Source: Bacteriovoracaceae bacterium (GTDB taxonomy: Bacteria; Bdellovibrionota; Bacteriovoracia; Bacteriovoracales; Bacteriovoracaceae). From it: 64,000 nt of DNA. Where the stretch lies: positions 310,001 to 374,000 of the forward strand of contig JANJTC010000003.1 in the NCBI GenBank assembly GCA_024711325.1. The letters are read 5' to 3'. Below are positions 1-64,000 of this stretch, piece after piece (the stretch's first letter is position 1; every line of letters begins with the position of its first letter). Made by a program: the position numbers and the translations under genes. Under the pieces are notes generated by a model. That model was not told where the DNA came from. It saw nothing but the letters and a program-made list of their open reading frames with translations, and did not search any database.

Positions 1-2
1 AG

Positions 3-1415
3 AAAAAAGGAAAGGCCGGTAGTTGGTGCTTTAGCTTGGATGTGCCATCCATGCTGCCGTTTATGACTTATTCTAAACGCCGTGATTTACGTAAGCAGTT
101 ACTAACTGCCAGCTCTTCGAAAACTTTTAATACAAAATTTGATAATCAGGAAAACTTGAAAGAAATTCTGAAACTCCGAACTGAACGTGCCAAAATTTTG
201 GGATTTAACACTCATGCAGACTATGTACTGGAAGAACGCATGGCCATGTCGCCAAAAAAGGTCATGGATTTTCTGGAAGAACTCCTCGCGAAGGCGAAAC
301 CTCATGCCGAGAAAGATATTAATCGCCTGAAAAAACTTGCTCAGGAATTGGATGGCATCACTGATCTGCAGGCATACGACACTGCTTACTATTCAGAAAT
401 TCTGAAAAAGCGTGAACTGGATATGGATGATGAAATGCTAAGACCCTATTTCAAGCTTGAGAGCGTGGTCGATGGTATTTTTAAAGTGGCCAATCTTCTC
501 TATAGTCTTAACTTTAAGGAAGTTTTCGATATTCCGAAATATCACGAGGATGTCAGAACGTTTGAAGTCTATGACGAAGAAACTAAATCTTTTGTAGGTC
601 TTTTTTACACAGATTTTTTTCCACGTCCAACCAAGCGTGGTGGGGCCTGGATGTCTGGGGTAAAAGAGCAGGGGATGTATCAAGGAAAAGTTGAACGTCC
701 CCATATCATGATTGTTTGTAATTTCACCAAACCAACCAAAACCAAACCTTCACTTTTAACATTAGATGAAGTGCTGACTCTTTATCATGAATTTGGTCAT
801 GCTCTCCATGGACTCTTGTCCAACGTTAAATATCGTGACCTCTCAGGCACCAATGTTTATTGGGACTTTGTAGAGCTTCCATCGCAAATTATGGAAAACT
901 GGGTACTGGAAAAAGAATGCCTCGATCTTTTTGCTGTTCACTACGAAACAGGAGAGAAAATTCCAAATGAGCTGGTTCAAAAAATCAAAGCGAGTGGGAA
1001 ATTTTTGGAAGGTCTTGGCACATTAAGGCAGCTCTCTTTTGCCTTTCTCGATATGGCCTACCATACGGCCAATCCAGATACCATTAAGGACATTGCTGAA
1101 TTTGAATCTAAAACGATTGAGAAAACAACGCTGCTACCAAAAATTCCTGGTACCAGTATATCGACCTCATTTTCACATATTTTTGCCGGCGGTTATTCGG
1201 CCGGATACTACTCCTATAAATGGGCCGAAGTTCTGGATGCTGATGCATTTGAGTTCTTCCAAGTTTCTGGAATCTTCAATCGGGAAGTGGCCAGGAAATT
1301 CCGTGAGTTTATTCTTGAACGGGGTGGAACTGAGCACCCGATGGAACTGTATAAAAAATTCAGAGGTCAGGAGCCGGATGTTGGGGCCCTCCTCCGAAGG
1401 GCCGGACTTCATTAA
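3..1415 (+). CDS. M3 family oligopeptidase, 5' end outside window
   Basis: Zinc metallopeptidase of family M3 (oligopeptidase A / peptidyl-dipeptidase / PepF group), which cleaves short peptides in the cytoplasm or periplasm. The frame is open to the left edge, and residues before the first possible internal start (TTG at 36) still look like family sequence, so the gene begins outside the window. The zinc site is HEFGH at 786-800, with a probable third ligand Glu (FVELPSQ) at 873, exactly 29 residues after the first His as in other M3 enzymes. The C-terminal Gly/Tyr-rich part (FAGGYSAGYYSY) also fits the family. A perfect hairpin follows the stop. The exact subfamily cannot be set without the N-terminus. 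Confidence 0.93.
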   Translation, partial: KKGKAGSWCFSLDVPSMLPFMTYSKRRDLRKQLLTASSSKTFNTKFDNQENLKEILKLRTERAKILGFNTHADYVLEERMAMSPKKVMDFLEELLAKAKPHAEKDINRLKKLAQELDGITDLQAYDTAYYSEILKKRELDMDDEMLRPYFKLESVVDGIFKVANLLYSLNFKEVFDIPKYHEDVRTFEVYDEETKSFVGLFYTDFFPRPTKRGGAWMSGVKEQGMYQGKVERPHIMIVCNFTKPTKTKPSLLTLDEVLTLYHEFGHALHGLLSNVKYRDLSGTNVYWDFVELPSQIMENWVLEKECLDLFAVHYETGEKIPNELVQKIKASGKFLEGLGTLRQLSFAFLDMAYHTANPDTIKDIAEFESKTIEKTTLLPKIPGTSISTSFSHIFAGGYSAGYYSYKWAEVLDADAFEFFQVSGIFNREVARKFREFILERGGTEHPMELYKKFRGQEPDVGALLRRAGLH

Positions 1416-1418
1416 TCC

Positions 1419-1442
1419 AAAGGGACGATAAATCGTCCCTTT
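1419..1442 (+). terminator. Hairpin terminator after the M3 peptidase
   Basis: Perfect inverted repeat: AAAGGGACGAT at 1419-1429 pairs with ATCGTCCCTTT at 1432-1442, starting four bases after the stop codon. The closing side ends in TTT but lacks a long T run, so termination strength is uncertain. Confidence 0.7.
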
Positions 1443-1527
1443 CATTACCTGAAGAGAATCTAAAGTTTTATTAAGTTTACTCATAGATTATTCAAGGTTA
1501 GTTTGCGAAATTCCTATGAGGTCTGCA

Positions 1528-3588
1528 ATGCATGATAAATTTGAGCTCTACCACACTGCTCTGAGCTGGTTTGCAAAAAACCCTGAGATTTATCGGACTA
1601 GTCGTTATCAAGCGCTTGAAATTCTCTGTAAAAAAATTGCTGAAGTGATGGAGATCGAGCGCGTAGGTGTATGGTTCTTTACTGTCGACAAAGAGGCCAT
1701 GTACGAAGAGATGACCTACATTGTAGATGGTAAAAATACACAGGGTTCGATCATTAAGAGAAGTGATCTGCCAATTTATTTCAAACATATTCGTGAGGAA
1801 AGAGTTGTAACTTGTGAAAATACTTTTAGTGACGAAGCCACATCGGAATTAATTGAAAGCTACATGCAACCCCATAATGTTCATGCACTGCTTGATGCCC
1901 CGATCTTTTCTGATGGAGAGATGATTGGTGTTCTTTGTTGCGAAAAAGAAAGTGTACCCAAAAAATGGGATAACCCTGATAAGAACTTTTCAGTCAGCTG
2001 TTCAGATTTCATCGGAAGATTAATCGAGGGTGAAAAACGACATACCTATGAAAAAGAACTTCGACACCGAATTAACTATCTTGAAAATGATCTTAAAAGA
2101 AAACTGGATGATTTGAATGAAGCTAAGTTAAGTCTTGATCTTGCTTTAGAAGGAGCTCAAGTTGGTAAGTGGGAATTAGATATCAGGTCTAACAAGCTTT
2201 CACTTAACAAGACCTGGTACACCAAGCTTGGTTATTCATACAATGAATTGCCTCAGGAAGTTGCTACCTTAAAGAAGGTTCTCCACCCTGAAGATGCTGA
2301 CCGGGTTTTTGAGGAGATTGAGCGCCATATTAGAGGCGAGACCATATTCTACGAATGTCGCTATAGAATGATTACTAAGTCGGGTGATATTCAATGGTGT
2401 TTGGACCGTGGTTGTATCATTCAAAGAAATAACGATGGCACTCCTCAGAGAATTATTGGAGTCAATGTAAATGTGACGCCAATTCTAAAGTGGGAACAGA
2501 GTCTCATCATTTCTGAGCAACAACTCAAATCGATGATTCAATCTTTGCCAACACCCGTGGCGATGTTTGACAAAGACTTCAATTATCTTGCCTTTAGTTC
2601 TCGTTGGCTTGAAGAGTGGAATTTCATGAGCAATGCCAAGGAAGGGGAGAATGTTAAACAAACATTCCGCCCTGAATGGATTGAGGCCATGAAGAAGGCC
2701 ATGGAAGGGAATATTCTTTCTCGGGATGAAGACTTAATTGAATTTTCTCAAGGTCAGGAGCTGTGGCTAAAATGGACCATTCAACCCTGGAAAAACGTAA
2801 ATCAGGAAGTTGGTGGAGTCATTGTCATGGCAGAAAATATCACGGGCCGTAAAGAAGCTGAGATGCGCCTCGCTCAAGCTTCAAAGCTATCCGCTTTGGG
2901 TGAAATGGCCGGGGGAATCGCCCATGAAATTAATAATCCCCTCAGTATCATTAAAGGTTATATTGATCTTCTAAGGCGACATTCATCACGACATTCTTTG
3001 AGTCCGGAACTGCTTATTCAGTACATTGATAAAATGGATAGTACTGTTTCCCGTATTTCAAGAATTGTGAACGGTATGAGACGTTTCTCGAGAGAATCGT
3101 CAATGGATGAGAAGGTTAAATACTCACTTAATAAAATCGTGGAAGAGACATTGGATATTTGCCAGGAGCGGATCAACAACAACGGAACTGCTGTTGACGT
3201 GGAATATTTACCACATGATTCTTATATTTTGTGTCGTCCGGTTGAGATATCCCAGGTGATATTGAATCTGATCAATAATTCCTATCAGGCAACTTTTAGT
3301 TATCCTCATCCCTGGATTAAAATTATAATGAAAGATCTGGGCGATACCTATCGTGTTCAGGTCATTGATTGCGGGGAACGAATTTCTCCTGCCATCCGCC
3401 AGAAGCTATTCCAGCCTTTCTTTACGACTAAGGACATTGGAGTTGGTACGGGACTTGGTCTAAGTATTTCAAGAGGGATTGTAGAGGAGCATCATGGGAA
3501 ACTCTACTATCAGGATGAAGCGCCTAATACGACATTTGTGATTGATCTTCCAAAGCTTGACACGGCAAGTACTCAAATTTCGCATTAA
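1528..3588 (+). CDS. Soluble GAF-PAS-PAS sensor histidine kinase
   Basis: Cytoplasmic hybrid-free sensor kinase with no membrane segment. In order: a GAF-like domain (about residues 10-170), a short coiled coil, a PAS/PAC domain (about 205-325), a second PAS (about 330-450), a HisKA dimerisation domain with phospho-acceptor His in GGIAHEINNPL (codon at 2923), and a HATPase domain with N-box (LNLINNSYQ) and G2 region (VGTGLGLSIS). The G1 box reads DCGERIS rather than the usual DxGxGI. I prefer the ATG at 1528 because AGGT lies six bases before it; an ATG at 1516 is in frame but has no SD. No response regulator is adjacent. The 3' end overlaps the convergent nuclease gene by 65 bp. Confidence 0.9.
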   Translation: MHDKFELYHTALSWFAKNPEIYRTSRYQALEILCKKIAEVMEIERVGVWFFTVDKEAMYEEMTYIVDGKNTQGSIIKRSDLPIYFKHIREERVVTCENTFSDEATSELIESYMQPHNVHALLDAPIFSDGEMIGVLCCEKESVPKKWDNPDKNFSVSCSDFIGRLIEGEKRHTYEKELRHRINYLENDLKRKLDDLNEAKLSLDLALEGAQVGKWELDIRSNKLSLNKTWYTKLGYSYNELPQEVATLKKVLHPEDADRVFEEIERHIRGETIFYECRYRMITKSGDIQWCLDRGCIIQRNNDGTPQRIIGVNVNVTPILKWEQSLIISEQQLKSMIQSLPTPVAMFDKDFNYLAFSSRWLEEWNFMSNAKEGENVKQTFRPEWIEAMKKAMEGNILSRDEDLIEFSQGQELWLKWTIQPWKNVNQEVGGVIVMAENITGRKEAEMRLAQASKLSALGEMAGGIAHEINNPLSIIKGYIDLLRRHSSRHSLSPELLIQYIDKMDSTVSRISRIVNGMRRFSRESSMDEKVKYSLNKIVEETLDICQERINNNGTAVDVEYLPHDSYILCRPVEISQVILNLINNSYQATFSYPHPWIKIIMKDLGDTYRVQVIDCGERISPAIRQKLFQPFFTTKDIGVGTGLGLSISRGIVEEHHGKLYYQDEAPNTTFVIDLPKLDTASTQISH

Positions 3589-4285
3589 AGTCCCACTTTC
3601 CTAAGTCAGCTCTTTTCTCTACGGCTTCTTCGACTTCATCTTTCAAGAATTGAAAAAAATCAAAGCCGCTTAAGTCTTCGACCTTATCTATGGTTGTCGC
3701 ATAAGCTGCAAGATCCTTGTAAGGAACATCAGTATGCATAAGGAAGGCCATGCCTTCAAAAGTTGAACCATTCTGCCTAAGAATGACCTTAAAGTATTCA
3801 TCAGGAACTGAAACTTGGTTTTGCTTTCCTATGACAGGGAGATTTTGATTAAGAATAGGGCCTGTTACGATCCAGATCTTTTTATATTTAAGCGCCCATG
3901 ATCTCATAAGATGTTCTAACTGCCCCCAGCGGCCCTGATTAAAGGGTCCTGGTTGAGGAGTCATATTGCTGAAAAAAAATGTTTCCTTCATTGCCTGGGA
4001 AGTAAATTTCATATCCCCTGCCGGAACCAAGTGGCCGCGGTCAAATCCACTACCTTTGTAATCACTGGCAACGGCAGATCCGGTGGAAACCAGAGGGTCA
4101 GCTTTAAAACTATTGGAGCGTTTTACGCAGTTTTGAATTTTGGCGTGATCAAGTTCGTATGAGACCCAGTTGGCCACTTCATGTTCTTCATTATAATTGA
4201 GCGTATAAAATTTATGTTGAATGATCTCTTCAGAAGAAAAAGCATTAAGGGAAAAGAAAATTGTTAAAAGAAGAAGTGGCCTCAT
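3524..4285 (-). CDS. Secreted DNA/RNA non-specific endonuclease (NUC family)
   Basis: Beta-beta-alpha metal nuclease related to Serratia nuclease and NucA, which degrades DNA and RNA non-specifically with a magnesium ion. The catalytic DRGH motif is followed by LVPAGDM and a downstream FSNMTPQ with the metal-binding Asn, as in the family. The N-terminus from the ATG at 4285 (MRPLLLLTIFFSLNAFSSEE) is a typical signal peptide, so the enzyme acts outside the cytoplasm. A further in-frame ATG at 4312 adds nine residues that fit a signal peptide less well. Its 3' end overlaps the histidine kinase gene on the other strand. In a predator it would fit digestion of prey nucleic acids; that role is inference. 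Confidence 0.9.
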   Translation of the reverse strand: MRPLLLLTIFFSLNAFSSEEIIQHKFYTLNYNEEHEVANWVSYELDHAKIQNCVKRSNSFKADPLVSTGSAVASDYKGSGFDRGHLVPAGDMKFTSQAMKETFFFSNMTPQPGPFNQGRWGQLEHLMRSWALKYKKIWIVTGPILNQNLPVIGKQNQVSVPDEYFKVILRQNGSTFEGMAFLMHTDVPYKDLAAYATTIDKVEDLSGFDFFQFLKDEVEEAVEKRADLGKWDFNAKFEYLPCQALEDQSQMSY

Positions 4286-4351
4286 CCTTAGTAGGATAAG
4301 GGATGAAGCCATAATCTCATAGAAAACTTTTACAAACTGTTCAGATCAGTT

Positions 4352-5887
4352 TTATTTTATTTTGATGTAACCTGTAGGGGCAAAATCTTTCGCCTTCAAA
4401 TCACTCTTTTTGTTCTGAATGAACTCTTTAAGCAAGTCTGCATCGATGTGACCGTATTTTATATAAGGGACTGTTGGATATTTATCTCCACCCTTAGCAA
4501 TAAACTCTGGTAGCGCCATGTTGTATTTTTGCGACGCGGTAACGGGTTTCCCATTAACCTTCAAAGACTGAATCTTTTGAGATTTTTTATCCAACACAAC
4601 TTCAATGCCGCTAAATTGCGGGAAACTTCCCGAGCCAGGAGTAAGCTTAGTTACAACATACTCAATATAGTTTTTTAAATCTTTTCCAGAAAATTCCGTT
4701 GTCACAACTTCACCGCCAAAAGGCAGTACCATCATGACAGTTTCAACTGAGATTTTTCCCGGATAGATAGAGTCTCTGATTCCACCGGAATTAGTAAGAC
4801 CAATGTCTGCATTAAATTTTTCACGATAAGATCTGGCCACTAAATTACCCAGATTGGTTTCCTGAGTTCTTACCAGATCACGTCTTCCAATGAATTCGAC
4901 TTCGGCTGAGCCAATTTCTATGGCAAGCGACTTATCACCTTGCTCTTTATATGGCCTAAGAAGCGCATGGATTTTTTCATCATCTTTAATTTTAACCGCC
5001 GAATCTTTAAGATTTACCGGAATCAACTGATAGCTTTTGAGAGTAACTTCGCCATCTTTAAACTCCAGATCAACTTTTCCAACATACTTACCCCATTCAA
5101 AAGCTTGAACGATAATCGTCCCATTCTGAATATCCGGTTTAAAGAGCGGCTTTTGAGTATGGCCGCCAATGATCACATCAATGCCATCAACTTTGCGGGC
5201 GAGAGTCACATCTCCTGGAGCATCTGCCCCGTGCTTCTCATCCGGATAGTGTCCTATATGAGTAAGAGCTATCAAGACATCTGATTTTGGTCTAAGCAAG
5301 GGAACCAGCTTCTTGGCCTCTTCCACTGAAGGTATAAAAGTTAGACCTGCTGAGTTTTCTGGTTTTGATTTTTTTGGAGTGTCTTCTGTCGTAAGACCAA
5401 AAATTGTTACTTTCAGCCCGTCCAGATTCTTCGTAACATGGGAAGGAAATACTCTCTCGTTAGTTTTATCATTGTAAATATTGGCCGAGATAAACGGAAA
5501 TTTGGCCCATTCTTTTTGTTGCTTTAAAATGGTTTTAAGAGGCTTATCAAATTCATGATTTCCTACGGCCATGACATCATAACCAATTGCTGCCATTCCT
5601 TTGAAGTCTGGTTCAGCATCTAAAAGATCAGATTGAGGGACACCAGTGTTCACATCTCCAGCATCTAATAGCAGAACTTCTCCTCCCTGATTTTCAACTT
5701 CTTCTCTAAGTTGCTTGATCAAAGTTGCACGTGCTGCCAGGCCATATTCTCCATCCTTATTTGACCAAAAACGCCCATGATGGTCGTTGGTGTGAAGGAT
5801 TGTGAGCTTGTAGGTTTTACCCTTGGTGTAGTTTTGGGCGCAGGAGATTAAAAATACGAAAGGAAGGGCTAAAAAAAGTGACTTCAT
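4352..5887 (-). CDS. Lipoprotein 5'-nucleotidase / UshA-like metallophosphoesterase
   Basis: Two-domain 5'-nucleotidase that hydrolyses nucleotides or related phosphoesters outside the cytoplasm. The N-terminal calcineurin-like domain shows the dimetal motifs LHTNDHHGRF, DAGDVNTG, VGNHEFD, THIGH and GGHTQ. The C-terminal 5_nucleotid_C domain shows NLVARSYREKFNADIGLTNS. The start at 5887 is set by GGAGGA three bases upstream. The leader MKSLFLALPFVFLISC is a lipobox with Cys16, so the protein is probably lipid-anchored. It lies just upstream of the secreted nuclease in the same direction (66 bp gap), so the two could supply a nucleic-acid salvage route. The substrate (nucleotide, UDP-sugar or 2',3'-cyclic) is not decided by sequence. 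Confidence 0.9.
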   Translation of the reverse strand: MKSLFLALPFVFLISCAQNYTKGKTYKLTILHTNDHHGRFWSNKDGEYGLAARATLIKQLREEVENQGGEVLLLDAGDVNTGVPQSDLLDAEPDFKGMAAIGYDVMAVGNHEFDKPLKTILKQQKEWAKFPFISANIYNDKTNERVFPSHVTKNLDGLKVTIFGLTTEDTPKKSKPENSAGLTFIPSVEEAKKLVPLLRPKSDVLIALTHIGHYPDEKHGADAPGDVTLARKVDGIDVIIGGHTQKPLFKPDIQNGTIIVQAFEWGKYVGKVDLEFKDGEVTLKSYQLIPVNLKDSAVKIKDDEKIHALLRPYKEQGDKSLAIEIGSAEVEFIGRRDLVRTQETNLGNLVARSYREKFNADIGLTNSGGIRDSIYPGKISVETVMMVLPFGGEVVTTEFSGKDLKNYIEYVVTKLTPGSGSFPQFSGIEVVLDKKSQKIQSLKVNGKPVTASQKYNMALPEFIAKGGDKYPTVPYIKYGHIDADLLKEFIQNKKSDLKAKDFAPTGYIKIK

Positions 5888-6343
5888 GATTCCTCCAGGG
5901 GTTTCTGCTTTGTATCTAAAGACTGAAATTCTGGCCAGAACCAAGCGTGGAAATCAAAAGAAGTACATTGAATGAGGCATTTTATTGGCGGTTTTTAATA
6001 ATTTCTCCATGCCAAAAGGGGAAAAAAATTCCTTCATAAAACCTGACTGGTGTCATGTAATTTAAGCCATTTAAAGCTTAAAGCTTAAGAAGGTGCTGAT
6101 TTTACTAAAGAAATCTTAATAAAATGATAGCATTTTTAAAATTTGTACCGAGAAGAAGTTTACCAAGATGTTAAAAATTATTTAACAAAAGGGAGTTGGA
6201 ACTCAGGCATTAATCGAGTTCGAAACGAAAGGTAGGAGTAATTGCTGCAAAGAGTAATCTTCTTACAGATTTAAAATATTCAGTAAAGTGACATGGACAT
6301 AAAACATTTAGATAGAACGATTAATATTGAACAAGGAGTTTGC
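5888..6343. other. 456-bp divergent intergenic region
   Basis: AT-rich region between the 5'-nucleotidase and the chemotaxis operon, read in opposite directions, so it should hold both promoters. I found no convincing RNA gene, terminator or small ORF. A tandem AAGCTTAAAGCTTAAG near 6076-6091 is the only small repeat. FliA-like boxes tested near it do not have the correct spacing. Confidence 0.4.
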
Positions 6344-8194
6344 ATGGAAGTAGTAAAGAAGGAACAAGAAAACATAACCGAAATTCACTCTGATAAAAAG
6401 AATCCATCAAGTCGTTCTGGCTTCATGTCAATTACATATAATAGTGATCTTAATATTGTCACATGTGACCATCAGCTTTCCACAGCTCTTGGACACTCTG
6501 AAAATTCTCTTCAAGGAAAGTCATTGTCAGAAATCATTTCGAGTGATTTTCTCGAAACTGAAACATATAAATCCCTCCCTTCGACATTGGGTAAATGTGA
6601 ATTGCATTTAAAAACAAAAAAAGGGGGAAGTCTCTTCCTTTTAGGCTCTACTTCTAAATCTGATACCGAAGATTCAAATTTCATCTTTTACGGAGTGGAT
6701 GTAACTGATTTGAAGGTCGAGCTTCAAGTTAGGATTGATATAATGAATCAGACGAGCATTGTCTCAGAAGCAAATCTTCGTGGCGACATTTTATCATGTA
6801 ATGAAAAATTTCTTGAAGTTTCAAAATATCCCGTAGATGAGCTAATTGGAAAGCCACATAATACAACTAGACACCCCGATATGCCCAAAGAAGTCTTTAA
6901 AGAAATGTGGTCTACCATTGGGAGAGGCAATATTTTTAGAGGCATAGTAAAAAATAGAGCTAAAGATGGGACTCCTTATTATGTAGATGCAGTGATTGCA
7001 CCCATTCTTGGGGAAAATGGTAAGCCTCGTAAATATCTAGGTGTTCGTTATGATATTACTGAGGCAGAAATTGAACGACAAAATATGAAGGGAGTAATGA
7101 GGGCCATTGAGTCTTCATTTGCTTACATAGAATTTGATACTGAAGGAAATGTACTTCATTGTAATTCAATATTTGAGTCAGCGATGGGATATACTTTGTC
7201 TGATGTTAAAGGGGTTCACCATCGACGTTTTTGTGATGCCAATTATACACAAAGTTCTGAATATTCTCAGTTTTGGCCTGATCTTAAAAGTGGTAAACCA
7301 AAATCTGGAGTATTTAAGAGATTGACTCAATCTGGAAAAGAAATATTTTTACAGGCTGTTTATTCACCAGTCACTGATGAAATGGGCCGGGTTATAAAGG
7401 TTGTAAAAATAGCAACGAATGTGACTCCACAAATACAACTCCAAAACGATGTTAGACAAATTGCAGAGGATTTTGCCTCGAAGGCAAAAGAAATTTCTTC
7501 TCAAGCAACAACGGTAGCTTCAGGTGCCCAATCTCTCGGGGCCACCACTGAGGAAATGAATGCCTCAATTGAAGAATTAAGCGCATCAATTGATTCAATC
7601 GCTCAAAACGGAAAGTCAGCAGATGCTATTGCAAAATCAACTCAAGCAGAAGCAGATATGGGGTCTCAGGCCATTGCAAAATCGATAGAGTCGATGGATT
7701 TAATTAATAAATCATCAGAAGAAATCGCTGAAATTGTCAAAGTAATCAGTGAAATAGCAAGTCAAACAAACTTGCTTGCATTTAATGCAGCTATTGAGGC
7801 AGCAAGGGCCGGAGAACACGGACTGGGATTTTCAGTGGTTGCTGATGAAGTAAGAAAATTGGCTGAGCGTTCATCACAAGCCACTAAAGATATTTCAAAG
7901 CTTATCAATGAATCTGTTAAAAGAGTTTCTCAAGGTGGAGAAATTTCTAAAGAAGCCGCAAACTCGTTTAAGAAAATTGTAGAAGGAGTTAGCAAAACAA
8001 CTCTTGCAATTTCGGAAATATCTGTTGCAGCTCAAGAACAGCAAACTGCATCTAAAGATGTAGCACAGGCCATACAACAAGTAGCTGATGCAACAGAAAA
8101 ATCTGCAACTGCATCTGATGCGATTGCTCAAGCGACTAATGAACTTGCACATGGTGCTGAACAGCTTAAGCTCGCAGTACAAAAGTTTGCTTAA
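6344..8194 (+). CDS. Soluble methyl-accepting chemotaxis protein with three PAS domains
   Basis: Chemoreceptor without transmembrane segments or HAMP, so it should sense an internal signal. Three PAS-like regions (about residues 28-120, 138-243, 253-375) precede the MCP signalling hairpin, whose tip region reads [19 protein letters not shown]. The second PAS carries the Aer-type signature [15 protein letters not shown] (about 176-190) followed by KNRAKDG, which in Aer-like receptors belongs to FAD-binding redox sensors. The start at 6344 is set by AAGGAG five bases upstream; an in-frame ATG at 6293 lacks an SD. No C-terminal NWETF-type CheR tether is present. It is the first gene of a run with cheR, cheD and a triple-CheW gene. 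Its ligand is unknown. Confidence 0.92.
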
Positions 8195-8207
8195 TAAAGA
8201 GGACTTA

Positions 8208-9050
8208 ATGGAAGGTACCCTGAGTGAAAAATGCTTTAAAGATTTTCTTATTCTCATTCATGAGTTGACAGGAATCACAATCGCATCGAATCGAACATCA
8301 ATGGTAGAAGGCCGTTTGCGAAAACGCATTATGGCCCTTAAATTACCTGGCTATGATTCATATTTAAAACTCGTGAGGGATGACCGGGCTGAACAATCAC
8401 TGTTCATTGATTTAGTTACGACGAACGAGACATATTTTTTTCGCACTCCTAGAATTTGGGAATTCATAGAGGAAAAGTATCTTCCAGAGTGGTTTCGAAA
8501 TCATCCGAAACAAGTATTTACTGCATGGTCTGCCGCAGCCTCCTCTGGAGAGGAAGCGTGTAGTTTGGGTATTGTTTGCCAATCGTTTAAAGAGAAGTTT
8601 CCAGGGTTCTCATACCAAATTATTGGTACAGATATTTCTAATGAAATGGTTGGGCGGTGTCAAAAAGGACTTTATACAGGAAGGTCAATTGAATCGTTTC
8701 GAAATACGAGAACAGCATTATTTAAAAAATACTTGAAAAGTAATGGAGAAGATTTTTTTGAGGTGTTGCCTGAAATAAAAGGTAGATTACGCTTTTCTCA
8801 ACACGATCTATTCTGCTCTCATCAGCATAAAGATAAGTTCGATCTTGTATTGATTAGAAATGTTTTAATTTATTTTAAGGCAGAAGATCAAGAGGAAGTC
8901 CTCTCTTTGATAGCTCCTAAGTTAGCTGAGGATGGAATAATGATTATCGGCGAGTCTGAATCTCTATCATATATAAAAACACCTTTTAAGCTAGTTGAAC
9001 CTCTTATCTATCGGCACGACCGAAGTACTATTGCAGTTAAGGCTGGTTAA
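8208..9050 (+). CDS. cheR: Chemotaxis protein methyltransferase CheR
   Basis: SAM-dependent methyltransferase that methylates glutamate residues on chemoreceptors for adaptation. The N-terminal helical domain (about residues 10-65) contains the receptor-binding basic stretch, TTNETYFFR follows at 71-79, the SAM motif AWSAAASSGEEA at 106-117, GTDIS further on, and LIRNVLIYF near the end. Length (280 aa) is normal. The start at 8208 follows AAGAGGA; a much longer in-frame reading from 8088 lies inside the MCP gene and is unlikely. It starts 13 bp after the MCP stop and ends 1 bp before cheD, so co-transcription is near certain. Confidence 0.95.
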   Translation: MEGTLSEKCFKDFLILIHELTGITIASNRTSMVEGRLRKRIMALKLPGYDSYLKLVRDDRAEQSLFIDLVTTNETYFFRTPRIWEFIEEKYLPEWFRNHPKQVFTAWSAAASSGEEACSLGIVCQSFKEKFPGFSYQIIGTDISNEMVGRCQKGLYTGRSIESFRNTRTALFKKYLKSNGEDFFEVLPEIKGRLRFSQHDLFCSHQHKDKFDLVLIRNVLIYFKAEDQEEVLSLIAPKLAEDGIMIIGESESLSYIKTPFKLVEPLIYRHDRSTIAVKAG

Positions 9051-9051
9051 A

Positions 9052-9531
9052 ATGCAAAAGATATTTGATGTTCATATTGGTGAGGTCAAGATTGCCAAGA
9101 ATGGCGAAGTATTAAAGGCGATACTGGGATCATGCGTAGGAATAGGAATTATATGGAAAGAAAAAAAAATATGTGGTTTGGCGCACTGTTTATTGCCGGA
9201 AAGCCCTGTTCGAACCTTTGAGATCGGCGGCAGATATGTTGATCAGGCCATCTGTTCACTAATGGCATTAATGAAGATTAAACAAGACGATGTTTCAATG
9301 GTTGAAATCATAATAGTTGGGGGAGGAAATATGACAAGCCCCGGTATTACGGACAGTTCAAAGCTTGTTGGTGGGAATAATTATCGAGTCGCTTTAAGGG
9401 AGGCAAAGAAACATCACCTTTACGTGAAATATTCAGAAGGGGGAGGAGAAGAAGGTCGCAAGATTTTTATCGATTCCTCGAATTATACTTTTCGAGTTGA
9501 AAAAATTCCTCGAATAATTAATGCTGCCTAA
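9052..9531 (+). CDS. cheD: Chemoreceptor glutamine deamidase CheD
   Basis: Deamidates chemoreceptor glutamines, and in CheC-containing bacteria also couples to CheY-P levels. The catalytic Cys28 (GSCVGIG) and His45 (LAHCLLP) match the Cys27/His44 pair of characterised CheD. Length 159 aa is normal. The start at 9052 sits two bases after the cheR stop. A longer in-frame reading from 8995 runs inside cheR and is not supported. No cheC is in the window, so regulation of its activity here is unknown. Confidence 0.95.
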   Translation: MQKIFDVHIGEVKIAKNGEVLKAILGSCVGIGIIWKEKKICGLAHCLLPESPVRTFEIGGRYVDQAICSLMALMKIKQDDVSMVEIIIVGGGNMTSPGITDSSKLVGGNNYRVALREAKKHHLYVKYSEGGGEEGRKIFIDSSNYTFRVEKIPRIINAA

Positions 9532-9540
9532 AGGATGGGA

Positions 9541-11052
9541 ATGAATATGAGTGAGTTAAAAGAACAAATTGATTTGAATGATAATCAGATATTTGGTTCA
9601 TTTATATTATCTAATAGTGAATTTGCTTTAGCTGTTTCCTTTGTTCAAGAGGTTGTTAATGCTCCTGAATACTATACGCCAGTTCCCCTTGCTCCCGACT
9701 ATTTGAAAGGTTTATTTAATCTTCGTGGAACCGTCATACCAATACTAGATTTAAGAGAAATGTTAAATTTAAAGGAAACAACAAACTCTGATAGTAAAAA
9801 AATCGCAATCATAGAGCTAGATGGGGCCTGCGTCGGCTTATTATTTGATAAAACAGGTGAAGTCTTTAGGAATAATGAAGAAGAGCGTAGTGATTTTGAT
9901 GTGACTAACACTACAGGAGTTGTCAGAGGAGTCTTTAAAAAGAATTCCGGGGAAAGGATTGTCCAGATTTTAGATGTATCGAAGGTATTTAAACTTCATA
10001 ATGTTCCCAAAGACTCAAGCCGAAGTCGATCGAGAAGAGAAAGTCTTAGTAAGAAGAGGGGTTCTCGCAATCAATGTATCTCTTTTGTTGTTGGTCCTTC
10101 AAAATGTTCGTTACCAATTTCTGATATACAAGAAATTCTAAAAATAGATAATCTTAGTGATTCAGCTCTGAATGCGGGACATTGTATTGGAACTATAGAT
10201 CTAAGAGGGTCAACTGTACCAGTAATTGATTTTGCGGCATTATTAAAATACCGAGAAGTTGATCGTTCTGAAACGGCCACTCAAGGAGAGCGAAGAATTG
10301 TAGTTATGAGACTTGAAAAAGAATTGTTTGGATTAATGGTTGATTCAATCGATAGTATTATTTCTTATTTTCCTGATGAACTAATTACTTTTCCACTACT
10401 CGAACAAAGTAGAGTTGATATGTTCTTAGGTTGTATTACAGGTTATGGAGATACAGATATTTTACTTCTCAATCACCAAAAGATTCTGAATGATCAAGAG
10501 GTTAATGATATAACTAGAGGTCACAGTAAACTGTATCAAAGTAACAATTCCAAAAAAGATTTACAGAATTCAAAAGGTGGTTTTCGTCAAACCTATATAA
10601 CTTTTAATATTGATGGCACTTATGCCGTTGCAATAAAAGAAGTAAAAGAAATTATTAATTATCCAAAGACATTGCTACAACCACCTGGCTTGAAAAATCA
10701 TGTTCGTGGACTTTTAAATCTGCGAGGTGAATTAGTCACTATCATTGATGCAAGAAGTTTGTATTTTTCGGATAAAAAGAATTTTGAAAATGAAGATTCA
10801 AAGATATTAGTTTTTAATAAGGGAGGACTATCTTTTGGTTTAGTTGTTGATTCTGTAGATTCCATTGTGACTTTCGCAGAAAACGACAAAATTAAATTAC
10901 CAAAAATTCTCTACAATAAAGGAGAATCCAGCATGTCTTCAGATCTTTCTGAGGCTATTGAAATAACAGATTCAAATGGAATTAAGCGAAGTATGCTTAT
11001 ATTTTGTATGGAGTCTATTGTTGCCAGGATTTCAAATTCTTTTGCGGCTTAA
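9541..11052 (+). CDS. Protein with three tandem CheW domains
   Basis: About 503 residues made of three CheW-like SH3-fold units (roughly 10-155, 180-325 and 350-500). Each repeats the family pattern of an opening beta strand with (A/I)xxVxEVxxx, a GxxNLRGxxxxxxDxR segment and a GLxVDxVxxI segment. A single CheW bridges receptor and CheA in arrays; a three-unit version could cross-link receptors or form larger lattices, but that is inference. Three nearby in-frame ATGs exist (9535, 9541, 9547); 9541 has the best SD spacing (AAGGA at 9531). It begins about 10 bp after cheD. No CheA or CheY gene is adjacent, so the kinase must be elsewhere. Confidence 0.9.
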   Translation: MNMSELKEQIDLNDNQIFGSFILSNSEFALAVSFVQEVVNAPEYYTPVPLAPDYLKGLFNLRGTVIPILDLREMLNLKETTNSDSKKIAIIELDGACVGLLFDKTGEVFRNNEEERSDFDVTNTTGVVRGVFKKNSGERIVQILDVSKVFKLHNVPKDSSRSRSRRESLSKKRGSRNQCISFVVGPSKCSLPISDIQEILKIDNLSDSALNAGHCIGTIDLRGSTVPVIDFAALLKYREVDRSETATQGERRIVVMRLEKELFGLMVDSIDSIISYFPDELITFPLLEQSRVDMFLGCITGYGDTDILLLNHQKILNDQEVNDITRGHSKLYQSNNSKKDLQNSKGGFRQTYITFNIDGTYAVAIKEVKEIINYPKTLLQPPGLKNHVRGLLNLRGELVTIIDARSLYFSDKKNFENEDSKILVFNKGGLSFGLVVDSVDSIVTFAENDKIKLPKILYNKGESSMSSDLSEAIEITDSNGIKRSMLIFCMESIVARISNSFAA

Positions 11053-11136
11053 GAGACTTTATGACCTAGGGTCGGACGGACAGAATTTTTGTAGGTTCCA
11101 GTGGCCAAGTCTCAAGGGGTTTGATATACCGAACAA

Positions 11137-11382
11137 ATGACTATTAATCAGGCCCCCATGAATACCCGACTAACAGTAAGATCCTTTGCTAACCATGAGG
11201 TGAGGGATTTTTCAGATATTGAATCAAGACTTATGCATTTAGGTTTTGTGCATGGCGAATTAATTAAAATCACTAAGAAAGCTCCCATCTTTAAAGAACC
11301 ACTTCTTGTTGAAGTCAGAGGTAGATCGATTGCTTTGTCTTTTTCTGAAGCTGAAATGATCTGTGTCGAGGTCGCTCAATGA
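11137..11382 (+). CDS. feoA: Ferrous iron transport accessory protein FeoA
   Basis: Small SH3-like cytoplasmic protein (81 aa) that assists FeoB. The sequence shows the family pattern of a leucine-rich start, RLMHLGFVHGE, and VEVRGRSIALSFSEAEMI near the end. It overlaps feoB by four bases (ATGA), typical translational coupling. The start may be 11137 or the in-frame ATG at 11158; neither has a strong SD. No recognisable Fur box was found upstream. Confidence 0.88.
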   Translation: MTINQAPMNTRLTVRSFANHEVRDFSDIESRLMHLGFVHGELIKITKKAPIFKEPLLVEVRGRSIALSFSEAEMICVEVAQ

Positions 11383-13229
11383 TTCCAAGTATTGCCCTGA
11401 TCGGTATGCCTAATGTAGGTAAAACTGCACTTTTTAATAAAATGACTGGGAGTTTTCAGCGGGTGGCCAATTTCCCAGGAGTCACTGTCGAGAAGAAAAC
11501 CGGTTGGGTCTCTGAAAATGGCCATAAGGTTTTGGAAGTGGTGGATCTGCCAGGAATTTATTCTCTGGATGCCACAACTTTGGATGAGAAAGTAACAAAA
11601 GACTTTTTGCTGAGAAAGGAAAAGGAAGCTTCGGCCGATCTCTTCGTTCTGGTTCTTGATGCCACTAATTTAGATAAGTCTCTCTACCTTGCCTTTCAAC
11701 TTAAGCGTCTGGGTTATCCTTTAATTATTGCTCTTAATTTGATGGATGAGGCCAAAAAGCGGAACTTCTCCCTTGATTTGAAGCTTCTCTCTGAAAAATT
11801 GAATGCGATCATTATTCCTACCAGTGCTTCAACCGGGGAAGGTACTAAAGAACTGATTGCGACTTTAAAAAATGAATTACAGAAGCAAGAAAAGCCTACT
11901 CTGGTTGTTCCTGAAAATGCACAAAAAGTTTTCAGGTCTCCTGCCTATGTAAATGGTATTTTTAAAGAAATTGATCAGCTTCTTAAAGAAGTTACACTCA
12001 CTAGCTTAAGGCCTGATACATTCTCCGAGAGAATTGATCGAATCGTTCTTCATCCTGTATGGGGAATCGTGACACTGTTTGTGACTTTAATTCTGATTTT
12101 CCAAACCCTCTTTACCTGGGCATCGCCCATCATGGATTTAATCGAGTCCATGTTTGGGGCCTTGGGTGAGCTTGCTTCTACCTGGATTTCAAATGAACTA
12201 CTTAGAAGTCTGGTGGTTGATGGAATTATCAGTGGAGTCGGGGGTGTACTTGTATTCTTGCCCCAGATTGTGCTGCTTTTCTTTTTTATCCAGTTCCTGG
12301 AAGATCTGGGTTATCTCGGAAGGGCCGCTTTTTTAATGGATTCAGTCATGAGAAAATTCGGACTTCCTGGAAAATCCGTAATTCCGCTTTTGTCTTCTCA
12401 CGCCTGTGCAATTCCTGGAATCTTATCAACACGGGTCATTGATAATCATCGTGAAAGATTGATCACCATGTTGGTGATTCCACTAACAACTTGTTCTGCC
12501 CGTCTTCCGGTTTACGCCATTTTAATTGGCGCTCTTATTCCAAATATTGCTGTGGCCGGAATGCCTTGGCTTAAATTGCCTGGACTGGTTTTGTTTGGAC
12601 TTTATATGTTGGGTTTTGGTTCAGCTTTAATCGTCTCTTTGATCTTCAAAAGAACTCTACCTCACTCATCTCCATCAATGCTACTGATGGAGCTTCCTCC
12701 TTACCGCATGCCTAAATTAAAAAATCTGCTACTGGTTATGAAAAACAAGGCCATGATTTTTTTAAGAAAGGCGGGAGGAATCATTCTTGTTGTAAGTGTT
12801 ATCATCTGGGCGCTTATGACATTCCCTCAGCAAAATGGTGTCTCTCAAATAGAGCAATCTTATGCTGCTGATATCGGCCGGGTTTTTGAGCCAATATTCA
12901 GACCACTTGGATTTGACTGGAGAATCACTACTGCCTTAATCCCAAGTATTGGCGCCAGAGAAGTGGTCGTGAGTGCTCTTTCAATGGTTCTTTCAATGGA
13001 AGGGACTGAAGAAGAAATGTCACTGGCCCTTGTCCAGCATTTCGGGTTAGGAACCTTAGTGGCCTTGCTCATTTGGTTCGTCTTCGCTCCACAATGCATT
13101 TCTACCTTCGCTGTCATGAAGCGCGAGACCGATTCATGGAAATGGCCCATTATTATGGTTCTCTATACTTTGGCGCTGGCCTATTTCTGTGCGTACATCG
13201 CACGTTTGGTTTTTAACCTTTGGTTTTAA
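11379..13229 (+). CDS. feoB: Ferrous iron transporter FeoB
   Basis: Inner-membrane Fe(II) permease with an N-terminal G protein. G1 is GMPNVGKT (9-16), G2 region FPGVTVEKK, G3 DLPG (56-59), G4 NLMD (120-123). After a helical linker, two Gate domains follow, with Cys-containing loops such as SSHACAIPG and TTCSARLP that are conserved in the family. At 616 aa it is shorter than the E. coli protein (about 770), with a compact C-terminus. It is the second gene of feoAB; no feoC is present. The 3' end overlaps the convergent hotdog gene by 17 bp. Confidence 0.95.
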   Translation: MIPSIALIGMPNVGKTALFNKMTGSFQRVANFPGVTVEKKTGWVSENGHKVLEVVDLPGIYSLDATTLDEKVTKDFLLRKEKEASADLFVLVLDATNLDKSLYLAFQLKRLGYPLIIALNLMDEAKKRNFSLDLKLLSEKLNAIIIPTSASTGEGTKELIATLKNELQKQEKPTLVVPENAQKVFRSPAYVNGIFKEIDQLLKEVTLTSLRPDTFSERIDRIVLHPVWGIVTLFVTLILIFQTLFTWASPIMDLIESMFGALGELASTWISNELLRSLVVDGIISGVGGVLVFLPQIVLLFFFIQFLEDLGYLGRAAFLMDSVMRKFGLPGKSVIPLLSSHACAIPGILSTRVIDNHRERLITMLVIPLTTCSARLPVYAILIGALIPNIAVAGMPWLKLPGLVLFGLYMLGFGSALIVSLIFKRTLPHSSPSMLLMELPPYRMPKLKNLLLVMKNKAMIFLRKAGGIILVVSVIIWALMTFPQQNGVSQIEQSYAADIGRVFEPIFRPLGFDWRITTALIPSIGAREVVVSALSMVLSMEGTEEEMSLALVQHFGLGTLVALLIWFVFAPQCISTFAVMKRETDSWKWPIIMVLYTLALAYFCAYIARLVFNLWF

Positions 13230-13725
13230 CCTGTTCCCAGTTTTTTAGCTGCCAGACGGTTGTCACGATGGCCACTTCCTTACCATTCAAATCTCTGATG
13301 GTGGTGGTGAGTTTTTGAGAATATTTACCGTGGCTTTCTAAACCATCCCTTATTGCTTCCACATCAATTTGATGAGGAGAACAAACGCCTTCCAGATCAA
13401 CTCTTCCTTGATAGGAATAAGTCACGTTCATTTCAGACATGATGAGCCGATATTTACTGATTCCAAAAGAGGATAGAAGAGATAGTCCTGCACAATATTC
13501 CCCGACTGTTGCCATAGCGCAAGCGTGAATTCCAGCAAGATGATTATGATTAAGCTTGCGGTTGGGGAGGGACACAATAACTGCATCTTTATTCAAAGTC
13601 TTAATTTTAAATCCATGAGGAGCATTGAAAGGGATACCTAATCTTAAAACTTTATCCAGTGCCATCAAATTTAAGGCAGTCGGGTTAGCAAGTAATTTAT
13701 CAATTATTTTATATACGGCCTTCAT
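13213..13725 (-). CDS. DUF4442 hotdog-fold protein (thioesterase-like)
   Basis: A 170-residue protein that fits the DUF4442 / PaaI-like hotdog-fold group. The central segment NHNHLAGIHACAMATVGEY resembles the hotdog active-site helix, where an HxG-type motif binds acyl-CoA thioesters. Members are assigned as putative thioesterases, but substrate and activity are not known here. It starts one base after the end of the nitronate monooxygenase-like gene, so the two form an operon. AGGA precedes its ATG by four bases. Confidence 0.75.
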   Translation of the reverse strand: MKAVYKIIDKLLANPTALNLMALDKVLRLGIPFNAPHGFKIKTLNKDAVIVSLPNRKLNHNHLAGIHACAMATVGEYCAGLSLLSSFGISKYRLIMSEMNVTYSYQGRVDLEGVCSPHQIDVEAIRDGLESHGKYSQKLTTTIRDLNGKEVAIVTTVWQLKNWEQVKTKG

Positions 13726-13726
13726 A

Positions 13727-14710
13727 TTATCCTACGACCTTGTTTAAATTTTCTTTAGCAGTTTCAAACTCATTTTTTAAGCGAGTGATGATCTCCTGAA
13801 TTGGTTCAACTTTCTTGGTGAATTCTATTGAACTACCAGCGCACCAGACGGTTTTATAAGTAGCTCCAAAAGCTGCCTTCTCGATCATTTTCATGCCTTT
13901 ATAGTAAGTCACCATCTTGGCATATTTTTTTAGCTGCTTATTCTTGTTGAGGATTGATTCAAAGAGGTTTTGGTCTGTACCAATTTTCTTCAGATAAGGC
14001 GTGTTGATTACTGTGCAGCGACTGCCAGAAAGCTTAGTTGTGACTACAATGTCTTCAGCATCATAATCGATACAGGCCTGTTTATATTCGGGAGTAACAC
14101 CTGATTCAGTACTCGCAATAAATGGTGATCCAATGGAGAGTCCATCAGCACCCAAGGCCAGCATGGAAAGGATTCCGGCCCCACTGCCAACGCCACCGGC
14201 CGAGATCACAGGTATACTACATTTACTCTTGAGTGTAGGCACCAGAACACTCGCCGGAATGTTACCAAGATGTCCTCCGGCACCAGAATTAACAGCAATA
14301 ATTCCATCGGCCCCAAGATCTTCAACTTTCTTGGCATAATTTTCTTCAATGACATCACAGAAGACTCTGATGCCATGTTTTTTTGATTCCCTAATAACTT
14401 CTTCCGGACTTCCCAGGGAAGTAATAAAAAAATTTACTCCCAGGTCTAAGCATTTATAGAGCTGTTTCTTGGCCAGGATATTAGACTTATTGACGATTAA
14501 GTTAATGCCAAAAGGCTTATTGGTTCTGGATTTGATGTCTTTAATACCAGCTTCAAGCTCTTCAATAGTCCGGAAGTTCAAAGCGGGAATACAACCGGCC
14601 ACTCCATTTTCAGCGGCCGCGACTATCATGTCAGTGTTAGTTACCAGAAACATTGGGGCCATGATGATAGGAAGTTCAATTCCCAACATTTCAGTAAGTG
14701 CGGTTTTCAT
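13727..14710 (-). CDS. Nitronate monooxygenase / FabK-like flavoprotein
   Basis: FMN-dependent TIM-barrel enzyme of the 2-nitropropane dioxygenase / enoyl-reductase FabK family (327 aa). The N-terminus ELPIIMAPMFLVTN, the GAGGHLG loop with the likely catalytic His, ISAGGVGSG and the phosphate-binding ALGADGLSIGSPF are all family motifs. Reaction could be nitronate oxidation or a FabK-type enoyl reduction; sequence alone does not separate them. It is followed by the DUF4442 gene with a 1-bp gap, which might favour a lipid or acyl-thioester role. Confidence 0.88.
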   Translation of the reverse strand: MKTALTEMLGIELPIIMAPMFLVTNTDMIVAAAENGVAGCIPALNFRTIEELEAGIKDIKSRTNKPFGINLIVNKSNILAKKQLYKCLDLGVNFFITSLGSPEEVIRESKKHGIRVFCDVIEENYAKKVEDLGADGIIAVNSGAGGHLGNIPASVLVPTLKSKCSIPVISAGGVGSGAGILSMLALGADGLSIGSPFIASTESGVTPEYKQACIDYDAEDIVVTTKLSGSRCTVINTPYLKKIGTDQNLFESILNKNKQLKKYAKMVTYYKGMKMIEKAAFGATYKTVWCAGSSIEFTKKVEPIQEIITRLKNEFETAKENLNKVVG

Positions 14711-14837
14711 ATAACTCCTACATGGTTATTGCGCAAGGTGTCTCTGTAAGGCAAAGTCACGGAACTTTTACTTTCCAAACAAGTTTAATCTATGGGTTAA
14801 TTATAACAGTCATTTTTATTAGCAAGGATGGAAAAAA

Positions 14838-16019
14838 ATGAAAAAAGTCTTTGGAATTATTGTCCTGACGCTTTCTGCGGCCACGATGGCAGCACCGTCA
14901 CAGTGGTTAACAGTTGATAATGAGATTCTTTCTAAAATTCGCCCAAAATTGAACAAATCTGTCCATATTGGTTTTTCCGCTCAAGGAGCTTCAGTAGTTA
15001 ATTTAACTACTCCTGAAATCGAGCAGCTTTCTCATATGATTCATGATGAGCTTCATCGTTGTGGTGGCTTTATTCAGCATGACACTGAAGAAGAGGCCAT
15101 CAATGCCCTTACTTCTCAAGGAGAGATGTATTTTGCAAAAAGGGCGATCTTTTCAGATTACTCCCTTGATCAGGGCCATCTTGTTAGACCAATGGTAAGT
15201 CAGGTTAAAGAGCAGTCCATCCGAGACATGATCATCAAGCTTTCTGATTTCAAAACACGTTATTATAAATCTGAAACCGGTGTTGAATCATCTGAGTTTA
15301 TTCGTAATAGTTGGGCGGCCCTTGCCAAAAACCGAAATGATGTGAAAGTTGAGCTTTATAAGCACGATAGATGGCCTCAAGCTTCAATCATCATGACAAT
15401 TGAAGGCTCTGAAAATCCTGAAGAGATTGTAATTGTGGGCGGACACGCTGATTCAATTGCAGGATTTTTTGGCGGCGGTGGTAAGTCTCCCGGAGCGGAT
15501 GATAATGCTTCAGGTATTTCAACCATTACTGAAGTGATCAGAATTCTTATGGCCAATAATTTTAAGCCAAAACGAACGATTCAGTTCATGGGTTACGCTG
15601 CGGAAGAAGTGGGTCTCTTGGGTTCAAAAGAGATTGCATCGGCCTACAAACAGAGTTCCCGTAAAGTCGTAGGCGTTATGCAGCTTGATATGACGCTTTT
15701 TAAAGGCACGATTGATAAAGATATCGTTCTTATGGCCGACTATACCAATGCTGCTCAAAACGAATTCCTCGGACGTATTGTTGATGAGTACGTAAAAGTT
15801 CCTTGGGGCTACTCACGGTGTGGTTATGGTTGTTCGGATCATGCTTCCTGGACTGCCAATGGATTCCCAGCTTCAATGCCGTTTGAGTCGGCCATGAACG
15901 ATGGTAATAAAAATATTCATACTGCGAAAGATACTCTAGAATCAGCAGGAGGCGATGCTAAGCACGCTGCTAAATTTGCTAAGTTGGCCACGGCCTTCGT
16001 AGTAGAACTTGCTAATTAA
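14838..16019 (+). CDS. Secreted M28 family aminopeptidase
   Basis: Exported zinc aminopeptidase similar to bacterial leucyl aminopeptidases. The signal peptide is MKKVFGIIVLTLSAATMAAPS. The co-catalytic zinc ligands appear in order as VGGHADS (His), GADDNASG (Asp), AAEEVGLLGS (Glu), LDMT (Asp) and the C-terminal HTAKDTLE (His). Between signal peptide and catalytic domain is a propeptide-like region of about 150 residues. The start follows AAGGATGG. It is probably used to release amino acids from external or prey peptides; that use is inferred. The gene downstream begins 15 bp later. Confidence 0.92.
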   Translation: MKKVFGIIVLTLSAATMAAPSQWLTVDNEILSKIRPKLNKSVHIGFSAQGASVVNLTTPEIEQLSHMIHDELHRCGGFIQHDTEEEAINALTSQGEMYFAKRAIFSDYSLDQGHLVRPMVSQVKEQSIRDMIIKLSDFKTRYYKSETGVESSEFIRNSWAALAKNRNDVKVELYKHDRWPQASIIMTIEGSENPEEIVIVGGHADSIAGFFGGGGKSPGADDNASGISTITEVIRILMANNFKPKRTIQFMGYAAEEVGLLGSKEIASAYKQSSRKVVGVMQLDMTLFKGTIDKDIVLMADYTNAAQNEFLGRIVDEYVKVPWGYSRCGYGCSDHASWTANGFPASMPFESAMNDGNKNIHTAKDTLESAGGDAKHAAKFAKLATAFVVELAN

Positions 16020-16034
16020 GGAAGTAATCAGATT

Positions 16035-18773
16035 TTGAGTAATGAATTAAAGTCCTTGTACGAGGACATCCGCAACAGCCTAGAAGTTTCACGTAAGGCC
16101 CTCATTACGACGAGCATACTGGATGATGAATCATCCGGTATGCGACCTCTTGAAGACTCTCAAACGATTTTAGACACTCTTGAATCTATTGCCGTTGATA
16201 CCAGAGGGCTTCTGGATTCTTTTCCCTCTTTAGAATCTCTGTTTGAAAGATCCTTTGGACGAGTCAGAGAAGTTTTTGACCGTGAGGCCATCGTTGAAAC
16301 TTGCCTGGTAGAAGATTTCATCTTCCCAGTAACCACCACTTATCCAATGATTGTAGACGGTCAGTTCAGTAAAGAGCTGGTTGAATCCTATAAGGATATT
16401 TACAAGGCCTGGACTGAAGAGAAGAGTGTTAACCACACTGCGACTCAGGATCTTTTGAAACTTAATTTTGATATTAAGCTCAACGATAAAGACCTCACCT
16501 GTCAGTGTGTTCAGTGCCTTGGCGATTTCCGGACCCAGGTTCGTGAAGCCGTTTTTGCGACCCAGGCTTCTTTAATCGATAAGGCCGAAGAGAAACTGCA
16601 TGACTGGGTTTTAGTTAAAAGAATTTCAGATATTTCTAATGCTGTATTTGATTTAAAAAAGAACTTGGATAAGAACTTTCATCAAATGCGAAATAAACTT
16701 AAGCGTTCATCCGTGAATAAGCTTGAGAATGAAGTAAAGCACCACTTTCGCAGTAAATTCGGTACCAAATCTGACCTCGGTAAAGTCTATAAAGAAAAAT
16801 TGACAGTTTTTTTCAATACACTTTTAGTGGAGCAAGGGCTTAAGCCAGAGCTGGTTTCTGCGGAAGAGTATGATCGCTTTTATCTTCAGCTTGAGACGAA
16901 TATCTGGAAAGGTGAAGTCTTCCTGAGAAAGGAATTCGAACGTTTTACCCAGGCAATACTGGCGCTAAAGCGTAAGGATGTTTCTTCAACGATCTTAAGA
17001 GAATATCTTGGTCAATTCTGGTTGCACACTGATGCCCGTAGAATTAATCGTAAAATTATTTATCATATGGGTCCAACCAACTCCGGAAAGACCTATCATG
17101 CTATTGAAGCTCTTTGCCAGGCAAAGAAGGGATGTTATCTCGCTCCTTTAAGGCTTCTTGCCTCCGAGCTCTACGATACGATGAACAGTAAAGGGGTTAA
17201 GACCACTTTGCTGACTGGTGAAGAGGTAATTGAAATTCCGGATTCAACACACTTTTCTTCAACGATCGAGATGGCGAAATTACAGACTCGTTTTGATTGC
17301 TGTGTGATTGATGAAATACAAATGCTGACTGATCCTCAACGGGGATGGGCATGGACTCGTGCTCTGGTTAATATTCAGGCCGATGAAATTCATATCTGTG
17401 GCGATCATTCAGTTTTAGAGCTGGTTAAAAAGATTCTCGCTCTTTGTGGTGATACATTGGAAGTTAAAGAGTACACCCGTATGACAGAACTAAATGTTCT
17501 GGATCATCAGATTCCGCTGACGCAATTACAGAAAAATGATGCCCTTATTGTATTTTCACGTAGAAATGCTCTTCGTTATAAGGCCGACCTAGAAGAGCTC
17601 GATTTCAAGGTCTCTATTGTTTATGGTCGTCTGTCTCCGGAAGTTCGTCGTGAACAGGCCCGAAAGTTTGATGAAGGTGAAACCGACATCATGGTTTCTA
17701 CTGATGCTATTGCCATGGGTATGAACCTTCCGGTAAAGAGAATTGTTTTTTCGGCCCTTTCGAAGTTTATCAATGATAGAGAAAATCCACTTACATATTC
17801 AGAAATCAAACAGATCGCCGGTCGGGCAGGACGTTATAAACGTTTCCCAGTGGGTGAAGTCACAACTCTGAATAAAGTCGAAGACGGTCTTAGAACCCTG
17901 AAAAGCGCTTTGGCACATCATCTTGGTCAGAGTGATAAGGCCATGGTGGGTCCTGATCTGGATATTTTCAGTTCTGTGAATAATGCCTTATTGTCTAACT
18001 CGTTACCAACGCTTCAGCTCTCCGAATTCTTACGTCTATTCAATACCATGACTTTTCAAAAACCATTTTATTGTGTGGATATGAAAGAGATGATCGAGCT
18101 GGCCGAGATGGTGGAAGCGGCCGATGAAGACAGAACACTTTCAAATGCTGAAATTTTTGGATTTGCCTGTGCTCCTGTAAATCTTGGTCTTATTGAACAT
18201 GTTCAGTACTACCTTTGGATTTTAAACCACTATGTGGATAACCAGGAAATTTACAACGAGCCGATTGATGATAAATCAGACAATATTGATTATCTTGAAA
18301 CTTCCATTAAGTGCGTTGAACTCTATCAGTGGTTGTCCCGCCATTTTAATCAGAAGAACTTTGAATTTGATCAACGCCAGCTTCTTGAAAATAAAACTAA
18401 GGCCATTGAGCGCTTAAATGAACTTCTTTCTGATAAGATTGGTAAGACTTGTTCAAGTTGCGGATGTAAAATGCCCGCTAATGCTCGCTTTAACATCTGC
18501 GATGAATGTTTTTCCAAACGTCGTTTTAACCGACGTCCGCCTCGTTCCGCTGAAGGTTCATCGGAAAGAGGGGATAGAAATCGGGATCATCGTGGGAAAA
18601 GAGACCAGGGTGAAAGAGAAAGGCCTCTTCGTTCAAAAGCTGAAGGGCAGAAGTCTTCCAACTCTGGAAAACCCGCTGAACATGGTGTAAGAAGACCACG
18701 ACCGGCCGGAAGTAAGCCAGGCGGTGGAGGTAAGAGTGGAAACGCGGCCAAAGCATTCAGAAAATTCCGATAA
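16035..18773 (+). CDS. SUV3-like DExH RNA helicase with zinc ribbon and basic tail
   Basis: Superfamily 2 helicase of the SUV3 type, known from mitochondria and some bacteria, where it unwinds RNA for degradation. An N-terminal region of about 335 residues without clear homology precedes the helicase core. Walker A is GPTNSGKT (about 346-353), Walker B is DEIQ (about 425), and motif VI reads QIAGRAGRY. After the helicase comes a four-cysteine ribbon (CSSCGC ... ICDEC, about 802-825) and a 90-residue Arg/Gly/Lys tail that should bind nucleic acid. The start is TTG at 16035 with AAGGAAG upstream. The downstream ferritin-like gene starts inside its 3' end. Length 912 aa is longer than human SUV3 (about 786). 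Confidence 0.88.
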   Translation: MSNELKSLYEDIRNSLEVSRKALITTSILDDESSGMRPLEDSQTILDTLESIAVDTRGLLDSFPSLESLFERSFGRVREVFDREAIVETCLVEDFIFPVTTTYPMIVDGQFSKELVESYKDIYKAWTEEKSVNHTATQDLLKLNFDIKLNDKDLTCQCVQCLGDFRTQVREAVFATQASLIDKAEEKLHDWVLVKRISDISNAVFDLKKNLDKNFHQMRNKLKRSSVNKLENEVKHHFRSKFGTKSDLGKVYKEKLTVFFNTLLVEQGLKPELVSAEEYDRFYLQLETNIWKGEVFLRKEFERFTQAILALKRKDVSSTILREYLGQFWLHTDARRINRKIIYHMGPTNSGKTYHAIEALCQAKKGCYLAPLRLLASELYDTMNSKGVKTTLLTGEEVIEIPDSTHFSSTIEMAKLQTRFDCCVIDEIQMLTDPQRGWAWTRALVNIQADEIHICGDHSVLELVKKILALCGDTLEVKEYTRMTELNVLDHQIPLTQLQKNDALIVFSRRNALRYKADLEELDFKVSIVYGRLSPEVRREQARKFDEGETDIMVSTDAIAMGMNLPVKRIVFSALSKFINDRENPLTYSEIKQIAGRAGRYKRFPVGEVTTLNKVEDGLRTLKSALAHHLGQSDKAMVGPDLDIFSSVNNALLSNSLPTLQLSEFLRLFNTMTFQKPFYCVDMKEMIELAEMVEAADEDRTLSNAEIFGFACAPVNLGLIEHVQYYLWILNHYVDNQEIYNEPIDDKSDNIDYLETSIKCVELYQWLSRHFNQKNFEFDQRQLLENKTKAIERLNELLSDKIGKTCSSCGCKMPANARFNICDECFSKRRFNRRPPRSAEGSSERGDRNRDHRGKRDQGERERPLRSKAEGQKSSNSGKPAEHGVRRPRPAGSKPGGGGKSGNAAKAFRKFR

Positions 18774-19578
18774 AATTTCATATTTTGATTTTTCCCGAGA
18801 GATCCTCCTGGGAAACAATTTGGAAGCTAAATATTTAGCTAACTCTATAGATTGGAGTGAGTATAAAACTTTTGCGCTTCCTCATAAGCCTGGTAGATCT
18901 GGGCGCATCAGCTTTTCCTCCGAAAGAATGAAGTTTCCCAAGGCCGTCCACCTGAATGAGAATGATAAGAAGGCGATGGCACTCCATAGCTTTGCCAATC
19001 ATGAACTGCTGGCAATTGAGATGATGGCCGCAGCGCTGTTAGTTTATCCTCATTCAAATGAAGAGCACCTTCGTTTTAAACGCGGTATTTTTTCTGCGTT
19101 AAGAGATGAGCAAAAACACCTCTCACTCTATATTGGACGATTAAATGAGCTCGGTTACGAATTTGGTGATTTTCCGCTGAATGATTTTTTCTGGCGTCAG
19201 ATGGAGAAGCTTAAAACTCCTGCTCAATACACCGCTATGATGTCACTGACTTTTGAAGCTGCTAATTTGGATTTTGCTCAACATTATGCCGAAATCTTCA
19301 GGAACTTTGGAGATCATACGACCGCTTCAATTCTTGATACGGTCTTAGAGGATGAAATCACTCATGTCGCTTTCGGTGCCTACTGGATGAAGAAGTGGCG
19401 TGCGGATAAAACTCTTTGGGAGTACTACCTGCAATCTCTACCCTGGCCTTTAACTCCTGCCCGGAGCAGAGGTATCGGTTTTGATCCTGCTCTTCATGAG
19501 CGGGCCATGAATGATGCTCAATTTATGGAAGAACTCAAAAATTATGATGATGACTTCAAAATTACCAAGCGTTCCTAA
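18736..19578 (+). CDS. DUF455 ferritin-like protein
   Basis: About 280 residues matching the DUF455 ferritin-like group, distantly related to the tRNA hydroxylase MiaE. Metal-ligand candidates recur as NHELLAIE, RDEQKHL, FEAANLDF and EDEITHVAFG, the four-helix di-iron pattern. Function is not established. The best start is GTG at 18736, because GGTGGAGG ends five bases upstream; GTG at 18724 is also in frame. Either way it overlaps the helicase gene by 38-50 bp in another frame, suggesting translational coupling. It shares one base with the next gene (TAATG). Confidence 0.8.
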   Translation: METRPKHSENSDKISYFDFSREILLGNNLEAKYLANSIDWSEYKTFALPHKPGRSGRISFSSERMKFPKAVHLNENDKKAMALHSFANHELLAIEMMAAALLVYPHSNEEHLRFKRGIFSALRDEQKHLSLYIGRLNELGYEFGDFPLNDFFWRQMEKLKTPAQYTAMMSLTFEAANLDFAQHYAEIFRNFGDHTTASILDTVLEDEITHVAFGAYWMKKWRADKTLWEYYLQSLPWPLTPARSRGIGFDPALHERAMNDAQFMEELKNYDDDFKITKRS

Positions 19579-20654
19579 TGAAGGCGATTAAAGTTAATGC
19601 TGATTACGAAGCTGTGCTCTTCGGAAAAAAAGAATCATTACCGGTCATTAATCAAGCCTTGGAATTTCTGGCACTTTTTATTGATGATAAACCTCTACTG
19701 AGTCAGAAAACTTATAGTGAGGAATATTTAAAGCATGTGGAATTTTTTACTGGTAGAAGACCCACAATTAAAAAAACGTCTGATTCTGAGAATTGGTGGG
19801 GAAGTCTCACAAATATCGAACTTGAGCGAAAGCTAAACTCTAAAGAGATGAGTGCTGAACTTAATCTTAAAGAGGGCTGGTGTCAGGATACGCATATCAT
19901 TAAAAGTCCTCAGAATTTTCCTGAACTTCGCGAGGGTCAAAAATACCTGGCAAAAAACCCTCATGGAATGTCCGGGCAAAATTTTTATCTAGTTTCAAAG
20001 ACTGATCTAAATACAGTGATTAAATCTTTTCCGGTGATTTTGGAACCTCTGCTTAATCGAGTCGCTGATTTTTCCCATTACGTTTTTCCAAATGGAATGA
20101 AAGTTTGCTACCAGAATATTGTGGATAAAAGATACCAGTATCGGGGAACAGTTTTTAGAGATTTCACCAATCCAACGCTTGAGACCTTGAAGTTTTATCA
20201 AGATATCAATCCTGAGGAATGGAAGAAGTTTCAACTGGCCCTGGATAAAATTGTTGAAGTGTACGAGGCGGCAGGAACTAAAAGTGGTTTTTCTGTGGAC
20301 TCCTTTATCTATCAGGATCACGGTGAACTTAAGATAAGATATTTAAGCGAAATCAATTACCGCAGGACGATGGGTGAAGTTGCCTTTGAGCTATCCCTTA
20401 AGTTTGGTGGGTTAAGAAAATGGTCGGCCTTCATTCTTACTAAAAAATCGAATCTTGATTTTAGTGGCCTTAAAGAGAAAATTTCACCGGTTGAATGGGC
20501 CCCTGAATATTCACGTGGGGTTATTTTGCTTTCACCTGATGACGTCAGATATGACATGTTTTTTCTGTCTGCTCTGAATGAAACAGAGGGAGGACAACTA
20601 CTAAAAGAATTGACGAGTTTATTGCCTGATAGCGAGTTTCCGATAGAGCTCTAG
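19578..20654 (+). CDS. ATP-grasp-like protein of unknown substrate
   Basis: A 358-residue protein with weak ATP-grasp features: KYLAKNPHGMSGQNF (nucleotide-binding Lys and Gly loop), VILEPLLNRVADFS (adenine hinge), and SVDSFIYQ ... LSEINYRRTMG (metal-binding Asp, Glu, Asn and following Arg). ATP-grasp enzymes ligate a carboxylate to an amine or thiol. No substrate can be named. Its start overlaps the DUF455 stop by one base, so both are translated together, and a joint role with the ferritin-like protein (for example a peptide or cofactor modification) is speculative. The 3' end overlaps the convergent aldolase gene by 36 bp. Confidence 0.6.
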   Translation: MKAIKVNADYEAVLFGKKESLPVINQALEFLALFIDDKPLLSQKTYSEEYLKHVEFFTGRRPTIKKTSDSENWWGSLTNIELERKLNSKEMSAELNLKEGWCQDTHIIKSPQNFPELREGQKYLAKNPHGMSGQNFYLVSKTDLNTVIKSFPVILEPLLNRVADFSHYVFPNGMKVCYQNIVDKRYQYRGTVFRDFTNPTLETLKFYQDINPEEWKKFQLALDKIVEVYEAAGTKSGFSVDSFIYQDHGELKIRYLSEINYRRTMGEVAFELSLKFGGLRKWSAFILTKKSNLDFSGLKEKISPVEWAPEYSRGVILLSPDDVRYDMFFLSALNETEGGQLLKELTSLLPDSEFPIEL

Positions 20655-21236
20655 AATGATTCTTCCGGCATCTTCGGCAGTTGTTCCATAAGAAATAATG
20701 CCATCTTCATGACCTTTCATAACAAAAATGCCAGATGTTTTATTCCACAGAAGTGCACTCGCTGCCTCGGCCATTTCTTGAGTCCCGTAGGCCACATCTT
20801 CATTGATGAAATCATAGGGACCACTTTTCAGGAGTTCCCAGAGTTTTTGATGATGAACATGGAAAACATACTGAATCGCCGGATTGGCCTGATAAATTCC
20901 ATAATGAGTGAGTGACTCGCTGGAAGGAGGTATCAGTCCTTCAGCAGTAACTGAACCTTTCTTTAAGTCACAATCAATCACTTTGGTGTAATGATGGGCC
21001 TGCAAATGGGCCAGGTGCCCAGTTTGACTGCCAGTAATCAAAAAGGATGTTTTGGTCAGACGGGAAGACAAGTTTCCATAGCCGATCTTGTCGATCGGGT
21101 ATTCGCCTATCAAACTTAGCTTAAAAAAGAGCGCTCGCCACTTTTCTAAGGCTATAACCTGATTCATTTCAGGTGCGGGGGCACGTTTTAGTGTCAGTTT
21201 GAACTTAATGACACCTTCATCACGATTAATACTCAC
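20619..21236 (-). CDS. Class II aldolase/adducin family protein
   Basis: Zinc-dependent class II aldolase / adducin-like domain (205 aa), the fold of fuculose-phosphate aldolase and methylthioribulose-phosphate dehydratase. Visible motifs are IGYGNLSSR, PPSSESLTHYGIY, FHVHHQKL (metal HxH) and KGHEDGII (third His). The start is GTG at 21236 with AAGGA seven bases upstream. Substrate unknown; no sugar or methionine-salvage genes are nearby. Confidence 0.8.
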   Translation of the reverse strand: MSINRDEGVIKFKLTLKRAPAPEMNQVIALEKWRALFFKLSLIGEYPIDKIGYGNLSSRLTKTSFLITGSQTGHLAHLQAHHYTKVIDCDLKKGSVTAEGLIPPSSESLTHYGIYQANPAIQYVFHVHHQKLWELLKSGPYDFINEDVAYGTQEMAEAASALLWNKTSGIFVMKGHEDGIISYGTTAEDAGRIILELYRKLAIRQ

Positions 21237-21339
21237 AGATAAGTCCTTGATCTCCTGTTGGATTTGATTGCAAACTCCACAGGCTCACTTATAATGAGAA
21301 TACTGGATAATATAGGGCATGGACAAGACCCATTTCATC

Positions 21340-21352
21340 AGGAGTCGTTATC
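21340..21352 (+). promoter_or_regulatory. Candidate SD plus AUC start for the acidic membrane protein
   Basis: AGGAG (21340-21344) lies five bases before an in-frame ATC (21350-21352). The frame is open from 21311 but holds no ATG, GTG or TTG before TTG at 21374. A 13-codon ORF (ATG 21319 to TAA 21360) overlaps this site in another frame and might couple translation. Confidence 0.4.
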
Positions 21353-21373
21353 CTCGATAAAATTATAAATGAC

Positions 21374-22462
21374 TTGAAGGCAAGGCTTCCGCTGGGAAAA
21401 AAAGCGAAAGACGAAGATGAAGAGTTTGAAGAACATGAAGATGATTCTGATTCGTCACGCAATGACGATGCGACTGATGCTACTGATCTTTCCGCATTGG
21501 AAGATGAGGAAGGCGAAGAGGAAGAAGAGTTATCGATTGTTGATAAAATAAAGAAGAAACTTAAGTCATTTCAAAAAAAATCCTCTAAAGATGATGATGA
21601 AGATGAGCAAGAGTCTGAAGCTTCTGCTGAAGAAGATGATGAAGAGGCCAAGAAGAAGAAGAAAAGTAAAATTATTCAGATTGCTATTGGGGTCGCGTTA
21701 GTCATCTTCTTACTTTCTGACTATATTTTTCCTCCGGAAGAGCCGGTCTCTTCAGAAGGAACGGAAGAGATAGTTCAGGAGCCTAAAGCCGAAACCCCGC
21801 AAGTGACAGATGCTAAGCCTGAACCTGTAACTGAAAAACCTGTAACTGAAGAACCAGTAACAGTTACTCCTGAAACTCCTGCTGATCCATCGGTTGAAAC
21901 AGAAACCACTCCTGATTCTCCAGTTGATGTGACTTCTACTGATTCACCTGAGCAGATAACTGAACCAGAAACGACACCACCTGTGACTGATATATCGACA
22001 ACGACAGACACAGAAACTGAACCTCAACCTGATCTCTCTCTTGATTCTCCGGATACTGTTTCAGACATTCCAATTGAGGAGACACCAGGAGAGTCGGGGG
22101 AAGATATTGTTGGTGAAGATATGTCTCAAGGCACTGATGAAAATCTTACTGATCAGATTCTTCAGGATTTAGAAAAACAGGCCAAGGGAACAACTAAAGC
22201 TGAGCCTAAAAAAGAATATGTTGCCCCACCTGATTATGAATACCGAGGAAGAGGCCTAGTCTACAATTGCACTGGAAAACATTGGGCCTGCGTAGATGCT
22301 CCAAGTTACAAAACCTGTGAAGACAATGCTTCGTCTGTAAGTTATCTCAAGAAAGCTGTTGAGTGCCATCCCTTTAATGTTTATGAAACAACCAAGGGCT
22401 GTGAGAGCATGCAGAATAGAATGGTATCTTCCAGTGCCAAGACGACTTTCTGTAATGAATAG
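21374..22462 (+). CDS. Acidic single-pass membrane protein, C-terminal cysteine domain
   Basis: Unrecognised protein of at least 362 residues. A very acidic N-terminal region (about 1-95) with Lys-rich patches is followed by one membrane helix (about 99-118), a Pro/Thr/Glu-rich linker of about 160 residues, and a C-terminal domain with six Cys (about 300-362, beginning NCTGKHWACVD). Topology should be N-in, with the Cys domain in the periplasm. The only standard start is TTG at 21374, without an SD. The peptide encoded just upstream (ILDKIINDLKARL) resembles an internal segment (IVDKIKKKLKSF, about 54-65), so the true start is probably upstream at 21350. It converges with the HD-GYP gene with only 2 bp between them. 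Confidence 0.75.
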   Translation: MKARLPLGKKAKDEDEEFEEHEDDSDSSRNDDATDATDLSALEDEEGEEEEELSIVDKIKKKLKSFQKKSSKDDDEDEQESEASAEEDDEEAKKKKKSKIIQIAIGVALVIFLLSDYIFPPEEPVSSEGTEEIVQEPKAETPQVTDAKPEPVTEKPVTEEPVTVTPETPADPSVETETTPDSPVDVTSTDSPEQITEPETTPPVTDISTTTDTETEPQPDLSLDSPDTVSDIPIEETPGESGEDIVGEDMSQGTDENLTDQILQDLEKQAKGTTKAEPKKEYVAPPDYEYRGRGLVYNCTGKHWACVDAPSYKTCEDNASSVSYLKKAVECHPFNVYETTKGCESMQNRMVSSSAKTTFCNE

Positions 22463-22464
22463 GA

Positions 22465-23187
22465 TTAAGCTGCGTTCTTATTGAATCTTCGATCCATTAA
22501 CGGAATGAAAAATTCATCTTCGCCTTTCAAGGCTTCTTTTTTCATTCCTTGAATAAACATCTTAACCAAATTGGGATCAAACTGAGAACCGGAGAACTGT
22601 ATCAGTTCTTCAAATGCCACTTCATACGGGAGACCTTTACGATAAGGTCTGGTGGAGGTCATTGCATCAAATGTATCAGCAATGAGTATAATCCTGGCCG
22701 CTAATGGGATTTCTTCTCCCTTAAGACCGAGTGGATAGCCTTTTCCGTCATATCTTTCATGATGGAGACGGGCATTAACTGCAATTTTTTCAAAGTAGGG
22801 GTAGTCTTGAAGAATCTCATAAGATTTTTCCGGGTGTTGTTTCATAATTTGAAACTCTTCCTCGGAAAGTCTGGATGGCTTATTTAAAACAGCGTCAGGT
22901 GTACCAATTTTACCAATGTCATGGAAGATGGCCGATAGTTCAAGCTCATGCATTTCTTCCGGTGTCAGGTTTGCTTCCATTCCTGTTACTAGCGAAAAAT
23001 AGGCCACTCGCATGCTATGGCCAAAGGTATAATTATCTTTTACGTCGAGGGCCTTAAGAATAGTGCGTGCAGCTTGCTCACTGATTTTTTTGTTTTCAGA
23101 TTTAAGAGCTTCAACTTGAGATGCCATCCCCAACAGGGAAAGCGACATATTCAAAGATGGTAGCTCAAAGACATTGTTTTTTTTCAT
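22465..23187 (-). CDS. HD-GYP domain cyclic-di-GMP phosphodiesterase
   Basis: A 240-residue protein that is mostly an HD-GYP domain, which hydrolyses c-di-GMP to pGpG or GMP. All key motifs are intact: GHS (56-58), HDIGKIG (89-95), HPEKS (118-122), HHERYDGKGYP (142-152) and ADTFDAM. Only about 45 residues precede the domain, so no sensory input is visible. Activity is therefore expected. It is divergent from the SpoIIE-like gene with a 152-bp promoter region between. Confidence 0.92.
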   Translation of the reverse strand: MKKNNVFELPSLNMSLSLLGMASQVEALKSENKKISEQAARTILKALDVKDNYTFGHSMRVAYFSLVTGMEANLTPEEMHELELSAIFHDIGKIGTPDAVLNKPSRLSEEEFQIMKQHPEKSYEILQDYPYFEKIAVNARLHHERYDGKGYPLGLKGEEIPLAARIILIADTFDAMTSTRPYRKGLPYEVAFEELIQFSGSQFDPNLVKMFIQGMKKEALKGEDEFFIPLMDRRFNKNAA

Positions 23188-23339
23188 AGTTTTTCCAACT
23201 AAAAAGCAGTGAAAGTTGTTTCACTTGATAGATTCTCTTCGGTTGTTTTGCAGAAAAATAAACGGTAAAATATGAAATATCGAAAGTAGTGGGACAACTC
23301 ACTGAATAGACTAAGATTTTGACCCTAAAAGGCACCCGA

Positions 23340-24467
23340 ATGATCATCCTGGATGAGCACAATTTTCTTCAAAAAGAACTCGAAGCAAAGGGATTTGATC
23401 TCTTTGATTTTTATGACAATTTCCAGGTTCTTTCTTTAAAAGCCTTCAATTCTCTGGAATTGAAAAGACGTGGAGAGTTTTTGTTGATCGATACCCAAAC
23501 CTTACTGGATCATCCCGAAGCCCAGGAAAGCTTTAAGTCTGTGATGAATACATTTTTGGGTGCTGTTTTTTTTCATGAGCATAGTAATCAAAAGGCCCAG
23601 GAATGGGTTAAGAATGAAGGGGCGTTTCTCACAAAAATTATCGGTGAATACTCTCTTCCCATGCCTCAATTAAGTTGGACAATGCTATCCAACCAGCTGC
23701 AATTCTTCTGGAGTCTGCTTGAGGATCAAAAAAAGCTGCAAAGACATATGGTTCAATTTAGCCAGGAATTAGATCAAGTTCTTCAGAATGCTGAAGTTGA
23801 AATGGTGAGGGCCAAAAAAGTTCATCATGCTTTAGTTCCGAGAAGAAGTGAGGACATTAAAGGTGTTATTTTTACTAATCGCTATGCGGCCGGTGAAGGT
23901 GGGGGAGGAGAATTCTACGATTTGCACCAAACCCCTTCCAAGGTTTTCCAAATCCTTCTCTCCAGTCAGTCATACTTAATTTCCAGCGCAATCCTGGGAA
24001 TTCTGGGGCAACACCGGGAAAAAGAATTTAATCCTCAAAGCTTTTTAGCGGATGTGGAGAATGAAATCACCACCATAAATGAAATGAAAAAAAAGCAGTC
24101 ATCAGTTGATATCCTGATCCTGGAGCTCGACTTGAACAATTTAAATTTGAAGGCGTTATCGAATTCAAAAGCCGAGTTGTACAGTCAGTTGAATGGAAGG
24201 CTTGAACTTAAGAAAGATCAACCTTTTCAGCTTGCGAAGGGTGAGAAAGTCATTGTGTTCTCTACCGGTTTCATCTTTAATTGGAATGAAGGACATCCTG
24301 AAAGAAATCTTTCTGAATTCATAAAAGCAGAAAACAACAGACCTGCCGGTGAGTTGATGTCAGAGCTTTTCTTTCAACTTAAAGACGGGAAAGAAACTCA
24401 GTTCTTAAAAAAAGACGCTACAGTGGTGATGATGGAGGTTAATAGACATGGCATTCATAAAGTTTAG
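23340..24467 (+). CDS. Degenerate SpoIIE-type PP2C protein with receiver-like N-terminus
   Basis: About 375 residues. The first 110 look like a two-component receiver fold without a clear phospho-Asp pattern; a coiled coil follows (about 130-165), then a SpoIIE/RsbU-like domain recognisable from AKKVHHALVPRR and YAAGEGGGGEFYDLHQ. Metal-site residues differ: GGDFYD is replaced by GGEFYD, the TDGxxE region reads STGFIFNWNE, and the final DDxT region reads KDATVV. It may be catalytically weak or dead, acting as a binding protein. The start is ATG 23340 with AAAAGG upstream; an in-frame TTG at 23319 is less likely. It overlaps the next gene by 20 bp. Confidence 0.65.
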   Translation: MIILDEHNFLQKELEAKGFDLFDFYDNFQVLSLKAFNSLELKRRGEFLLIDTQTLLDHPEAQESFKSVMNTFLGAVFFHEHSNQKAQEWVKNEGAFLTKIIGEYSLPMPQLSWTMLSNQLQFFWSLLEDQKKLQRHMVQFSQELDQVLQNAEVEMVRAKKVHHALVPRRSEDIKGVIFTNRYAAGEGGGGEFYDLHQTPSKVFQILLSSQSYLISSAILGILGQHREKEFNPQSFLADVENEITTINEMKKKQSSVDILILELDLNNLNLKALSNSKAELYSQLNGRLELKKDQPFQLAKGEKVIVFSTGFIFNWNEGHPERNLSEFIKAENNRPAGELMSELFFQLKDGKETQFLKKDATVVMMEVNRHGIHKV

Positions 24468-25089
24468 TATTCTTTTTCTCCTGATAATCTCCACGGCCAT
24501 GGCCCAAAGCAGATTCAGTTCCAAGAGTTGTTTGGATGCTTCTTATAAGATGAAAATGACTCAAAGCGGACCCCTCTTTGGTCTTTTGAAGCAAGAATTT
24601 ATCATTAATAAGAGCTCATGTATCGTTCACATCACCCATAAAAAATATCTGCCCAAAGAATGGTTCGTCGATGTTTGCCGGGAACCCGTTCACATTAAAG
24701 TCACGTCTGCCACGGGTGTGGATGTTGCCAAGAAAGAAACCGAGTGTATTAATCAGGACAAAACTAAAAATACTTCTGACTTCTGTTCCCAGTATTTTGA
24801 CTTAATGGATGTCATTCAAGACGATGGTCTTATTTTTGCTGAGGGGGACAGAGATAATCTCAGTTCCCATCATGGTAAGACTTATTGCACTTATCTTTTG
24901 CTGAAAAAGTATTTAAATGATTCTGTGGTATTTAGTCGTTACACGGATGTTCCGGATATCTTCATTGAAAAAGTTAAAAAAGAACCGGCTTCTGACCTTT
25001 TACCAAAAGAGGGCATGGAGATGAAGAAGGAAGATCAGGAAGCGAAATTCAATCCGCTTCCTGAAAATGTACCACAAAGCTCTTTCTAA
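24448..25089 (+). CDS. Secreted protein of unknown function
   Basis: Not recognised. It is a 213-residue protein with a signal peptide (MAFIKFSILFLLIISTAMAQS), eight Cys in the mature part that could form disulfides, and a charged, Pro-rich C-terminal tail of about 40 residues. It begins inside the end of the SpoIIE-like gene (20-bp overlap; GGAGG nine bases before its ATG), so the two are co-expressed. The 3' end overlaps the convergent PLP-enzyme gene by 4 bp. Confidence 0.75.
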   Translation: MAFIKFSILFLLIISTAMAQSRFSSKSCLDASYKMKMTQSGPLFGLLKQEFIINKSSCIVHITHKKYLPKEWFVDVCREPVHIKVTSATGVDVAKKETECINQDKTKNTSDFCSQYFDLMDVIQDDGLIFAEGDRDNLSSHHGKTYCTYLLLKKYLNDSVVFSRYTDVPDIFIEKVKKEPASDLLPKEGMEMKKEDQEAKFNPLPENVPQSSF

Positions 25090-26237
25090 ACGTGACTAAA
25101 TGCTTTTTCCAAATCCTTCATAAGGTCATCTGAATCTTCAATGCCCACTGAAAGACGTATTAGATTATCAAAAATCCCCAGTTGTTCACGAAGGGGTTTA
25201 GGAATTGAAGCGTGGGTCATGATCGCCGGATGATCCACCAAACTCTCAACACCACCTAAACTTTCTGCCAGTGCGAATAATTTTAAATTCTCCAGGAATG
25301 CCCGAGATTCTGCAATTCCACCTTTTAAGAAGAAAGTAATCATACCACCGGATCCCTTCATCTGTTTTTTTGCAAGTTCATATTGGGGATGAGATTTAAG
25401 TCCTGGGTAAATAACTCTCTCTACCTTCGGATGAGCTTCCAGGAAATCCGCTATTCTCATAGCATTTTGTTCATGGGCCTTCATCCTGACGGCGAGAGTT
25501 TTAATCCCTCTTAAAACCAGCCATGAATCAAATGGTGAGTGACATGGTCCAATGGCATTTTGATAAAAAAATAATTTATCTCTTATTTCCTGTGAATTCA
25601 TCATCATCGCCCCACCAACCACATCGGAATGCCCGTTGATGAATTTCGTCATTGAATGAAGCACGATGTCCGCTCCGTGATTAAGCGGATTTTGAAAATA
25701 GGGACTCATGAAAGTATTGTCGACAACTGTCAGGGCCTTTACTTTTTTTGCTAAAGACGAAATGGCATCGATATCAGAAATCTTAAGCAGTGGATTGGTA
25801 GGAGTTTCTAGCCAGACCAAGGCGGGCCTGAAATCATTAATTTCTTGCTCAAGAGTTTTTAAGTTTGTTGTATCAACGAAGCGATACTCATGGATATCAG
25901 GGAATACTTTTGAAAATAGACGATAGGTTCCGCCATAGACATCATCACCACACAGGATCTTAGATCCTTTTGGTAACATGTGCATGATGAGTGATGAAGC
26001 TGCCAGACCGCTGGAAGTTACCAGACAATGTTTTGCATTTTCCAAGGAGGCCAGGCATTCTTCTAATCTTGAACGGGTAGGATTATGGGAACGTGTGTAC
26101 TCATAACCTTTATGTTCACCCGGAGAAGTCTGAACATAAGTAGATGTTTGATAAATAGGAGGCATGATAGCGCCAGTCGTTGGATCAGGTTCGCCACCAA
26201 CATGGATAACTCGGGTTTCAAATTTCATTTCTTTCAT
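25086..26237 (-). CDS. Cys/Met metabolism PLP enzyme (cystathionine gamma-synthase/lyase type)
   Basis: PLP-dependent trans-sulfuration enzyme (383 aa). Family motifs include YTRSHNPTRS (phosphate binding), LETPTNPLL, the PLP lysine in HSMTKFINGHSD, and SLGGVESLVDHPA near the C-terminus. It could be MetB (cystathionine gamma-synthase) or a gamma-lyase; sequence does not settle this. It is the last gene of a six-gene minus-strand operon and overlaps gshA by four bases, which points to cysteine supply for glutathione synthesis, or use of it. Confidence 0.9.
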   Translation of the reverse strand: MKEMKFETRVIHVGGEPDPTTGAIMPPIYQTSTYVQTSPGEHKGYEYTRSHNPTRSRLEECLASLENAKHCLVTSSGLAASSLIMHMLPKGSKILCGDDVYGGTYRLFSKVFPDIHEYRFVDTTNLKTLEQEINDFRPALVWLETPTNPLLKISDIDAISSLAKKVKALTVVDNTFMSPYFQNPLNHGADIVLHSMTKFINGHSDVVGGAMMMNSQEIRDKLFFYQNAIGPCHSPFDSWLVLRGIKTLAVRMKAHEQNAMRIADFLEAHPKVERVIYPGLKSHPQYELAKKQMKGSGGMITFFLKGGIAESRAFLENLKLFALAESLGGVESLVDHPAIMTHASIPKPLREQLGIFDNLIRLSVGIEDSDDLMKDLEKAFSHV

Positions 26238-27475
26238 TTTAGCTCCATTAACTCTTTCATTTCATATGATGCGGCCAGGGTTGAAAGGCGGGCAATCACG
26301 GAATAAACAGCTTCTTTTATAGTATGATCACAATCTTGCTTAATATCTGAGAGGCAAAGTTTTTGATAAATCATTCCCTGGGAATTGAGGTTGGCCTGGG
26401 TTCCTTTCAGGGGATTGGTGCGAATGAATCCTCCCGAGCTTCTGCCATTGATTAAATAGATGGTTACTTCAGCTGGAGCATCATCATATTTTACAATTGT
26501 CTCAATTCCTTCCTGAATCAGGACAGAAGTAAATTTTAAGTTCCCTTTTCCTACATCCATTTTATTTCGGATCTTTCTGTTCATGGAAATGATTTCTTCT
26601 CCACTGGAGACTACAGAAATCCCCATTCCATAAGTTCCTTGTGAAGCTTTAACAAACACGGAAGAACCCTCTGGAAGAGTTACGAGCAGTTTATCAACTT
26701 CTTTTCCGAGTTCATCCAGACCTTCTTTAGTGCTGAAATCCACGTTGTCCATGGAAGAGAAACGCGCTTGGATAAGATCAGGATTTATATCGAAATGCTC
26801 ACAAAAGCGATTTGCTGTATCATGGTAGCATTTGAAGTGGTGAATCTTTTGACGTTTATACCAGCCTGCATAGGGCGAAGGATAAACAGGTGTCTTGATA
26901 GTCTTCCAATCAAGATCAAGGGGAATTGATTGATCATTATTTAAGAGAATTAACTCGAAATCAAATTTGACCTTAGGATCACAAGAAATAAATTCTCCAT
27001 CCTGAACCTGGGCACGGTGAACAATGATTTTATATCCAGAGAAAGATTCAAGCTCTACGACATTTCCTGAGACTTCAGCAAACAGATTTGGATCTGGCGA
27101 AAACAGGATAACTTCGGTCTCTGCCATTTCAACACTTGATTTTAGGTGATGGAGGTGATCGAGATAGTATTTATTCTTGGTATGGGATTCGGGGAGTAGA
27201 CCAACTCGTTTGAGGTTTGGCTTGATTTGATCAAATTTTTCTTTGAAATGATCTCCACAATGAAGCAAGTCTTTGCTGCATAGATTATTAAATCCAGCGG
27301 GATACATGTTCTGATCAACCGGAGCAAATTTAGTTTTGCTTTCTCTGACGTCAACGCTTGAGGTTACTGGTTGAGGAAGTTCAGACTGGGCCTGATCAAT
27401 CCATGCATTAATTTCATTCCAGTTATGGCAGAAAAACAGTTCCAGTTCCTGTTTGTTATTAACCTTGTGGGGCAT
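26234..27475 (-). CDS. gshA: Glutamate-cysteine ligase, Acidithiobacillus-type
   Basis: First enzyme of glutathione synthesis, joining glutamate and cysteine with ATP. The 413-residue sequence matches the non-canonical GshA family found in Acidithiobacillus and relatives rather than the E. coli type; the segment FAPVDQNMYPAGFNNLC is the clearest sign. SSVFVKASQGTYGMGISVV resembles an ATP-grasp nucleotide loop. It overlaps the ArsA-like gene by 17 bp upstream and the PLP enzyme by 4 bp downstream. No gshB is in the window. Family assignment is from memory of sequence pattern. Confidence 0.75.
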   Translation of the reverse strand: MPHKVNNKQELELFFCHNWNEINAWIDQAQSELPQPVTSSVDVRESKTKFAPVDQNMYPAGFNNLCSKDLLHCGDHFKEKFDQIKPNLKRVGLLPESHTKNKYYLDHLHHLKSSVEMAETEVILFSPDPNLFAEVSGNVVELESFSGYKIIVHRAQVQDGEFISCDPKVKFDFELILLNNDQSIPLDLDWKTIKTPVYPSPYAGWYKRQKIHHFKCYHDTANRFCEHFDINPDLIQARFSSMDNVDFSTKEGLDELGKEVDKLLVTLPEGSSVFVKASQGTYGMGISVVSSGEEIISMNRKIRNKMDVGKGNLKFTSVLIQEGIETIVKYDDAPAEVTIYLINGRSSGGFIRTNPLKGTQANLNSQGMIYQKLCLSDIKQDCDHTIKEAVYSVIARLSTLAASYEMKELMELK

Positions 27476-28505
27476 ATGATTTCCATCTCTCAGTTAGGTG
27501 TTGGATATGATCCGTAGGGGAGAGACTGATCACTTCAGGAAACTCCAGCACCACGGGAAATACTTCGTTTAATTTTTTCTTGAGTAGCTGCTCTTTTCCT
27601 TCCAGTGAGGTCTTGACTTGAATCAGATGAGATTCATCGGGGTTCCAGGATTTAAGTTCTTGCTCCAGGCACTTATTCAAAACGAGATAGTGATCCTCGT
27701 GGATAAAATGACTGGCATGAGAGCGTAATTCGACTGCTTCCTGGGCCTTACCTTGTTCTACTGAAGTAACCAAAAACCAATTGCATTCGGATCGGGATTT
27801 TAGTCTATCTTGTAGTGAAAGTCCTTTAAGGAATGCCTCCCGGGATTGATAAATAATCTGAATCGCCTGAATAAAGTCATCAATGAACTCAGCTCCAGTG
27901 ACATTTTGTAGGTATCCGAGGAGTTTACGTACGCCGGTTGAAATAAAGCGATTGATGATTCCCATGCCGAAAACTTTTTTTCCGGCCTTGGCAGTTTTTT
28001 GTCCCAGATAGCTGAAGATCTCGATGAAGTTCTGATCAAAAAAAGAACGTATTTTCCCGAGGCTTTCAAGAAAGTCGAGAAAATGGGCCCCCGGAGGCGT
28101 ATCGAGAACGACTACATCGTAAGATCCTGAATCAAACTGCATCTGTACCTCAACCATGGAGAGGATTTCATTCATTCCGCCATATGGTTTTGATAAGATC
28201 TGCACGATTCTATTATTTGCAAGGTCTGGAGTATTATATTTTTTTGCCATCCTCTGGATGGTTTTCTCCGGCGACATCAGTAAAGCATGGAGTTTAGAGC
28301 CTAGAAGTTCCACTTCAGTGACTTCACCCACAGCATCTCCCTGAAGCCCCAGAAGGTCTTTTAATCTTCTGGCCGGATCAATGGTGATAAGAAGAACACG
28401 TTTGCCACTTTGTGATAAATTAAGAGCGCGGGCCGTCGCCAGAGTTGTTTTTCCAACCCCGCCGGTGCCACAGAAAATCTCGAATGATTTAGTGGAAAGA
28501 GTCAC
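27459..28505 (-). CDS. ArsA/Get3-like ATPase, first of pair (Thr in signature-Lys position)
   Basis: P-loop ATPase of the ArsA / Get3 / TRC40 family (348 aa). The N-terminal loop is CGTGGVGKTT, where the usual GKGGVGKT signature lysine is Thr14. Switch I region DPARRLKDLLG and switch II VVLDTPPGAHFLDFLE are intact. A longer helical region (about 150-240) could form a substrate groove. No arsB or arsenic genes are present, so arsenite transport is unlikely. It lies 26 bp downstream of a second ArsA-like gene and overlaps gshA. A heterodimer with its neighbour is plausible. Confidence 0.88.
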   Translation of the reverse strand: MTLSTKSFEIFCGTGGVGKTTLATARALNLSQSGKRVLLITIDPARRLKDLLGLQGDAVGEVTEVELLGSKLHALLMSPEKTIQRMAKKYNTPDLANNRIVQILSKPYGGMNEILSMVEVQMQFDSGSYDVVVLDTPPGAHFLDFLESLGKIRSFFDQNFIEIFSYLGQKTAKAGKKVFGMGIINRFISTGVRKLLGYLQNVTGAEFIDDFIQAIQIIYQSREAFLKGLSLQDRLKSRSECNWFLVTSVEQGKAQEAVELRSHASHFIHEDHYLVLNKCLEQELKSWNPDESHLIQVKTSLEGKEQLLKKKLNEVFPVVLEFPEVISLSPTDHIQHLTERWKSYAPQG

Positions 28506-28531
28506 ATACGCCCTTTGAAAGTCTCACTATT

Positions 28532-29350
28532 CTATATGAGTTTTGAGAGAGACCCAACTAAATCCGCTTCAATCGCAGTTGCTTCACGACTTAAAGAGTG
28601 GGGTAGGATGCATCGCATCTCAGATAAATTTTCTTGAATCAATTGCTTTTCGTTTAGGGCTTTTTCGCGCAAGCCTTCAGGCAATTGTTCCAGATCATTT
28701 TCAAGCAGAGGATAGAGGCAATTATTTACCGTAATATCAATATTTACAGGGGTGCGTTCTTTAAGCCCAGTGCGGAGTTCAAGGGCCTCTTGCCAAGACA
28801 TCAAGCTCGGTAAACTCACCACGTGAATTTTTGTGTACTCTGGGTCATTCAGTCGCGCCAGCATTTTACCCGTATCCTCAAAAATAACACCGCTTTCAAA
28901 GATCTGCTTAAAATTGGTAGTTGATTCAACCATGATTAATGCATGGCCCGAAGCTGGCGCATCAAGCACAACAATGAGCCGAGGATTTTCTTTCCCCATT
29001 TCCAAGATTTTTCCTAAATAGATGAGATAGCTAAAGCCTGGAACCATATTAATCAAGGCCCGAAAAAAGGGCGTCTTCACTATCCAGGAAGAAATGATTT
29101 TAGAGTTAAGACGTTTCTCTATGTAACCTCGGGCACACTCTTCCAAGTCCAGAGCAATTTCCCTGATACCATTGACTGTCTTTTCACTTGTCCCTGTATG
29201 AACCTCACCAAGAGATTGATTTTGAAAAGTTAAATAAACAGCTTCGTGATCATGTTCTACCAGATAGCGAACGAATGATTTACTGAGAGTGGTTTTACCT
29301 ACGCCGCCTTTACCAGTGAAAATGTACAGGCGGCGTGTGAGTGATTCCAT
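28532..29350 (-). CDS. ArsA/Get3-like ATPase, second of pair
   Basis: Shorter ArsA-family ATPase (272 aa) with an intact deviant Walker A, TGKGGVGKTTLSKS (about 12-25), and VVLDAPASGHALIM as switch II. Switch I lacks the DPA motif of its neighbour and reads TFQNQSLGE instead. The contrast between the two paralogues suggests division of labour. It shares one base with the end of the upstream outer-membrane gene (TAATG), so translation is coupled. Paired ArsA-like ATPases are also known in actinobacteria (Rv3679/Rv3680). Confidence 0.87.
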   Translation of the reverse strand: MESLTRRLYIFTGKGGVGKTTLSKSFVRYLVEHDHEAVYLTFQNQSLGEVHTGTSEKTVNGIREIALDLEECARGYIEKRLNSKIISSWIVKTPFFRALINMVPGFSYLIYLGKILEMGKENPRLIVVLDAPASGHALIMVESTTNFKQIFESGVIFEDTGKMLARLNDPEYTKIHVVSLPSLMSWQEALELRTGLKERTPVNIDITVNNCLYPLLENDLEQLPEGLREKALNEKQLIQENLSEMRCILPHSLSREATAIEADLVGSLSKLI

Positions 29351-30069
29351 TAGAAGAGGTACATACCGGTGATGAGAAGTTTCATATAATAACCTTTCAC
29401 ATCGCTCTGATCGTCCTGCTGAATTTTAAACGGCCAGTGCATTTGTCCCATTACACCTACAACATAATGATCATTGAGACGAAGATCAACACCAGCACCA
29501 AAATTTAAACCAAAGGTTACTTTCTGATCTGACCATTTTGTGCTGCCATTGACGTTTCTTTTAACTTTTGGCGCATAAAAACCTAGGCCACCCAAGAAAT
29601 AAGGGGAAAGATTATCGTATTCAACTAATCGACCTTTAATGGAAGAGGTAAGACCCATCACTTTGGTGCGCTCTTTCTTGTCCTTGTGTTCTGACATGTG
29701 GGCGTCAACTAAAAGATCAAAAGAATAGCTGGCAGCATAAGAATACAGGAAATCGAGCGTGATTTTATCATTTCCATGTTTGCCATAATTTCCAAAGAGG
29801 AAAGTCTGCCCTAAGCCTAAACCGATTCCATGCTGCTGAAGTCTTCTGGGGGATCCGGAATTCAAAGAGGCAGAATGAGAACTTTTCTCTTCCACTTCGT
29901 CCTCAGATACGGATTTTTCCTCTGATGAGAGTTCTTTACTCGTCTCTGGTGTTTTGATCTTAGGGGTAAATGCTTTTGGCTGTGAAGCCTGGGCAAAAGA
30001 GAGGGAAGGGGTAAAAAAACTCATGGCCACAAGGGCCATGAGTATAATGCTGAAATTTTTGTTACTCAT
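29350..30069 (-). CDS. Outer-membrane beta-barrel protein
   Basis: Signal peptide (MSNKNFSIILMALVAMSFFTPSLS...AQA), an 80-residue Ser/Glu/Lys-rich linker, then about 150 residues of alternating strands such as HGIGLGLGQTFLFGNYG, FLGGLGFYAPKV and VTFGLNFGAGVDLRL, ending in an aromatic residue (ITGMYLF). This fits an OmpW/OmpA-like eight-stranded barrel. Function is unknown. It lies 10 bp after the PhaR-like gene and is translationally coupled to the ArsA-like gene, an unusual context for a porin-like protein. Confidence 0.8.
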   Translation of the reverse strand: MSNKNFSIILMALVAMSFFTPSLSFAQASQPKAFTPKIKTPETSKELSSEEKSVSEDEVEEKSSHSASLNSGSPRRLQQHGIGLGLGQTFLFGNYGKHGNDKITLDFLYSYAASYSFDLLVDAHMSEHKDKKERTKVMGLTSSIKGRLVEYDNLSPYFLGGLGFYAPKVKRNVNGSTKWSDQKVTFGLNFGAGVDLRLNDHYVVGVMGQMHWPFKIQQDDQSDVKGYYMKLLITGMYLF

Positions 30070-30079
30070 GAACCTTAGA

Positions 30080-30478
30080 TTAGTTCAAAGTAGTAGAATT
30101 TTCCATAGAAGAGTTAAGACCTGCAACAAATGCTGGTTTGAAGTCTTCGGCCATAACAGCAGCTGCTGGCATTTCGAAAGTAAGGTTTAGCTTACTTTCA
30201 AGTCCACCGATGTAACCAGTAAGAGTGCCTTCTTCAGAACGGATAACGCGCTTAAGAAGTTCAGTGTTTCCTGGCTTAAGAGATTTACGCTCTTGATCGA
30301 AAAGAAGCTGGATTTGAGTCATATAAGTGATGTCATTTTTTGACTTATTGTCGATAACCTGGATTTCATGGCCTTCACGGATGATCTGAGCGATCTCTTC
30401 GAGAGTCACATAGCAGCTTTGGAAAGTGTCGTAGAGCTTGCGGTTCTGGTAACGCTTGATGATACGTACGTCTTTCAT
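30080..30478 (-). CDS. PhaR-like polyhydroxyalkanoate synthesis regulator
   Basis: The first 65 residues match the PhaR/PhbF DNA-binding domain (IIKRYQNRKLYDT, then YVTLEEIAQIIREGHEIQVID), which represses PHA genes and binds the polymer. The remaining 65 residues are non-conserved, with an Ala/Met-rich tail. Length 132 aa is slightly short for PhaR. No phaC or phasin gene is in the window, so it may control its own operon instead. SD AGGGGA precedes the ATG. It is the first gene of the six-gene minus-strand operon. Confidence 0.85.
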   Translation of the reverse strand: MKDVRIIKRYQNRKLYDTFQSCYVTLEEIAQIIREGHEIQVIDNKSKNDITYMTQIQLLFDQERKSLKPGNTELLKRVIRSEEGTLTGYIGGLESKLNLTFEMPAAAVMAEDFKPAFVAGLNSSMENSTTLN

Positions 30479-30795
30479 GTTGTTCCCCTAATTTGTGGTT
30501 ATACCCTTGTAATTCATTTAAAGGTACTGTCGTTAATAGTTTCTTTATTTAGAGAAAGGAGCAGCGCACTCAAAGAAATCTGTTTTTGCGCGCTATTACT
30601 TTCGAAAACGGTTGGGTTTTACTAATACCGCCCTAGGCTGTCAACCCAGATGGTCATAAATAATCCTAAAGATGAAAAAATATCACAAAAAAACGGTAAA
30701 AATTTCCTATCTCACTTAAGTTTAGATCTTTGTTTTCAGTACTTTACAGCTTTATCCTGAGGTCGTGAACCTTCCGCGTTAAATTGAGCAATAGC

Positions 30796-30822
30796 TAATA
30801 ATCCCTTAACAGCAGCCGATAA
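30796..30822 (+). promoter_or_regulatory. Candidate sigma-28 (FliA) promoter
   Basis: TAAT at 30796-30799, 15 bases, then GCCGATAA at 30815-30822. The -10 matches the enterobacterial FliA consensus in all eight positions, the -35 matches three of four core bases, and spacing is exact. Predicted transcription start is about 30828-30830. Confidence 0.5.
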
Positions 30823-30830
30823 AAGAAAAG

Positions 30831-30857
30831 AGCGAGGATCGATTGATCGGTCTCGCT
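30831..30857 (+). other. 5' leader hairpin of the TPR lipoprotein mRNA
   Basis: AGCGAG (30831-30836) pairs with CTCGCT (30852-30857), with an inner GATC-GATT-GATC stem-loop and a three-base bulge. It sits directly at the predicted transcript 5' end, before the SD at about 30867, and has no T run, so it may stabilise the mRNA rather than terminate. Confidence 0.5.
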
Positions 30858-30875
30858 TTAAAGCACAGGACGTTT

Positions 30876-32732
30876 ATGAAACTGCACTCTTCTTTTATTC
30901 CATTTCTTCTTATTGCTCTATTCACCCTCAGCTGCGCTCACAAAACACCAGCTCCTAAACCAGAGCTATCGGACTTCACTCCGGAACAAATCGAAGAGAT
31001 GAATCGGGATGCTTTATTAATTGCTTCAAAACGTCTGGAAGAGATGGTTATCCAGGCCCGCTCAAGTCAATCAACTGTCAATTATTTGGCCACAGATCTT
31101 TTCTTAAAGGGAAATATGTCCTTACTTGAAGGGGATTTCGCGACTGCGGCCGTCCTTTTTAAGCACCTGGTAACTTTAGTTCCAGATGATGAGTTCCTTC
31201 AAAAAAAATATGCCATTAGCTTAATTCGGGTCGGCGATCTTGAAGGCTCAATGGTGGTTTTAGAAAAGTTGTACGCAAGTTCAAAAGAAGAAAAAGTCGG
31301 CCTCATTCTCGCCGGTGTTTACACTGGTGTAGATAAAGAAGAGCTGGCCAAGAAAATTTATCGCCAAATCCTGGCAGTAAATCCAAAAAATGAGGATGCC
31401 TGTGTTTTTTTAAGTAAGTCTTTGGCAATGTCTAAAGAAGCCAGCAAGGCCATCTCTCAGCTTAAAGACTGTGCTAAAAATGATTCAAAAAATGGGATGT
31501 ATGATTATTATGCGGGAAAGATCTATCTGGACATGGGTCAGATTCCGAAGGCCATTGCCTCTTTTAAAAAGGCCAACAGCCGCCAGCCGGATCTTGGGCA
31601 GGCGGTAAGTGCGCTGGGAATTATTCTGGAAGAAAGAGATCAACACGAGCAGGCAATTAAAATCTACGAAAAGTATCTCAAACAGCAGCCCAACGATTCG
31701 TCTATTTTAACCAGAATGGTACAGACGCTTTTTTTAAAAGAAAGATTTGATGAAGTGATTCCATATGCTGAGCGATTAAGTGATATTGAGCCAGAAAATC
31801 TTAACTTAAAAGTTAAGCTGGGAATTCTATATACGGATGCCAAAAAGTTTCCGGAAGCCATTTCGGTTTTTAAAGACCTGCTGATAGCCGCTCCTCAGTC
31901 AGATAAATTACTCTATTACCTGGGGGCCATTCATCAGGAAATGAAGCAGTATCAAGAATCGATTGAATACTTCAATCAGATTCCTTCTGACAGTGGGCTC
32001 TATACAGATAGTTCCGTGCAGATGGCGAACATGCTTTCGACTCTGGCACAGGAAGAATTCCATTCCCGTGAAACCAAAGAATGGAGAGAGAAATTCCTTA
32101 AGCATGTGAATCAAAAGCTCGCCGAATTCAAAGAAATGCGAATTGAGTTCAGCGTAATCAAATCCGGCTTTTATGAAGGTGTGGGAGAGTATAAGGATGC
32201 CATGGAATCTATGATGGTAGTTCAGGACGAGAAGAATTTCTCCACTCAGCACAAGTATTATCTGGCCAATCTTTATGAGAAAGAAAAGAAATTTGAAGAA
32301 TCCACTGCCCTTATTATGAGTATCATTGAGAAAGAGCCAAGAAATGCCCATGCCTGGAATTTTCTTGGATACTCTTTACTTGTCCGTGGTGAGCAGATGG
32401 ACAAGGCCTTTGAATATATCCAGACGGCACTGAAAATCAGTCCGGATGACGGATACATACGAGATTCCTTAGGGTGGTATTACTTCAAAAAAGGTCAAAT
32501 TAAAAAAGCTCTGGCTGAGCTTGAACTGGCCTTTAAAAAAGTCCCTGAGGATCTTGAGATTTTGAAGCACCTTGCAATCATTCATAAGGAACTTAAAGAC
32601 TATTCACGTGCAAAAGGCTTTTTAGAATCGGCTTTGAAGCAAGTGCGCTATCAGTCTGATAAAAAAGAAATTATGACTCAAATGGAAGAACTTGATAGTG
32701 ATCGTATACCTGCATCTGATCAACTCGATTGA
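30876..32732 (+). CDS. TPR-repeat outer-membrane lipoprotein
   Basis: A 618-residue lipoprotein: MKLHSSFIPFLLIALFTLSC gives lipobox Cys20. The mature part carries about ten tetratricopeptide repeats in two blocks (about 85-335 and 450-590), seen from repeating patterns such as YAGKIYLDMGQIPKAIASFKK, AWNFLGYSLL and GWYYFKKGQIKKALAELE. Such proteins scaffold periplasmic or outer-membrane assemblies. The start is ATG 30876 with AGGA upstream; an in-frame TTG at 30843 is inside the leader hairpin. A LolB-like gene follows after 37 bp, a pairing common in proteobacteria (TPR, lolB, ispE), though ispE is absent. Confidence 0.88.
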   Translation: MKLHSSFIPFLLIALFTLSCAHKTPAPKPELSDFTPEQIEEMNRDALLIASKRLEEMVIQARSSQSTVNYLATDLFLKGNMSLLEGDFATAAVLFKHLVTLVPDDEFLQKKYAISLIRVGDLEGSMVVLEKLYASSKEEKVGLILAGVYTGVDKEELAKKIYRQILAVNPKNEDACVFLSKSLAMSKEASKAISQLKDCAKNDSKNGMYDYYAGKIYLDMGQIPKAIASFKKANSRQPDLGQAVSALGIILEERDQHEQAIKIYEKYLKQQPNDSSILTRMVQTLFLKERFDEVIPYAERLSDIEPENLNLKVKLGILYTDAKKFPEAISVFKDLLIAAPQSDKLLYYLGAIHQEMKQYQESIEYFNQIPSDSGLYTDSSVQMANMLSTLAQEEFHSRETKEWREKFLKHVNQKLAEFKEMRIEFSVIKSGFYEGVGEYKDAMESMMVVQDEKNFSTQHKYYLANLYEKEKKFEESTALIMSIIEKEPRNAHAWNFLGYSLLVRGEQMDKAFEYIQTALKISPDDGYIRDSLGWYYFKKGQIKKALAELELAFKKVPEDLEILKHLAIIHKELKDYSRAKGFLESALKQVRYQSDKKEIMTQMEELDSDRIPASDQLD

Positions 32733-32769
32733 GCTTGCGTTTCAATAAAAAGAATTTCAATATGAGGTC

Positions 32770-33432
32770 ATGTTTTTAAAATACATGGCCTTCTTATTAC
32801 TCTTCTCATCTTGCTCTCATTTTAAGGGCACGAAAGACTTAGATAATGAAAATAAAGAAAAACTTCTGAATGCTGTTCAATTGATCGGTGAAGGTCGTGG
32901 ACGTTTAAGTCTACGTCAAAATCAGTATGTTTTTAGTTTCGATAGTCTACTCAAAGAAAACTATGATTGGATTCTGGCAGTGTCTATACCTCTTCAAGGT
33001 GAAGAGGTGATGTCCCTGGTTGATCTCAGAAAAAAAGAAGTGCTTGATTCGGAAACTGAATCGTTCGAGGCGAGAATTGATCACGAGTTCAAGAACTTAA
33101 AATTGAACAAGATTTTAACTTCCAAAGAATTTTTAAATGAGCTTCGGTCAGTGATTAGATTTAACCTTGCCCATAAGTTAGGGTTAAAAAGAAATTGCAC
33201 GGAGCAACAAAAGGGCCTGGTCTGCACCCTGGATGAAGAAAAATTCTTTATAAGCGTTACCGGGAAAGATTTTAACATAATTAAATTATTGGGTAAGGGA
33301 AGAAGAGTTGTTCTGGAAGGAAGAAATCTTACCGAATCTTTCTTTTCACAGACTAATATCCGTTTATACTCAAATGAAGTCGATTTCGAGAAAAAGAATT
33401 CGTCATTTTCGCTAGAACTTTTCTGGAAATAA
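32770..33432 (+). CDS. LolB-like outer-membrane lipoprotein (tentative)
   Basis: A 220-residue lipoprotein (MFLKYMAFLLLFSSC, Cys15). GRGRLSLRQNQYVFSFDSL followed by strands and a helix resembles the start of the LolB/LolA open-barrel fold, in which LolB receives lipoproteins from LolA at the outer membrane. Overall similarity is weak and I rely partly on the position after the TPR lipoprotein gene. It could instead be an unrelated DUF4292-type lipoprotein. SD is poor (GAGG only two bases from the ATG). Confidence 0.5.
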   Translation: MFLKYMAFLLLFSSCSHFKGTKDLDNENKEKLLNAVQLIGEGRGRLSLRQNQYVFSFDSLLKENYDWILAVSIPLQGEEVMSLVDLRKKEVLDSETESFEARIDHEFKNLKLNKILTSKEFLNELRSVIRFNLAHKLGLKRNCTEQQKGLVCTLDEEKFFISVTGKDFNIIKLLGKGRRVVLEGRNLTESFFSQTNIRLYSNEVDFEKKNSSFSLELFWK

Positions 33433-33549
33433 TATTCTCCGACTATTCTGGTTGCAAAATGCACCTCTTGTCAGGAACGCACTGTTTTTATAAAGATTAA
33501 TCACACGTAATAGCTTACAATTATTCTTATTTTTAAAGAGGAGCGGTAA

Positions 33550-35307
33550 ATGAAAGGTTTGGTTCTAATTTTGAGTGTTTTGCTCACGCTTGTCTTTGGA
33601 TGCAGTAAGCAAAATAACTTTGATGAAAGAGAAATTAACCTTGTGTCGCCGGAGAAGATCTCTGGTTTTGACCCAATTAATGCCTCTGATAAATATTCTG
33701 GAAATGAAGCCGGGAAGGTTTACGAAGGTCTATTTGAATTTCACCCCTTAAAACGTCCTTATGAACTTATGCCAAACCTTGCGGCCAGTATGCCAGAAGC
33801 GAGTAAGGATGGTCTAACTTACACTTTTAAGATTCTTAAGGGTGTTCTATTTCATGATAGTCCGGCATTCAAGGATGGTATTGGTCGTGAAATGAAAATT
33901 GATGACGTTATTTATTCTTACAAAAGACTGGCCGATCCTAAGCTAAGTGCTAAGGGCTGGTGGGTTCTTGACGATAAAATCGTTGGCCTTAATGAGTGGA
34001 GAGAAAAGTATTCTCAAGCTGAAGCCACCAATTATGATGAAGCGATCGAGGGCTTAAAGAAGATTGATGATTATACACTTCAGATCAAACTGAAAAAGCC
34101 ATACCCTCAATTCCTTTACGCTTTGGCAATGCCGTACACCTTTATTGTGGCAAAAGAAGCCGTTGAGCATTTTGGAAAAGAGTTCCTGAATTATCCGGTT
34201 GGAACAGGCCCCTTTGTTCTTCCAAAATTCGATCAATCCAGCATGATTGTTTATACTCGTAATCCGAAGTTTCGTACCAAGTACTATCCTTCAGAAGGCG
34301 AAGAGGGTGATGATAAATTAGGTCTATTGGCCGACGCCGGAAAGAAGATTCCGTTGGTTGATAAGATCAACGTTTACATCATTGTTGAGTCCCAACCAAA
34401 GTGGTTGTCTTTCATGAAGGCCAAAAATGACTTGATTGAAATTAAAGACGTAAATATTCAGCAGACATTAACTCCTGAAAATGAGCTCAGACCTGAGCAT
34501 AAAGAAAAAGGCATGCGTCTCTTCATGCTACCTATGCTTGATGTGGCGTACTTTGCTTTCAATCATGAGAATCCAATTTTTAAGAATCTGAAATTAAGAC
34601 AGGCCATGAACCTGGCCTATGATAGGGACGGTGCCAATAAGCTATTCCATGAAAATACAGCTTTCATTGCCCACGGCCCAGTTCCTCCTGGATTGGCCGG
34701 AAACCGAAAAGAATTTAAAAACCCTTATTCAAAATTAGATCTTGAGCAAGCCAAGAAACTATTGGCCGAAGCCGGATATCCTAATGGTAAAGGCTTACCG
34801 GAAATTACTATTCAGACCAGAAATGAAACTGTTGCTCGCCAGCAGATTGAATTTTTTGCCAAATGCATGGATAAGATTGGTATCAAGATTAATGTTGGAA
34901 TGAATACCTGGCCTGAGTTGGTGAATAAAGTCACTAAGAAGCAGCATCAAATGTATACTATGGCCTGGGGGGCCGATTACCCTGATGCAGAGAACTTTTT
35001 AGGTCTTCTCTATTGTCCAAATCAATCTCCTGGATCCAATGGTGCTAACTATTGTAACCCTGAATTTGATGCTCTTTACAGTAAAGCAACTATCTTGCAG
35101 GACTCACCTGAAAGAACGGCCATGTATGAAAAGTTAAATGAGATGGCGGCTTTGGATGTGCCATGGATTTATGGATTCAATCGTACCGACATTTACTTAA
35201 CTCAGGCATGGCTGAAAAATTATAAAGTCATGGAATTTAATCATAATCAGTTTCAATATCTGAATGTAGATCTTGAAGTTAAAAAACAACTCAGTAAGAA
35301 GTTTTAG
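33550..35307 (+). CDS. Peptide ABC transporter substrate-binding lipoprotein
   Basis: Family 5 extracellular solute-binding protein (585 aa) of the OppA/DppA type, which captures peptides outside the inner membrane. Lipobox MKGLVLILSVLLTLVFGC (Cys18). Family motifs: ASDKYSGNEAGKVYEGLFE, AASMPEASKDGLTYTFKI, LRQAMNLAYDRD and the C-terminal IYGFNRTDIYLTQAWLKNY. SD GAGGAG precedes the ATG. It heads a four-gene operon with both permeases and a fused ATPase. Specificity is not predictable. Confidence 0.93.
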   Translation: MKGLVLILSVLLTLVFGCSKQNNFDEREINLVSPEKISGFDPINASDKYSGNEAGKVYEGLFEFHPLKRPYELMPNLAASMPEASKDGLTYTFKILKGVLFHDSPAFKDGIGREMKIDDVIYSYKRLADPKLSAKGWWVLDDKIVGLNEWREKYSQAEATNYDEAIEGLKKIDDYTLQIKLKKPYPQFLYALAMPYTFIVAKEAVEHFGKEFLNYPVGTGPFVLPKFDQSSMIVYTRNPKFRTKYYPSEGEEGDDKLGLLADAGKKIPLVDKINVYIIVESQPKWLSFMKAKNDLIEIKDVNIQQTLTPENELRPEHKEKGMRLFMLPMLDVAYFAFNHENPIFKNLKLRQAMNLAYDRDGANKLFHENTAFIAHGPVPPGLAGNRKEFKNPYSKLDLEQAKKLLAEAGYPNGKGLPEITIQTRNETVARQQIEFFAKCMDKIGIKINVGMNTWPELVNKVTKKQHQMYTMAWGADYPDAENFLGLLYCPNQSPGSNGANYCNPEFDALYSKATILQDSPERTAMYEKLNEMAALDVPWIYGFNRTDIYLTQAWLKNYKVMEFNHNQFQYLNVDLEVKKQLSKKF

Positions 35308-35315
35308 TAGGGAAA

Positions 35316-36251
35316 ATGATCAAGTACATCGTTAGAAGACTTTTATATCTCATCCCGGTTTTGCTCGGGGTGAGCTTTATTATTTTTGTTCTGTTCAATC
35401 TGGTTTCAGGAGACCCGACAGCGGTTCTTCTTGGTAAGAATGCAACTGCCAGACAGATGGCAGAATTACGAGAACAGTTAGGGTTAAACAAACCCTTGCT
35501 TGATCAGTATTTTGACGTCGTAAAATCAGCTTTTACTTTTGATTTTGGGCGTTCTTGGGCCACTAAGCAGGAAATCTCCCAGATGATTATTCAGGGCGCC
35601 TATCCGTCGCTGACATTAACAGTACCGGCCTTCGTTTTTGCCACTATTTTGTCTCTCATCATATCCCTCGTGGTGGCTTTTTACCGCGGCAAGGGGATTG
35701 ATTTATTTGTCCGTTTTATGTGTATTGCAGGTGTGAGTGTGTCGGCCTTGGCCTATATCCTTTTCTTCCAATACTTCTTTGCCTACCAGTTAGGGTGGTT
35801 TGAGATATCGGGCTTTGAATATGGTTTCCCTGATTTTGTACCTTTCATCGCTTTGCCGGCGATTATCTTCGTCCTTTTAAGTCTTGGTCCGGATGTCCGT
35901 TTCTTTAGAACGGTTATTCTAGATGAGATCTATCAGGACTATGTTCGTACTGCCCGTGCCAAAGGACTTTCTGAAGTCGTTATCTTGTTGAAGCACGTAT
36001 TAAGAAATGCTCTGATTCCTATCATTACTTATGTTGTGATTCAGATCCCAACGCTCATTTTAGGTGCCCTTTTACTTGAGAACTTCTTTAGTATTCCCGG
36101 TCTGGGAGGTATCACACTGAATGCGCTTAACTCATCAGATTTTCCGGTGATTAAGGCCATGGCGATCCTTTCCAGTGTCCTTTATATAATCCTCAGTTTA
36201 GTGACTGACGTACTTTATACGTTTGCAGATCCTAGAGTGAAATTGAAGTAG
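35316..36251 (+). CDS. Peptide ABC transporter permease, OppB/DppB type
   Basis: Inner-membrane permease (311 aa) with six predicted helices. Family signs: N-terminal YIVRRLLYLIPVLLGVSFI, LNLVSGDP-like FNLVSGDPTAV, and the EAA loop DYVRTARAKGLSEVVILLKH that contacts the ATPase. Starts 8 bp after the binding-protein gene with AGGGAAA as SD. Pairs with the OppC-type permease downstream. Confidence 0.95.
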   Translation: MIKYIVRRLLYLIPVLLGVSFIIFVLFNLVSGDPTAVLLGKNATARQMAELREQLGLNKPLLDQYFDVVKSAFTFDFGRSWATKQEISQMIIQGAYPSLTLTVPAFVFATILSLIISLVVAFYRGKGIDLFVRFMCIAGVSVSALAYILFFQYFFAYQLGWFEISGFEYGFPDFVPFIALPAIIFVLLSLGPDVRFFRTVILDEIYQDYVRTARAKGLSEVVILLKHVLRNALIPIITYVVIQIPTLILGALLLENFFSIPGLGGITLNALNSSDFPVIKAMAILSSVLYIILSLVTDVLYTFADPRVKLK

Positions 36252-36263
36252 AAGTAGAGAAAT

Positions 36264-37115
36264 ATGAAAGAAAATTCGTTATGGAAAGATGCCTTTAAAA
36301 GACTAATTCAAGACAAAATGGCCTTGGCGTCTTTAGTGGTTGTTGTTATTTATTCACTCATTGCGGTGATGGCCGCAACCGGACTTATTGCATCTGACTG
36401 GGCCAAAGAAGTTGGAGCTTCCAATTTACCGCCATCAGCAGAGCACTGGTTTGGAACCGATATCTTTGGCAGAGATGTACTTGCCAAGGTTCTTCATGGA
36501 ACTCAGATTGCTATGTCTGTGGGACTCTTTACATCCTTGATAGCCATTCCAATTGGTGTCATTCTTGGGGCCCTTGCCGGATATTTTGGTGGGTGGGTAG
36601 ATGATTTTATCACTTGGCTATACACCACTTTTTCTTCGATCCCGAATATTATGCTTCTTATCTCCATTACCATGATTTTGGGTAAGGGACTTTTTGCTGT
36701 CTATATTGCGCTAGGAGCGACTAGCTGGGTAACTCTTTGCCGACTTATTCGTGGAGAGGTCATGAAGCATAAGGAGCGTGAATATGTGCAGGCGGCCGGT
36801 GCAATTGGCGGAGGACATTTCCGTAAGCTCTTTTTACACATTCTCCCCAACGTCACTCATATTGTGATTATCAATACTTCATTACAGTTTCAGTTTGCGA
36901 TTAAATCAGAAGTAATTCTTTCTTATTTGGGCCTTGGTGTACAAGGTGAACCAAGTTGGGGAACAATGATTGATGATGCCAAACTTGAACTGGCCCGTGG
37001 AGTTTGGTGGCAACTCGTTGGTGCAACAGCTGCCATGTTCCTCGTTGTTCTCGCATTTAATTTACTTGGGGACGCTCTTCGTGACTCCCTTGATCCAAAG
37101 CTAAAAGGAAAATAG
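36264..37115 (+). CDS. Peptide ABC transporter permease, OppC/DppC type
   Basis: Second inner-membrane permease (283 aa). The N-terminal cytoplasmic segment precedes the first helix; [19 protein letters not shown] is the OppC signature, and the EAA loop is [20 protein letters not shown]. The C-terminus [18 protein letters not shown] is characteristic. It lies 12 bp after the OppB-type gene and 2 bp before the ATPase gene. Confidence 0.95.
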
Positions 37116-37117
37116 CA

Positions 37118-38845
37118 ATGACTTCACCACTTCTTTCAGTAAGAAATCTCGTGGTTGACTTTCAGACCGGTGAAGGTGTGACCCGAGCAGTTAATAATAT
37201 CTCATTTGATATTCCTGCCGGTAAGACCATCGGAATTGTTGGAGAGTCAGGATCAGGAAAATCTGTTACCTCTTTGGCCATCATGGGTCTTCTTCAGAAG
37301 CCTGCCGCCACTATTCCACAAGGAGAGATCATCTTCAATGGTCAGAATCTCCTGGAATATAACGACGCTCAGATGCGACAAATTCGTGGTGATAAAATCT
37401 CCATGATATTTCAAGAGCCAATGACTAGCCTTAATCCGGTTTTTAAAGTTGGTGATCAAATTGCGGAAACGATTCGTATTCACAGAAAAATTTCCGCTAA
37501 GGAAGCATGGGACCGCGCTGTTGATCTGATGAATCAGGTCGGTATTCCTAATCCGTCGGCCAGCGCTCATAAGTATCCGCATGAGATGTCCGGTGGTCAA
37601 AAGCAACGAGTGATGATCGCTATGGCCATTGCTTGTGAGCCAAAACTACTTATTGCCGATGAACCAACAACTGCCCTTGATGTGACCATTCAAAAACAAG
37701 TGCTGGATCTGCTTTTTAGTCTTCAGCAAAAGTACCATATGAGTATGTTATTCATCACTCATGATCTAGGAGTGATTGGGGACATTGCTGATGACGTGGT
37801 TGTTATGTACCGCTCAAACGTGGTGGAAAAAAATAATGCCAAAGAAATTTTTTATACTGCCAAACATCCGTATACCAAGGGTCTTCTTGCTTGTCGTCCA
37901 AAACTGGGTGCTAATCCAAGACGACTTTTAACTGTTTCAGATTTTATGGATGAAGCCGGTGTTGAAAAGCATGTTTCACCGGAAAGAGTTGTGGTTTTTG
38001 ATAAAGAAACTGAACGAGAGAAGTCGAGCGACATTCTTCTTGAAGTAAAAAACCTGGTGACTCAATTTCCAATCAAGGGCGGCTTTTTTGGCCGTACTGT
38101 GGATCATTTTAAAGCAGTAAATGACGTGAGCTTTAAACTTAAAAAAGGCCAGACACTAGGACTTGTAGGGGAATCTGGTTGTGGTAAGACCACTCTGGGG
38201 CGATCGATTTTGAGATTGGTCGAGCCTGCTTCTGGAAGCATTATTTATGACGGAAAAGACATTACAAATGTCTATGCTGAAGAACTTCGTCTTCTTCGTC
38301 GTAAGATGCAGATTATTTTCCAGGACCCTTATTCTTCACTTAATCCAAGAATGACAATTTCTGAAATTTTAACTGAACCACTTAATATTCATAATGTGGG
38401 AAGTGGACGCAAAGAACGTCTGGATATGGCAAAAGAGCTCTTCGAGAAGGTGGGTCTGAATATCGCCCAACTTAATCGATACCCGCATGAGTTCTCAGGT
38501 GGTCAAAGACAAAGAATTTGTATTGCTCGCGCCTTGATGCTTCGTCCGGAGTTTGTTGTCTGTGATGAGTCCGTATCGGCCCTGGATGTTTCAGTTCAGG
38601 CACAAGTTTTAAATCTACTTTTAGATCTTCAGCAGGAATTTCATCTTACTTATGTTTTCATTTCCCATGACCTTTCTGTGGTGAATTTCATCGCTGATGA
38701 AGTTGGTGTAATGAATGCAGGGAAAATTATTGAGATGGATAAGGCCAGTAACATCTATAAAAATCCGAAAGAAGAGTACACACGGGCCCTTCTTTCAGCG
38801 ATTCCTAAAGGACTGGTTAAGTCGGATCTTTCTGCATTGGTTTAA
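37118..38845 (+). CDS. Fused double-ATPase subunit (OppD-OppF type) of peptide importer
   Basis: One polypeptide (575 aa) with both ABC ATPases, as in YejF. First unit: Walker A GESGSGKS, signature MSGGQKQR, Walker [13 protein letters not shown]. Second unit: Walker [10 protein letters not shown], signature FSGGQRQR, Walker [13 protein letters not shown], with Ser where OppF usually has Pro in the DEP motif. Each is followed by an oligopeptide-transporter C-terminal segment ([12 protein letters not shown] and [11 protein letters not shown]). The gene ends the importer operon and overlaps the convergent symporter gene by 29 bp. Confidence 0.95.
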
Positions 38846-40274
38846 CAGAGGCGTAGATTTTTAAGAAAATCATGCTCAGGATGCAACCCCAATAAACGTT
38901 TAAGTTCCAGTCCCATTGGAGGATTTGTGTATTCAGATACACTCCTCCAATGCCAAAAGCATAAGCACCTATCACATTCATGGTATTTAATCGGAAAACA
39001 AACCATCGTTTGAAAATTACTTTGGCCATGAAGATTCCGAGTAAGGCCCCTCCTGTCCACGATTGAACTTTCAGACCCAACATGAGTAATCCATCATTGG
39101 TTGATGCAACGACTGCAATAATAAAGAGCAATAGAGTTATAATGGCGGTATCCATTAAAGAATAGAATCTCATCTTCTCCGGGCTGCGATTTGGAAATAT
39201 GTCATTGTAGACCGTGGCACAAAGAGCATTAATAGTGGAATCCAGTGTGCTCATTGTTGCTGCCAGTACTCCGGCGACCATGATCCCTCTAATACCTGCC
39301 GGGAAATGATTCACAATATAATAGGAGAATAAGTGATCTGCATTGGCAACATTTGAAGGAAAAGATGCGCCTTGGTAATGTGACCACAGAAGTGCACCTA
39401 CGCCTAAGAATAATAAACCAACTGATATCGAGATAAATGACGAAAAGAAAATGGCCAGCTGAGCATGTTTTAAGCTGTGGTTGGCCGTTAGCCTTTGAGC
39501 GAAGTCCTGATCCACTCCATGAGTGGACATATCAAATAAGATTCCACCAAAAATTCCAAAAATAAATGGCCAAGGGTTATCTAAACTGAAGAAAGAAGTT
39601 TTACCTGCGGCCTGGGCCATTCCCATGAGTTCTGACCAGCTATGCCCACTGGTTTGGGGAATAAGGTAGTGAGCGAGAATACCGCCAAAGATAAAAAGCC
39701 CTAGCTGCATAATGTCGGTACGGACAACTGCTTTCAGACCTCCTACCAGGGTATAAAGAAAAGTCACAGTAGTAACCAAGGCAAGTCCTAAATAGACGTG
39801 CATTCCAACAAAATGCGATACCAGGATCGCTCCAGAGAATAATCTGACACCTACTGAAAGAATTTTCGAGAAGGCGTAAAAGATAGCAATCATGCGCTGG
39901 CCAGATGGAAGGCCTGTGTCTTTGGCAATAACTTCATAAATAGTTAAGCCTTGGTCGTAGACCTTAGGCAGGAAAATTTTCGCAATCACCAGACGGCCAA
40001 TGATGGCGCCCATGTAAATTTGAATGAAAGAAAAATCTTTATTAAAGGCAAAGGCCGGTATTCCTAGAAAAGTCAGGGCCGAAACTTCGGTTGCGATGAT
40101 TGAGCAAATTGATTCGGTAAACGTAAGTGATTTGTTGGCGAGATATTGTTCCGTAGCTCTTTGTCTACCGACAGAATTGGCCGACTTCGTTTGTCTGCCT
40201 GCTCGAATGGCCAGATAAAATACCAGAATGATGTAAGCAGCTATCACCATCCAGTCGAAGTACAGAAATTCCAT
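38817..40274 (-). CDS. Sodium:solute symporter (SSS family)
   Basis: Integral membrane protein (485 aa, about 13 helices) of the SSS family that couples sodium flow to uptake of sugars, amino acids or other solutes. Evidence: N-terminal [39 protein letters not shown], the [14 protein letters not shown] loop typical of the family, and [18 protein letters not shown]. Substrate unknown. Single gene, convergent with the ABC importer operon. Confidence 0.92.
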
Positions 40275-40409
40275 GTCAATTCTCCCGAAGCTGAAAGTCT
40301 ACGATAGCAAAGTAAAAGAGTCCATTAACCTTAGAAGAAATCTTAAGCTTAAAGTTGCTCATCTTACTCTGGAGACAGCCGATAGGTATTGAGAAGTATT
40401 AGGATTTAA

Positions 40410-41405
40410 ATGAAGCCTCAAAAACAGATGATAACAAAACTACCGGTAAAAGACCTCGCGAAGAAAATTATTTGCGATGGTCATCTGTTTTTAATTTCCG
40501 GTGAAAGAAAATTTTATCTGATGAAGCCCGGGGTGCTTGTTGATCCAGATTTTGTTAAAAAACACGCTCCGAATAATTCTACTTTTGATTTTGAATGTGT
40601 TGTTAATCAGGAATTGAAAGATAAATTTACAAATCATTTTCGGGAACTTCGGTATCTGCAGTTTGAAAAAGATCTTAGATTGAAGTGTTCAGATATTGTT
40701 CATGACTTTTATCTTCACTATTCAGTTCCAGAACACTTCCTTAGTTTTGCTCTGGCCTGTCATGAAGCTTTCTGCGGAATTTCATTGGATGATCAGTTAA
40801 GAATGCATGAAACAGATATGCATCTATTCAGAAAAGCTCTTTACTCATCTGCCTTCGCTATCATCGCAGGGATGACTAATGATTTTTTTCATTATCTTAT
40901 GCTGAAAGATTTTTATAACTTAACTTTCGCTTTAGATATTGGACTATGTGAATCGAACTATAGTTACTATGTTTCAGAAGCTTGTAATGCTGAAAACCGA
41001 AATCCGGGCAGTGGAAGAAGATATCTTTTGAAGGAAAAGGCTTCCGATTTTGAGTTAGCGCTTTTCCTAAAGCATCCTGAAAAAAGTTATCAGTACATAA
41101 AAGAACGATCTATTCTGGCATTCCCGGAACTGGCAGAAGTAACTCTTTATCAACATGAACTCACAGATGGTTCAGGGTTCCCAAGAGGCGTTATCAAAGG
41201 TCAGATCTCAAGTTGGGAAGCAGTTGTGATATTTTCTGACTCGCTGGTTGAAATTCTGTCTGAGTACACTTTTGAATATGAAGTCATCTCTTACCTGACA
41301 AATTTTGAAAATCAGAAACTAAAAGATCTTCCAGTAAACAGAGTTTACAAAAAGCTGTGTCATGCTTTCAGTCACTTTCAGGCAATGAAGGAGACCGGAT
41401 CATAA
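40410..41405 (+). CDS. Degenerate HD-GYP-like protein
   Basis: A 331-residue protein whose C-terminal half follows the HD-GYP pattern but lacks catalytic residues. Retained: HPEKSY (222-227), QHELTDGSGFPRG (248-260) and FSDSLVEI where ADTFDAM is expected. Lost: HDIGK, which reads LDIGLCE (175-181). It is therefore probably a c-di-GMP-binding or scaffolding pseudo-enzyme. The N-terminal 100 residues are of unknown type. Start ATG 40410 follows AGGA. Stop and next start overlap (TAATG), so it is made together with the coiled-coil protein downstream. Confidence 0.65.
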   Translation: MKPQKQMITKLPVKDLAKKIICDGHLFLISGERKFYLMKPGVLVDPDFVKKHAPNNSTFDFECVVNQELKDKFTNHFRELRYLQFEKDLRLKCSDIVHDFYLHYSVPEHFLSFALACHEAFCGISLDDQLRMHETDMHLFRKALYSSAFAIIAGMTNDFFHYLMLKDFYNLTFALDIGLCESNYSYYVSEACNAENRNPGSGRRYLLKEKASDFELALFLKHPEKSYQYIKERSILAFPELAEVTLYQHELTDGSGFPRGVIKGQISSWEAVVIFSDSLVEILSEYTFEYEVISYLTNFENQKLKDLPVNRVYKKLCHAFSHFQAMKETGS

Positions 41406-44128
41406 TGGGTAAAATGAATAGGCAGCTCGCCATTCTCAATCTTACCGGAGCTCTATTACCAGAGCTCAAAGAATACTTTATTTCCAGAAATATTCTGGTG
41501 GTTGATCCTTTAATAAATTCTGGAACAGCTGACTGGACTCATATTATTACCAAAGACATTCATGACTTTAACCTCATCAATGACACCTATGATTTAACCC
41601 AAAAAGATCGTCATATCATTTCGCTCTCACAGGTAAGTGATCTTCAGAATTTTACTATCAATAATGGGAATATCATTCTTGACGATATTTGGTTTAAGGG
41701 AAATCTAGGTTCATTTATCATGGATAAGTATTTTCAAGGTTATGGTGGCATTACATTAGGTGATAATTATCCTTCATTCCAGGAAATGGGATCCTTTAAT
41801 GTCACTAATCCATTCAATACGGGTGAATACCTCGACAGAATGGTCCAAAAAGCTTTCGAAAGTGGCATAGAAGCGCTTACTTTAAAAACGTACTTTGACC
41901 ATCTGGTTATGTACGTCGCAGGTCTTAAGAAAAAAGAGAAAGCGGGACTTCCGTTTGAAATTACCTACGGTGTTTATGAGGATGTTTTCGCTCTTCAGAT
42001 GCATTTTTTCTCCCAACGCCTGGAAATCCTGGATGTGACAACCGGTCTATCCTCCATCATCACTAAAAAAGCTGATGAATATTTTCTAAATGTTGCCGTT
42101 CAATCCGCTGACTTCTTCGACTTCTCATATATGCCTGAAGTCAATAAAGTGATCATAACTGGTTTATGGACTAAAGATGAAAGGATCAAATTTGAAAACA
42201 GGGGGTTGATGTTCACCGCTCTGGAAGCTGGTCGCATCTTCCATAAATATGAAAATGAAGGCGCCTCTTCTTCTTTAGTTTCTGATAACGAGATTCCGGA
42301 TTTTACAGATAAATTATCTTTTTCACAGAAAGATGAGTTAATTGCTACTAGTACTGTCTTAAAAGGTAGTTCTGTACAGGAAGAATCATCGGCCGTGGTT
42401 AAAGGTTCTGCAGACGAGGCGATAACATCAACAGTGGTGGCGGGAAGTGAGACAGAGAAAGAGACACTGACTAAAGTAAGCTCTGCTGAAGAAGTTGAGA
42501 CAGAAGATGAAGTCAGGATTATTAAAGGTGAGATGGGACTGGATGAGCTGGTCAATGTCGTTAAAAGCAAATTTGAAGAAGAAAAAAGCGTCATCAGAGT
42601 TTCCGGGAATAAGCTGGATATTGAAAAAGTGGCCTACCGGATTGCTGCTTCTGTGGATGAGAGCACCAAAGAAAGTAATTTAAAAGTTCGTTCACTAGGG
42701 AATAAGATCCCTGATCTTATTAAAACGGGATTATTTGATTTTGCTAAAAATTTGAATAAATCCGTTGATGACCTGGGTGATAGTGATATAGATCAATTCC
42801 AAATCCAAAAGCTACCGGAAATCATTCGCCAGGGAATCCTCAAAAAAGAAGAGAAGTCAGCTGCAAGAGAAAATAACCCTCAGGATTCTACCAGAATCAT
42901 AGAGGCCAAGTTATTAAATGCGACTCAAGAAAATGATAAGTTGAAATCACAATTAAGAAATCTTGCAGCAGAAGTGCGGATTCTTAAAGAATCCCGGGCG
43001 AAAGTTGCTGAAATTCAGATGAAGGCAACTAAAGCCGCTGTGGAGGTGGTCGCCCAAAAGAGTGATGATCCGGATGATGAACTTCGTAAGCAGTTTCAGC
43101 AGAAAATAAATGATCAAAAATTGCTGAATGAGATGGAATTAAAGAAACTTGGCGGCCTTCTGGAGCGGGAATCTAAACTCATAGCGGAAGTAAAAGCTGA
43201 AGAGATGAAGACCCGCAAGCTCCATATCGAAAATATCCAGAAAGAGACTTTTTATTCCCAAGAAATTGAAAAATCTCAGCGCCAGTTAAAGGCCAAAGAT
43301 TTAATGCTGATAAAAACTAAAGAATCTTTTACCAAGCTAGTGGAGAAAAAAGAAAATGAAATCTCTGAGCTTCGACAGAAAACGGATCAACTTAGCAGAA
43401 CCCTAGCGACAGCTCCTTCCCAGACACAAACTAAAACAATTAAAGATCTTGAAAAACAGAACGCCAATCTTTTCAAACAGCTTGATGTTTATAAAATTAA
43501 GCTTTCAAGTCTTGCTTCAAAAATGCAGACGACTAAAGATGATGATAATAAGGATGATGCCCGTAAGCTTCAGATGATCAATAATCAACTTAAGAACCAA
43601 CTAGACATGGCCAAAAAAGAATCGGAAAAATGGCAATCCAAAGCTTCACAAGACCATGGCCAGATCCTCGCCATGAAACAGGAAAAAGTCCGCCTCGAGC
43701 AGGTCATTAAGAAACTTAATATTGAATCATCAAAAGAGAGTTCTGCTCCTCAACAACCGACCGTTAACGATCAGGAACTAAAACGTTTGCAGGCCCATAA
43801 TCAAATCCTTGAAAATCAGCTTAAAGAAAATTCGACTAAGGTCATGGCACTTGAATCCAAGCTCCAGGAAGCCTTGAAGTTGCAAAGGACTGGTCAACCT
43901 ACTGGTGACGATGGGTCGAAAGTAAAAGTTACTCAGCTTGAGAACTCAGTAAAAAAACTCACTCAGGATATCGTGGAGAGTAAAGGGCTTCTTGCCGAAG
44001 CTAAAAAGGAAACCAACAAGCTTCGTCAGGAGAAGACTGCCCTTCAGAATATGGTGGATAAGCTCAAAAAAGACGCCGTTAAGGCCAAGGCTGCAATGCC
44101 CAAAAAACCAAATGGAAAAGCTGCTTAA
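41405..44128 (+). CDS. Large coiled-coil protein with unrecognised N-terminal domain
   Basis: About 907 residues, not recognised. Residues 1-280 form a globular region that starts RQLAILNLTGALLPELKEYF and includes DDIWFKGNLGSFIMDKYFQG. A Ser/Glu/Val-rich linker follows (about 285-400), then a long heptad-rich coiled coil from about 490 to the end, rich in Lys, Glu and Gln. No membrane segment or signal peptide is seen, so it is cytoplasmic. Start ATG 41405 overlaps the upstream stop; a reading from 41357 lies inside the upstream gene. Architecture resembles bacterial cytoskeletal or polarity scaffolds, but this is inference. Confidence 0.75.
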   Translation: MGKMNRQLAILNLTGALLPELKEYFISRNILVVDPLINSGTADWTHIITKDIHDFNLINDTYDLTQKDRHIISLSQVSDLQNFTINNGNIILDDIWFKGNLGSFIMDKYFQGYGGITLGDNYPSFQEMGSFNVTNPFNTGEYLDRMVQKAFESGIEALTLKTYFDHLVMYVAGLKKKEKAGLPFEITYGVYEDVFALQMHFFSQRLEILDVTTGLSSIITKKADEYFLNVAVQSADFFDFSYMPEVNKVIITGLWTKDERIKFENRGLMFTALEAGRIFHKYENEGASSSLVSDNEIPDFTDKLSFSQKDELIATSTVLKGSSVQEESSAVVKGSADEAITSTVVAGSETEKETLTKVSSAEEVETEDEVRIIKGEMGLDELVNVVKSKFEEEKSVIRVSGNKLDIEKVAYRIAASVDESTKESNLKVRSLGNKIPDLIKTGLFDFAKNLNKSVDDLGDSDIDQFQIQKLPEIIRQGILKKEEKSAARENNPQDSTRIIEAKLLNATQENDKLKSQLRNLAAEVRILKESRAKVAEIQMKATKAAVEVVAQKSDDPDDELRKQFQQKINDQKLLNEMELKKLGGLLERESKLIAEVKAEEMKTRKLHIENIQKETFYSQEIEKSQRQLKAKDLMLIKTKESFTKLVEKKENEISELRQKTDQLSRTLATAPSQTQTKTIKDLEKQNANLFKQLDVYKIKLSSLASKMQTTKDDDNKDDARKLQMINNQLKNQLDMAKKESEKWQSKASQDHGQILAMKQEKVRLEQVIKKLNIESSKESSAPQQPTVNDQELKRLQAHNQILENQLKENSTKVMALESKLQEALKLQRTGQPTGDDGSKVKVTQLENSVKKLTQDIVESKGLLAEAKKETNKLRQEKTALQNMVDKLKKDAVKAKAAMPKKPNGKAA

Positions 44129-44134
44129 TTATTC

Positions 44135-44163
44135 TTGCCAAAATCTTAAGACTTAGTCATAAT
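44135..44163 (+). promoter_or_regulatory. Sigma-70-type promoter of tRNA-Leu
   Basis: TTGCCA (44135-44140), a 17-base spacer, and CATAAT (44158-44163). Both boxes match the consensus in five of six positions; expected transcript start is about 44170, 17 bases before the mature tRNA. Confidence 0.7.
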
Positions 44164-44186
44164 CGATTCCTCTCACATACCTAGAT

Positions 44187-44269
44187 GCCCGGTTGGTGGA
44201 ATTGGTAGACACGTTAGGCTTAGAACCTAATGCGCGAGCGTGGGGGTTCGAGTCCCTCACCGGGCACCA
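44187..44269 (+). tRNA. tRNA-Leu (anticodon UAG)
   Basis: Acceptor arm GCCCGGT pairs with ACCGGGC, and the 3' CCA is encoded. The anticodon loop reads CTTAGAA between TTAGG and CCTAA, giving anticodon TAG (codon CTA). A long variable arm (TGCGCGAGCG region) and the T loop GTTCGAGTC are typical of class II leucine tRNA. It stands alone with its own promoter and terminator. Confidence 0.96.
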
Positions 44270-44314
44270 AGCTTTCGGTGAATAGTCGTAAGTTAAAACA
44301 CGTGTGAGTATTTT

Positions 44315-44348
44315 AAAAAGCCAGGTCTCGCGCCCTGGCTTTTTTTTT
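44315..44348 (+). terminator. Rho-independent terminator after tRNA-Leu
   Basis: AAAAAGCCAGG (44315-44325) pairs perfectly with CCTGGCTTTTT (44334-44344), with an eight-base loop and a T run to 44348. This is a strong terminator, 45 bp after the tRNA. Confidence 0.93.
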
Positions 44349-44378
44349 GCCTTTTTTCAATAACTTCCTCAATGCAAC

Positions 44379-44392
44379 ATGATCCAGGTCAT
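44379..44392. promoter_or_regulatory. Candidate Crp/Fnr-type operator
   Basis: ATGATCCAGGTCAT is a near-palindrome of two five-base half sites spaced by four bases, resembling the TTGAT-N4-ATCAA sites of the Crp/Fnr superfamily. It lies 69 bp upstream of the universal stress protein start. Confidence 0.35.
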
Positions 44393-44460
44393 ATCTTTTG
44401 CCTCAGCATTCAATGATAATCCTTTCAAACAGGTTAATTGCCGTAAGCAAAGGATAAGTT

Positions 44461-44925
44461 ATGAACTTCGATAAAGTTGTTGTCGCCCTGGATATGGATG
44501 AAAACAGTATTGAAACTCTAGCTCAATTAAAACAGTTGAACATTCCAACTTCAGCGGAAGTTCATTTGATTAATGTCTTTGAGTATGTTGCAAATAATTT
44601 TGATTTCACCTTCGTCATTCCACCATCAGCTGATGATTTAGCTAAAATCCAAATGATCATGGTAGAGAAGATGGAGGCCTTGAAGCCTAAGTTGGGTCTT
44701 GATAAACACACTAATGTGATCATTAAGTGTTTTATTTCCGGCAATGCTAAACAAGAGTTCCTTAACTATGCTGATTCCATAGATGCTAAATTGATTGTGG
44801 CAGCATCTAAAGAGAGAAAAGGATTCTTAGGTCTATTTGAAAGTTCGTTCACTAATTTTTTGACTAAGTTCAGTCGGTCGAACCTTATCATCTTAAGACC
44901 TCAGGCCGTTTACAACGTAGGTTAA
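44461..44925 (+). CDS. Universal stress protein (UspA family)
   Basis: A 154-residue cytoplasmic protein with the UspA fold: strand VVVALDMDENS at the N-terminus, VHLINVFEY, and AKLIVAASKERKGFLGLFESSFTNFL near the end. The usual G2xG9xG(S/T) nucleotide loop is altered (SKERKGFLG... rather than GSRGxxG), so ATP binding is uncertain. AAAGGA precedes the start. It overlaps the convergent oxidoreductase gene by 4 bp. A Crp/Fnr-like site upstream fits redox or energy control, as seen for other usp genes. Confidence 0.85.
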   Translation: MNFDKVVVALDMDENSIETLAQLKQLNIPTSAEVHLINVFEYVANNFDFTFVIPPSADDLAKIQMIMVEKMEALKPKLGLDKHTNVIIKCFISGNAKQEFLNYADSIDAKLIVAASKERKGFLGLFESSFTNFLTKFSRSNLIILRPQAVYNVG

Positions 44926-45818
44926 TTTAAATCCTCTTTTGCCAGAGCGGAATTAATGCCGAAGGCGGCCTGGGCCCCTTCGGCGGCAGCGACGATGACT
45001 AGTTGGACCTCTCTAAGAATATTACCCGCCACATACAGCCCGGGAATTTCAGTCTTTTCATATTTACCTCTTTCCACTCCATCTTCTTCTGAAAAATTGC
45101 ATTCAAACTGTTCAAGTAACCGAGAGCGTATATAAGATTCTGTATTAAAGAACATGGCCTCACGTTCGCTTACATCTCCATTTTCAAAGATGATTTTTTT
45201 GAGTCTACCATCATCTCCTTCCAGTCTTATTATCTTGTGATCAACCAGTTGAATATTATTTCTTTCTAGCACTTCACAATCTTCCTTCGACAGGCCAGAA
45301 GCTCCATCAGTGCATAAAAGAATATCATTACTCCAGGTTTTTAAAGATTTCGCAAGTTTTAGACCTCTGTGCGCTTTTCCATAGACGGCGAGCTTCTGGT
45401 GTCTAACTTCCCAGCCATCACAGTAAGGACAATTGAAAATACTCTTTCCAAAAAAATCCATGATGCCATGAATTTTGGGTATAACATCCACCACCCCAGT
45501 GGCCAGCAAGAGTTTTCGTGATTGAAAGATACGACCGTCAAGTAGGGTCACTTCAAATTGATCGTCACGTCTAGTTGCTTTAGTGACTTCACATTGCGCG
45601 ATACTAACTTTTTCAAATTTTTTTAATTCATCACGGGCAGTTTGTAGAAAGTCCAAAGGGGAGATACCTTCACGGGTTAAGTACGCGTGAAGAGCGTGAG
45701 ACGAAGCATTCCGGGGATGACCTGCATCACAAACTAAAACACTTCTTAAGCAACGTCCTAGAATAAGGGCAGCACTGAGGCCGGCCGGTCCTCCTCCTAC
45801 AATTATGGCGTCATACAT
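44922..45818 (-). CDS. Thioredoxin reductase-like FAD/NAD(P) oxidoreductase
   Basis: A 298-residue pyridine nucleotide-disulfide oxidoreductase. FAD motif IVGGGPAGLSAALILGR at 7-23; redox-active CPYCDG (Cys130/Cys133) in the place of thioredoxin reductase CATCDG; a shortened NAD(P) region around VYGKAHRGLKLA without a classic GxGxxG; and the C-terminal VAGNI ... VIVAAAEGAQAAFGIN. It may reduce thioredoxin or act as a related ferredoxin/NADPH or glutaredoxin-type reductase. The altered nucleotide loop suggests another electron donor. Its upstream region contains a perfect inverted repeat. Confidence 0.87.
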   Translation of the reverse strand: MYDAIIVGGGPAGLSAALILGRCLRSVLVCDAGHPRNASSHALHAYLTREGISPLDFLQTARDELKKFEKVSIAQCEVTKATRRDDQFEVTLLDGRIFQSRKLLLATGVVDVIPKIHGIMDFFGKSIFNCPYCDGWEVRHQKLAVYGKAHRGLKLAKSLKTWSNDILLCTDGASGLSKEDCEVLERNNIQLVDHKIIRLEGDDGRLKKIIFENGDVSEREAMFFNTESYIRSRLLEQFECNFSEEDGVERGKYEKTEIPGLYVAGNILREVQLVIVAAAEGAQAAFGINSALAKEDLN

Positions 45819-45871
45819 AGGTGGTTCCTCTCTCCTGATGTTTTAAATTAGCAAAATGGAGGCCAGAAAAT

Positions 45872-45886
45872 GTCTAACTATTAGAC
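45872..45886. promoter_or_regulatory. Perfect inverted repeat between divergent genes
   Basis: GTCTAA-CTA-TTAGAC lies 54 bp upstream of the thioredoxin reductase-like gene and about 90 bp upstream of the secreted-protein gene on the other strand. Its symmetry and position suggest a dimeric-regulator operator; no regulator gene is adjacent. Confidence 0.35.
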
Positions 45887-45973
45887 GCTCCTATGTAAGT
45901 CATACAGACTAAGTCGAAAATGATCAGATTAATGGGATGATGAAAGAACCATTATCTATTTAAAGGAATTTAT

Positions 45974-46363
45974 ATGAAAAAGTTAGTAACTGGTTTGATG
46001 CTACTTTCATCTCTTTCAGTTTTTGCGGGTTTAAAAGATTGTCAAAATCTTCTTGGGAATTTTGAATGTGCTTATGAAAATTCAAATGTCCGTTTAGTAT
46101 TGGCCAAAGGAAACTCTGCGAACGCTCTTGAAGTCAAAATCGAAGGTGAGGGCGGAAAATATATTGTTGATGGAAAAAAACGTGCCTCTAAGGAAGATGA
46201 TTCGGAGTACACGGCCCTTTGTACTGCCGGTAAGAAAATTGAAATCAGAAATGTATTTCGTGATCAGCTCCAGATTGTATCATTGACTGCCACTGATGAA
46301 GGGATTCTTTATTCTTTGGAACAAAGTCGTGGTGGACTATCGCTTACATGTAAAAGAATTTAA
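45974..46363 (+). CDS. Small secreted protein of unknown function
   Basis: A 129-residue protein with signal peptide MKKLVTGLMLLSSLSVFAG and a mature domain of about 110 residues predicted as mostly beta strands, with four Cys that could form two disulfides. Not recognised. SD AAAGGAA precedes the ATG. A strong hairpin follows the stop, so it is a single-gene unit. Confidence 0.8.
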   Translation: MKKLVTGLMLLSSLSVFAGLKDCQNLLGNFECAYENSNVRLVLAKGNSANALEVKIEGEGGKYIVDGKKRASKEDDSEYTALCTAGKKIEIRNVFRDQLQIVSLTATDEGILYSLEQSRGGLSLTCKRI

Positions 46364-46372
46364 ATTCAGCGT

Positions 46373-46403
46373 GATATGTCTGCTTTTAAGAAGCAGACAT
46401 ATC
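46373..46403. terminator. Bidirectional hairpin between convergent genes
   Basis: A 13-bp perfect stem, GATATGTCTGCTT with AAGCAGACATATC and a five-base loop, fills the 42-bp gap between two convergent genes. It lacks a T run on either side, but position fits a shared terminator. Confidence 0.65.
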
Positions 46404-46405
46404 CT

Positions 46406-47662
46406 CTATTCTTTCTCGATGATGAGCCGTGCTCCCCGGCGGAAGGTGAGATAAGTCCAGGCCCATTGAAATAAAACGAACAAGCGATTTTTAAAACCAA
46501 TCAAGTAATAAATATGAACCAAAAGCCATGCCATCCACGCCACAAAGCCTGAGAAGTGGAGACCTTTATACATGGCCACGGCCCTTGATCTGCCCACTGT
46601 CGCCATCTGCCCCTTATCAATATATTTGAAAGTTTCGATTGATCTTTTACCCGTGAGAGTTTTTTTTATCAGACGACCGACAAATCGTCCCTGTTGCATG
46701 GCCACGGGTGCCAGGCCTGGCAAAGGCATATTTTCCGTGCCCCATTTATAGTGGGCCTGATCGCCGATAACAAAAATACTCGGATGACCTGGAACACTTA
46801 AATCATGCTTTACGATCACTCTTCCTTGCCGATCCAGCTCAGCACCTAATGTTTTATTCAGTGGATTGGCAGCAACACCAGCGGCCCAAAGGATAGTCTC
46901 TGATTCAATGAAATCGTTGCCGGCCATGATTCCTTTTGCATTGATCTCTGAAACCTTGGTATTTACTCTAACTTCTACTCCTAACTGATCCAGTTCTCTG
47001 ACGGCTTCCCGGGATAACTCGGGAGTCATGGATGGCAATATTCGAGGTCCTGCTTCTATTAGAATGATTTTTGTTTGATAGGTCAGAATGTGATTAAAAT
47101 CTCTCAGAATACTATAACGGGTTATTTCTCCCAGACTTCCGGCCAGCTCGACACCAGTGGGGCCTCCGCCGACAACCACGAAGGTTGTATACATTCTTTG
47201 CTTTTGCTGATCATTTTCTCTCTCAGCTTTTTCAAAGGCGAGGAAGACTCTTCTTCTTATTTCCGTTGCTTGATTTATGGTTTTTAATCCGGGTGCAAAG
47301 GGTTCCCACTGCGGGGAATTGAAATAAGTATAAGTTGAGCCACAGGCCAGTATCAGATAATCAAAAAAGATTTTATTCGTTGCCGTTTCAATCCATTTTT
47401 CTTCTTTATTAATGGTTTTGACTTCTCCTAAAAGGATGTCGACATTCTTTTGCTGAGAAAGAAGGGCCCTTAAGGGATAGGCGATTTCTGCCGGAGAAAG
47501 TCCTGCCATAGCAACTTGATAGAGGAGAGGTTGGAATAAATGATAGTTTTTTTTATCTACCAGAGTGACTTTTATATCTCTTGATTTTGAAAGGGATCTT
47601 GCTGCTGCTAATCCTCCAAACCCACCACCGACAATAACAACATTCAGAACACTGCTGCTCAT
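46406..47662 (-). CDS. Type II NADH dehydrogenase (NDH-2)
   Basis: Non-proton-pumping NADH:quinone oxidoreductase (418 aa), peripheral on the inner membrane. FAD motif VVIVGGGFGGLAAARSL; HLFQPLLYQVAMAGLSPAEIA, which is diagnostic for NDH-2; NAD motif VVVGGGPTGVELAGSL; and FVIGDQAHYK. A C-terminal hydrophobic stretch (FSGFVAWMAWLLVHIYYLIGF) anchors it. I choose the ATG at 47662; two earlier in-frame ATGs at 47692 and 47677 exist. It supplies a quinone-reducing route in place of, or beside, complex I. Confidence 0.93.
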   Translation of the reverse strand: MSSSVLNVVIVGGGFGGLAAARSLSKSRDIKVTLVDKKNYHLFQPLLYQVAMAGLSPAEIAYPLRALLSQQKNVDILLGEVKTINKEEKWIETATNKIFFDYLILACGSTYTYFNSPQWEPFAPGLKTINQATEIRRRVFLAFEKAERENDQQKQRMYTTFVVVGGGPTGVELAGSLGEITRYSILRDFNHILTYQTKIILIEAGPRILPSMTPELSREAVRELDQLGVEVRVNTKVSEINAKGIMAGNDFIESETILWAAGVAANPLNKTLGAELDRQGRVIVKHDLSVPGHPSIFVIGDQAHYKWGTENMPLPGLAPVAMQQGRFVGRLIKKTLTGKRSIETFKYIDKGQMATVGRSRAVAMYKGLHFSGFVAWMAWLLVHIYYLIGFKNRLFVLFQWAWTYLTFRRGARLIIEKE

Positions 47663-47743
47663 GGCCCCACCATTCATTCTTTTTGAAAACAATTTTTATC
47701 TTAAAAAGTAGGACTTTGACTAATAACTAATAATTAACTGCTT

Positions 47744-48388
47744 TTAATGCATACCGCTTTGAAATAATGATGGATTACCAACCCCTTCCCGGACGACTTC
47801 TGGCAGGCCCGAAGTGAAATCAACAATAGTTGTCGGCCCCAGGAACTCCACTTCACCCGGATCGATAATCATTTCTATCATATTCCCAAAATAATCTTCA
47901 ATCTGAGCACTATAGAGAGGAATTTCTGGGTCGGCGTCATCCAGCATTTCATGGGAGAGGTGAGTGCTTAATAGAATATCACCATAGGAATCAAGTATAC
48001 TAAGTGCCAGTGGACTAGGGGGAAAACGAATCCCTACCTGATGATCGACTTTTGAAGCTTTGAGAAATTTGGTGATTTTTTTCTGAGCTTCAAAAATAAA
48101 AGTAAAAGATCCTGGAACGACTTTTTTCATAAGTCTGAAAGCGCCATCATCGATAAAGGCGATTTCCATGGCCTTTTGAAAGGTAGAACAAAGGACTGTC
48201 AGGTGCTTGGTATTCTCGATATGCCGAAGACGGTAGAGTTTATCAACACTTTCTTTCTTGAAAGGATCGCAAACCACCAGCCAGTTGGTTTCTGTAGGGA
48301 AACAAAGAAGCCCCCCATTTCGTAAAATCTGGGAGGCCCTCGCTAATGTGCGGTCGTCAATATTGAGTTCGACGACGTATTCAATCAT
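47744..48388 (-). CDS. Sua5/YciO/YrdC family protein
   Basis: A 214-residue protein of the family that includes TsaC/Sua5, which make threonylcarbamoyl-AMP for tRNA t6A37. Family signs: GGLLCFPTETNW, LYRLRHIENTKHLTVLC, VPGSFTFIFEA, VGIRFPPSPLAL and PTTIVDFT. The KxR and SxN motifs of true TsaC are modified, so it may be the YciO branch, whose role in t6A synthesis is uncertain. It starts 3 bp after the DksA-like gene, so they form an operon. Confidence 0.88.
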   Translation of the reverse strand: MIEYVVELNIDDRTLARASQILRNGGLLCFPTETNWLVVCDPFKKESVDKLYRLRHIENTKHLTVLCSTFQKAMEIAFIDDGAFRLMKKVVPGSFTFIFEAQKKITKFLKASKVDHQVGIRFPPSPLALSILDSYGDILLSTHLSHEMLDDADPEIPLYSAQIEDYFGNMIEMIIDPGEVEFLGPTTIVDFTSGLPEVVREGVGNPSLFQSGMH

Positions 48389-48391
48389 GAA

Positions 48392-48829
48392 TTAATGTCC
48401 GGTGACACTCATCACGGTTCCAAGAGACTTGGAACGACGTTCGAAGAAGTTTTGAGACTCTTCTCTTTCTGATTCTTCTTTGCATAAGATACACATCTCT
48501 GAAGTTGGTCTGGCAATGAGCCTTGAGAACGTTATTGGTTCCCCACATTCATCACACATACCATACTGGTCCGTCTCTACTTTACTTAAAGTTTTCATAA
48601 TCTTTTTGTAATAGAGACTTTCCCTGTTGGAAAAGCGCATATCAGCGGCCAACAAAATATTGTCATTGGCAGAATCAACTTCGTCTTTGGCCCCTGTTAG
48701 CGAATTATTTTCGTACTCATGTTTTTTAAGCTGGAAGTTTGTGCGAATTCGCTCAGCTTCACTTAAAAGTTTATCCTTAAGCGCTGCGAGCTGCTTATCA
48801 GACAAATGACTGTTTAGTCGAACTGACAT
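48392..48829 (-). CDS. DksA/TraR family zinc-finger transcription factor
   Basis: A 145-residue DksA-like protein, which enters the RNA polymerase secondary channel and works with ppGpp. The N-terminal coiled coil has the tip motif DEVDSA (Asp49, Asp52, Ala54), matching the DxxDxA motif needed for DksA activity. The C-terminal four-cysteine finger is CDECGEPI ... CILC. Length is close to E. coli DksA (151). SD AAGGAG precedes the ATG. First gene of an operon with the Sua5/YciO gene. Confidence 0.9.
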   Translation of the reverse strand: MSVRLNSHLSDKQLAALKDKLLSEAERIRTNFQLKKHEYENNSLTGAKDEVDSANDNILLAADMRFSNRESLYYKKIMKTLSKVETDQYGMCDECGEPITFSRLIARPTSEMCILCKEESEREESQNFFERRSKSLGTVMSVTGH

Positions 48830-49019
48830 CCTTAGTTCTCCTTGTTACAGGCGGCCTCTATGGCCGGTTACGTGTTGTGTAGGGAAAATTAAAAACCGTA
48901 TTCTTTTGATTGCCAATAGATCATGATGAGATAAGACCTTGTTTTATCTAACATTTGCTTTCACGATTGCTAGGGAGTGTAAGGTTCTGATACATCTCTA
49001 ACAAAATATAGGTAGATGA

Positions 49020-50432
49020 ATGCTCCACTCTAAAGAACATTTTTTAAATGACGTTTTTTTGACACTCCAAAAGTATATCAAGCAGAGTGCTGAAAATGAC
49101 TTTGTCGTTAAAATTTCACATCCTGAAAAACTAAAAAAAATCCTTCCAGCACTCAGTGAAGAGGGTTTAAATTCTGAACAAGTCGTTGATGAATTGAAAA
49201 CTATTCTTGATCACTCGGTTCAAACGATTCATCCCATGTTCCTGAATCAACTCTTCGGTGGCTTTGATGAAGCCGCCTGGGCAGGTGAAATCGCCAGTTC
49301 CCTTTTAAATCCCACAATGGCGACTTTTGAGATTGCTCCTATCCTGACTGTAATTGAAAAACGTCTGGTGAATGAAATTTTAGAAATGATGGGTTTTGAG
49401 CGTGGTGAAGGGATTATGGTGACAGGGGGAAGTAATTCTAACCTTGTTGCGATGCTGTGCGCCCGAACCGAATACAGTCCAAGTATCCGGCAAACAGGTT
49501 TTGGACATAACCGTTTTAGGATTTATGTTTCAGAGGAAGCTCACTATTCCTTTGATAAGGCCGCTAATATCACCGGAATTGGCACACAGAACCTTATTCA
49601 GGTTCCGGCCAATGATCAGGGTGAGATGATTCCGGAAGAGCTTGAGCGCATTATTAAGGCCGATTTAAACGATGGCTACACGCCGATCATGGTCGGGGCG
49701 ACTTTAGGCACGACGGTCATGGGGGCCTTTGATCCATTAGTTAAAGTTGCCAAGATCTGTGAGACCTATAAAATCTGGTTTCATGTTGATGCGGCCTGGG
49801 GAGGCGGGGCACTTTTTTCAAAAAGTAAACGACATCTCCTAAAAGGGATTCATCTGGCCGATTCGGTCACCTTTGATGCCCATAAGACTTTGGGAACTCC
49901 ATTGATCACATCTTTTTTCTTAACTAAGCATGCGGGAATTTTAAAAGACACTAACCGCGGTGGAGGAGCCGAGTACCTCTTTCATGAATATGATAATTCC
50001 GAATGGGATACCGGGACTTATTCTTTGCAATGTGGTCGTCGGGCCGATGCCTTAAAGCTTTGGCTACTGTGGCGGGCCCATGGGACAGAAGGGCTAATTG
50101 AGCGCACTGAACATCTCTTAAGCTTAGCGGATTTTGCGACTAAGGAGATTAGTGAAAACCCTCGTTTTAAATTGATTCATTCTCACTATTTGAATGTGTG
50201 CTTTCAGGTTCATGCTCGTCACGACCAGGAAAATATCAACGCATTTACCTTAAGAGTCCGCAAGGCACTGGTAAAAGAAGGTAAGGCCTTGGTCAATTAT
50301 GCGCAGCGAGCCGATGGCACAATCTTCTTTAGATTGGTTCTGCCTAATCATCAAACTCAGAAATCTCACATTAGCGAACTTTTGAAAATCATCTTGGAAA
50401 CTGCAGACCGTCTGGATATATTAAACAGATAA
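49020..50432 (+). CDS. Group II PLP-dependent amino-acid decarboxylase
   Basis: A 470-residue enzyme of the glutamate/aspartate/aromatic amino-acid decarboxylase family. MFLNQLFGGFD near the N-terminus resembles glutamate decarboxylase and cysteine-sulfinate decarboxylase substrate loops; MVTGGSNSNLVAM binds the PLP phosphate; HVDAAWGGGALFS and the PLP lysine K289 (TFDAHKTLGTP) are intact. Product could be GABA, beta-alanine or hypotaurine; sequence alone does not decide. SD is weak. It starts an operon with a DUF2231 membrane protein (21-bp gap). Confidence 0.88.
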   Translation: MLHSKEHFLNDVFLTLQKYIKQSAENDFVVKISHPEKLKKILPALSEEGLNSEQVVDELKTILDHSVQTIHPMFLNQLFGGFDEAAWAGEIASSLLNPTMATFEIAPILTVIEKRLVNEILEMMGFERGEGIMVTGGSNSNLVAMLCARTEYSPSIRQTGFGHNRFRIYVSEEAHYSFDKAANITGIGTQNLIQVPANDQGEMIPEELERIIKADLNDGYTPIMVGATLGTTVMGAFDPLVKVAKICETYKIWFHVDAAWGGGALFSKSKRHLLKGIHLADSVTFDAHKTLGTPLITSFFLTKHAGILKDTNRGGGAEYLFHEYDNSEWDTGTYSLQCGRRADALKLWLLWRAHGTEGLIERTEHLLSLADFATKEISENPRFKLIHSHYLNVCFQVHARHDQENINAFTLRVRKALVKEGKALVNYAQRADGTIFFRLVLPNHQTQKSHISELLKIILETADRLDILNR

Positions 50433-50453
50433 TCCACAACCTTAAGAGGTGAT

Positions 50454-51068
50454 ATGCAAGTTCCTTTACACCCGATGATTGTTCATTTTCCTTTGGTTCT
50501 CACTTGTATTCTTCCTATTCTCGTTTTGATCTTTGCCTACATGATTAAAATTAACAAGATGACTCCTAATGGCTGGCTAGTCATCATTGGTCTTCAGTTG
50601 GCCGTCGTGATTTCTGGATATATTTCGCTTGAGACGGGTGAGAATGAAGAAGACACTGTTGCCCGGGTTGTTTCAAAAGATTATATCCATGAGCATGAAG
50701 AAGCCGCTGAGATTTTTGTGGGGTCAACAGTCATTGGTTTGGTGCTTTCAATTGGAGTCTTTTTCATTCGAAATGAATTTCAATTTCCTATCAAATTGGG
50801 AATAGCCATCATCGGTCTTATTTCTTGTTACCTGGGTTATCAGACAGGTTTATTAGGCGGGGAACTCGTTTATAAGCACGGTGCTGCATCGGCATATGAG
50901 ACCGATACCGCGAGTCAACCTCAGGGAATCCTTCCAACACCGGGCATGAATACTTCTGAATCACCCATGCCGGTTGAAGAGAATGAGAGCTTGAAGACAG
51001 ATGAAAATGACTATGGTAACTCAGACGAAGCCGTTGAAGTTTCTGATGAATACAAACAAGAGGATTAA
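50454..51068 (+). CDS. DUF2231 membrane protein
   Basis: A 204-residue protein with four predicted helices. The N-terminus LHPMIVHFPLVLTCILPIL is the DUF2231 hallmark, and two further His residues (YIHEHEEAAE) and a second helix pair follow; a heme- or metal-binding role is suspected for the family but not proven. The C-terminal 60 residues are acidic, Pro/Ser-rich and disordered. SD AAGAGGTG. Two bases separate it from the next gene. Confidence 0.82.
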   Translation: MQVPLHPMIVHFPLVLTCILPILVLIFAYMIKINKMTPNGWLVIIGLQLAVVISGYISLETGENEEDTVARVVSKDYIHEHEEAAEIFVGSTVIGLVLSIGVFFIRNEFQFPIKLGIAIIGLISCYLGYQTGLLGGELVYKHGAASAYETDTASQPQGILPTPGMNTSESPMPVEENESLKTDENDYGNSDEAVEVSDEYKQED

Positions 51069-51070
51069 AG

Positions 51071-51613
51071 ATGAAATTGTTAGCATTTTTATGTGTCTTT
51101 CTAAGTTTCAGTGCTTTCTCTCAGCGTTCTCCATATAGAGAAAGAGCTGCCACCTGTAATGGTTCAGAGCTTATTTCAAACTTTGGAAGACCAATTTATC
51201 GTTTTACTTTCAGCTCAGACTGTCAGGATGCCTTGACTCAATCGCGCTCTCATAGAGGACGCTTTTGCGATGATTCTATCCTGGTAAGATCCAATGGTCA
51301 GGTTGGCCATCGTTTTACATTTAGTTCGGATTGTAGAGATGCCCTGGGAGATTTATCCAACTCACGCTGGAACCTATTCTGCGATGGTGAGGATTTAATT
51401 AACATCAATCGCGGACAGGTTGCAGACTTAACCTTTGAGTCAAGTTGTCGTGAAGCTCTTAAGGAAATTGAACAGTATAATGGTTATTTTTGTGATCAAA
51501 GCCGACTGATGAATCATCGTGGTCAGTTGATTTCAGATTTTACTTTTAATTCGGCCTGTAAAAGAGCTCTTGAAGATATGGCCCGCTCTCGTCACTTCCT
51601 GAAAATAAAATAG
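51071..51613 (+). CDS. Secreted protein of four Cys-pair repeats
   Basis: A 180-residue exported protein (signal peptide MKLLAFLCVFLSFSAFSQ). The mature part is four tandem 37-38-residue repeats beginning at Cys29, 66, 104 and 141; each has a second Cys exactly 22 residues later (51, 88, 126, 163). The consensus is C(D/N)xxxLI...GQ...FTFxSxCxxAL. Not recognised; a small beta-hairpin-helix repeat with one disulfide each is likely. It is third in the decarboxylase/DUF2231 operon. The 3' end overlaps the convergent DUF486 gene by 22 bp. Confidence 0.82.
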   Translation: MKLLAFLCVFLSFSAFSQRSPYRERAATCNGSELISNFGRPIYRFTFSSDCQDALTQSRSHRGRFCDDSILVRSNGQVGHRFTFSSDCRDALGDLSNSRWNLFCDGEDLININRGQVADLTFESSCREALKEIEQYNGYFCDQSRLMNHRGQLISDFTFNSACKRALEDMARSRHFLKIK

Positions 51614-51924
51614 ACAGCACCCACTAAACAGAAAGAAGCATAGATAAAATTTCTGTTTAGTGGTTCTTTCATAAAAAAAATAGCAAAGATTGAGAAGACC
51701 ACCATTGTGATGACTTCCTGGATAATTTTTAATTGGGCCAGGGAATAGTAATTAAATCCAATTCGATTGGCCGGCACTTGAAAGCAGTACTCAAAGAATG
51801 CCACTCCCCAGCTTGCAGCGATGGCAATCCAGAGAGGTTTTGAGCCCAGAGTCTTTAAATGTCCGTACCAGGCATAAGTCATGAAGACATTAGACAAGAT
51901 GAGAAGCCCGATGGTCTTGATCAT
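51592..51924 (-). CDS. DUF486 / DMT-like small membrane protein
   Basis: A 110-residue protein with four helices, matching DUF486 (a half-size drug/metabolite-transporter relative): LSNVFMTYAWYGHLK, FFEYCFQVPANRIG, SLAQLKIIQEVITM and CLVGAVYFIFRK. It probably works as a dimer. Function unknown. It overlaps the TlpA-like gene by 4 bp and is translated after it. Confidence 0.88.
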   Translation of the reverse strand: MIKTIGLLILSNVFMTYAWYGHLKTLGSKPLWIAIAASWGVAFFEYCFQVPANRIGFNYYSLAQLKIIQEVITMVVFSIFAIFFMKEPLNRNFIYASFCLVGAVYFIFRK

Positions 51925-53123
51925 TTGAGTAGTTCATCCACGGTTTGGTTGAATTCAGTTTTCCAGTTTTCATAAAATTCACCGGTACTTGGCCCGGTAA
52001 AACCGGCATGGACCTTAACCACTTCATGTTTTTTATTGAGAAATACGGTCGTTGGAAATGAAATGAAGTTCTTAAGTCCTGGAATCTTATCTGCAGGTTT
52101 ATCCTGACTGGTAGAGCCTGCAATGAGCAGAGGATAGGGAAGCGCCTTCTTCTTTTGAACTTTGAGTAGCTGTCTTCGGGCCTCGTTTTGATCCAGGCTT
52201 CTTTCAAAGGCCAGGGCAATAATTTCAACTCCTCGTTTCTGATTTTCTTTGTACCAAGGAATCAGGTAATTCATTTCATCAATACAATTCGGGCACCATG
52301 ATCCGAAGAACTGAACGATCACGGGCTTATTCTTGAATTTTTCATCACTCAAAGAAACCATTTTGCCTTTGAGATCAGGAAACTTAAAATTCATTGCCGC
52401 TACTTGCGTCTGTTTGTAAGCATCCGGCAGAGCTGCGCGCTGATCTTTTTTTCCTTCAATCTTGGTTTTATAACTTGAAAGAATACTTGCCTCAAGTTTT
52501 CCATTCTTCACATTGCCTTTGATCAGATAATTGTAAACACCATCAAAGCTTGCGGCTTCAAATTCTGAACCTGAAACATAGCCTTCAATGTAACGGTAAT
52601 CACCGGTTGTAGTCAGAATACTGCCATGGAGAGTGTGGCCGGTTTGCTCAAAGACCAGGATACCCGATTCAGCTTTGTCTTGATCATCGGTTAAGGTGAC
52701 TGCCCAACGGCCTGTCAGGTCGATGGTTGGTGGATTCTTTTTGCCCGGAAACCTTTCCCGAACACCATGCACTGCTATAACCGGAGTTTCAACTTTGGGG
52801 TTTTTATTATGACGAACCAATGCCCCGTCCATCATGCCTTTATTTGGCAAGTTCATCTCCAGGGACATTTCATACATCTGCAGGGGGATGCTGATCTTAT
52901 TTTGATCAATACTGATGTCATTCAGCTTTATGGTCTCTTTGCCATTTTGAAGGGAACCTACAAAACCTTTTTTGTTTTTCTTAAAATGGATGATGAATGG
53001 GATCTTGCCATAGGTGGTTTTGAGCTCAAATCGCCACGGCCCAGTGTTTAAAGTTTGTGAATGGGCCATAAAGCTCATCAAAAGCAACATTAGACTCATT
53101 ATCATCGAAGTTTTTTTCATCAT
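51921..53123 (-). CDS. Exported TlpA-like thiol-disulfide protein with large N-terminal domain
   Basis: About 400 residues. Signal peptide begins MMKKTSMIMSLMLLLMSFMAHSQ. The first 260 mature residues are a beta-rich region with two similar halves (WRFELKTTYGKIPF... and RWAVTLTDDQDKAES...), and the C-terminal third is a thioredoxin-like TlpA/ResA domain with WCPNC and a cis-Pro segment FPTTVFLN. It should reduce or oxidise thiols in the periplasm. The start is ATG 53123 or 53120; longer upstream reading has no signal peptide and overlaps the rapA start. It is divergent from rapA. Confidence 0.87.
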   Translation of the reverse strand: MMKKTSMIMSLMLLLMSFMAHSQTLNTGPWRFELKTTYGKIPFIIHFKKNKKGFVGSLQNGKETIKLNDISIDQNKISIPLQMYEMSLEMNLPNKGMMDGALVRHNKNPKVETPVIAVHGVRERFPGKKNPPTIDLTGRWAVTLTDDQDKAESGILVFEQTGHTLHGSILTTTGDYRYIEGYVSGSEFEAASFDGVYNYLIKGNVKNGKLEASILSSYKTKIEGKKDQRAALPDAYKQTQVAAMNFKFPDLKGKMVSLSDEKFKNKPVIVQFFGSWCPNCIDEMNYLIPWYKENQKRGVEIIALAFERSLDQNEARRQLLKVQKKKALPYPLLIAGSTSQDKPADKIPGLKNFISFPTTVFLNKKHEVVKVHAGFTGPSTGEFYENWKTEFNQTVDELLK

Positions 53124-53199
53124 AAGCTTTAACCCCTTAGTGGCATTTGGTAATATCTTGGTCCAATAGTAGTAATTTGTCACCTTGGACGGAGGATCG

Positions 53200-55938
53200 A
53201 TGAAGCAGTTCATCATGGGCCAACGCTGGATATCGGAATCAGAACCTGAGCTAGGGCTTGGGGTGATCGTTGAAGTTGAGGCCAAAACAGTTACATGTTT
53301 CTTTCCTGCGACCAAAGTTGATCGCCGATACGGCATGCAAACCGCCCCGCTTAGACGAATAAAGTTCATTGAAGGCGATGAGATCAAGGGTCAGGATGGA
53401 TCAAGTTTCGTTGTAGAGTCACTCACTGAAGATAAGGGAATTGTAACTTATCATGGGCAAGGGAAAACCCTGTCCGAATCTCAGTTGGCCGATACGCTTT
53501 CTTTTTCGAAACCGGAAGAAAGGCTTTTTGCAGGAAATATTGATTCTAACGAAATTTTCAAGCTTCGATATGATGTGCTTTTAAATCAAAGGAAATTGTT
53601 CATCAGCCCTATCCGTGGTTTTACCGGTCCGAGGATTGGTTTAATTCCACATCAGATGTATGTGGCCAATGAAGTTTCAAAACGAACCAGACCTCGGGTT
53701 CTCCTGGCGGACGAAGTTGGATTAGGGAAAACTATTGAAGCTGGTCTTATCCTTCATCACTTAATTCTCACAGGTCGGGTGGAGCGTTGTCTGATTATCG
53801 TTCCTGATTCTCTGGTCTATCAGTGGTTTGTGGAGATGCTCAGGAAGTTTCAAATGACTTTCCAGACCATCAATCACGATGCAGGGTTAAAACGTGGTGA
53901 TACTCCATTTGAAGAAGGTCAACTCTTTGTTGCCTCTTTAAGATATCTCATGAAAGAAGACTGGCTGCTTGAGCAGGCGATGGAATCGAAATGGGATCTG
54001 TTAGTAGTCGATGAGGCCCATCAGTTAAGATGGGCACCGGATAACTCTTCCATGGAATATGATTTTGTCGCGGCCCTGGCAAAGGATACTCCGGGAGTCC
54101 TTTTGCTTTCAGGGACACCTGAGATTTTAGGACTCGCTGGTCACTATGCTCGCTTACACCTTCTGGATTCAAATCGATTCCATAACTTTAATCAGTTTGT
54201 AGAAGAGACGACTGGTTACAAACCCATCACGGAGCTTGCTAATAAACTTATCAAAGGCGAAACGCTTAAGGCCGATGACAAGAAAATGCTTAAGGCTAAG
54301 ATTGGAGTGGATGTAGAAGGTCTGGATAAAGATAAGGCCCTCCAGATGCTGGTCGATCGTCACGGAACAGGGCGAGTTTATTTTAGAAACACCCGCAAAA
54401 CCATGGCAACGTATTCTGAGTTTTTTCCCAAGAGGGTTTTCCATTCTTATCCGATTAAGCTGGGTAAGACCAAGGCACCTGAGAAGAAACTGTTTGAACT
54501 GAAGTCTCAGTGGTTGGCAGAATTTGTAGAAAATCATAAGAATGATAAAACCCTTCTTATCTGTCACGATAAAGATGTGGTGGTAGAACTGGAGAAGGTT
54601 CTTAGGGAGAAAACAACGGTTAAAGTTGCTTTCTTTCACTCAGGAATGAATTTGATGAATCGTGACCGTCAAGCGGCCTACTTTGCTGATCCTGAAGGGG
54701 CACATATCTTACTTAGTACTGAAATCGGATCAGAGGGACGCAATTTTGAATTTGCCCGTCACTTGATTCTATTTGATCTTCCAAAGCTTCCGGATTTACT
54801 TGAGCAGAGGATTGGACGACTGGACCGTATTGGCCAGAAGAACGATATCCAGATTCACGTTCCGTATGTTGAAAAATCCGGTGATGAACTATTGATGCGT
54901 TGGTATCACGAGGGCTTTAATGCTTTCGAATCATCTCCTCGAGGCGGAACAGAATTATATGCAACGGTCAGACCAGAGTTACTAGAACTTACTCAAAGTG
55001 TAGAGGAAGGAAATTATCCTGAAAAAGAATTTGCTGCCTTCTTAAAGAAAACACAAAACATTCATCAGGAGATTGAAAAGAAGCTGGAAGAGGGTCAGGA
55101 TCAGTTAGTTGAAATTAATTCTTTTAATCATACTAAGGCGATGGAATTCGTTAAAGAACTTAAAGACGTTGATGATTCAACTGAACTGCGTGATTTCATG
55201 CTCAATCTTTTTAATCGGCTGGGTGTGGACGCTGAGGATATGAATGATCCTTTTACCTTCTTTATCAGGCCTGGGGACAATATGTTCTTGCCTCATTTTC
55301 CGGGATTGGAGAATGAAGGAATGACAATCACCTTTAAACGGGAAATTGCTCTTCAAAGGGAAGATATGACTTTTCTTACCTGGGATCATCCAATGGTTCT
55401 GGGGATTATGGATTTTATTTCTTCCAAAGAAATGGGAAATGTAACGATGGCCACTTGGAAGGCCCCATCCAAGGAATCTTTCTTGTTTGAAGGTTATTTC
55501 CTCTTAAGTGCCATTGCAGATAAAAAGCTTCAGCTCCAGAAATGGTTCCCTCCAACTCCACTTCGAGTCCTCTTGAATGCCCAGGTTCAGGATGTGACTC
55601 AGAAATTGCCCAAGAAATTTATCGATGAAAATACGGAGTCCCTTGATCAGGAACGACGTGCTCAGATGAAAGAGCTTCCGAAAGATTTCATTAAAGAGTG
55701 TATTAAAAAAGGTAAAGAACTCTGCGTGGTAAGAGCTCGCCAATACAAAGAAAAATTTAAAGATGATATGTTGAAGTTTATGAATGCTGAAATAGAACGA
55801 CTTGAGGCCTTACGGAAGGTCAATCCAACTGTTTCAGAAACTGAAATTCTGCTACTTCGCTATAACCGTGACAATATGGTTAAGGCGATGGACAAGGCCG
55901 AACTATCACTTGATTCACTTCGGATAATCATAAATTAA
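53200..55938 (+). CDS. RapA/HepA-like RNA polymerase-associated SWI/SNF ATPase
   Basis: Swi2/Snf2 ATPase of 912 residues. RapA recycles stalled RNA polymerase in E. coli. The N-terminal Tudor-like part (GQRWISESEPELGLG and VDRRYGMQTAPLRRI) is characteristic of RapA. Walker A ADEVGLGKTIEAG, DEAH box VVDEAHQLRW, SGTPEILGLAGHYARL and motif VI EQRIGRLDRIGQ are present; the long C-terminal domain is diverged. The ATG at 53200 follows GGAGG; the upstream start at 53185 is less likely. It leads an operon with thioredoxin, a small protein and a GNAT enzyme. Confidence 0.9.
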   Translation: MKQFIMGQRWISESEPELGLGVIVEVEAKTVTCFFPATKVDRRYGMQTAPLRRIKFIEGDEIKGQDGSSFVVESLTEDKGIVTYHGQGKTLSESQLADTLSFSKPEERLFAGNIDSNEIFKLRYDVLLNQRKLFISPIRGFTGPRIGLIPHQMYVANEVSKRTRPRVLLADEVGLGKTIEAGLILHHLILTGRVERCLIIVPDSLVYQWFVEMLRKFQMTFQTINHDAGLKRGDTPFEEGQLFVASLRYLMKEDWLLEQAMESKWDLLVVDEAHQLRWAPDNSSMEYDFVAALAKDTPGVLLLSGTPEILGLAGHYARLHLLDSNRFHNFNQFVEETTGYKPITELANKLIKGETLKADDKKMLKAKIGVDVEGLDKDKALQMLVDRHGTGRVYFRNTRKTMATYSEFFPKRVFHSYPIKLGKTKAPEKKLFELKSQWLAEFVENHKNDKTLLICHDKDVVVELEKVLREKTTVKVAFFHSGMNLMNRDRQAAYFADPEGAHILLSTEIGSEGRNFEFARHLILFDLPKLPDLLEQRIGRLDRIGQKNDIQIHVPYVEKSGDELLMRWYHEGFNAFESSPRGGTELYATVRPELLELTQSVEEGNYPEKEFAAFLKKTQNIHQEIEKKLEEGQDQLVEINSFNHTKAMEFVKELKDVDDSTELRDFMLNLFNRLGVDAEDMNDPFTFFIRPGDNMFLPHFPGLENEGMTITFKREIALQREDMTFLTWDHPMVLGIMDFISSKEMGNVTMATWKAPSKESFLFEGYFLLSAIADKKLQLQKWFPPTPLRVLLNAQVQDVTQKLPKKFIDENTESLDQERRAQMKELPKDFIKECIKKGKELCVVRARQYKEKFKDDMLKFMNAEIERLEALRKVNPTVSETEILLLRYNRDNMVKAMDKAELSLDSLRIIIN

Positions 55939-55950
55939 GGAGCCATTATT

Positions 55951-56262
55951 ATGAATATGATTGAATTAGAAGACAGTACGATTTTTGATGTTATCGAAAA
56001 AGAGCCTCTGGTCTTTATTGATTTTTATGCTTCATGGTGTGGCTCTTGTCGTATGGCGGCCCCGATGTTCGCACGGGTGGCAGGTGAAGAAGGGGTGAAG
56101 ATATTTAAGATTGATGTAGAAAAAAATCCTAAGATCAAAGAGATGATTGAACTGCCGGGTCTTCCATCAGTTGGTTGTTTTAAAAATGGTGAACCTCAGG
56201 ACCTTGTGAATGTAACTAAGGAAGATGGTTTCCGCGAGTTCATTCAAAAGATGAAAGGCTAG
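55951..56262 (+). CDS. Thioredoxin-like protein
   Basis: A 103-residue cytoplasmic thioredoxin. The active site is WCGSC (Cys30, Cys33) rather than WCGPC, and the cis-Pro region is LPGLPSVG. The Pro-to-Ser change raises the likely redox potential or alters substrate choice. SD AAGGAG. It begins 12 bp after rapA and 3 bp before the next gene. Confidence 0.92.
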   Translation: MNMIELEDSTIFDVIEKEPLVFIDFYASWCGSCRMAAPMFARVAGEEGVKIFKIDVEKNPKIKEMIELPGLPSVGCFKNGEPQDLVNVTKEDGFREFIQKMKG

Positions 56263-56265
56263 TTT

Positions 56266-56502
56266 ATGGACGTCAAAGTAATCAAAGATCTGGCGCAAAA
56301 ATATACTGTTGATGAACTCAACAAGTTTGCTGACCATTTTGAAGCCACTGGCTTTGCGGTGGTTAAAACTCAGGAGGATCCGGGTGATCAAATGAGTGAT
56401 TATCTTCAGGCCGCTGAACTTCGGGCCCTTTTAGATAAGGGAATGAATGTTAACGAAGCGGTGAGAGAGTTTTCTAAAAGAGTCAGAGGAGTGCTTTCTT
56501 GA
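56266..56502 (+). CDS. Small conserved-looking hypothetical protein
   Basis: Not recognised: a 78-residue, soluble, mainly helical protein (VIKDLAQKYTVDELNKFADHFE...). The C-terminal half resembles a short helix pair with a basic end (FSKRVRGVL). It lies between thioredoxin and GNAT genes, overlapping the latter by 4 bp (TTGA), so it is part of that operon and probably real. Confidence 0.7.
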   Translation: MDVKVIKDLAQKYTVDELNKFADHFEATGFAVVKTQEDPGDQMSDYLQAAELRALLDKGMNVNEAVREFSKRVRGVLS

Positions 56503-56954
56503 ATATTAAAATCAGACCAGGCCTTTTGTTCGATATTGAGACCATTGCTGAATATCAAGTCAAGATGGCGCTTGAAACCGAAAATATGAAACTTAATCCT
56601 GCCACAGTTAACCTAGGTGTAACTGCAGTGATGGATGATCCTGGTAAAGGAAAATATTGGTTGGCCGAAATTGATGGTAAAGTGGCCGGTTGCCTTTTAA
56701 CTGTTCCAGAGTGGAGTGATTGGAGAAATGGGACTGTCCTCTGGATCCACTCAGTTTACGTTCATCCGGATTTTAGAAAACATGGAGTTTATAAGGCCAT
56801 GTATGGACACTTAAAACAGATGGTAAATGAGGACCATGATTTAAGAGGTCTAAGACTTTATGTGGATAAAACGAATCAAGACGCCCAGAAAGTTTATGAA
56901 GCTTTAGGTATGTCGGGTGAGCATTATCATCTTTTTGAGTGGATGAAGGGTTAG
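56499..56954 (+). CDS. GNAT family N-acetyltransferase
   Basis: A 151-residue acetyltransferase. The acetyl-CoA region is HSVYVHPDFRKHGVYKAMYGHL (VHPDFRKHGVYKAM matches motif A, with V-x-P-x-x-R-x-x-G), and the C-terminal VYEALGMSGEHYHLFEW is typical of the family. The start is TTG at 56499, overlapping the preceding gene. Substrate unknown. Last gene of the rapA operon. Confidence 0.88.
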   Translation: MNIKIRPGLLFDIETIAEYQVKMALETENMKLNPATVNLGVTAVMDDPGKGKYWLAEIDGKVAGCLLTVPEWSDWRNGTVLWIHSVYVHPDFRKHGVYKAMYGHLKQMVNEDHDLRGLRLYVDKTNQDAQKVYEALGMSGEHYHLFEWMKG

Positions 56955-57103
56955 TAGTGAGAGAATATTTTCTTAAGATTTCATTTAGTTTGATCTTTAA
57001 ACCCTAGGATTTGGCCACAAATGGTGGCAAAAATGTAATTTCATGCGCTTCTCATGTTCTAAGTCATCATTATTTGAAATTAACTTCGGCAGAATTGTAC
57101 TTG

Positions 57104-57133
57104 TTAGGATAAATTTAATCTAAGCCTTATAAT
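57104..57133 (+). promoter_or_regulatory. Shared-type promoter of fibre gene 1
   Basis: TTAGGA (57104-57109), 18 bases, TATAAT (57128-57133). The same arrangement occurs upstream of fibre gene 2. The start codon is only 8 bases after the -10, so the mRNA would be leaderless or nearly so; no SD is present. Confidence 0.5.
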
Positions 57134-57141
57134 TTATCTCA

Positions 57142-60100
57142 ATGTTGCGGTTATTTTTACTGAGTTTGTTTTTTTACAATCTGCCATCATTTTCAGCCTT
57201 CGCCGGTGATTCACTCAGCTATTCTGGCAGATTAGTAAATGCCGACGGCTCCCCTGTTACCGGCACTGCCCACCTCAAGTTTGATCTGGCCTATACCAAT
57301 AATCTTTCAACTATTCTCTGTACGCATGACAATCCTGGGGTTGATTTAATCAACGGGGTCTTTCATGCAAAGCTTGAATTCAATTGTCCATCTTCCTCAT
57401 TAAAGGAAGTATTGGAGGGAGTTCAAACTAATAATTCAATAGCTATTAGGGTAACGGACTTAAGTCGAGCAACTCCTAAGGTTTATTCCTTTCAGGCGCT
57501 GAACTCTGTTCCTTATTCGATCATGGCAAATTTTGCCAAACAGTTATCGCTGGTTGGAACTGCTACGGGGCAGGTTCTGACTTGGAATGGTTCTGCATGG
57601 ACGGCGGCTGATCCAGTTGGCACTGTTGGTGGAGTAACAACGATTGCCGCTGAACAAGGATTAAATGCCGTCAAAGTTGATGATACAGTGACCATTGGGA
57701 TTCTTGATGGGGGAGTGACTGCACAGAAACTTCATCCGATGGGTGCTACCACGGCGGGACAGGTTCTTAAATGGAATGGTTCGAATTGGGGGCCGGGAGC
57801 TGATACTGATACCGGAATTACGTCTGAGACCGATCCTAATGTCAGAACATTTGCACGCACAGACATCACGGGCCTGGTTCCTGAATCCTGTTCGCCTCAT
57901 CAGGCCCTTCATTATATTTTGATGAATGACTCTTTAGAGTGTGTGGACATAAGAGCTGCCAGTGTGGCCGATACTATCAACGATGCTGAAACGGATAAAG
58001 CTCCTTCTCAAAATGCTGTTTTTGATGCCTTAGCGTTGAAACAAAATACAATTAATGCCAGCAGTGATGTTGTGATGAAATCATTAAAGCTCATGACAGA
58101 TGGAACTACCTGGATGGGGATCAAGGCCCCTGCTACTTCAGGTAACTTGTTTTTTACCTTGCCGGCCGGAGACGGAACAGTAGGGCAGGTATTAAAGACT
58201 GACGGTGCAGGAAATCTTGGTTGGACTGATGCCAATGCAGGAACAATTACTGGTATCACCACGACTGCTCCCTTATCTGGAACGGGAAGTTCCGGCAGTG
58301 TGAATCTTTCTGTTAATTACGATAATGCAACTTTAGGTTTAAATGGCAGTAATGCTTTGATTGTTAAAGACAGTGGCATTAGTAACAATCACATTGCAGC
58401 TCTGGCCAATATTAATTGGACAAAAATTAATAAAACAGGTGCTGTTGCTTCTGATGTCGGTGCCGTTCCAACTTCACGATTAATTAGTACCGGCACTGGT
58501 CTTTTGGGTGGCGGTAACATGTCGGCGGATCGCACGCTTAGTGTGGATGTTGGAACAACGGCCGGAAAAATTGTCCAAGTAGATGGTACCAGTAAATTAC
58601 CGGCCATCGATGGAAGTCAGTTGACTAATCTTTTATGGTCACAAATTCAAACAACATCCCTTCCAATAATCACTGCAGGAACAGGATTAACGACTACGGG
58701 AAGTTTGGCCAGTGGTCAGACATTAAACGTCGATGTGGGAACTGTTGCTGGAAAAATTGTTCAGCTTGAAGCGGGCGGAAAATTACCGGCCGTTGACGGT
58801 AGCCAGTTAACTAATCTTGGAACTAATTTAGGCAAATGGTCTGATGCCACAGGTGGAATACATTATTCATCTGGTAATGTTGGTATTGGAACTACGACGC
58901 CTGATCGAAAACTCCAAGTATCGCGGGGAGGAGTTAATTCTTCAATTCGTCTTGATGGTTTTGCGGCCGGTGGTAATTTTTCAACTCTCATGGCCGGTTC
59001 TGATTTTGGGTCTCTAATAGAAGGTGGAGATAACGGACAGGTAGTTCTTGCTTTAAAAGACAATGACATTAACGATGGCTTTAGAATCATTTCCGGTGGT
59101 GGAAATTTTATGGCCGATAGTATTTATGACACTACCGTATTTACTGCTCAGTCAAATGGGAATGTTGGAATTGGGACAACTTCACCAACTACCACGCTTG
59201 ATATTCGTTCGACACAGCCGAGTTCAACTGTTCATCCTTATCGTAACGGTCTATTGGTATCCAGCGAAGGAACCGATGTTGGTGGGCGAATTGGTCTCAG
59301 GACCTCTTCAATTGGAGAAAATCCTTGGGTTATAGGTTATCGATCTCGTGGCACACTTGCTACGCCAACTGCTGTTCAGTCAGCGGACATGCTACTGGGG
59401 ATTATTGCGGCCGGATATGATGGAACCGCTTATACAGTCTCAGGCACGACTCCTGAAATTCTTTTTAGGACCACCGAAAATTGGACGTCGACGGCCCATG
59501 GAAGCGAAATTCACTTTAAAACAGTAAGCAATGGAACAAGCACTGCTGCTACAAGGATGAGTATTTCCAACGGCGGCAATATTGGGATTGGTACAGCATC
59601 ACCCTCAACTCCTCTTCACGTGTCCACAGCTTTAGGAACGACATCGCTCTTTCAAAGCTCTAATACAAGTTATACAAATGTGCAGCTTAATAACTCCTCA
59701 TCTTCAAAAACATGGAATCTCCTAACTGTAGGAAGTTTAGCCGGTACGTATGGAGCAGCTGGCGCTTTCACAATAGATGAAGCAAGTGGTGGACCTCGAT
59801 TCACGATAGCCACAGGTGGTAATGTGGGGATTGGGACAACGACTCCCGCAAGTAAATTACATGTTGCTTCCTCTACCGCTAATACTCAAATCCGAGTTGA
59901 AGCTGCCACTACGGCGTCTCAGGCAGAATATTATTCCGTGGCTAATGGAACTTCCTGGGTAATGGGAACTGGAGCAGGTGCTCCTGGCTCTACTAATTTA
60001 GGATTTTATAATAGTGGAACCAAGATGGTCTTAACTCCTACTGGGAATTTAGGTATTGGGACGGCCGCCCCCGCTTCAAAATTAGAATTAAGAGGCGGAA

Positions 60101-60825
60101 ATGCTTTTTTTGACAGTAAAGTCTTTGTTTATAGTAATTCCGGTTGGGGTGCAGTGACCCCTTCAGTAAGTCTGGCCATAGGTGATAATGATACCGGTAT
60201 TAACTGGGTGTCTGATGGAGTTATGCAACTTTATAATAACAATGTGCCTGTCATTCATGTTGGTCTAGGGAGCGTCGGGATTGGCAGTACAACTCCTGGC
60301 CATAAACTAGATGTTGAAGGAAATATTCGGACATCAGGTTGTCTTTATTATAATGGTGGATCTCTTGGAACTTGTGCCTCTGATGAACGACTTAAGGATG
60401 AGGTTCAATCTTTTAACCTAGGGCTCGATGAATTACTTGGAATTAATCCTGTCTATTTTAAGTACAACGGTCTAGGTGGGCTACCTACCGATGGCGGAAA
60501 ACAACTAGGTGTGATCGCGCAAGAAATTGAAAAAGCGGCACCTGATTTAATCGTAAAAAAGAAAGTGAAGCTCAGCCCTGATGATAATTTTGATACTGAG
60601 ATCAAGGCGGTAGATTATGGCGCATTTACTTATGTCATAATCAATTCCATCAAAGAAATACACGAAATGGTTACTGAATTATTTGATGGGAAGAAAGAAG
60701 TCATTAGAGAAATTGCCAGTTTAAAAGAAGATAATCTTCGTAAAGAAAAAGAGATTGAAGATCTTAAAATGTATATTTGCCAAAAAGATCCAGAAGCTTC
60801 ATTTTGTAAAAAACATGGTCGGTGA
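57142..60825 (+). CDS. Fibre protein 1 with C-terminal S74 intramolecular chaperone
   Basis: A 1227-residue exported fibre. Signal peptide (first 21 residues); an N-terminal beta domain (DSLSYSGRLVNADGSPV..., about 25-130); a long repetitive shaft; at least six copies of a G(N/S)(V/I/L)GIG(T/S)xxP motif (DNA near 58873, 59158, 59575, 59818, 60042, 60270); and a C-terminal peptidase-S74 chaperone domain. Predicted self-cleavage is before Ser1080 in SDERLKD, with Lys1085 completing the Ser-Lys pair; a coiled coil ends the protein. The chaperone should fold the trimer then be released. Bdellovibrio proteins of this plan (mosaic adhesive trimers) bind prey; that function here is inferred. A paralogue follows. 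Confidence 0.9.
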   Translation: MLRLFLLSLFFYNLPSFSAFAGDSLSYSGRLVNADGSPVTGTAHLKFDLAYTNNLSTILCTHDNPGVDLINGVFHAKLEFNCPSSSLKEVLEGVQTNNSIAIRVTDLSRATPKVYSFQALNSVPYSIMANFAKQLSLVGTATGQVLTWNGSAWTAADPVGTVGGVTTIAAEQGLNAVKVDDTVTIGILDGGVTAQKLHPMGATTAGQVLKWNGSNWGPGADTDTGITSETDPNVRTFARTDITGLVPESCSPHQALHYILMNDSLECVDIRAASVADTINDAETDKAPSQNAVFDALALKQNTINASSDVVMKSLKLMTDGTTWMGIKAPATSGNLFFTLPAGDGTVGQVLKTDGAGNLGWTDANAGTITGITTTAPLSGTGSSGSVNLSVNYDNATLGLNGSNALIVKDSGISNNHIAALANINWTKINKTGAVASDVGAVPTSRLISTGTGLLGGGNMSADRTLSVDVGTTAGKIVQVDGTSKLPAIDGSQLTNLLWSQIQTTSLPIITAGTGLTTTGSLASGQTLNVDVGTVAGKIVQLEAGGKLPAVDGSQLTNLGTNLGKWSDATGGIHYSSGNVGIGTTTPDRKLQVSRGGVNSSIRLDGFAAGGNFSTLMAGSDFGSLIEGGDNGQVVLALKDNDINDGFRIISGGGNFMADSIYDTTVFTAQSNGNVGIGTTSPTTTLDIRSTQPSSTVHPYRNGLLVSSEGTDVGGRIGLRTSSIGENPWVIGYRSRGTLATPTAVQSADMLLGIIAAGYDGTAYTVSGTTPEILFRTTENWTSTAHGSEIHFKTVSNGTSTAATRMSISNGGNIGIGTASPSTPLHVSTALGTTSLFQSSNTSYTNVQLNNSSSSKTWNLLTVGSLAGTYGAAGAFTIDEASGGPRFTIATGGNVGIGTTTPASKLHVASSTANTQIRVEAATTASQAEYYSVANGTSWVMGTGAGAPGSTNLGFYNSGTKMVLTPTGNLGIGTAAPASKLELRGGNAFFDSKVFVYSNSGWGAVTPSVSLAIGDNDTGINWVSDGVMQLYNNNVPVIHVGLGSVGIGSTTPGHKLDVEGNIRTSGCLYYNGGSLGTCASDERLKDEVQSFNLGLDELLGINPVYFKYNGLGGLPTDGGKQLGVIAQEIEKAAPDLIVKKKVKLSPDDNFDTEIKAVDYGAFTYVIINSIKEIHEMVTELFDGKKEVIREIASLKEDNLRKEKEIEDLKMYICQKDPEASFCKKHGR

Positions 60826-60921
60826 GATGGCCAATTTAAGTGGCAAAGAGCTTATTTCAGTATTCCCCCCATCCCCATAAGTAGCTAATTTCATGCCTTC
60901 CCCTAGGCAAATTTGTAAGCA

Positions 60922-60951
60922 TTAGGAATAAATTAATAGAGGGCCTATAAT
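60922..60951 (+). promoter_or_regulatory. Shared-type promoter of fibre gene 2
   Basis: TTAGGA (60922-60927), 18 bases, TATAAT (60946-60951), and identical ATAATTT after the -10 as in fibre gene 1. A 35-base leader and an SD (AGGA, 60978-60981) separate it from the ATG at 60987. Confidence 0.55.
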
Positions 60952-60986
60952 TTCTTATTCGTGTGATCTAGCGAATTAGGATATCA

Positions 60987-63900
60987 ATGGTTCGAATCAT
61001 TCAGTTATTAATAATTCTAGTTTGCTGTTTTTCCCACAATGTTGGTGCTACTGATTCATTAAGTTATTCAGGACGCTTGGTTAATTCTGATGGATCTCCG
61101 GTTGTTGGGCCAGCTAAGCTCAAGTTCGACCTGGCCTACACTGATGATCTTAACAATATTCTTTGTACCCATCAGATTCCTTCATCTGATCTTGTTAATG
61201 GCGTTTTCCATGCGAAGTTGTCCTTCACTTGCCCTGATACTACTTTGGCCAAGGTTTTAGAAAACGTGCCTTTAAACAATTCTATTGCTATTCGGGTGAC
61301 CAATGAGAGTCCAGCAACTCCCAAGGTCTATTCCTTTCAGGCACTGAATTCTGTTCCTTATTCCATCATGGCGAATTTTGCTAAACAGCTATCACTGGCA
61401 GGAACTGCTACGGGCCAGGTTCTGACCTGGAATGGTTCGGCGTGGACGGCCGCTGATCCAGTTGGGACACCAGGTGGAGTCACTACTATTTCCGCTGAGC
61501 AAGGACTAAGTGGAGTTAAGGTTGATGATACAGTGACCATTGGGATTCTTGATGGGGGAGTGACTGCTCAAAAACTTCATCCGATGGGGGCTGCGACCGT
61601 GGGACAGGTTCTAAAGTGGAACGGTTCGAATTGGGAAGCTGGAGTTGATGCTGATACGGGTATTACTTCTGAGGCTGATCCCCTCGTCCGTAAATTTGCC
61701 AGGACTGATATCACAGGAATTGTTCCTCCAACATGTACTAGCGATAAAACTCTTCAATATATTTCTGCTACAGATTCTTTTATATGTAATGACATCGTTA
61801 TTAATTCAACGGAAGTAGATCGGGTAAGAGATGCATCGGTGGCCGATGCCATCAACGATGCTGAAACAACCATTGCTCCTTCACAGAATGCAGTCTTTGA
61901 TGCCCTTGCCGGAAAGCAAAGCACTCTTACTTCTTCCAGTGATATTACACTCAAGTATTTAAAGCTCATGACGGATGGTGCCTTTTGGGTGGGACTTAAA
62001 GCGCCTATTTCTACCGCTGGAAATATTCTTTTTACTCTACCAAGTGCTGACGGAACAACTGGCCAGGTCTTGAAGACAGATGGATCTGGTAACTTGGGTT
62101 GGGTGGATGCTGCAAGTGGAACGTTGACTGAAATTACAACTTCTGTCCCACTTTCTGGCTCTGGTTCTTCAGGCAGCGTGGCCCTCTCAATTAACTATGA
62201 CAATTCAACCATTGGTCTAAATGGCAGTAATGCCCTTGCAGTAAAAAATGCAGGAATCAGCAATGCACATATCGCCGCTTTGGCCGGAATTGATTGGAGT
62301 AAAATCAATAAGACGGGAGCAACAGCTTCGGATGTTGGGGCCGTGCCAGCAGCAAGAACCATTAGTACCGGCACTGGTCTTTTGGGTGGCGGTGACTTAT
62401 CTGCCAACAGAACACTCTCTGTTGACGTAGGAACAACTGCCGGAAAAATTGTTCAGGTCGATGGTACGGGTAAATTACCTGCCATTGATGGAAGTCAATT
62501 AACAAACTTATTATGGTCTCAGGTCAGTAAGGCCGGCTCAACTAATCTCATTGCAGGAGTTGGTCTGAACGGCGGTGGGGACTTATCGGCAGACCGGACT
62601 TTTGATGTTGATGTTGGAACAACTGCAGGAAAAATAGTTCAATTAGATGGAGCAGGAAAACTTCCTGCTGTTGATGGAAGTCAATTAACTAATTTAGGAA
62701 CTAATCTAGGTAAATGGTCGAATGCTACTGGTGGTATTCATTATTCATCTGGTAACGTCGGAATTGGAACAAACGCTCCATCCAGTCCCCTTCATGTTAA
62801 TGTTAGTGCTGGAGGCAATAAAATTCTTGCCAGTTATTCTGTCGCCGGCAACGGCTCCAATCTTACGATCAATAGCCCAGGTGCAGTCGGGCAATATCTT
62901 TCTGGCTCTTCTCAAGGTGATACCGTCATCAGGACAGAAAATAATAATTTAAGATTGGGAGTTTCATCAGCTACAGGGCATGTCGGTTTCGGAAATGGTA
63001 GTACTGAATGGTTAAGAATAATATCTTCGGGCTTCGTCGGCATTGGAACGACGACACCTACCACAACACTACAATTAGCTAACTCAATCTATTTCAATGA
63101 AGGGGCCGGCAATATTGCCAATGGAGCAGATATCCGATTTGGCGCTTCTGGTTTGGTTAGTGCTGATGACACATTACTTTTAAATATAGATGGAAATAAC
63201 ACTGGAACTGGTGATCTAAGTCTTAGAAAGGGAGCACATACCTCTGCAGGAACAACTCTTTTCACAGTAAAGAATTCAGGTAGCGTTGGAATAGGAACCA
63301 ATTCACCTGAAGAAATGCTTGATGTTAATGGTGATATTAGGGCATTTGCGAATGAAAGTTATAATGTCATAGAATCCAGAACAGCTTCCAATGCTAACTT
63401 ATCTCCTCACTTGATTTTACGTCGAAGCCGGGGAACTGTTCCAGTACCGGCCTATGTCCAAACCGGTGATACCATGGGCCTTTTGACTTTTAGAAATCAT
63501 ACTGCCACACAAGGCGCTACAGTGGCTTCATATGCAACAGAAAATCAAACTGCCGGCTCATGGGGTGCAAATCTGGCCTTCTTTACTATTGCTAATGGTA
63601 GTGTTGTGAATTCTGAGAGGATGCGAATAGACCAAACGGGAAATGTTGGGATAGGTACAAGTAATCCATCTGGGAAACTGACAGTTACTTCAACCACAGG
63701 AAGCAATGTTATATCAATTGAGAGGCCTGCCGGAAATTTTGGACTGTTGAAATATTCAACCGGTGTTAACAGGCGGTGGGAGATGGGAGTTAACTCATCT
63801 TTAGAAACCGGATCACATGTAGGCTCAGATTTTGGGCTATGGAGTTATGGAGATGATGGTTCCCAGAATCAAATTCTCTTTGTAACGAGATCAACTGGCT

Positions 63901-64000
63901 ATGTAGGAATTGGTAAACCATCTCCGGCCACTAAGCTCAATGTTGAAGGAGCAATGGCAGCGACTGGTTGGGTGGGGGCAGGATGTGAGGATGCATGTAG
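60987..64000 (+). CDS. Fibre protein 2, paralogue, 3' end outside window
   Basis: Open frame from ATG 60987 (SD AGGA) to the right edge, at least 1004 residues. The signal peptide begins MVRIIQLLIILVCCFSHNVG. The N-terminal domain and shaft closely match fibre 1 (LSYSGRLVNSDGSPV, QVLTWNGSAW, STGTGLLGGGDLSANRTLS), but the distal half differs, with five GxVGIG motifs in other contexts. The visible end (VGIGKPSPATKLNVEG) corresponds to the segment just before the chaperone in fibre 1, so an S74 domain should follow outside the window. Contrasting distal regions suggest different target specificity. Confidence 0.88.
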   Translation, partial: MVRIIQLLIILVCCFSHNVGATDSLSYSGRLVNSDGSPVVGPAKLKFDLAYTDDLNNILCTHQIPSSDLVNGVFHAKLSFTCPDTTLAKVLENVPLNNSIAIRVTNESPATPKVYSFQALNSVPYSIMANFAKQLSLAGTATGQVLTWNGSAWTAADPVGTPGGVTTISAEQGLSGVKVDDTVTIGILDGGVTAQKLHPMGAATVGQVLKWNGSNWEAGVDADTGITSEADPLVRKFARTDITGIVPPTCTSDKTLQYISATDSFICNDIVINSTEVDRVRDASVADAINDAETTIAPSQNAVFDALAGKQSTLTSSSDITLKYLKLMTDGAFWVGLKAPISTAGNILFTLPSADGTTGQVLKTDGSGNLGWVDAASGTLTEITTSVPLSGSGSSGSVALSINYDNSTIGLNGSNALAVKNAGISNAHIAALAGIDWSKINKTGATASDVGAVPAARTISTGTGLLGGGDLSANRTLSVDVGTTAGKIVQVDGTGKLPAIDGSQLTNLLWSQVSKAGSTNLIAGVGLNGGGDLSADRTFDVDVGTTAGKIVQLDGAGKLPAVDGSQLTNLGTNLGKWSNATGGIHYSSGNVGIGTNAPSSPLHVNVSAGGNKILASYSVAGNGSNLTINSPGAVGQYLSGSSQGDTVIRTENNNLRLGVSSATGHVGFGNGSTEWLRIISSGFVGIGTTTPTTTLQLANSIYFNEGAGNIANGADIRFGASGLVSADDTLLLNIDGNNTGTGDLSLRKGAHTSAGTTLFTVKNSGSVGIGTNSPEEMLDVNGDIRAFANESYNVIESRTASNANLSPHLILRRSRGTVPVPAYVQTGDTMGLLTFRNHTATQGATVASYATENQTAGSWGANLAFFTIANGSVVNSERMRIDQTGNVGIGTSNPSGKLTVTSTTGSNVISIERPAGNFGLLKYSTGVNRRWEMGVNSSLETGSHVGSDFGLWSYGDDGSQNQILFVTRSTGYVGIGKPSPATKLNVEGAMAATGWVGAGCEDAC

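Follow-up and report, generated by a model that had tools for sequence, protein, structure and literature searches.

A tandem array of MAT-like fibre genes in a Bacteriovoracaceae bacterium whose capped modules are probably exchanged by recombination

Two adjacent fibre genes that may bear on how a predator keeps pace with the shifting surface sugars of its prey lie at the end of a 64,000 nucleotide stretch of DNA (the window, C3:310001-374000) from a member of the Bacteriovoracaceae (class Bacteriovoracia, Bdellovibrionota), an organism presumed from its family to be predatory. The genome under study (G000; its fibre genes are numbered F1, F2 and so on) is 3.55 Mb in seven contigs and 93% complete, and its nearest named records are the Bacteriovoracaceae MAGs DFXY01000066.1 (L045, UBA4096) and JAMPXB010000026.1 (L044). 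We consider it probable, at roughly three chances in four, that the pair opens a tandem array of four genes for exported, MAT-like fibres in which capped modules are exchanged by recombination.

Fibre 1 (57142..60825, + strand, as are all features given here) is 1227 aa long. A signal peptide, recognised by eye, and a MAT-like N-terminal domain (57142..57561; aa 1-140, delimited by alignment of 11 own-genome paralogues) are followed by a shaft (57562..58872; aa 141-577), interior GxVGIG modules (58873..59817; aa 578-892), distal modules (59818..60267; aa 893-1042) and the core of a Peptidase_S74 chaperone (60379..60549; aa 1080-1136). Fibre 2 (60987..64000) runs past the window end, its complete gene encoding 1160 aa (L031 4988-8470). 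Upstream are an acetyltransferase-like gene (56499..56954), which has the same place in L044 and L045, and a helicase-like gene (53185..55938), which aligns as a single unbroken block at 93.6% nt identity in G002; both were named by eye. The sequence-only reading had described the pair as sharing a signal peptide, N-terminal domain and shaft and as differing in the distal GxVGIG region. The common proximal frame and divergent distal region were borne out, as amino acid identity falls from 76% over aa 141-577 to 21% over aa 578-1079 (28% over aa 1080-1227), with the boundary near the first GNVGIGTTTP at aa 578. The N-terminal parts are also related, with 69% identity over aa 1-140, but are less alike than 'shared' implies, since identity is 58% across the initial 50 aa, a stretch that takes in the signal peptide.

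The S74 domain of fibre 1 is complete, as had been claimed; Pfam PF13884 matches aa 1080-1136 (E 1.4e-10, 41.8 bits), and S1080 and K1085 were confirmed in the sequence, where the motif is SDERLK. Fibre 2 had been said to be cut just before its own domain, and this was found to begin 74 bases past the window edge (C3:374000), at C3:374074-374232 (aa 1030-1082; E 1.9e-18, 67 bits). There are four consecutive fibre genes in the genome, of 1227, 1160, 1205 and 1029 aa. The third also carries an S74 domain (E 1e-11, 45.3 bits), and in the fourth, which has a different C-terminus, no S74 domain was found. By score (PF13884 gathering score 22, exceeded by all three) and by the catalytic Ser and Lys of SDxRLK, present in the S74 of these fibres, fibres 1-3 can be assigned to Peptidase_S74, with putative autoproteolysis. 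The whole genome holds 13 S74 domains, and an N-domain profile gave 11 strong matches (E 3.0e-89 to 2.5e-77), these being the profile's own rows, besides two weak ones; two of the 11 genes are cut by contig ends. The proposal that the pair is part of a recognition repertoire is in keeping with these 11 genes, although the array itself is one of four genes and its fourth lacks S74.

By sequence, each fibre of the array has an N-terminal domain, a shaft, modules started by GxVGIGxxxP and a closing S74 or other C-terminal domain. The proteins of this plan named by the sequence-only reading are the MATs of Bdellovibrio bacteriovorus, of which strain HD100 has 21 (Caulton et al. 2024, PMC10769870). 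The main text of that paper describes an N-terminal domain of ~130 aa, beta-rich and placed after the signal peptide, capping loops with the consensus V-G-G/N-pi-x-x-P-x-x-x-L that bound a surface cleft, and C-termini that are S74 or other tips (PMC10769870). All six fibres tested match NF053851 (Bdello_MAT_N) at 15.9-21.3 bits (fibre 1 at 18.1), and the best score in the genome is 24.5 bits, so that the curated cut-off of 60 bits is not reached; 58 of 191 genomes of the phylum have a match over it. When the 11 own N-domains were aligned with 12 over the cut-off by profile-profile comparison (hhalign), the probability was 96.1% (E 2.8e-9, 117 columns, 22% identity). The N-terminal domain of the HD100 definition is hence present by homology, and may be beta-rich here too, and the fibres are MAT-like and outside the curated subfamily. 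Structure models of the N-domain (pLDDT 48.4) and of the F4 tip (pLDDT 41.0) were both poor, and these, like the low NF053851 scores, count against the explanation. Beta-helix modules with the capping-loop consensus are represented by 281 matches to the relaxed GxVGIGxxxP in 68 fibre-like ORFs, with a median module spacing of 113 aa (middle half 89-226). At the C-terminus, S74 (SDxxxK) closes fibres 1-3 and a putative adhesive tip closes fibre 4. The fibres thus resemble the HD100 MATs, as these are set out in the main text, in having a signal peptide followed by the N-domain, a long fibre of capped beta-helix modules, S74 or other tips and many paralogues, and are unlike them in that the N-domain is only distantly related and four genes stand in a tandem array.

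The MAT-like plan was further upheld by the solved chain 8oml, which matches fibre 1 aa 663-829 (E 3.6e-27) in an alignment that takes in the cap motif at both flanks. The chains that modules match, 8oml, 8on4, 8ol4 and 8ojn, belong to one series with 8ond, which carries the name bd2133, and on this ground we regard them as HD100 MAT tips; the Bd number behind 8oml is something we infer. A phage long tail fibre chain, 6f45, matches aa 1006-1182 (E 7.5e-12). S74 and GxVGIG also occur in phage tail fibres, and partial matches to fibre 1 occur in 27 of the 50,697 phage records searched, which raises the question of whether these are prophage or tailocin tail fibres instead of predator adhesins. 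Identity in the best 20 of the 27 records is only 23-31%, the replaced part of fibre 1 (below) is without a match in phages and none of its candidate relatives in viral contigs was confirmed, signal peptides are present by eye, phage structural genes were not noticed by eye among the flanking ORFs, and the same chromosomal slot is occupied across several genomes; of the alternatives weighed here, a phage origin is the least credible. The C-terminal S74 chaperone is shared with phage S74 fibres and spikes, such as the T5 L-shaped fibre and the K1F endosialidase (PMC10769870). Unlike those, the present proteins have no phage genes noticed nearby and, judged from sequence, are exported and of cell-surface type.

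In G002 the locus lies between the same flanking genes, and its four fibres are likewise ordered. The slot holds two fibres in G007, and G003 has at least six beside like downstream genes, its contig ending nearby. Between G000 and G002 the interior is replaced or rearranged, and both ends kept, in five of seven orthologue pairs (F1, F2, F4, F5 and F9); one gene (F10) has its C-terminal end replaced and one (F3) is unchanged. F6 and F7 stand outside this count, as the G002 contig ends and they have no complete orthologue. By blastn, F1 is kept over aa 1-359 (83% nt) and 894-1227 (90%), F2 over 1-604 (93%) and 885-1160 (95%) with one module moved (82%), F4 on both sides of one module, 688-749 (87-88%), F5 over 1-435 and 837-1455 (95%), F9 over 1-1080 (93%) and 1175-1344 (88%), F10 over 1-1589 (89%) with the remainder replaced, S74 included, and F3 over the whole gene (92.2% nt; 93-97% aa per module). 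As a control, each of the 12 other genes of the region of at least 250 aa gives one alignment block over its full length, at 92-98% nt identity.

In the G002 orthologue the replaced modules are matched at no more than 42% aa or not at all. The exception is F5 (68%), which is only partly replaced, aa 643-848 being related but shifted (80% nt), and this counts against the explanation. The fibre 1 interior has no close counterpart in its G002 and G007 orthologues (best 41% aa). In fibre 2 the modules that differ from the G002 orthologue lie at 62751..63278 (aa 589-764), the first having no G002 counterpart and the second only a 42% aa one elsewhere in the order; the module that follows (63279..63638; aa 765-884) is 82% identical in amino acids to the G002 module at 685-805, in a different place. 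From the exchange to the C-terminus, modules are 89-100% identical (aa) in F1, F2, F4, F5 and F9, and the distal end, that is the last one to five modules with the S74 or tip, is well conserved in six of the seven pairs. The sequence-only reading would have been contradicted by distal regions identical in relatives, and here the outcome is divided: fibre 1 aa 893-1227 are 93-95% identical (aa) in G002, with 83-92% in G007 for the modules at aa 893-1042, but aa 578-892 are replaced. The direction of change can be read in F4, where the G002 module is common to G007 (85% aa) and G003 (61%) and the G000 module finds no match in any of these genomes, so that the change fell in the G000 lineage. F9 is polarised more weakly, G002 going with G007 at 43%.

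Genomes G158 and G175 were compared likewise, and four of nine pairs are broken. One shows the gain or loss of a single cap-to-cap module (806-892), another a replaced interior of which one joint coincides with a cap and the second is 19 aa away from a cap, and the remaining two a tip replaced after the last cap and a shaft difference. The absence of exchange in the five unbroken pairs, and in F3, counts against the explanation. Overall, the alignments show that orthologues differ by whole-module replacement, insertion, loss and reordering, with joints mostly at the motif and with the anchor and the distal end on either side of the exchange usually unchanged.

This is not the pattern expected from swapping of tips, proposed for Bdellovibrio, in which a varying distal tip sits on a conserved anchor. 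Paralogues within the genome do diverge most distally, F10 has exchanged its whole C-terminal end between G000 and G002, one G158/G175 pair differs in its tip, and a C-terminus exchange between Bd2133 and Bd1334 is inferred in the main text of Caulton et al. (PMC10769870). The last module is nevertheless kept at 94-99% aa in five of the seven G000/G002 pairs while interiors are replaced or rearranged, and the last module of F4 in G000 is 99, 91 and 70% identical (aa) in G002, G007 and G003, respectively. Tip-swapping is on these grounds an unlikely account of the locus, and between close species it is mostly the interior that varies.

Blocks of similarity end mostly at the motif. Ten of 13 chained block ends in the G000/G002 pairs fall within 10 aa of GxVGIGxxxP, compared with 17.7% of simulated random joints; the 13 comprise the 12 ends that remained once two F4 ends at an N gap in G002 had been set aside, and the single end of F10. 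Adding the two ends of the unchained F5 block (aa 643-848) gives 11 of 15. The three off-motif joints count against the explanation, and lie at F1 aa 359 (LKTDGAGNLxW-like), F5 aa 435 (NIAQSKIxxL-like) and F10 aa 1589 (SRLGIG without proline). SRLGIG resembles a degenerate cap and was scored as a miss.

The 68 fibre-like ORFs, chosen by an N-domain or at least three motif-like matches, were also compared all against all by blastn (G000, G002, G003, G007 and G025; minimum block identity 75%, minimum length 150 nt). Of the resulting 77 ends in 27 genes, 45 lie within 5 aa of the motif, against a null of 10.6 ± 2.9 with a maximum of 21 in 2000 randomisations, block ends from related genes being non-independent. 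Among these ORFs, that at G025 C1:2701792 is probably no fibre, and G002 F4 and one G000 gene are in pieces. The excess is present in blocks at 85% identity (200 nt; 14 of 20 ends, null 2.9 ± 1.5) and weaker in those at 60-75% (224 of 879 against 97). When 400 simulated random joints were passed through the same blastn only 12.0% were within 5 aa, showing that conserved motifs alone do not attract block ends. The tendency recurs in other genomes of the phylum, most likely of Bdellovibrio and its relatives, among fibres that exceed the MAT_N cut-off (41 ORFs in seven genomes kept, from 39 stretches of eight); there, 8 of 14 ends are within 5 aa, with a null of 1.9 ± 1.3 and a maximum of 8. Both end counts (68 and 41 ORFs) leave out ends within 25 aa of either terminus of the protein and those lying over 30 aa ahead of the first motif.

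Joints at a repeated motif could also be made by mis-joining in metagenome assemblies. L044 and L045 are MAGs, the same shaft sequence ends contigs C2 and C3 of G000, and G002 F4 contains the N gap. The pattern however recurs across separate assemblies, including G158 and G175, the F4 module is common to G002, G007 and G003, and all 12 control genes are unbroken. Random copies of the motif are only 64-65% identical in DNA (pairwise 0.64-0.65 over 30 nt), which makes joins at short words unlikely, and an assembly artefact is as a whole very unlikely.

The motif DNA bears also on mechanism. In codon choice it is roughly as varied as other sequence, with little or no extra synonymous conservation, apart from an excess of ATT at the Ile codon (0.59 against 0.43 in four genomes) and lesser ones at some other positions. 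A DNA-level hot spot in the motif was rejected on this mixed codon choice, and selection on foldable products is favoured over one, as the motif DNA is not specially conserved. A dedicated diversification system, be it a diversity-generating retroelement or the conversion of cassettes from paralogues nearby, is highly improbable. Tandem paralogues with shared shafts would be a possible reservoir, but what changes is whole modules and not many points, the unchanged F3 stands at 92.2% nt, and the genome (93% complete) has no RVT_1 match, which speaks against a retroelement. The 13 replaced segments were compared with the other fibres of their own genome, and the best match is 76% over 97 nt, with none above 77%, as against 83-95% in kept blocks, which makes intragenomic cassettes unlikely. 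With ordinary motif DNA and no RVT_1, the joints look structural and not the product of a dedicated mutator.

The donors of the segments were not found, 7 of the 13 having no match of at least 70% nt among the 68 ORFs, and this too counts against the explanation. For the fibre 1 interior the best relatives outside its own genome, in G057 and G259 (other genera), are 56-57% identical (aa) and cover its first third. No match to it was found among the 50,697 phage records, and a phage donor of this segment was rejected on that basis; five stretches of viral contigs fit a search pattern and none was confirmed. Across the 129 genomes of the order, the F9 interior module (94 aa) is present in one, namely its own, and the fibre 2 interior modules (160 aa) have matches in 13, their own included, those outside it being at most 41% identical when longer and up to 49% in short stretches. 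As own-genome, phage and viral-contig sources all failed to appear, import from unsampled strains is the likeliest source, and the donor may also have been a paralogue in that portion of this genome which the assembly lacks.

Under module exchange, the fibres would be surface trimers, folded by an S74 domain that then cleaves itself off. Each cap-to-cap module may be an independently folding trimeric beta-helix segment, with the cap as the end of one segment and the start of the next, and joints at caps would survive selection because both neighbouring segments stay foldable. Modules would be exchanged by recombination with fibre genes of other strains, and those exchanged may alter glycan-binding faces along the fibre.

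A 1998 phage study, by its title, reportedly dealt with fibre segments exchanged at short conserved motifs. The likeness is in the exchange of segments at such motifs; the difference is that the present genes form a bacterial chromosomal array and that the motif is the GxVGIGxxxP cap, whose DNA is not specially conserved. Variation of orthologues mostly in interior modules, with joints at the capping loop, is not described for the HD100 MATs in the main-text sections of the MAT paper, nor was a rule of joints at caps found there (PMC10769870). A Bacteriovorax comparison (PMC12827227) has no mention of mosaic, fibre/fiber or S74, and literature searches found nothing naming Bdello_MAT_N or joining predatory bacteria with the chaperone of endosialidase.

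A broader view, which we hold tentatively and at less than even chances, is that such fibres in the Bdellovibrionota are strings of interchangeable cap-to-cap beta-helix segments. The fast-evolving recognition surface would then run along the side, with the anchor at one end and the tip or chaperone at the other staying fixed, and not be mainly at the tip; the capping loop would act as a universal joint that leaves many segment orders foldable, and repertoires would evolve by the import of whole segments from other strains. In Bd3182 a cleft between two capping loops has been likened to the O-antigen site of the P22 tailspike (PMC10769870), and recognition of this type would not be true of every module, because Bd2133 is without such a cleft (PMC10769870). 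If each cap-to-cap module offers a binding face, exchange of the interior would shift recognition with anchor and chaperone unchanged. If segments are imported whole, natural pairs that differ only in the interior would be clean tests of segment-glycan binding, and the joint rule would show where such fibres can be divided into soluble pieces for structural and binding studies. This account of MAT-like fibres in the Bacteriovoracaceae suggests that comparative studies of specificity should attend to the length of the fibre and not to the tip alone.

The mosaic adhesive trimer (MAT)-like fibre genes also occupy a second slot, which lies at C3:397908-414852 in the genome under study (G000) and at C5:125826, C2:59002-91396 and C1:938871-956085 in the comparison genomes G002, G003 and G025, respectively. 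The flanking genes are alike across all four genomes and a conserved gene of 322-330 aa is located downstream of the fibres in each, with one fibre present in G000, one in G002, three in G003 and five in G025. Contigs C2 (23871) and C3 (414852) of G000 both stop inside a fibre gene and at identical shaft sequence, showing that the assembly breaks in fibre repeats held in common, and the fibres at these contig ends are therefore incomplete. A further G000 fibre gene (L036 3-3954; C1:1130002-1133953) is read in two frames, whereas its counterpart on G002 C66 is a single frame of 1483 aa; this reflects either a frame change or an assembly error.

Another MAT-like fibre of G000, of 2094 aa (L035 5104-11385; C1:891103-897384), contains YadA head repeats (PF05658, 26.5 bits; cut-off 25).

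A 573-aa protein of G000 (L040 4158-5876; C1:1005157-1006875) combines a prepilin-type N-terminus, which scores 24.3 bits against the Pfam family N_methyl (threshold 21.2), with a C-terminal Peptidase_S74 (S74) domain (E 4.2e-16), and is matched by a reading frame of equal length on G002 C10. It is possibly an S74 fibre with a pilin anchor. Another S74 protein, on stretch L041 (3557-4990), is encoded directly 3' of a prepilin-like gene.

Fibres with the capping-loop motif GxVGIG on stretch L037 (3793-5682), in G002 (C66:68277) and in G025 (C1:3946081, 3950278, 3954660, 3058292 and 3062917) have lipoprotein-like N-termini, in which a hydrophobic stretch is followed by Cys (by eye), and all lack the N-domain motif YSGRL. 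S74 was detected in the L037 fibre by Pfam and in four of the six others by motif. These N-termini may perhaps represent a second type of anchoring.
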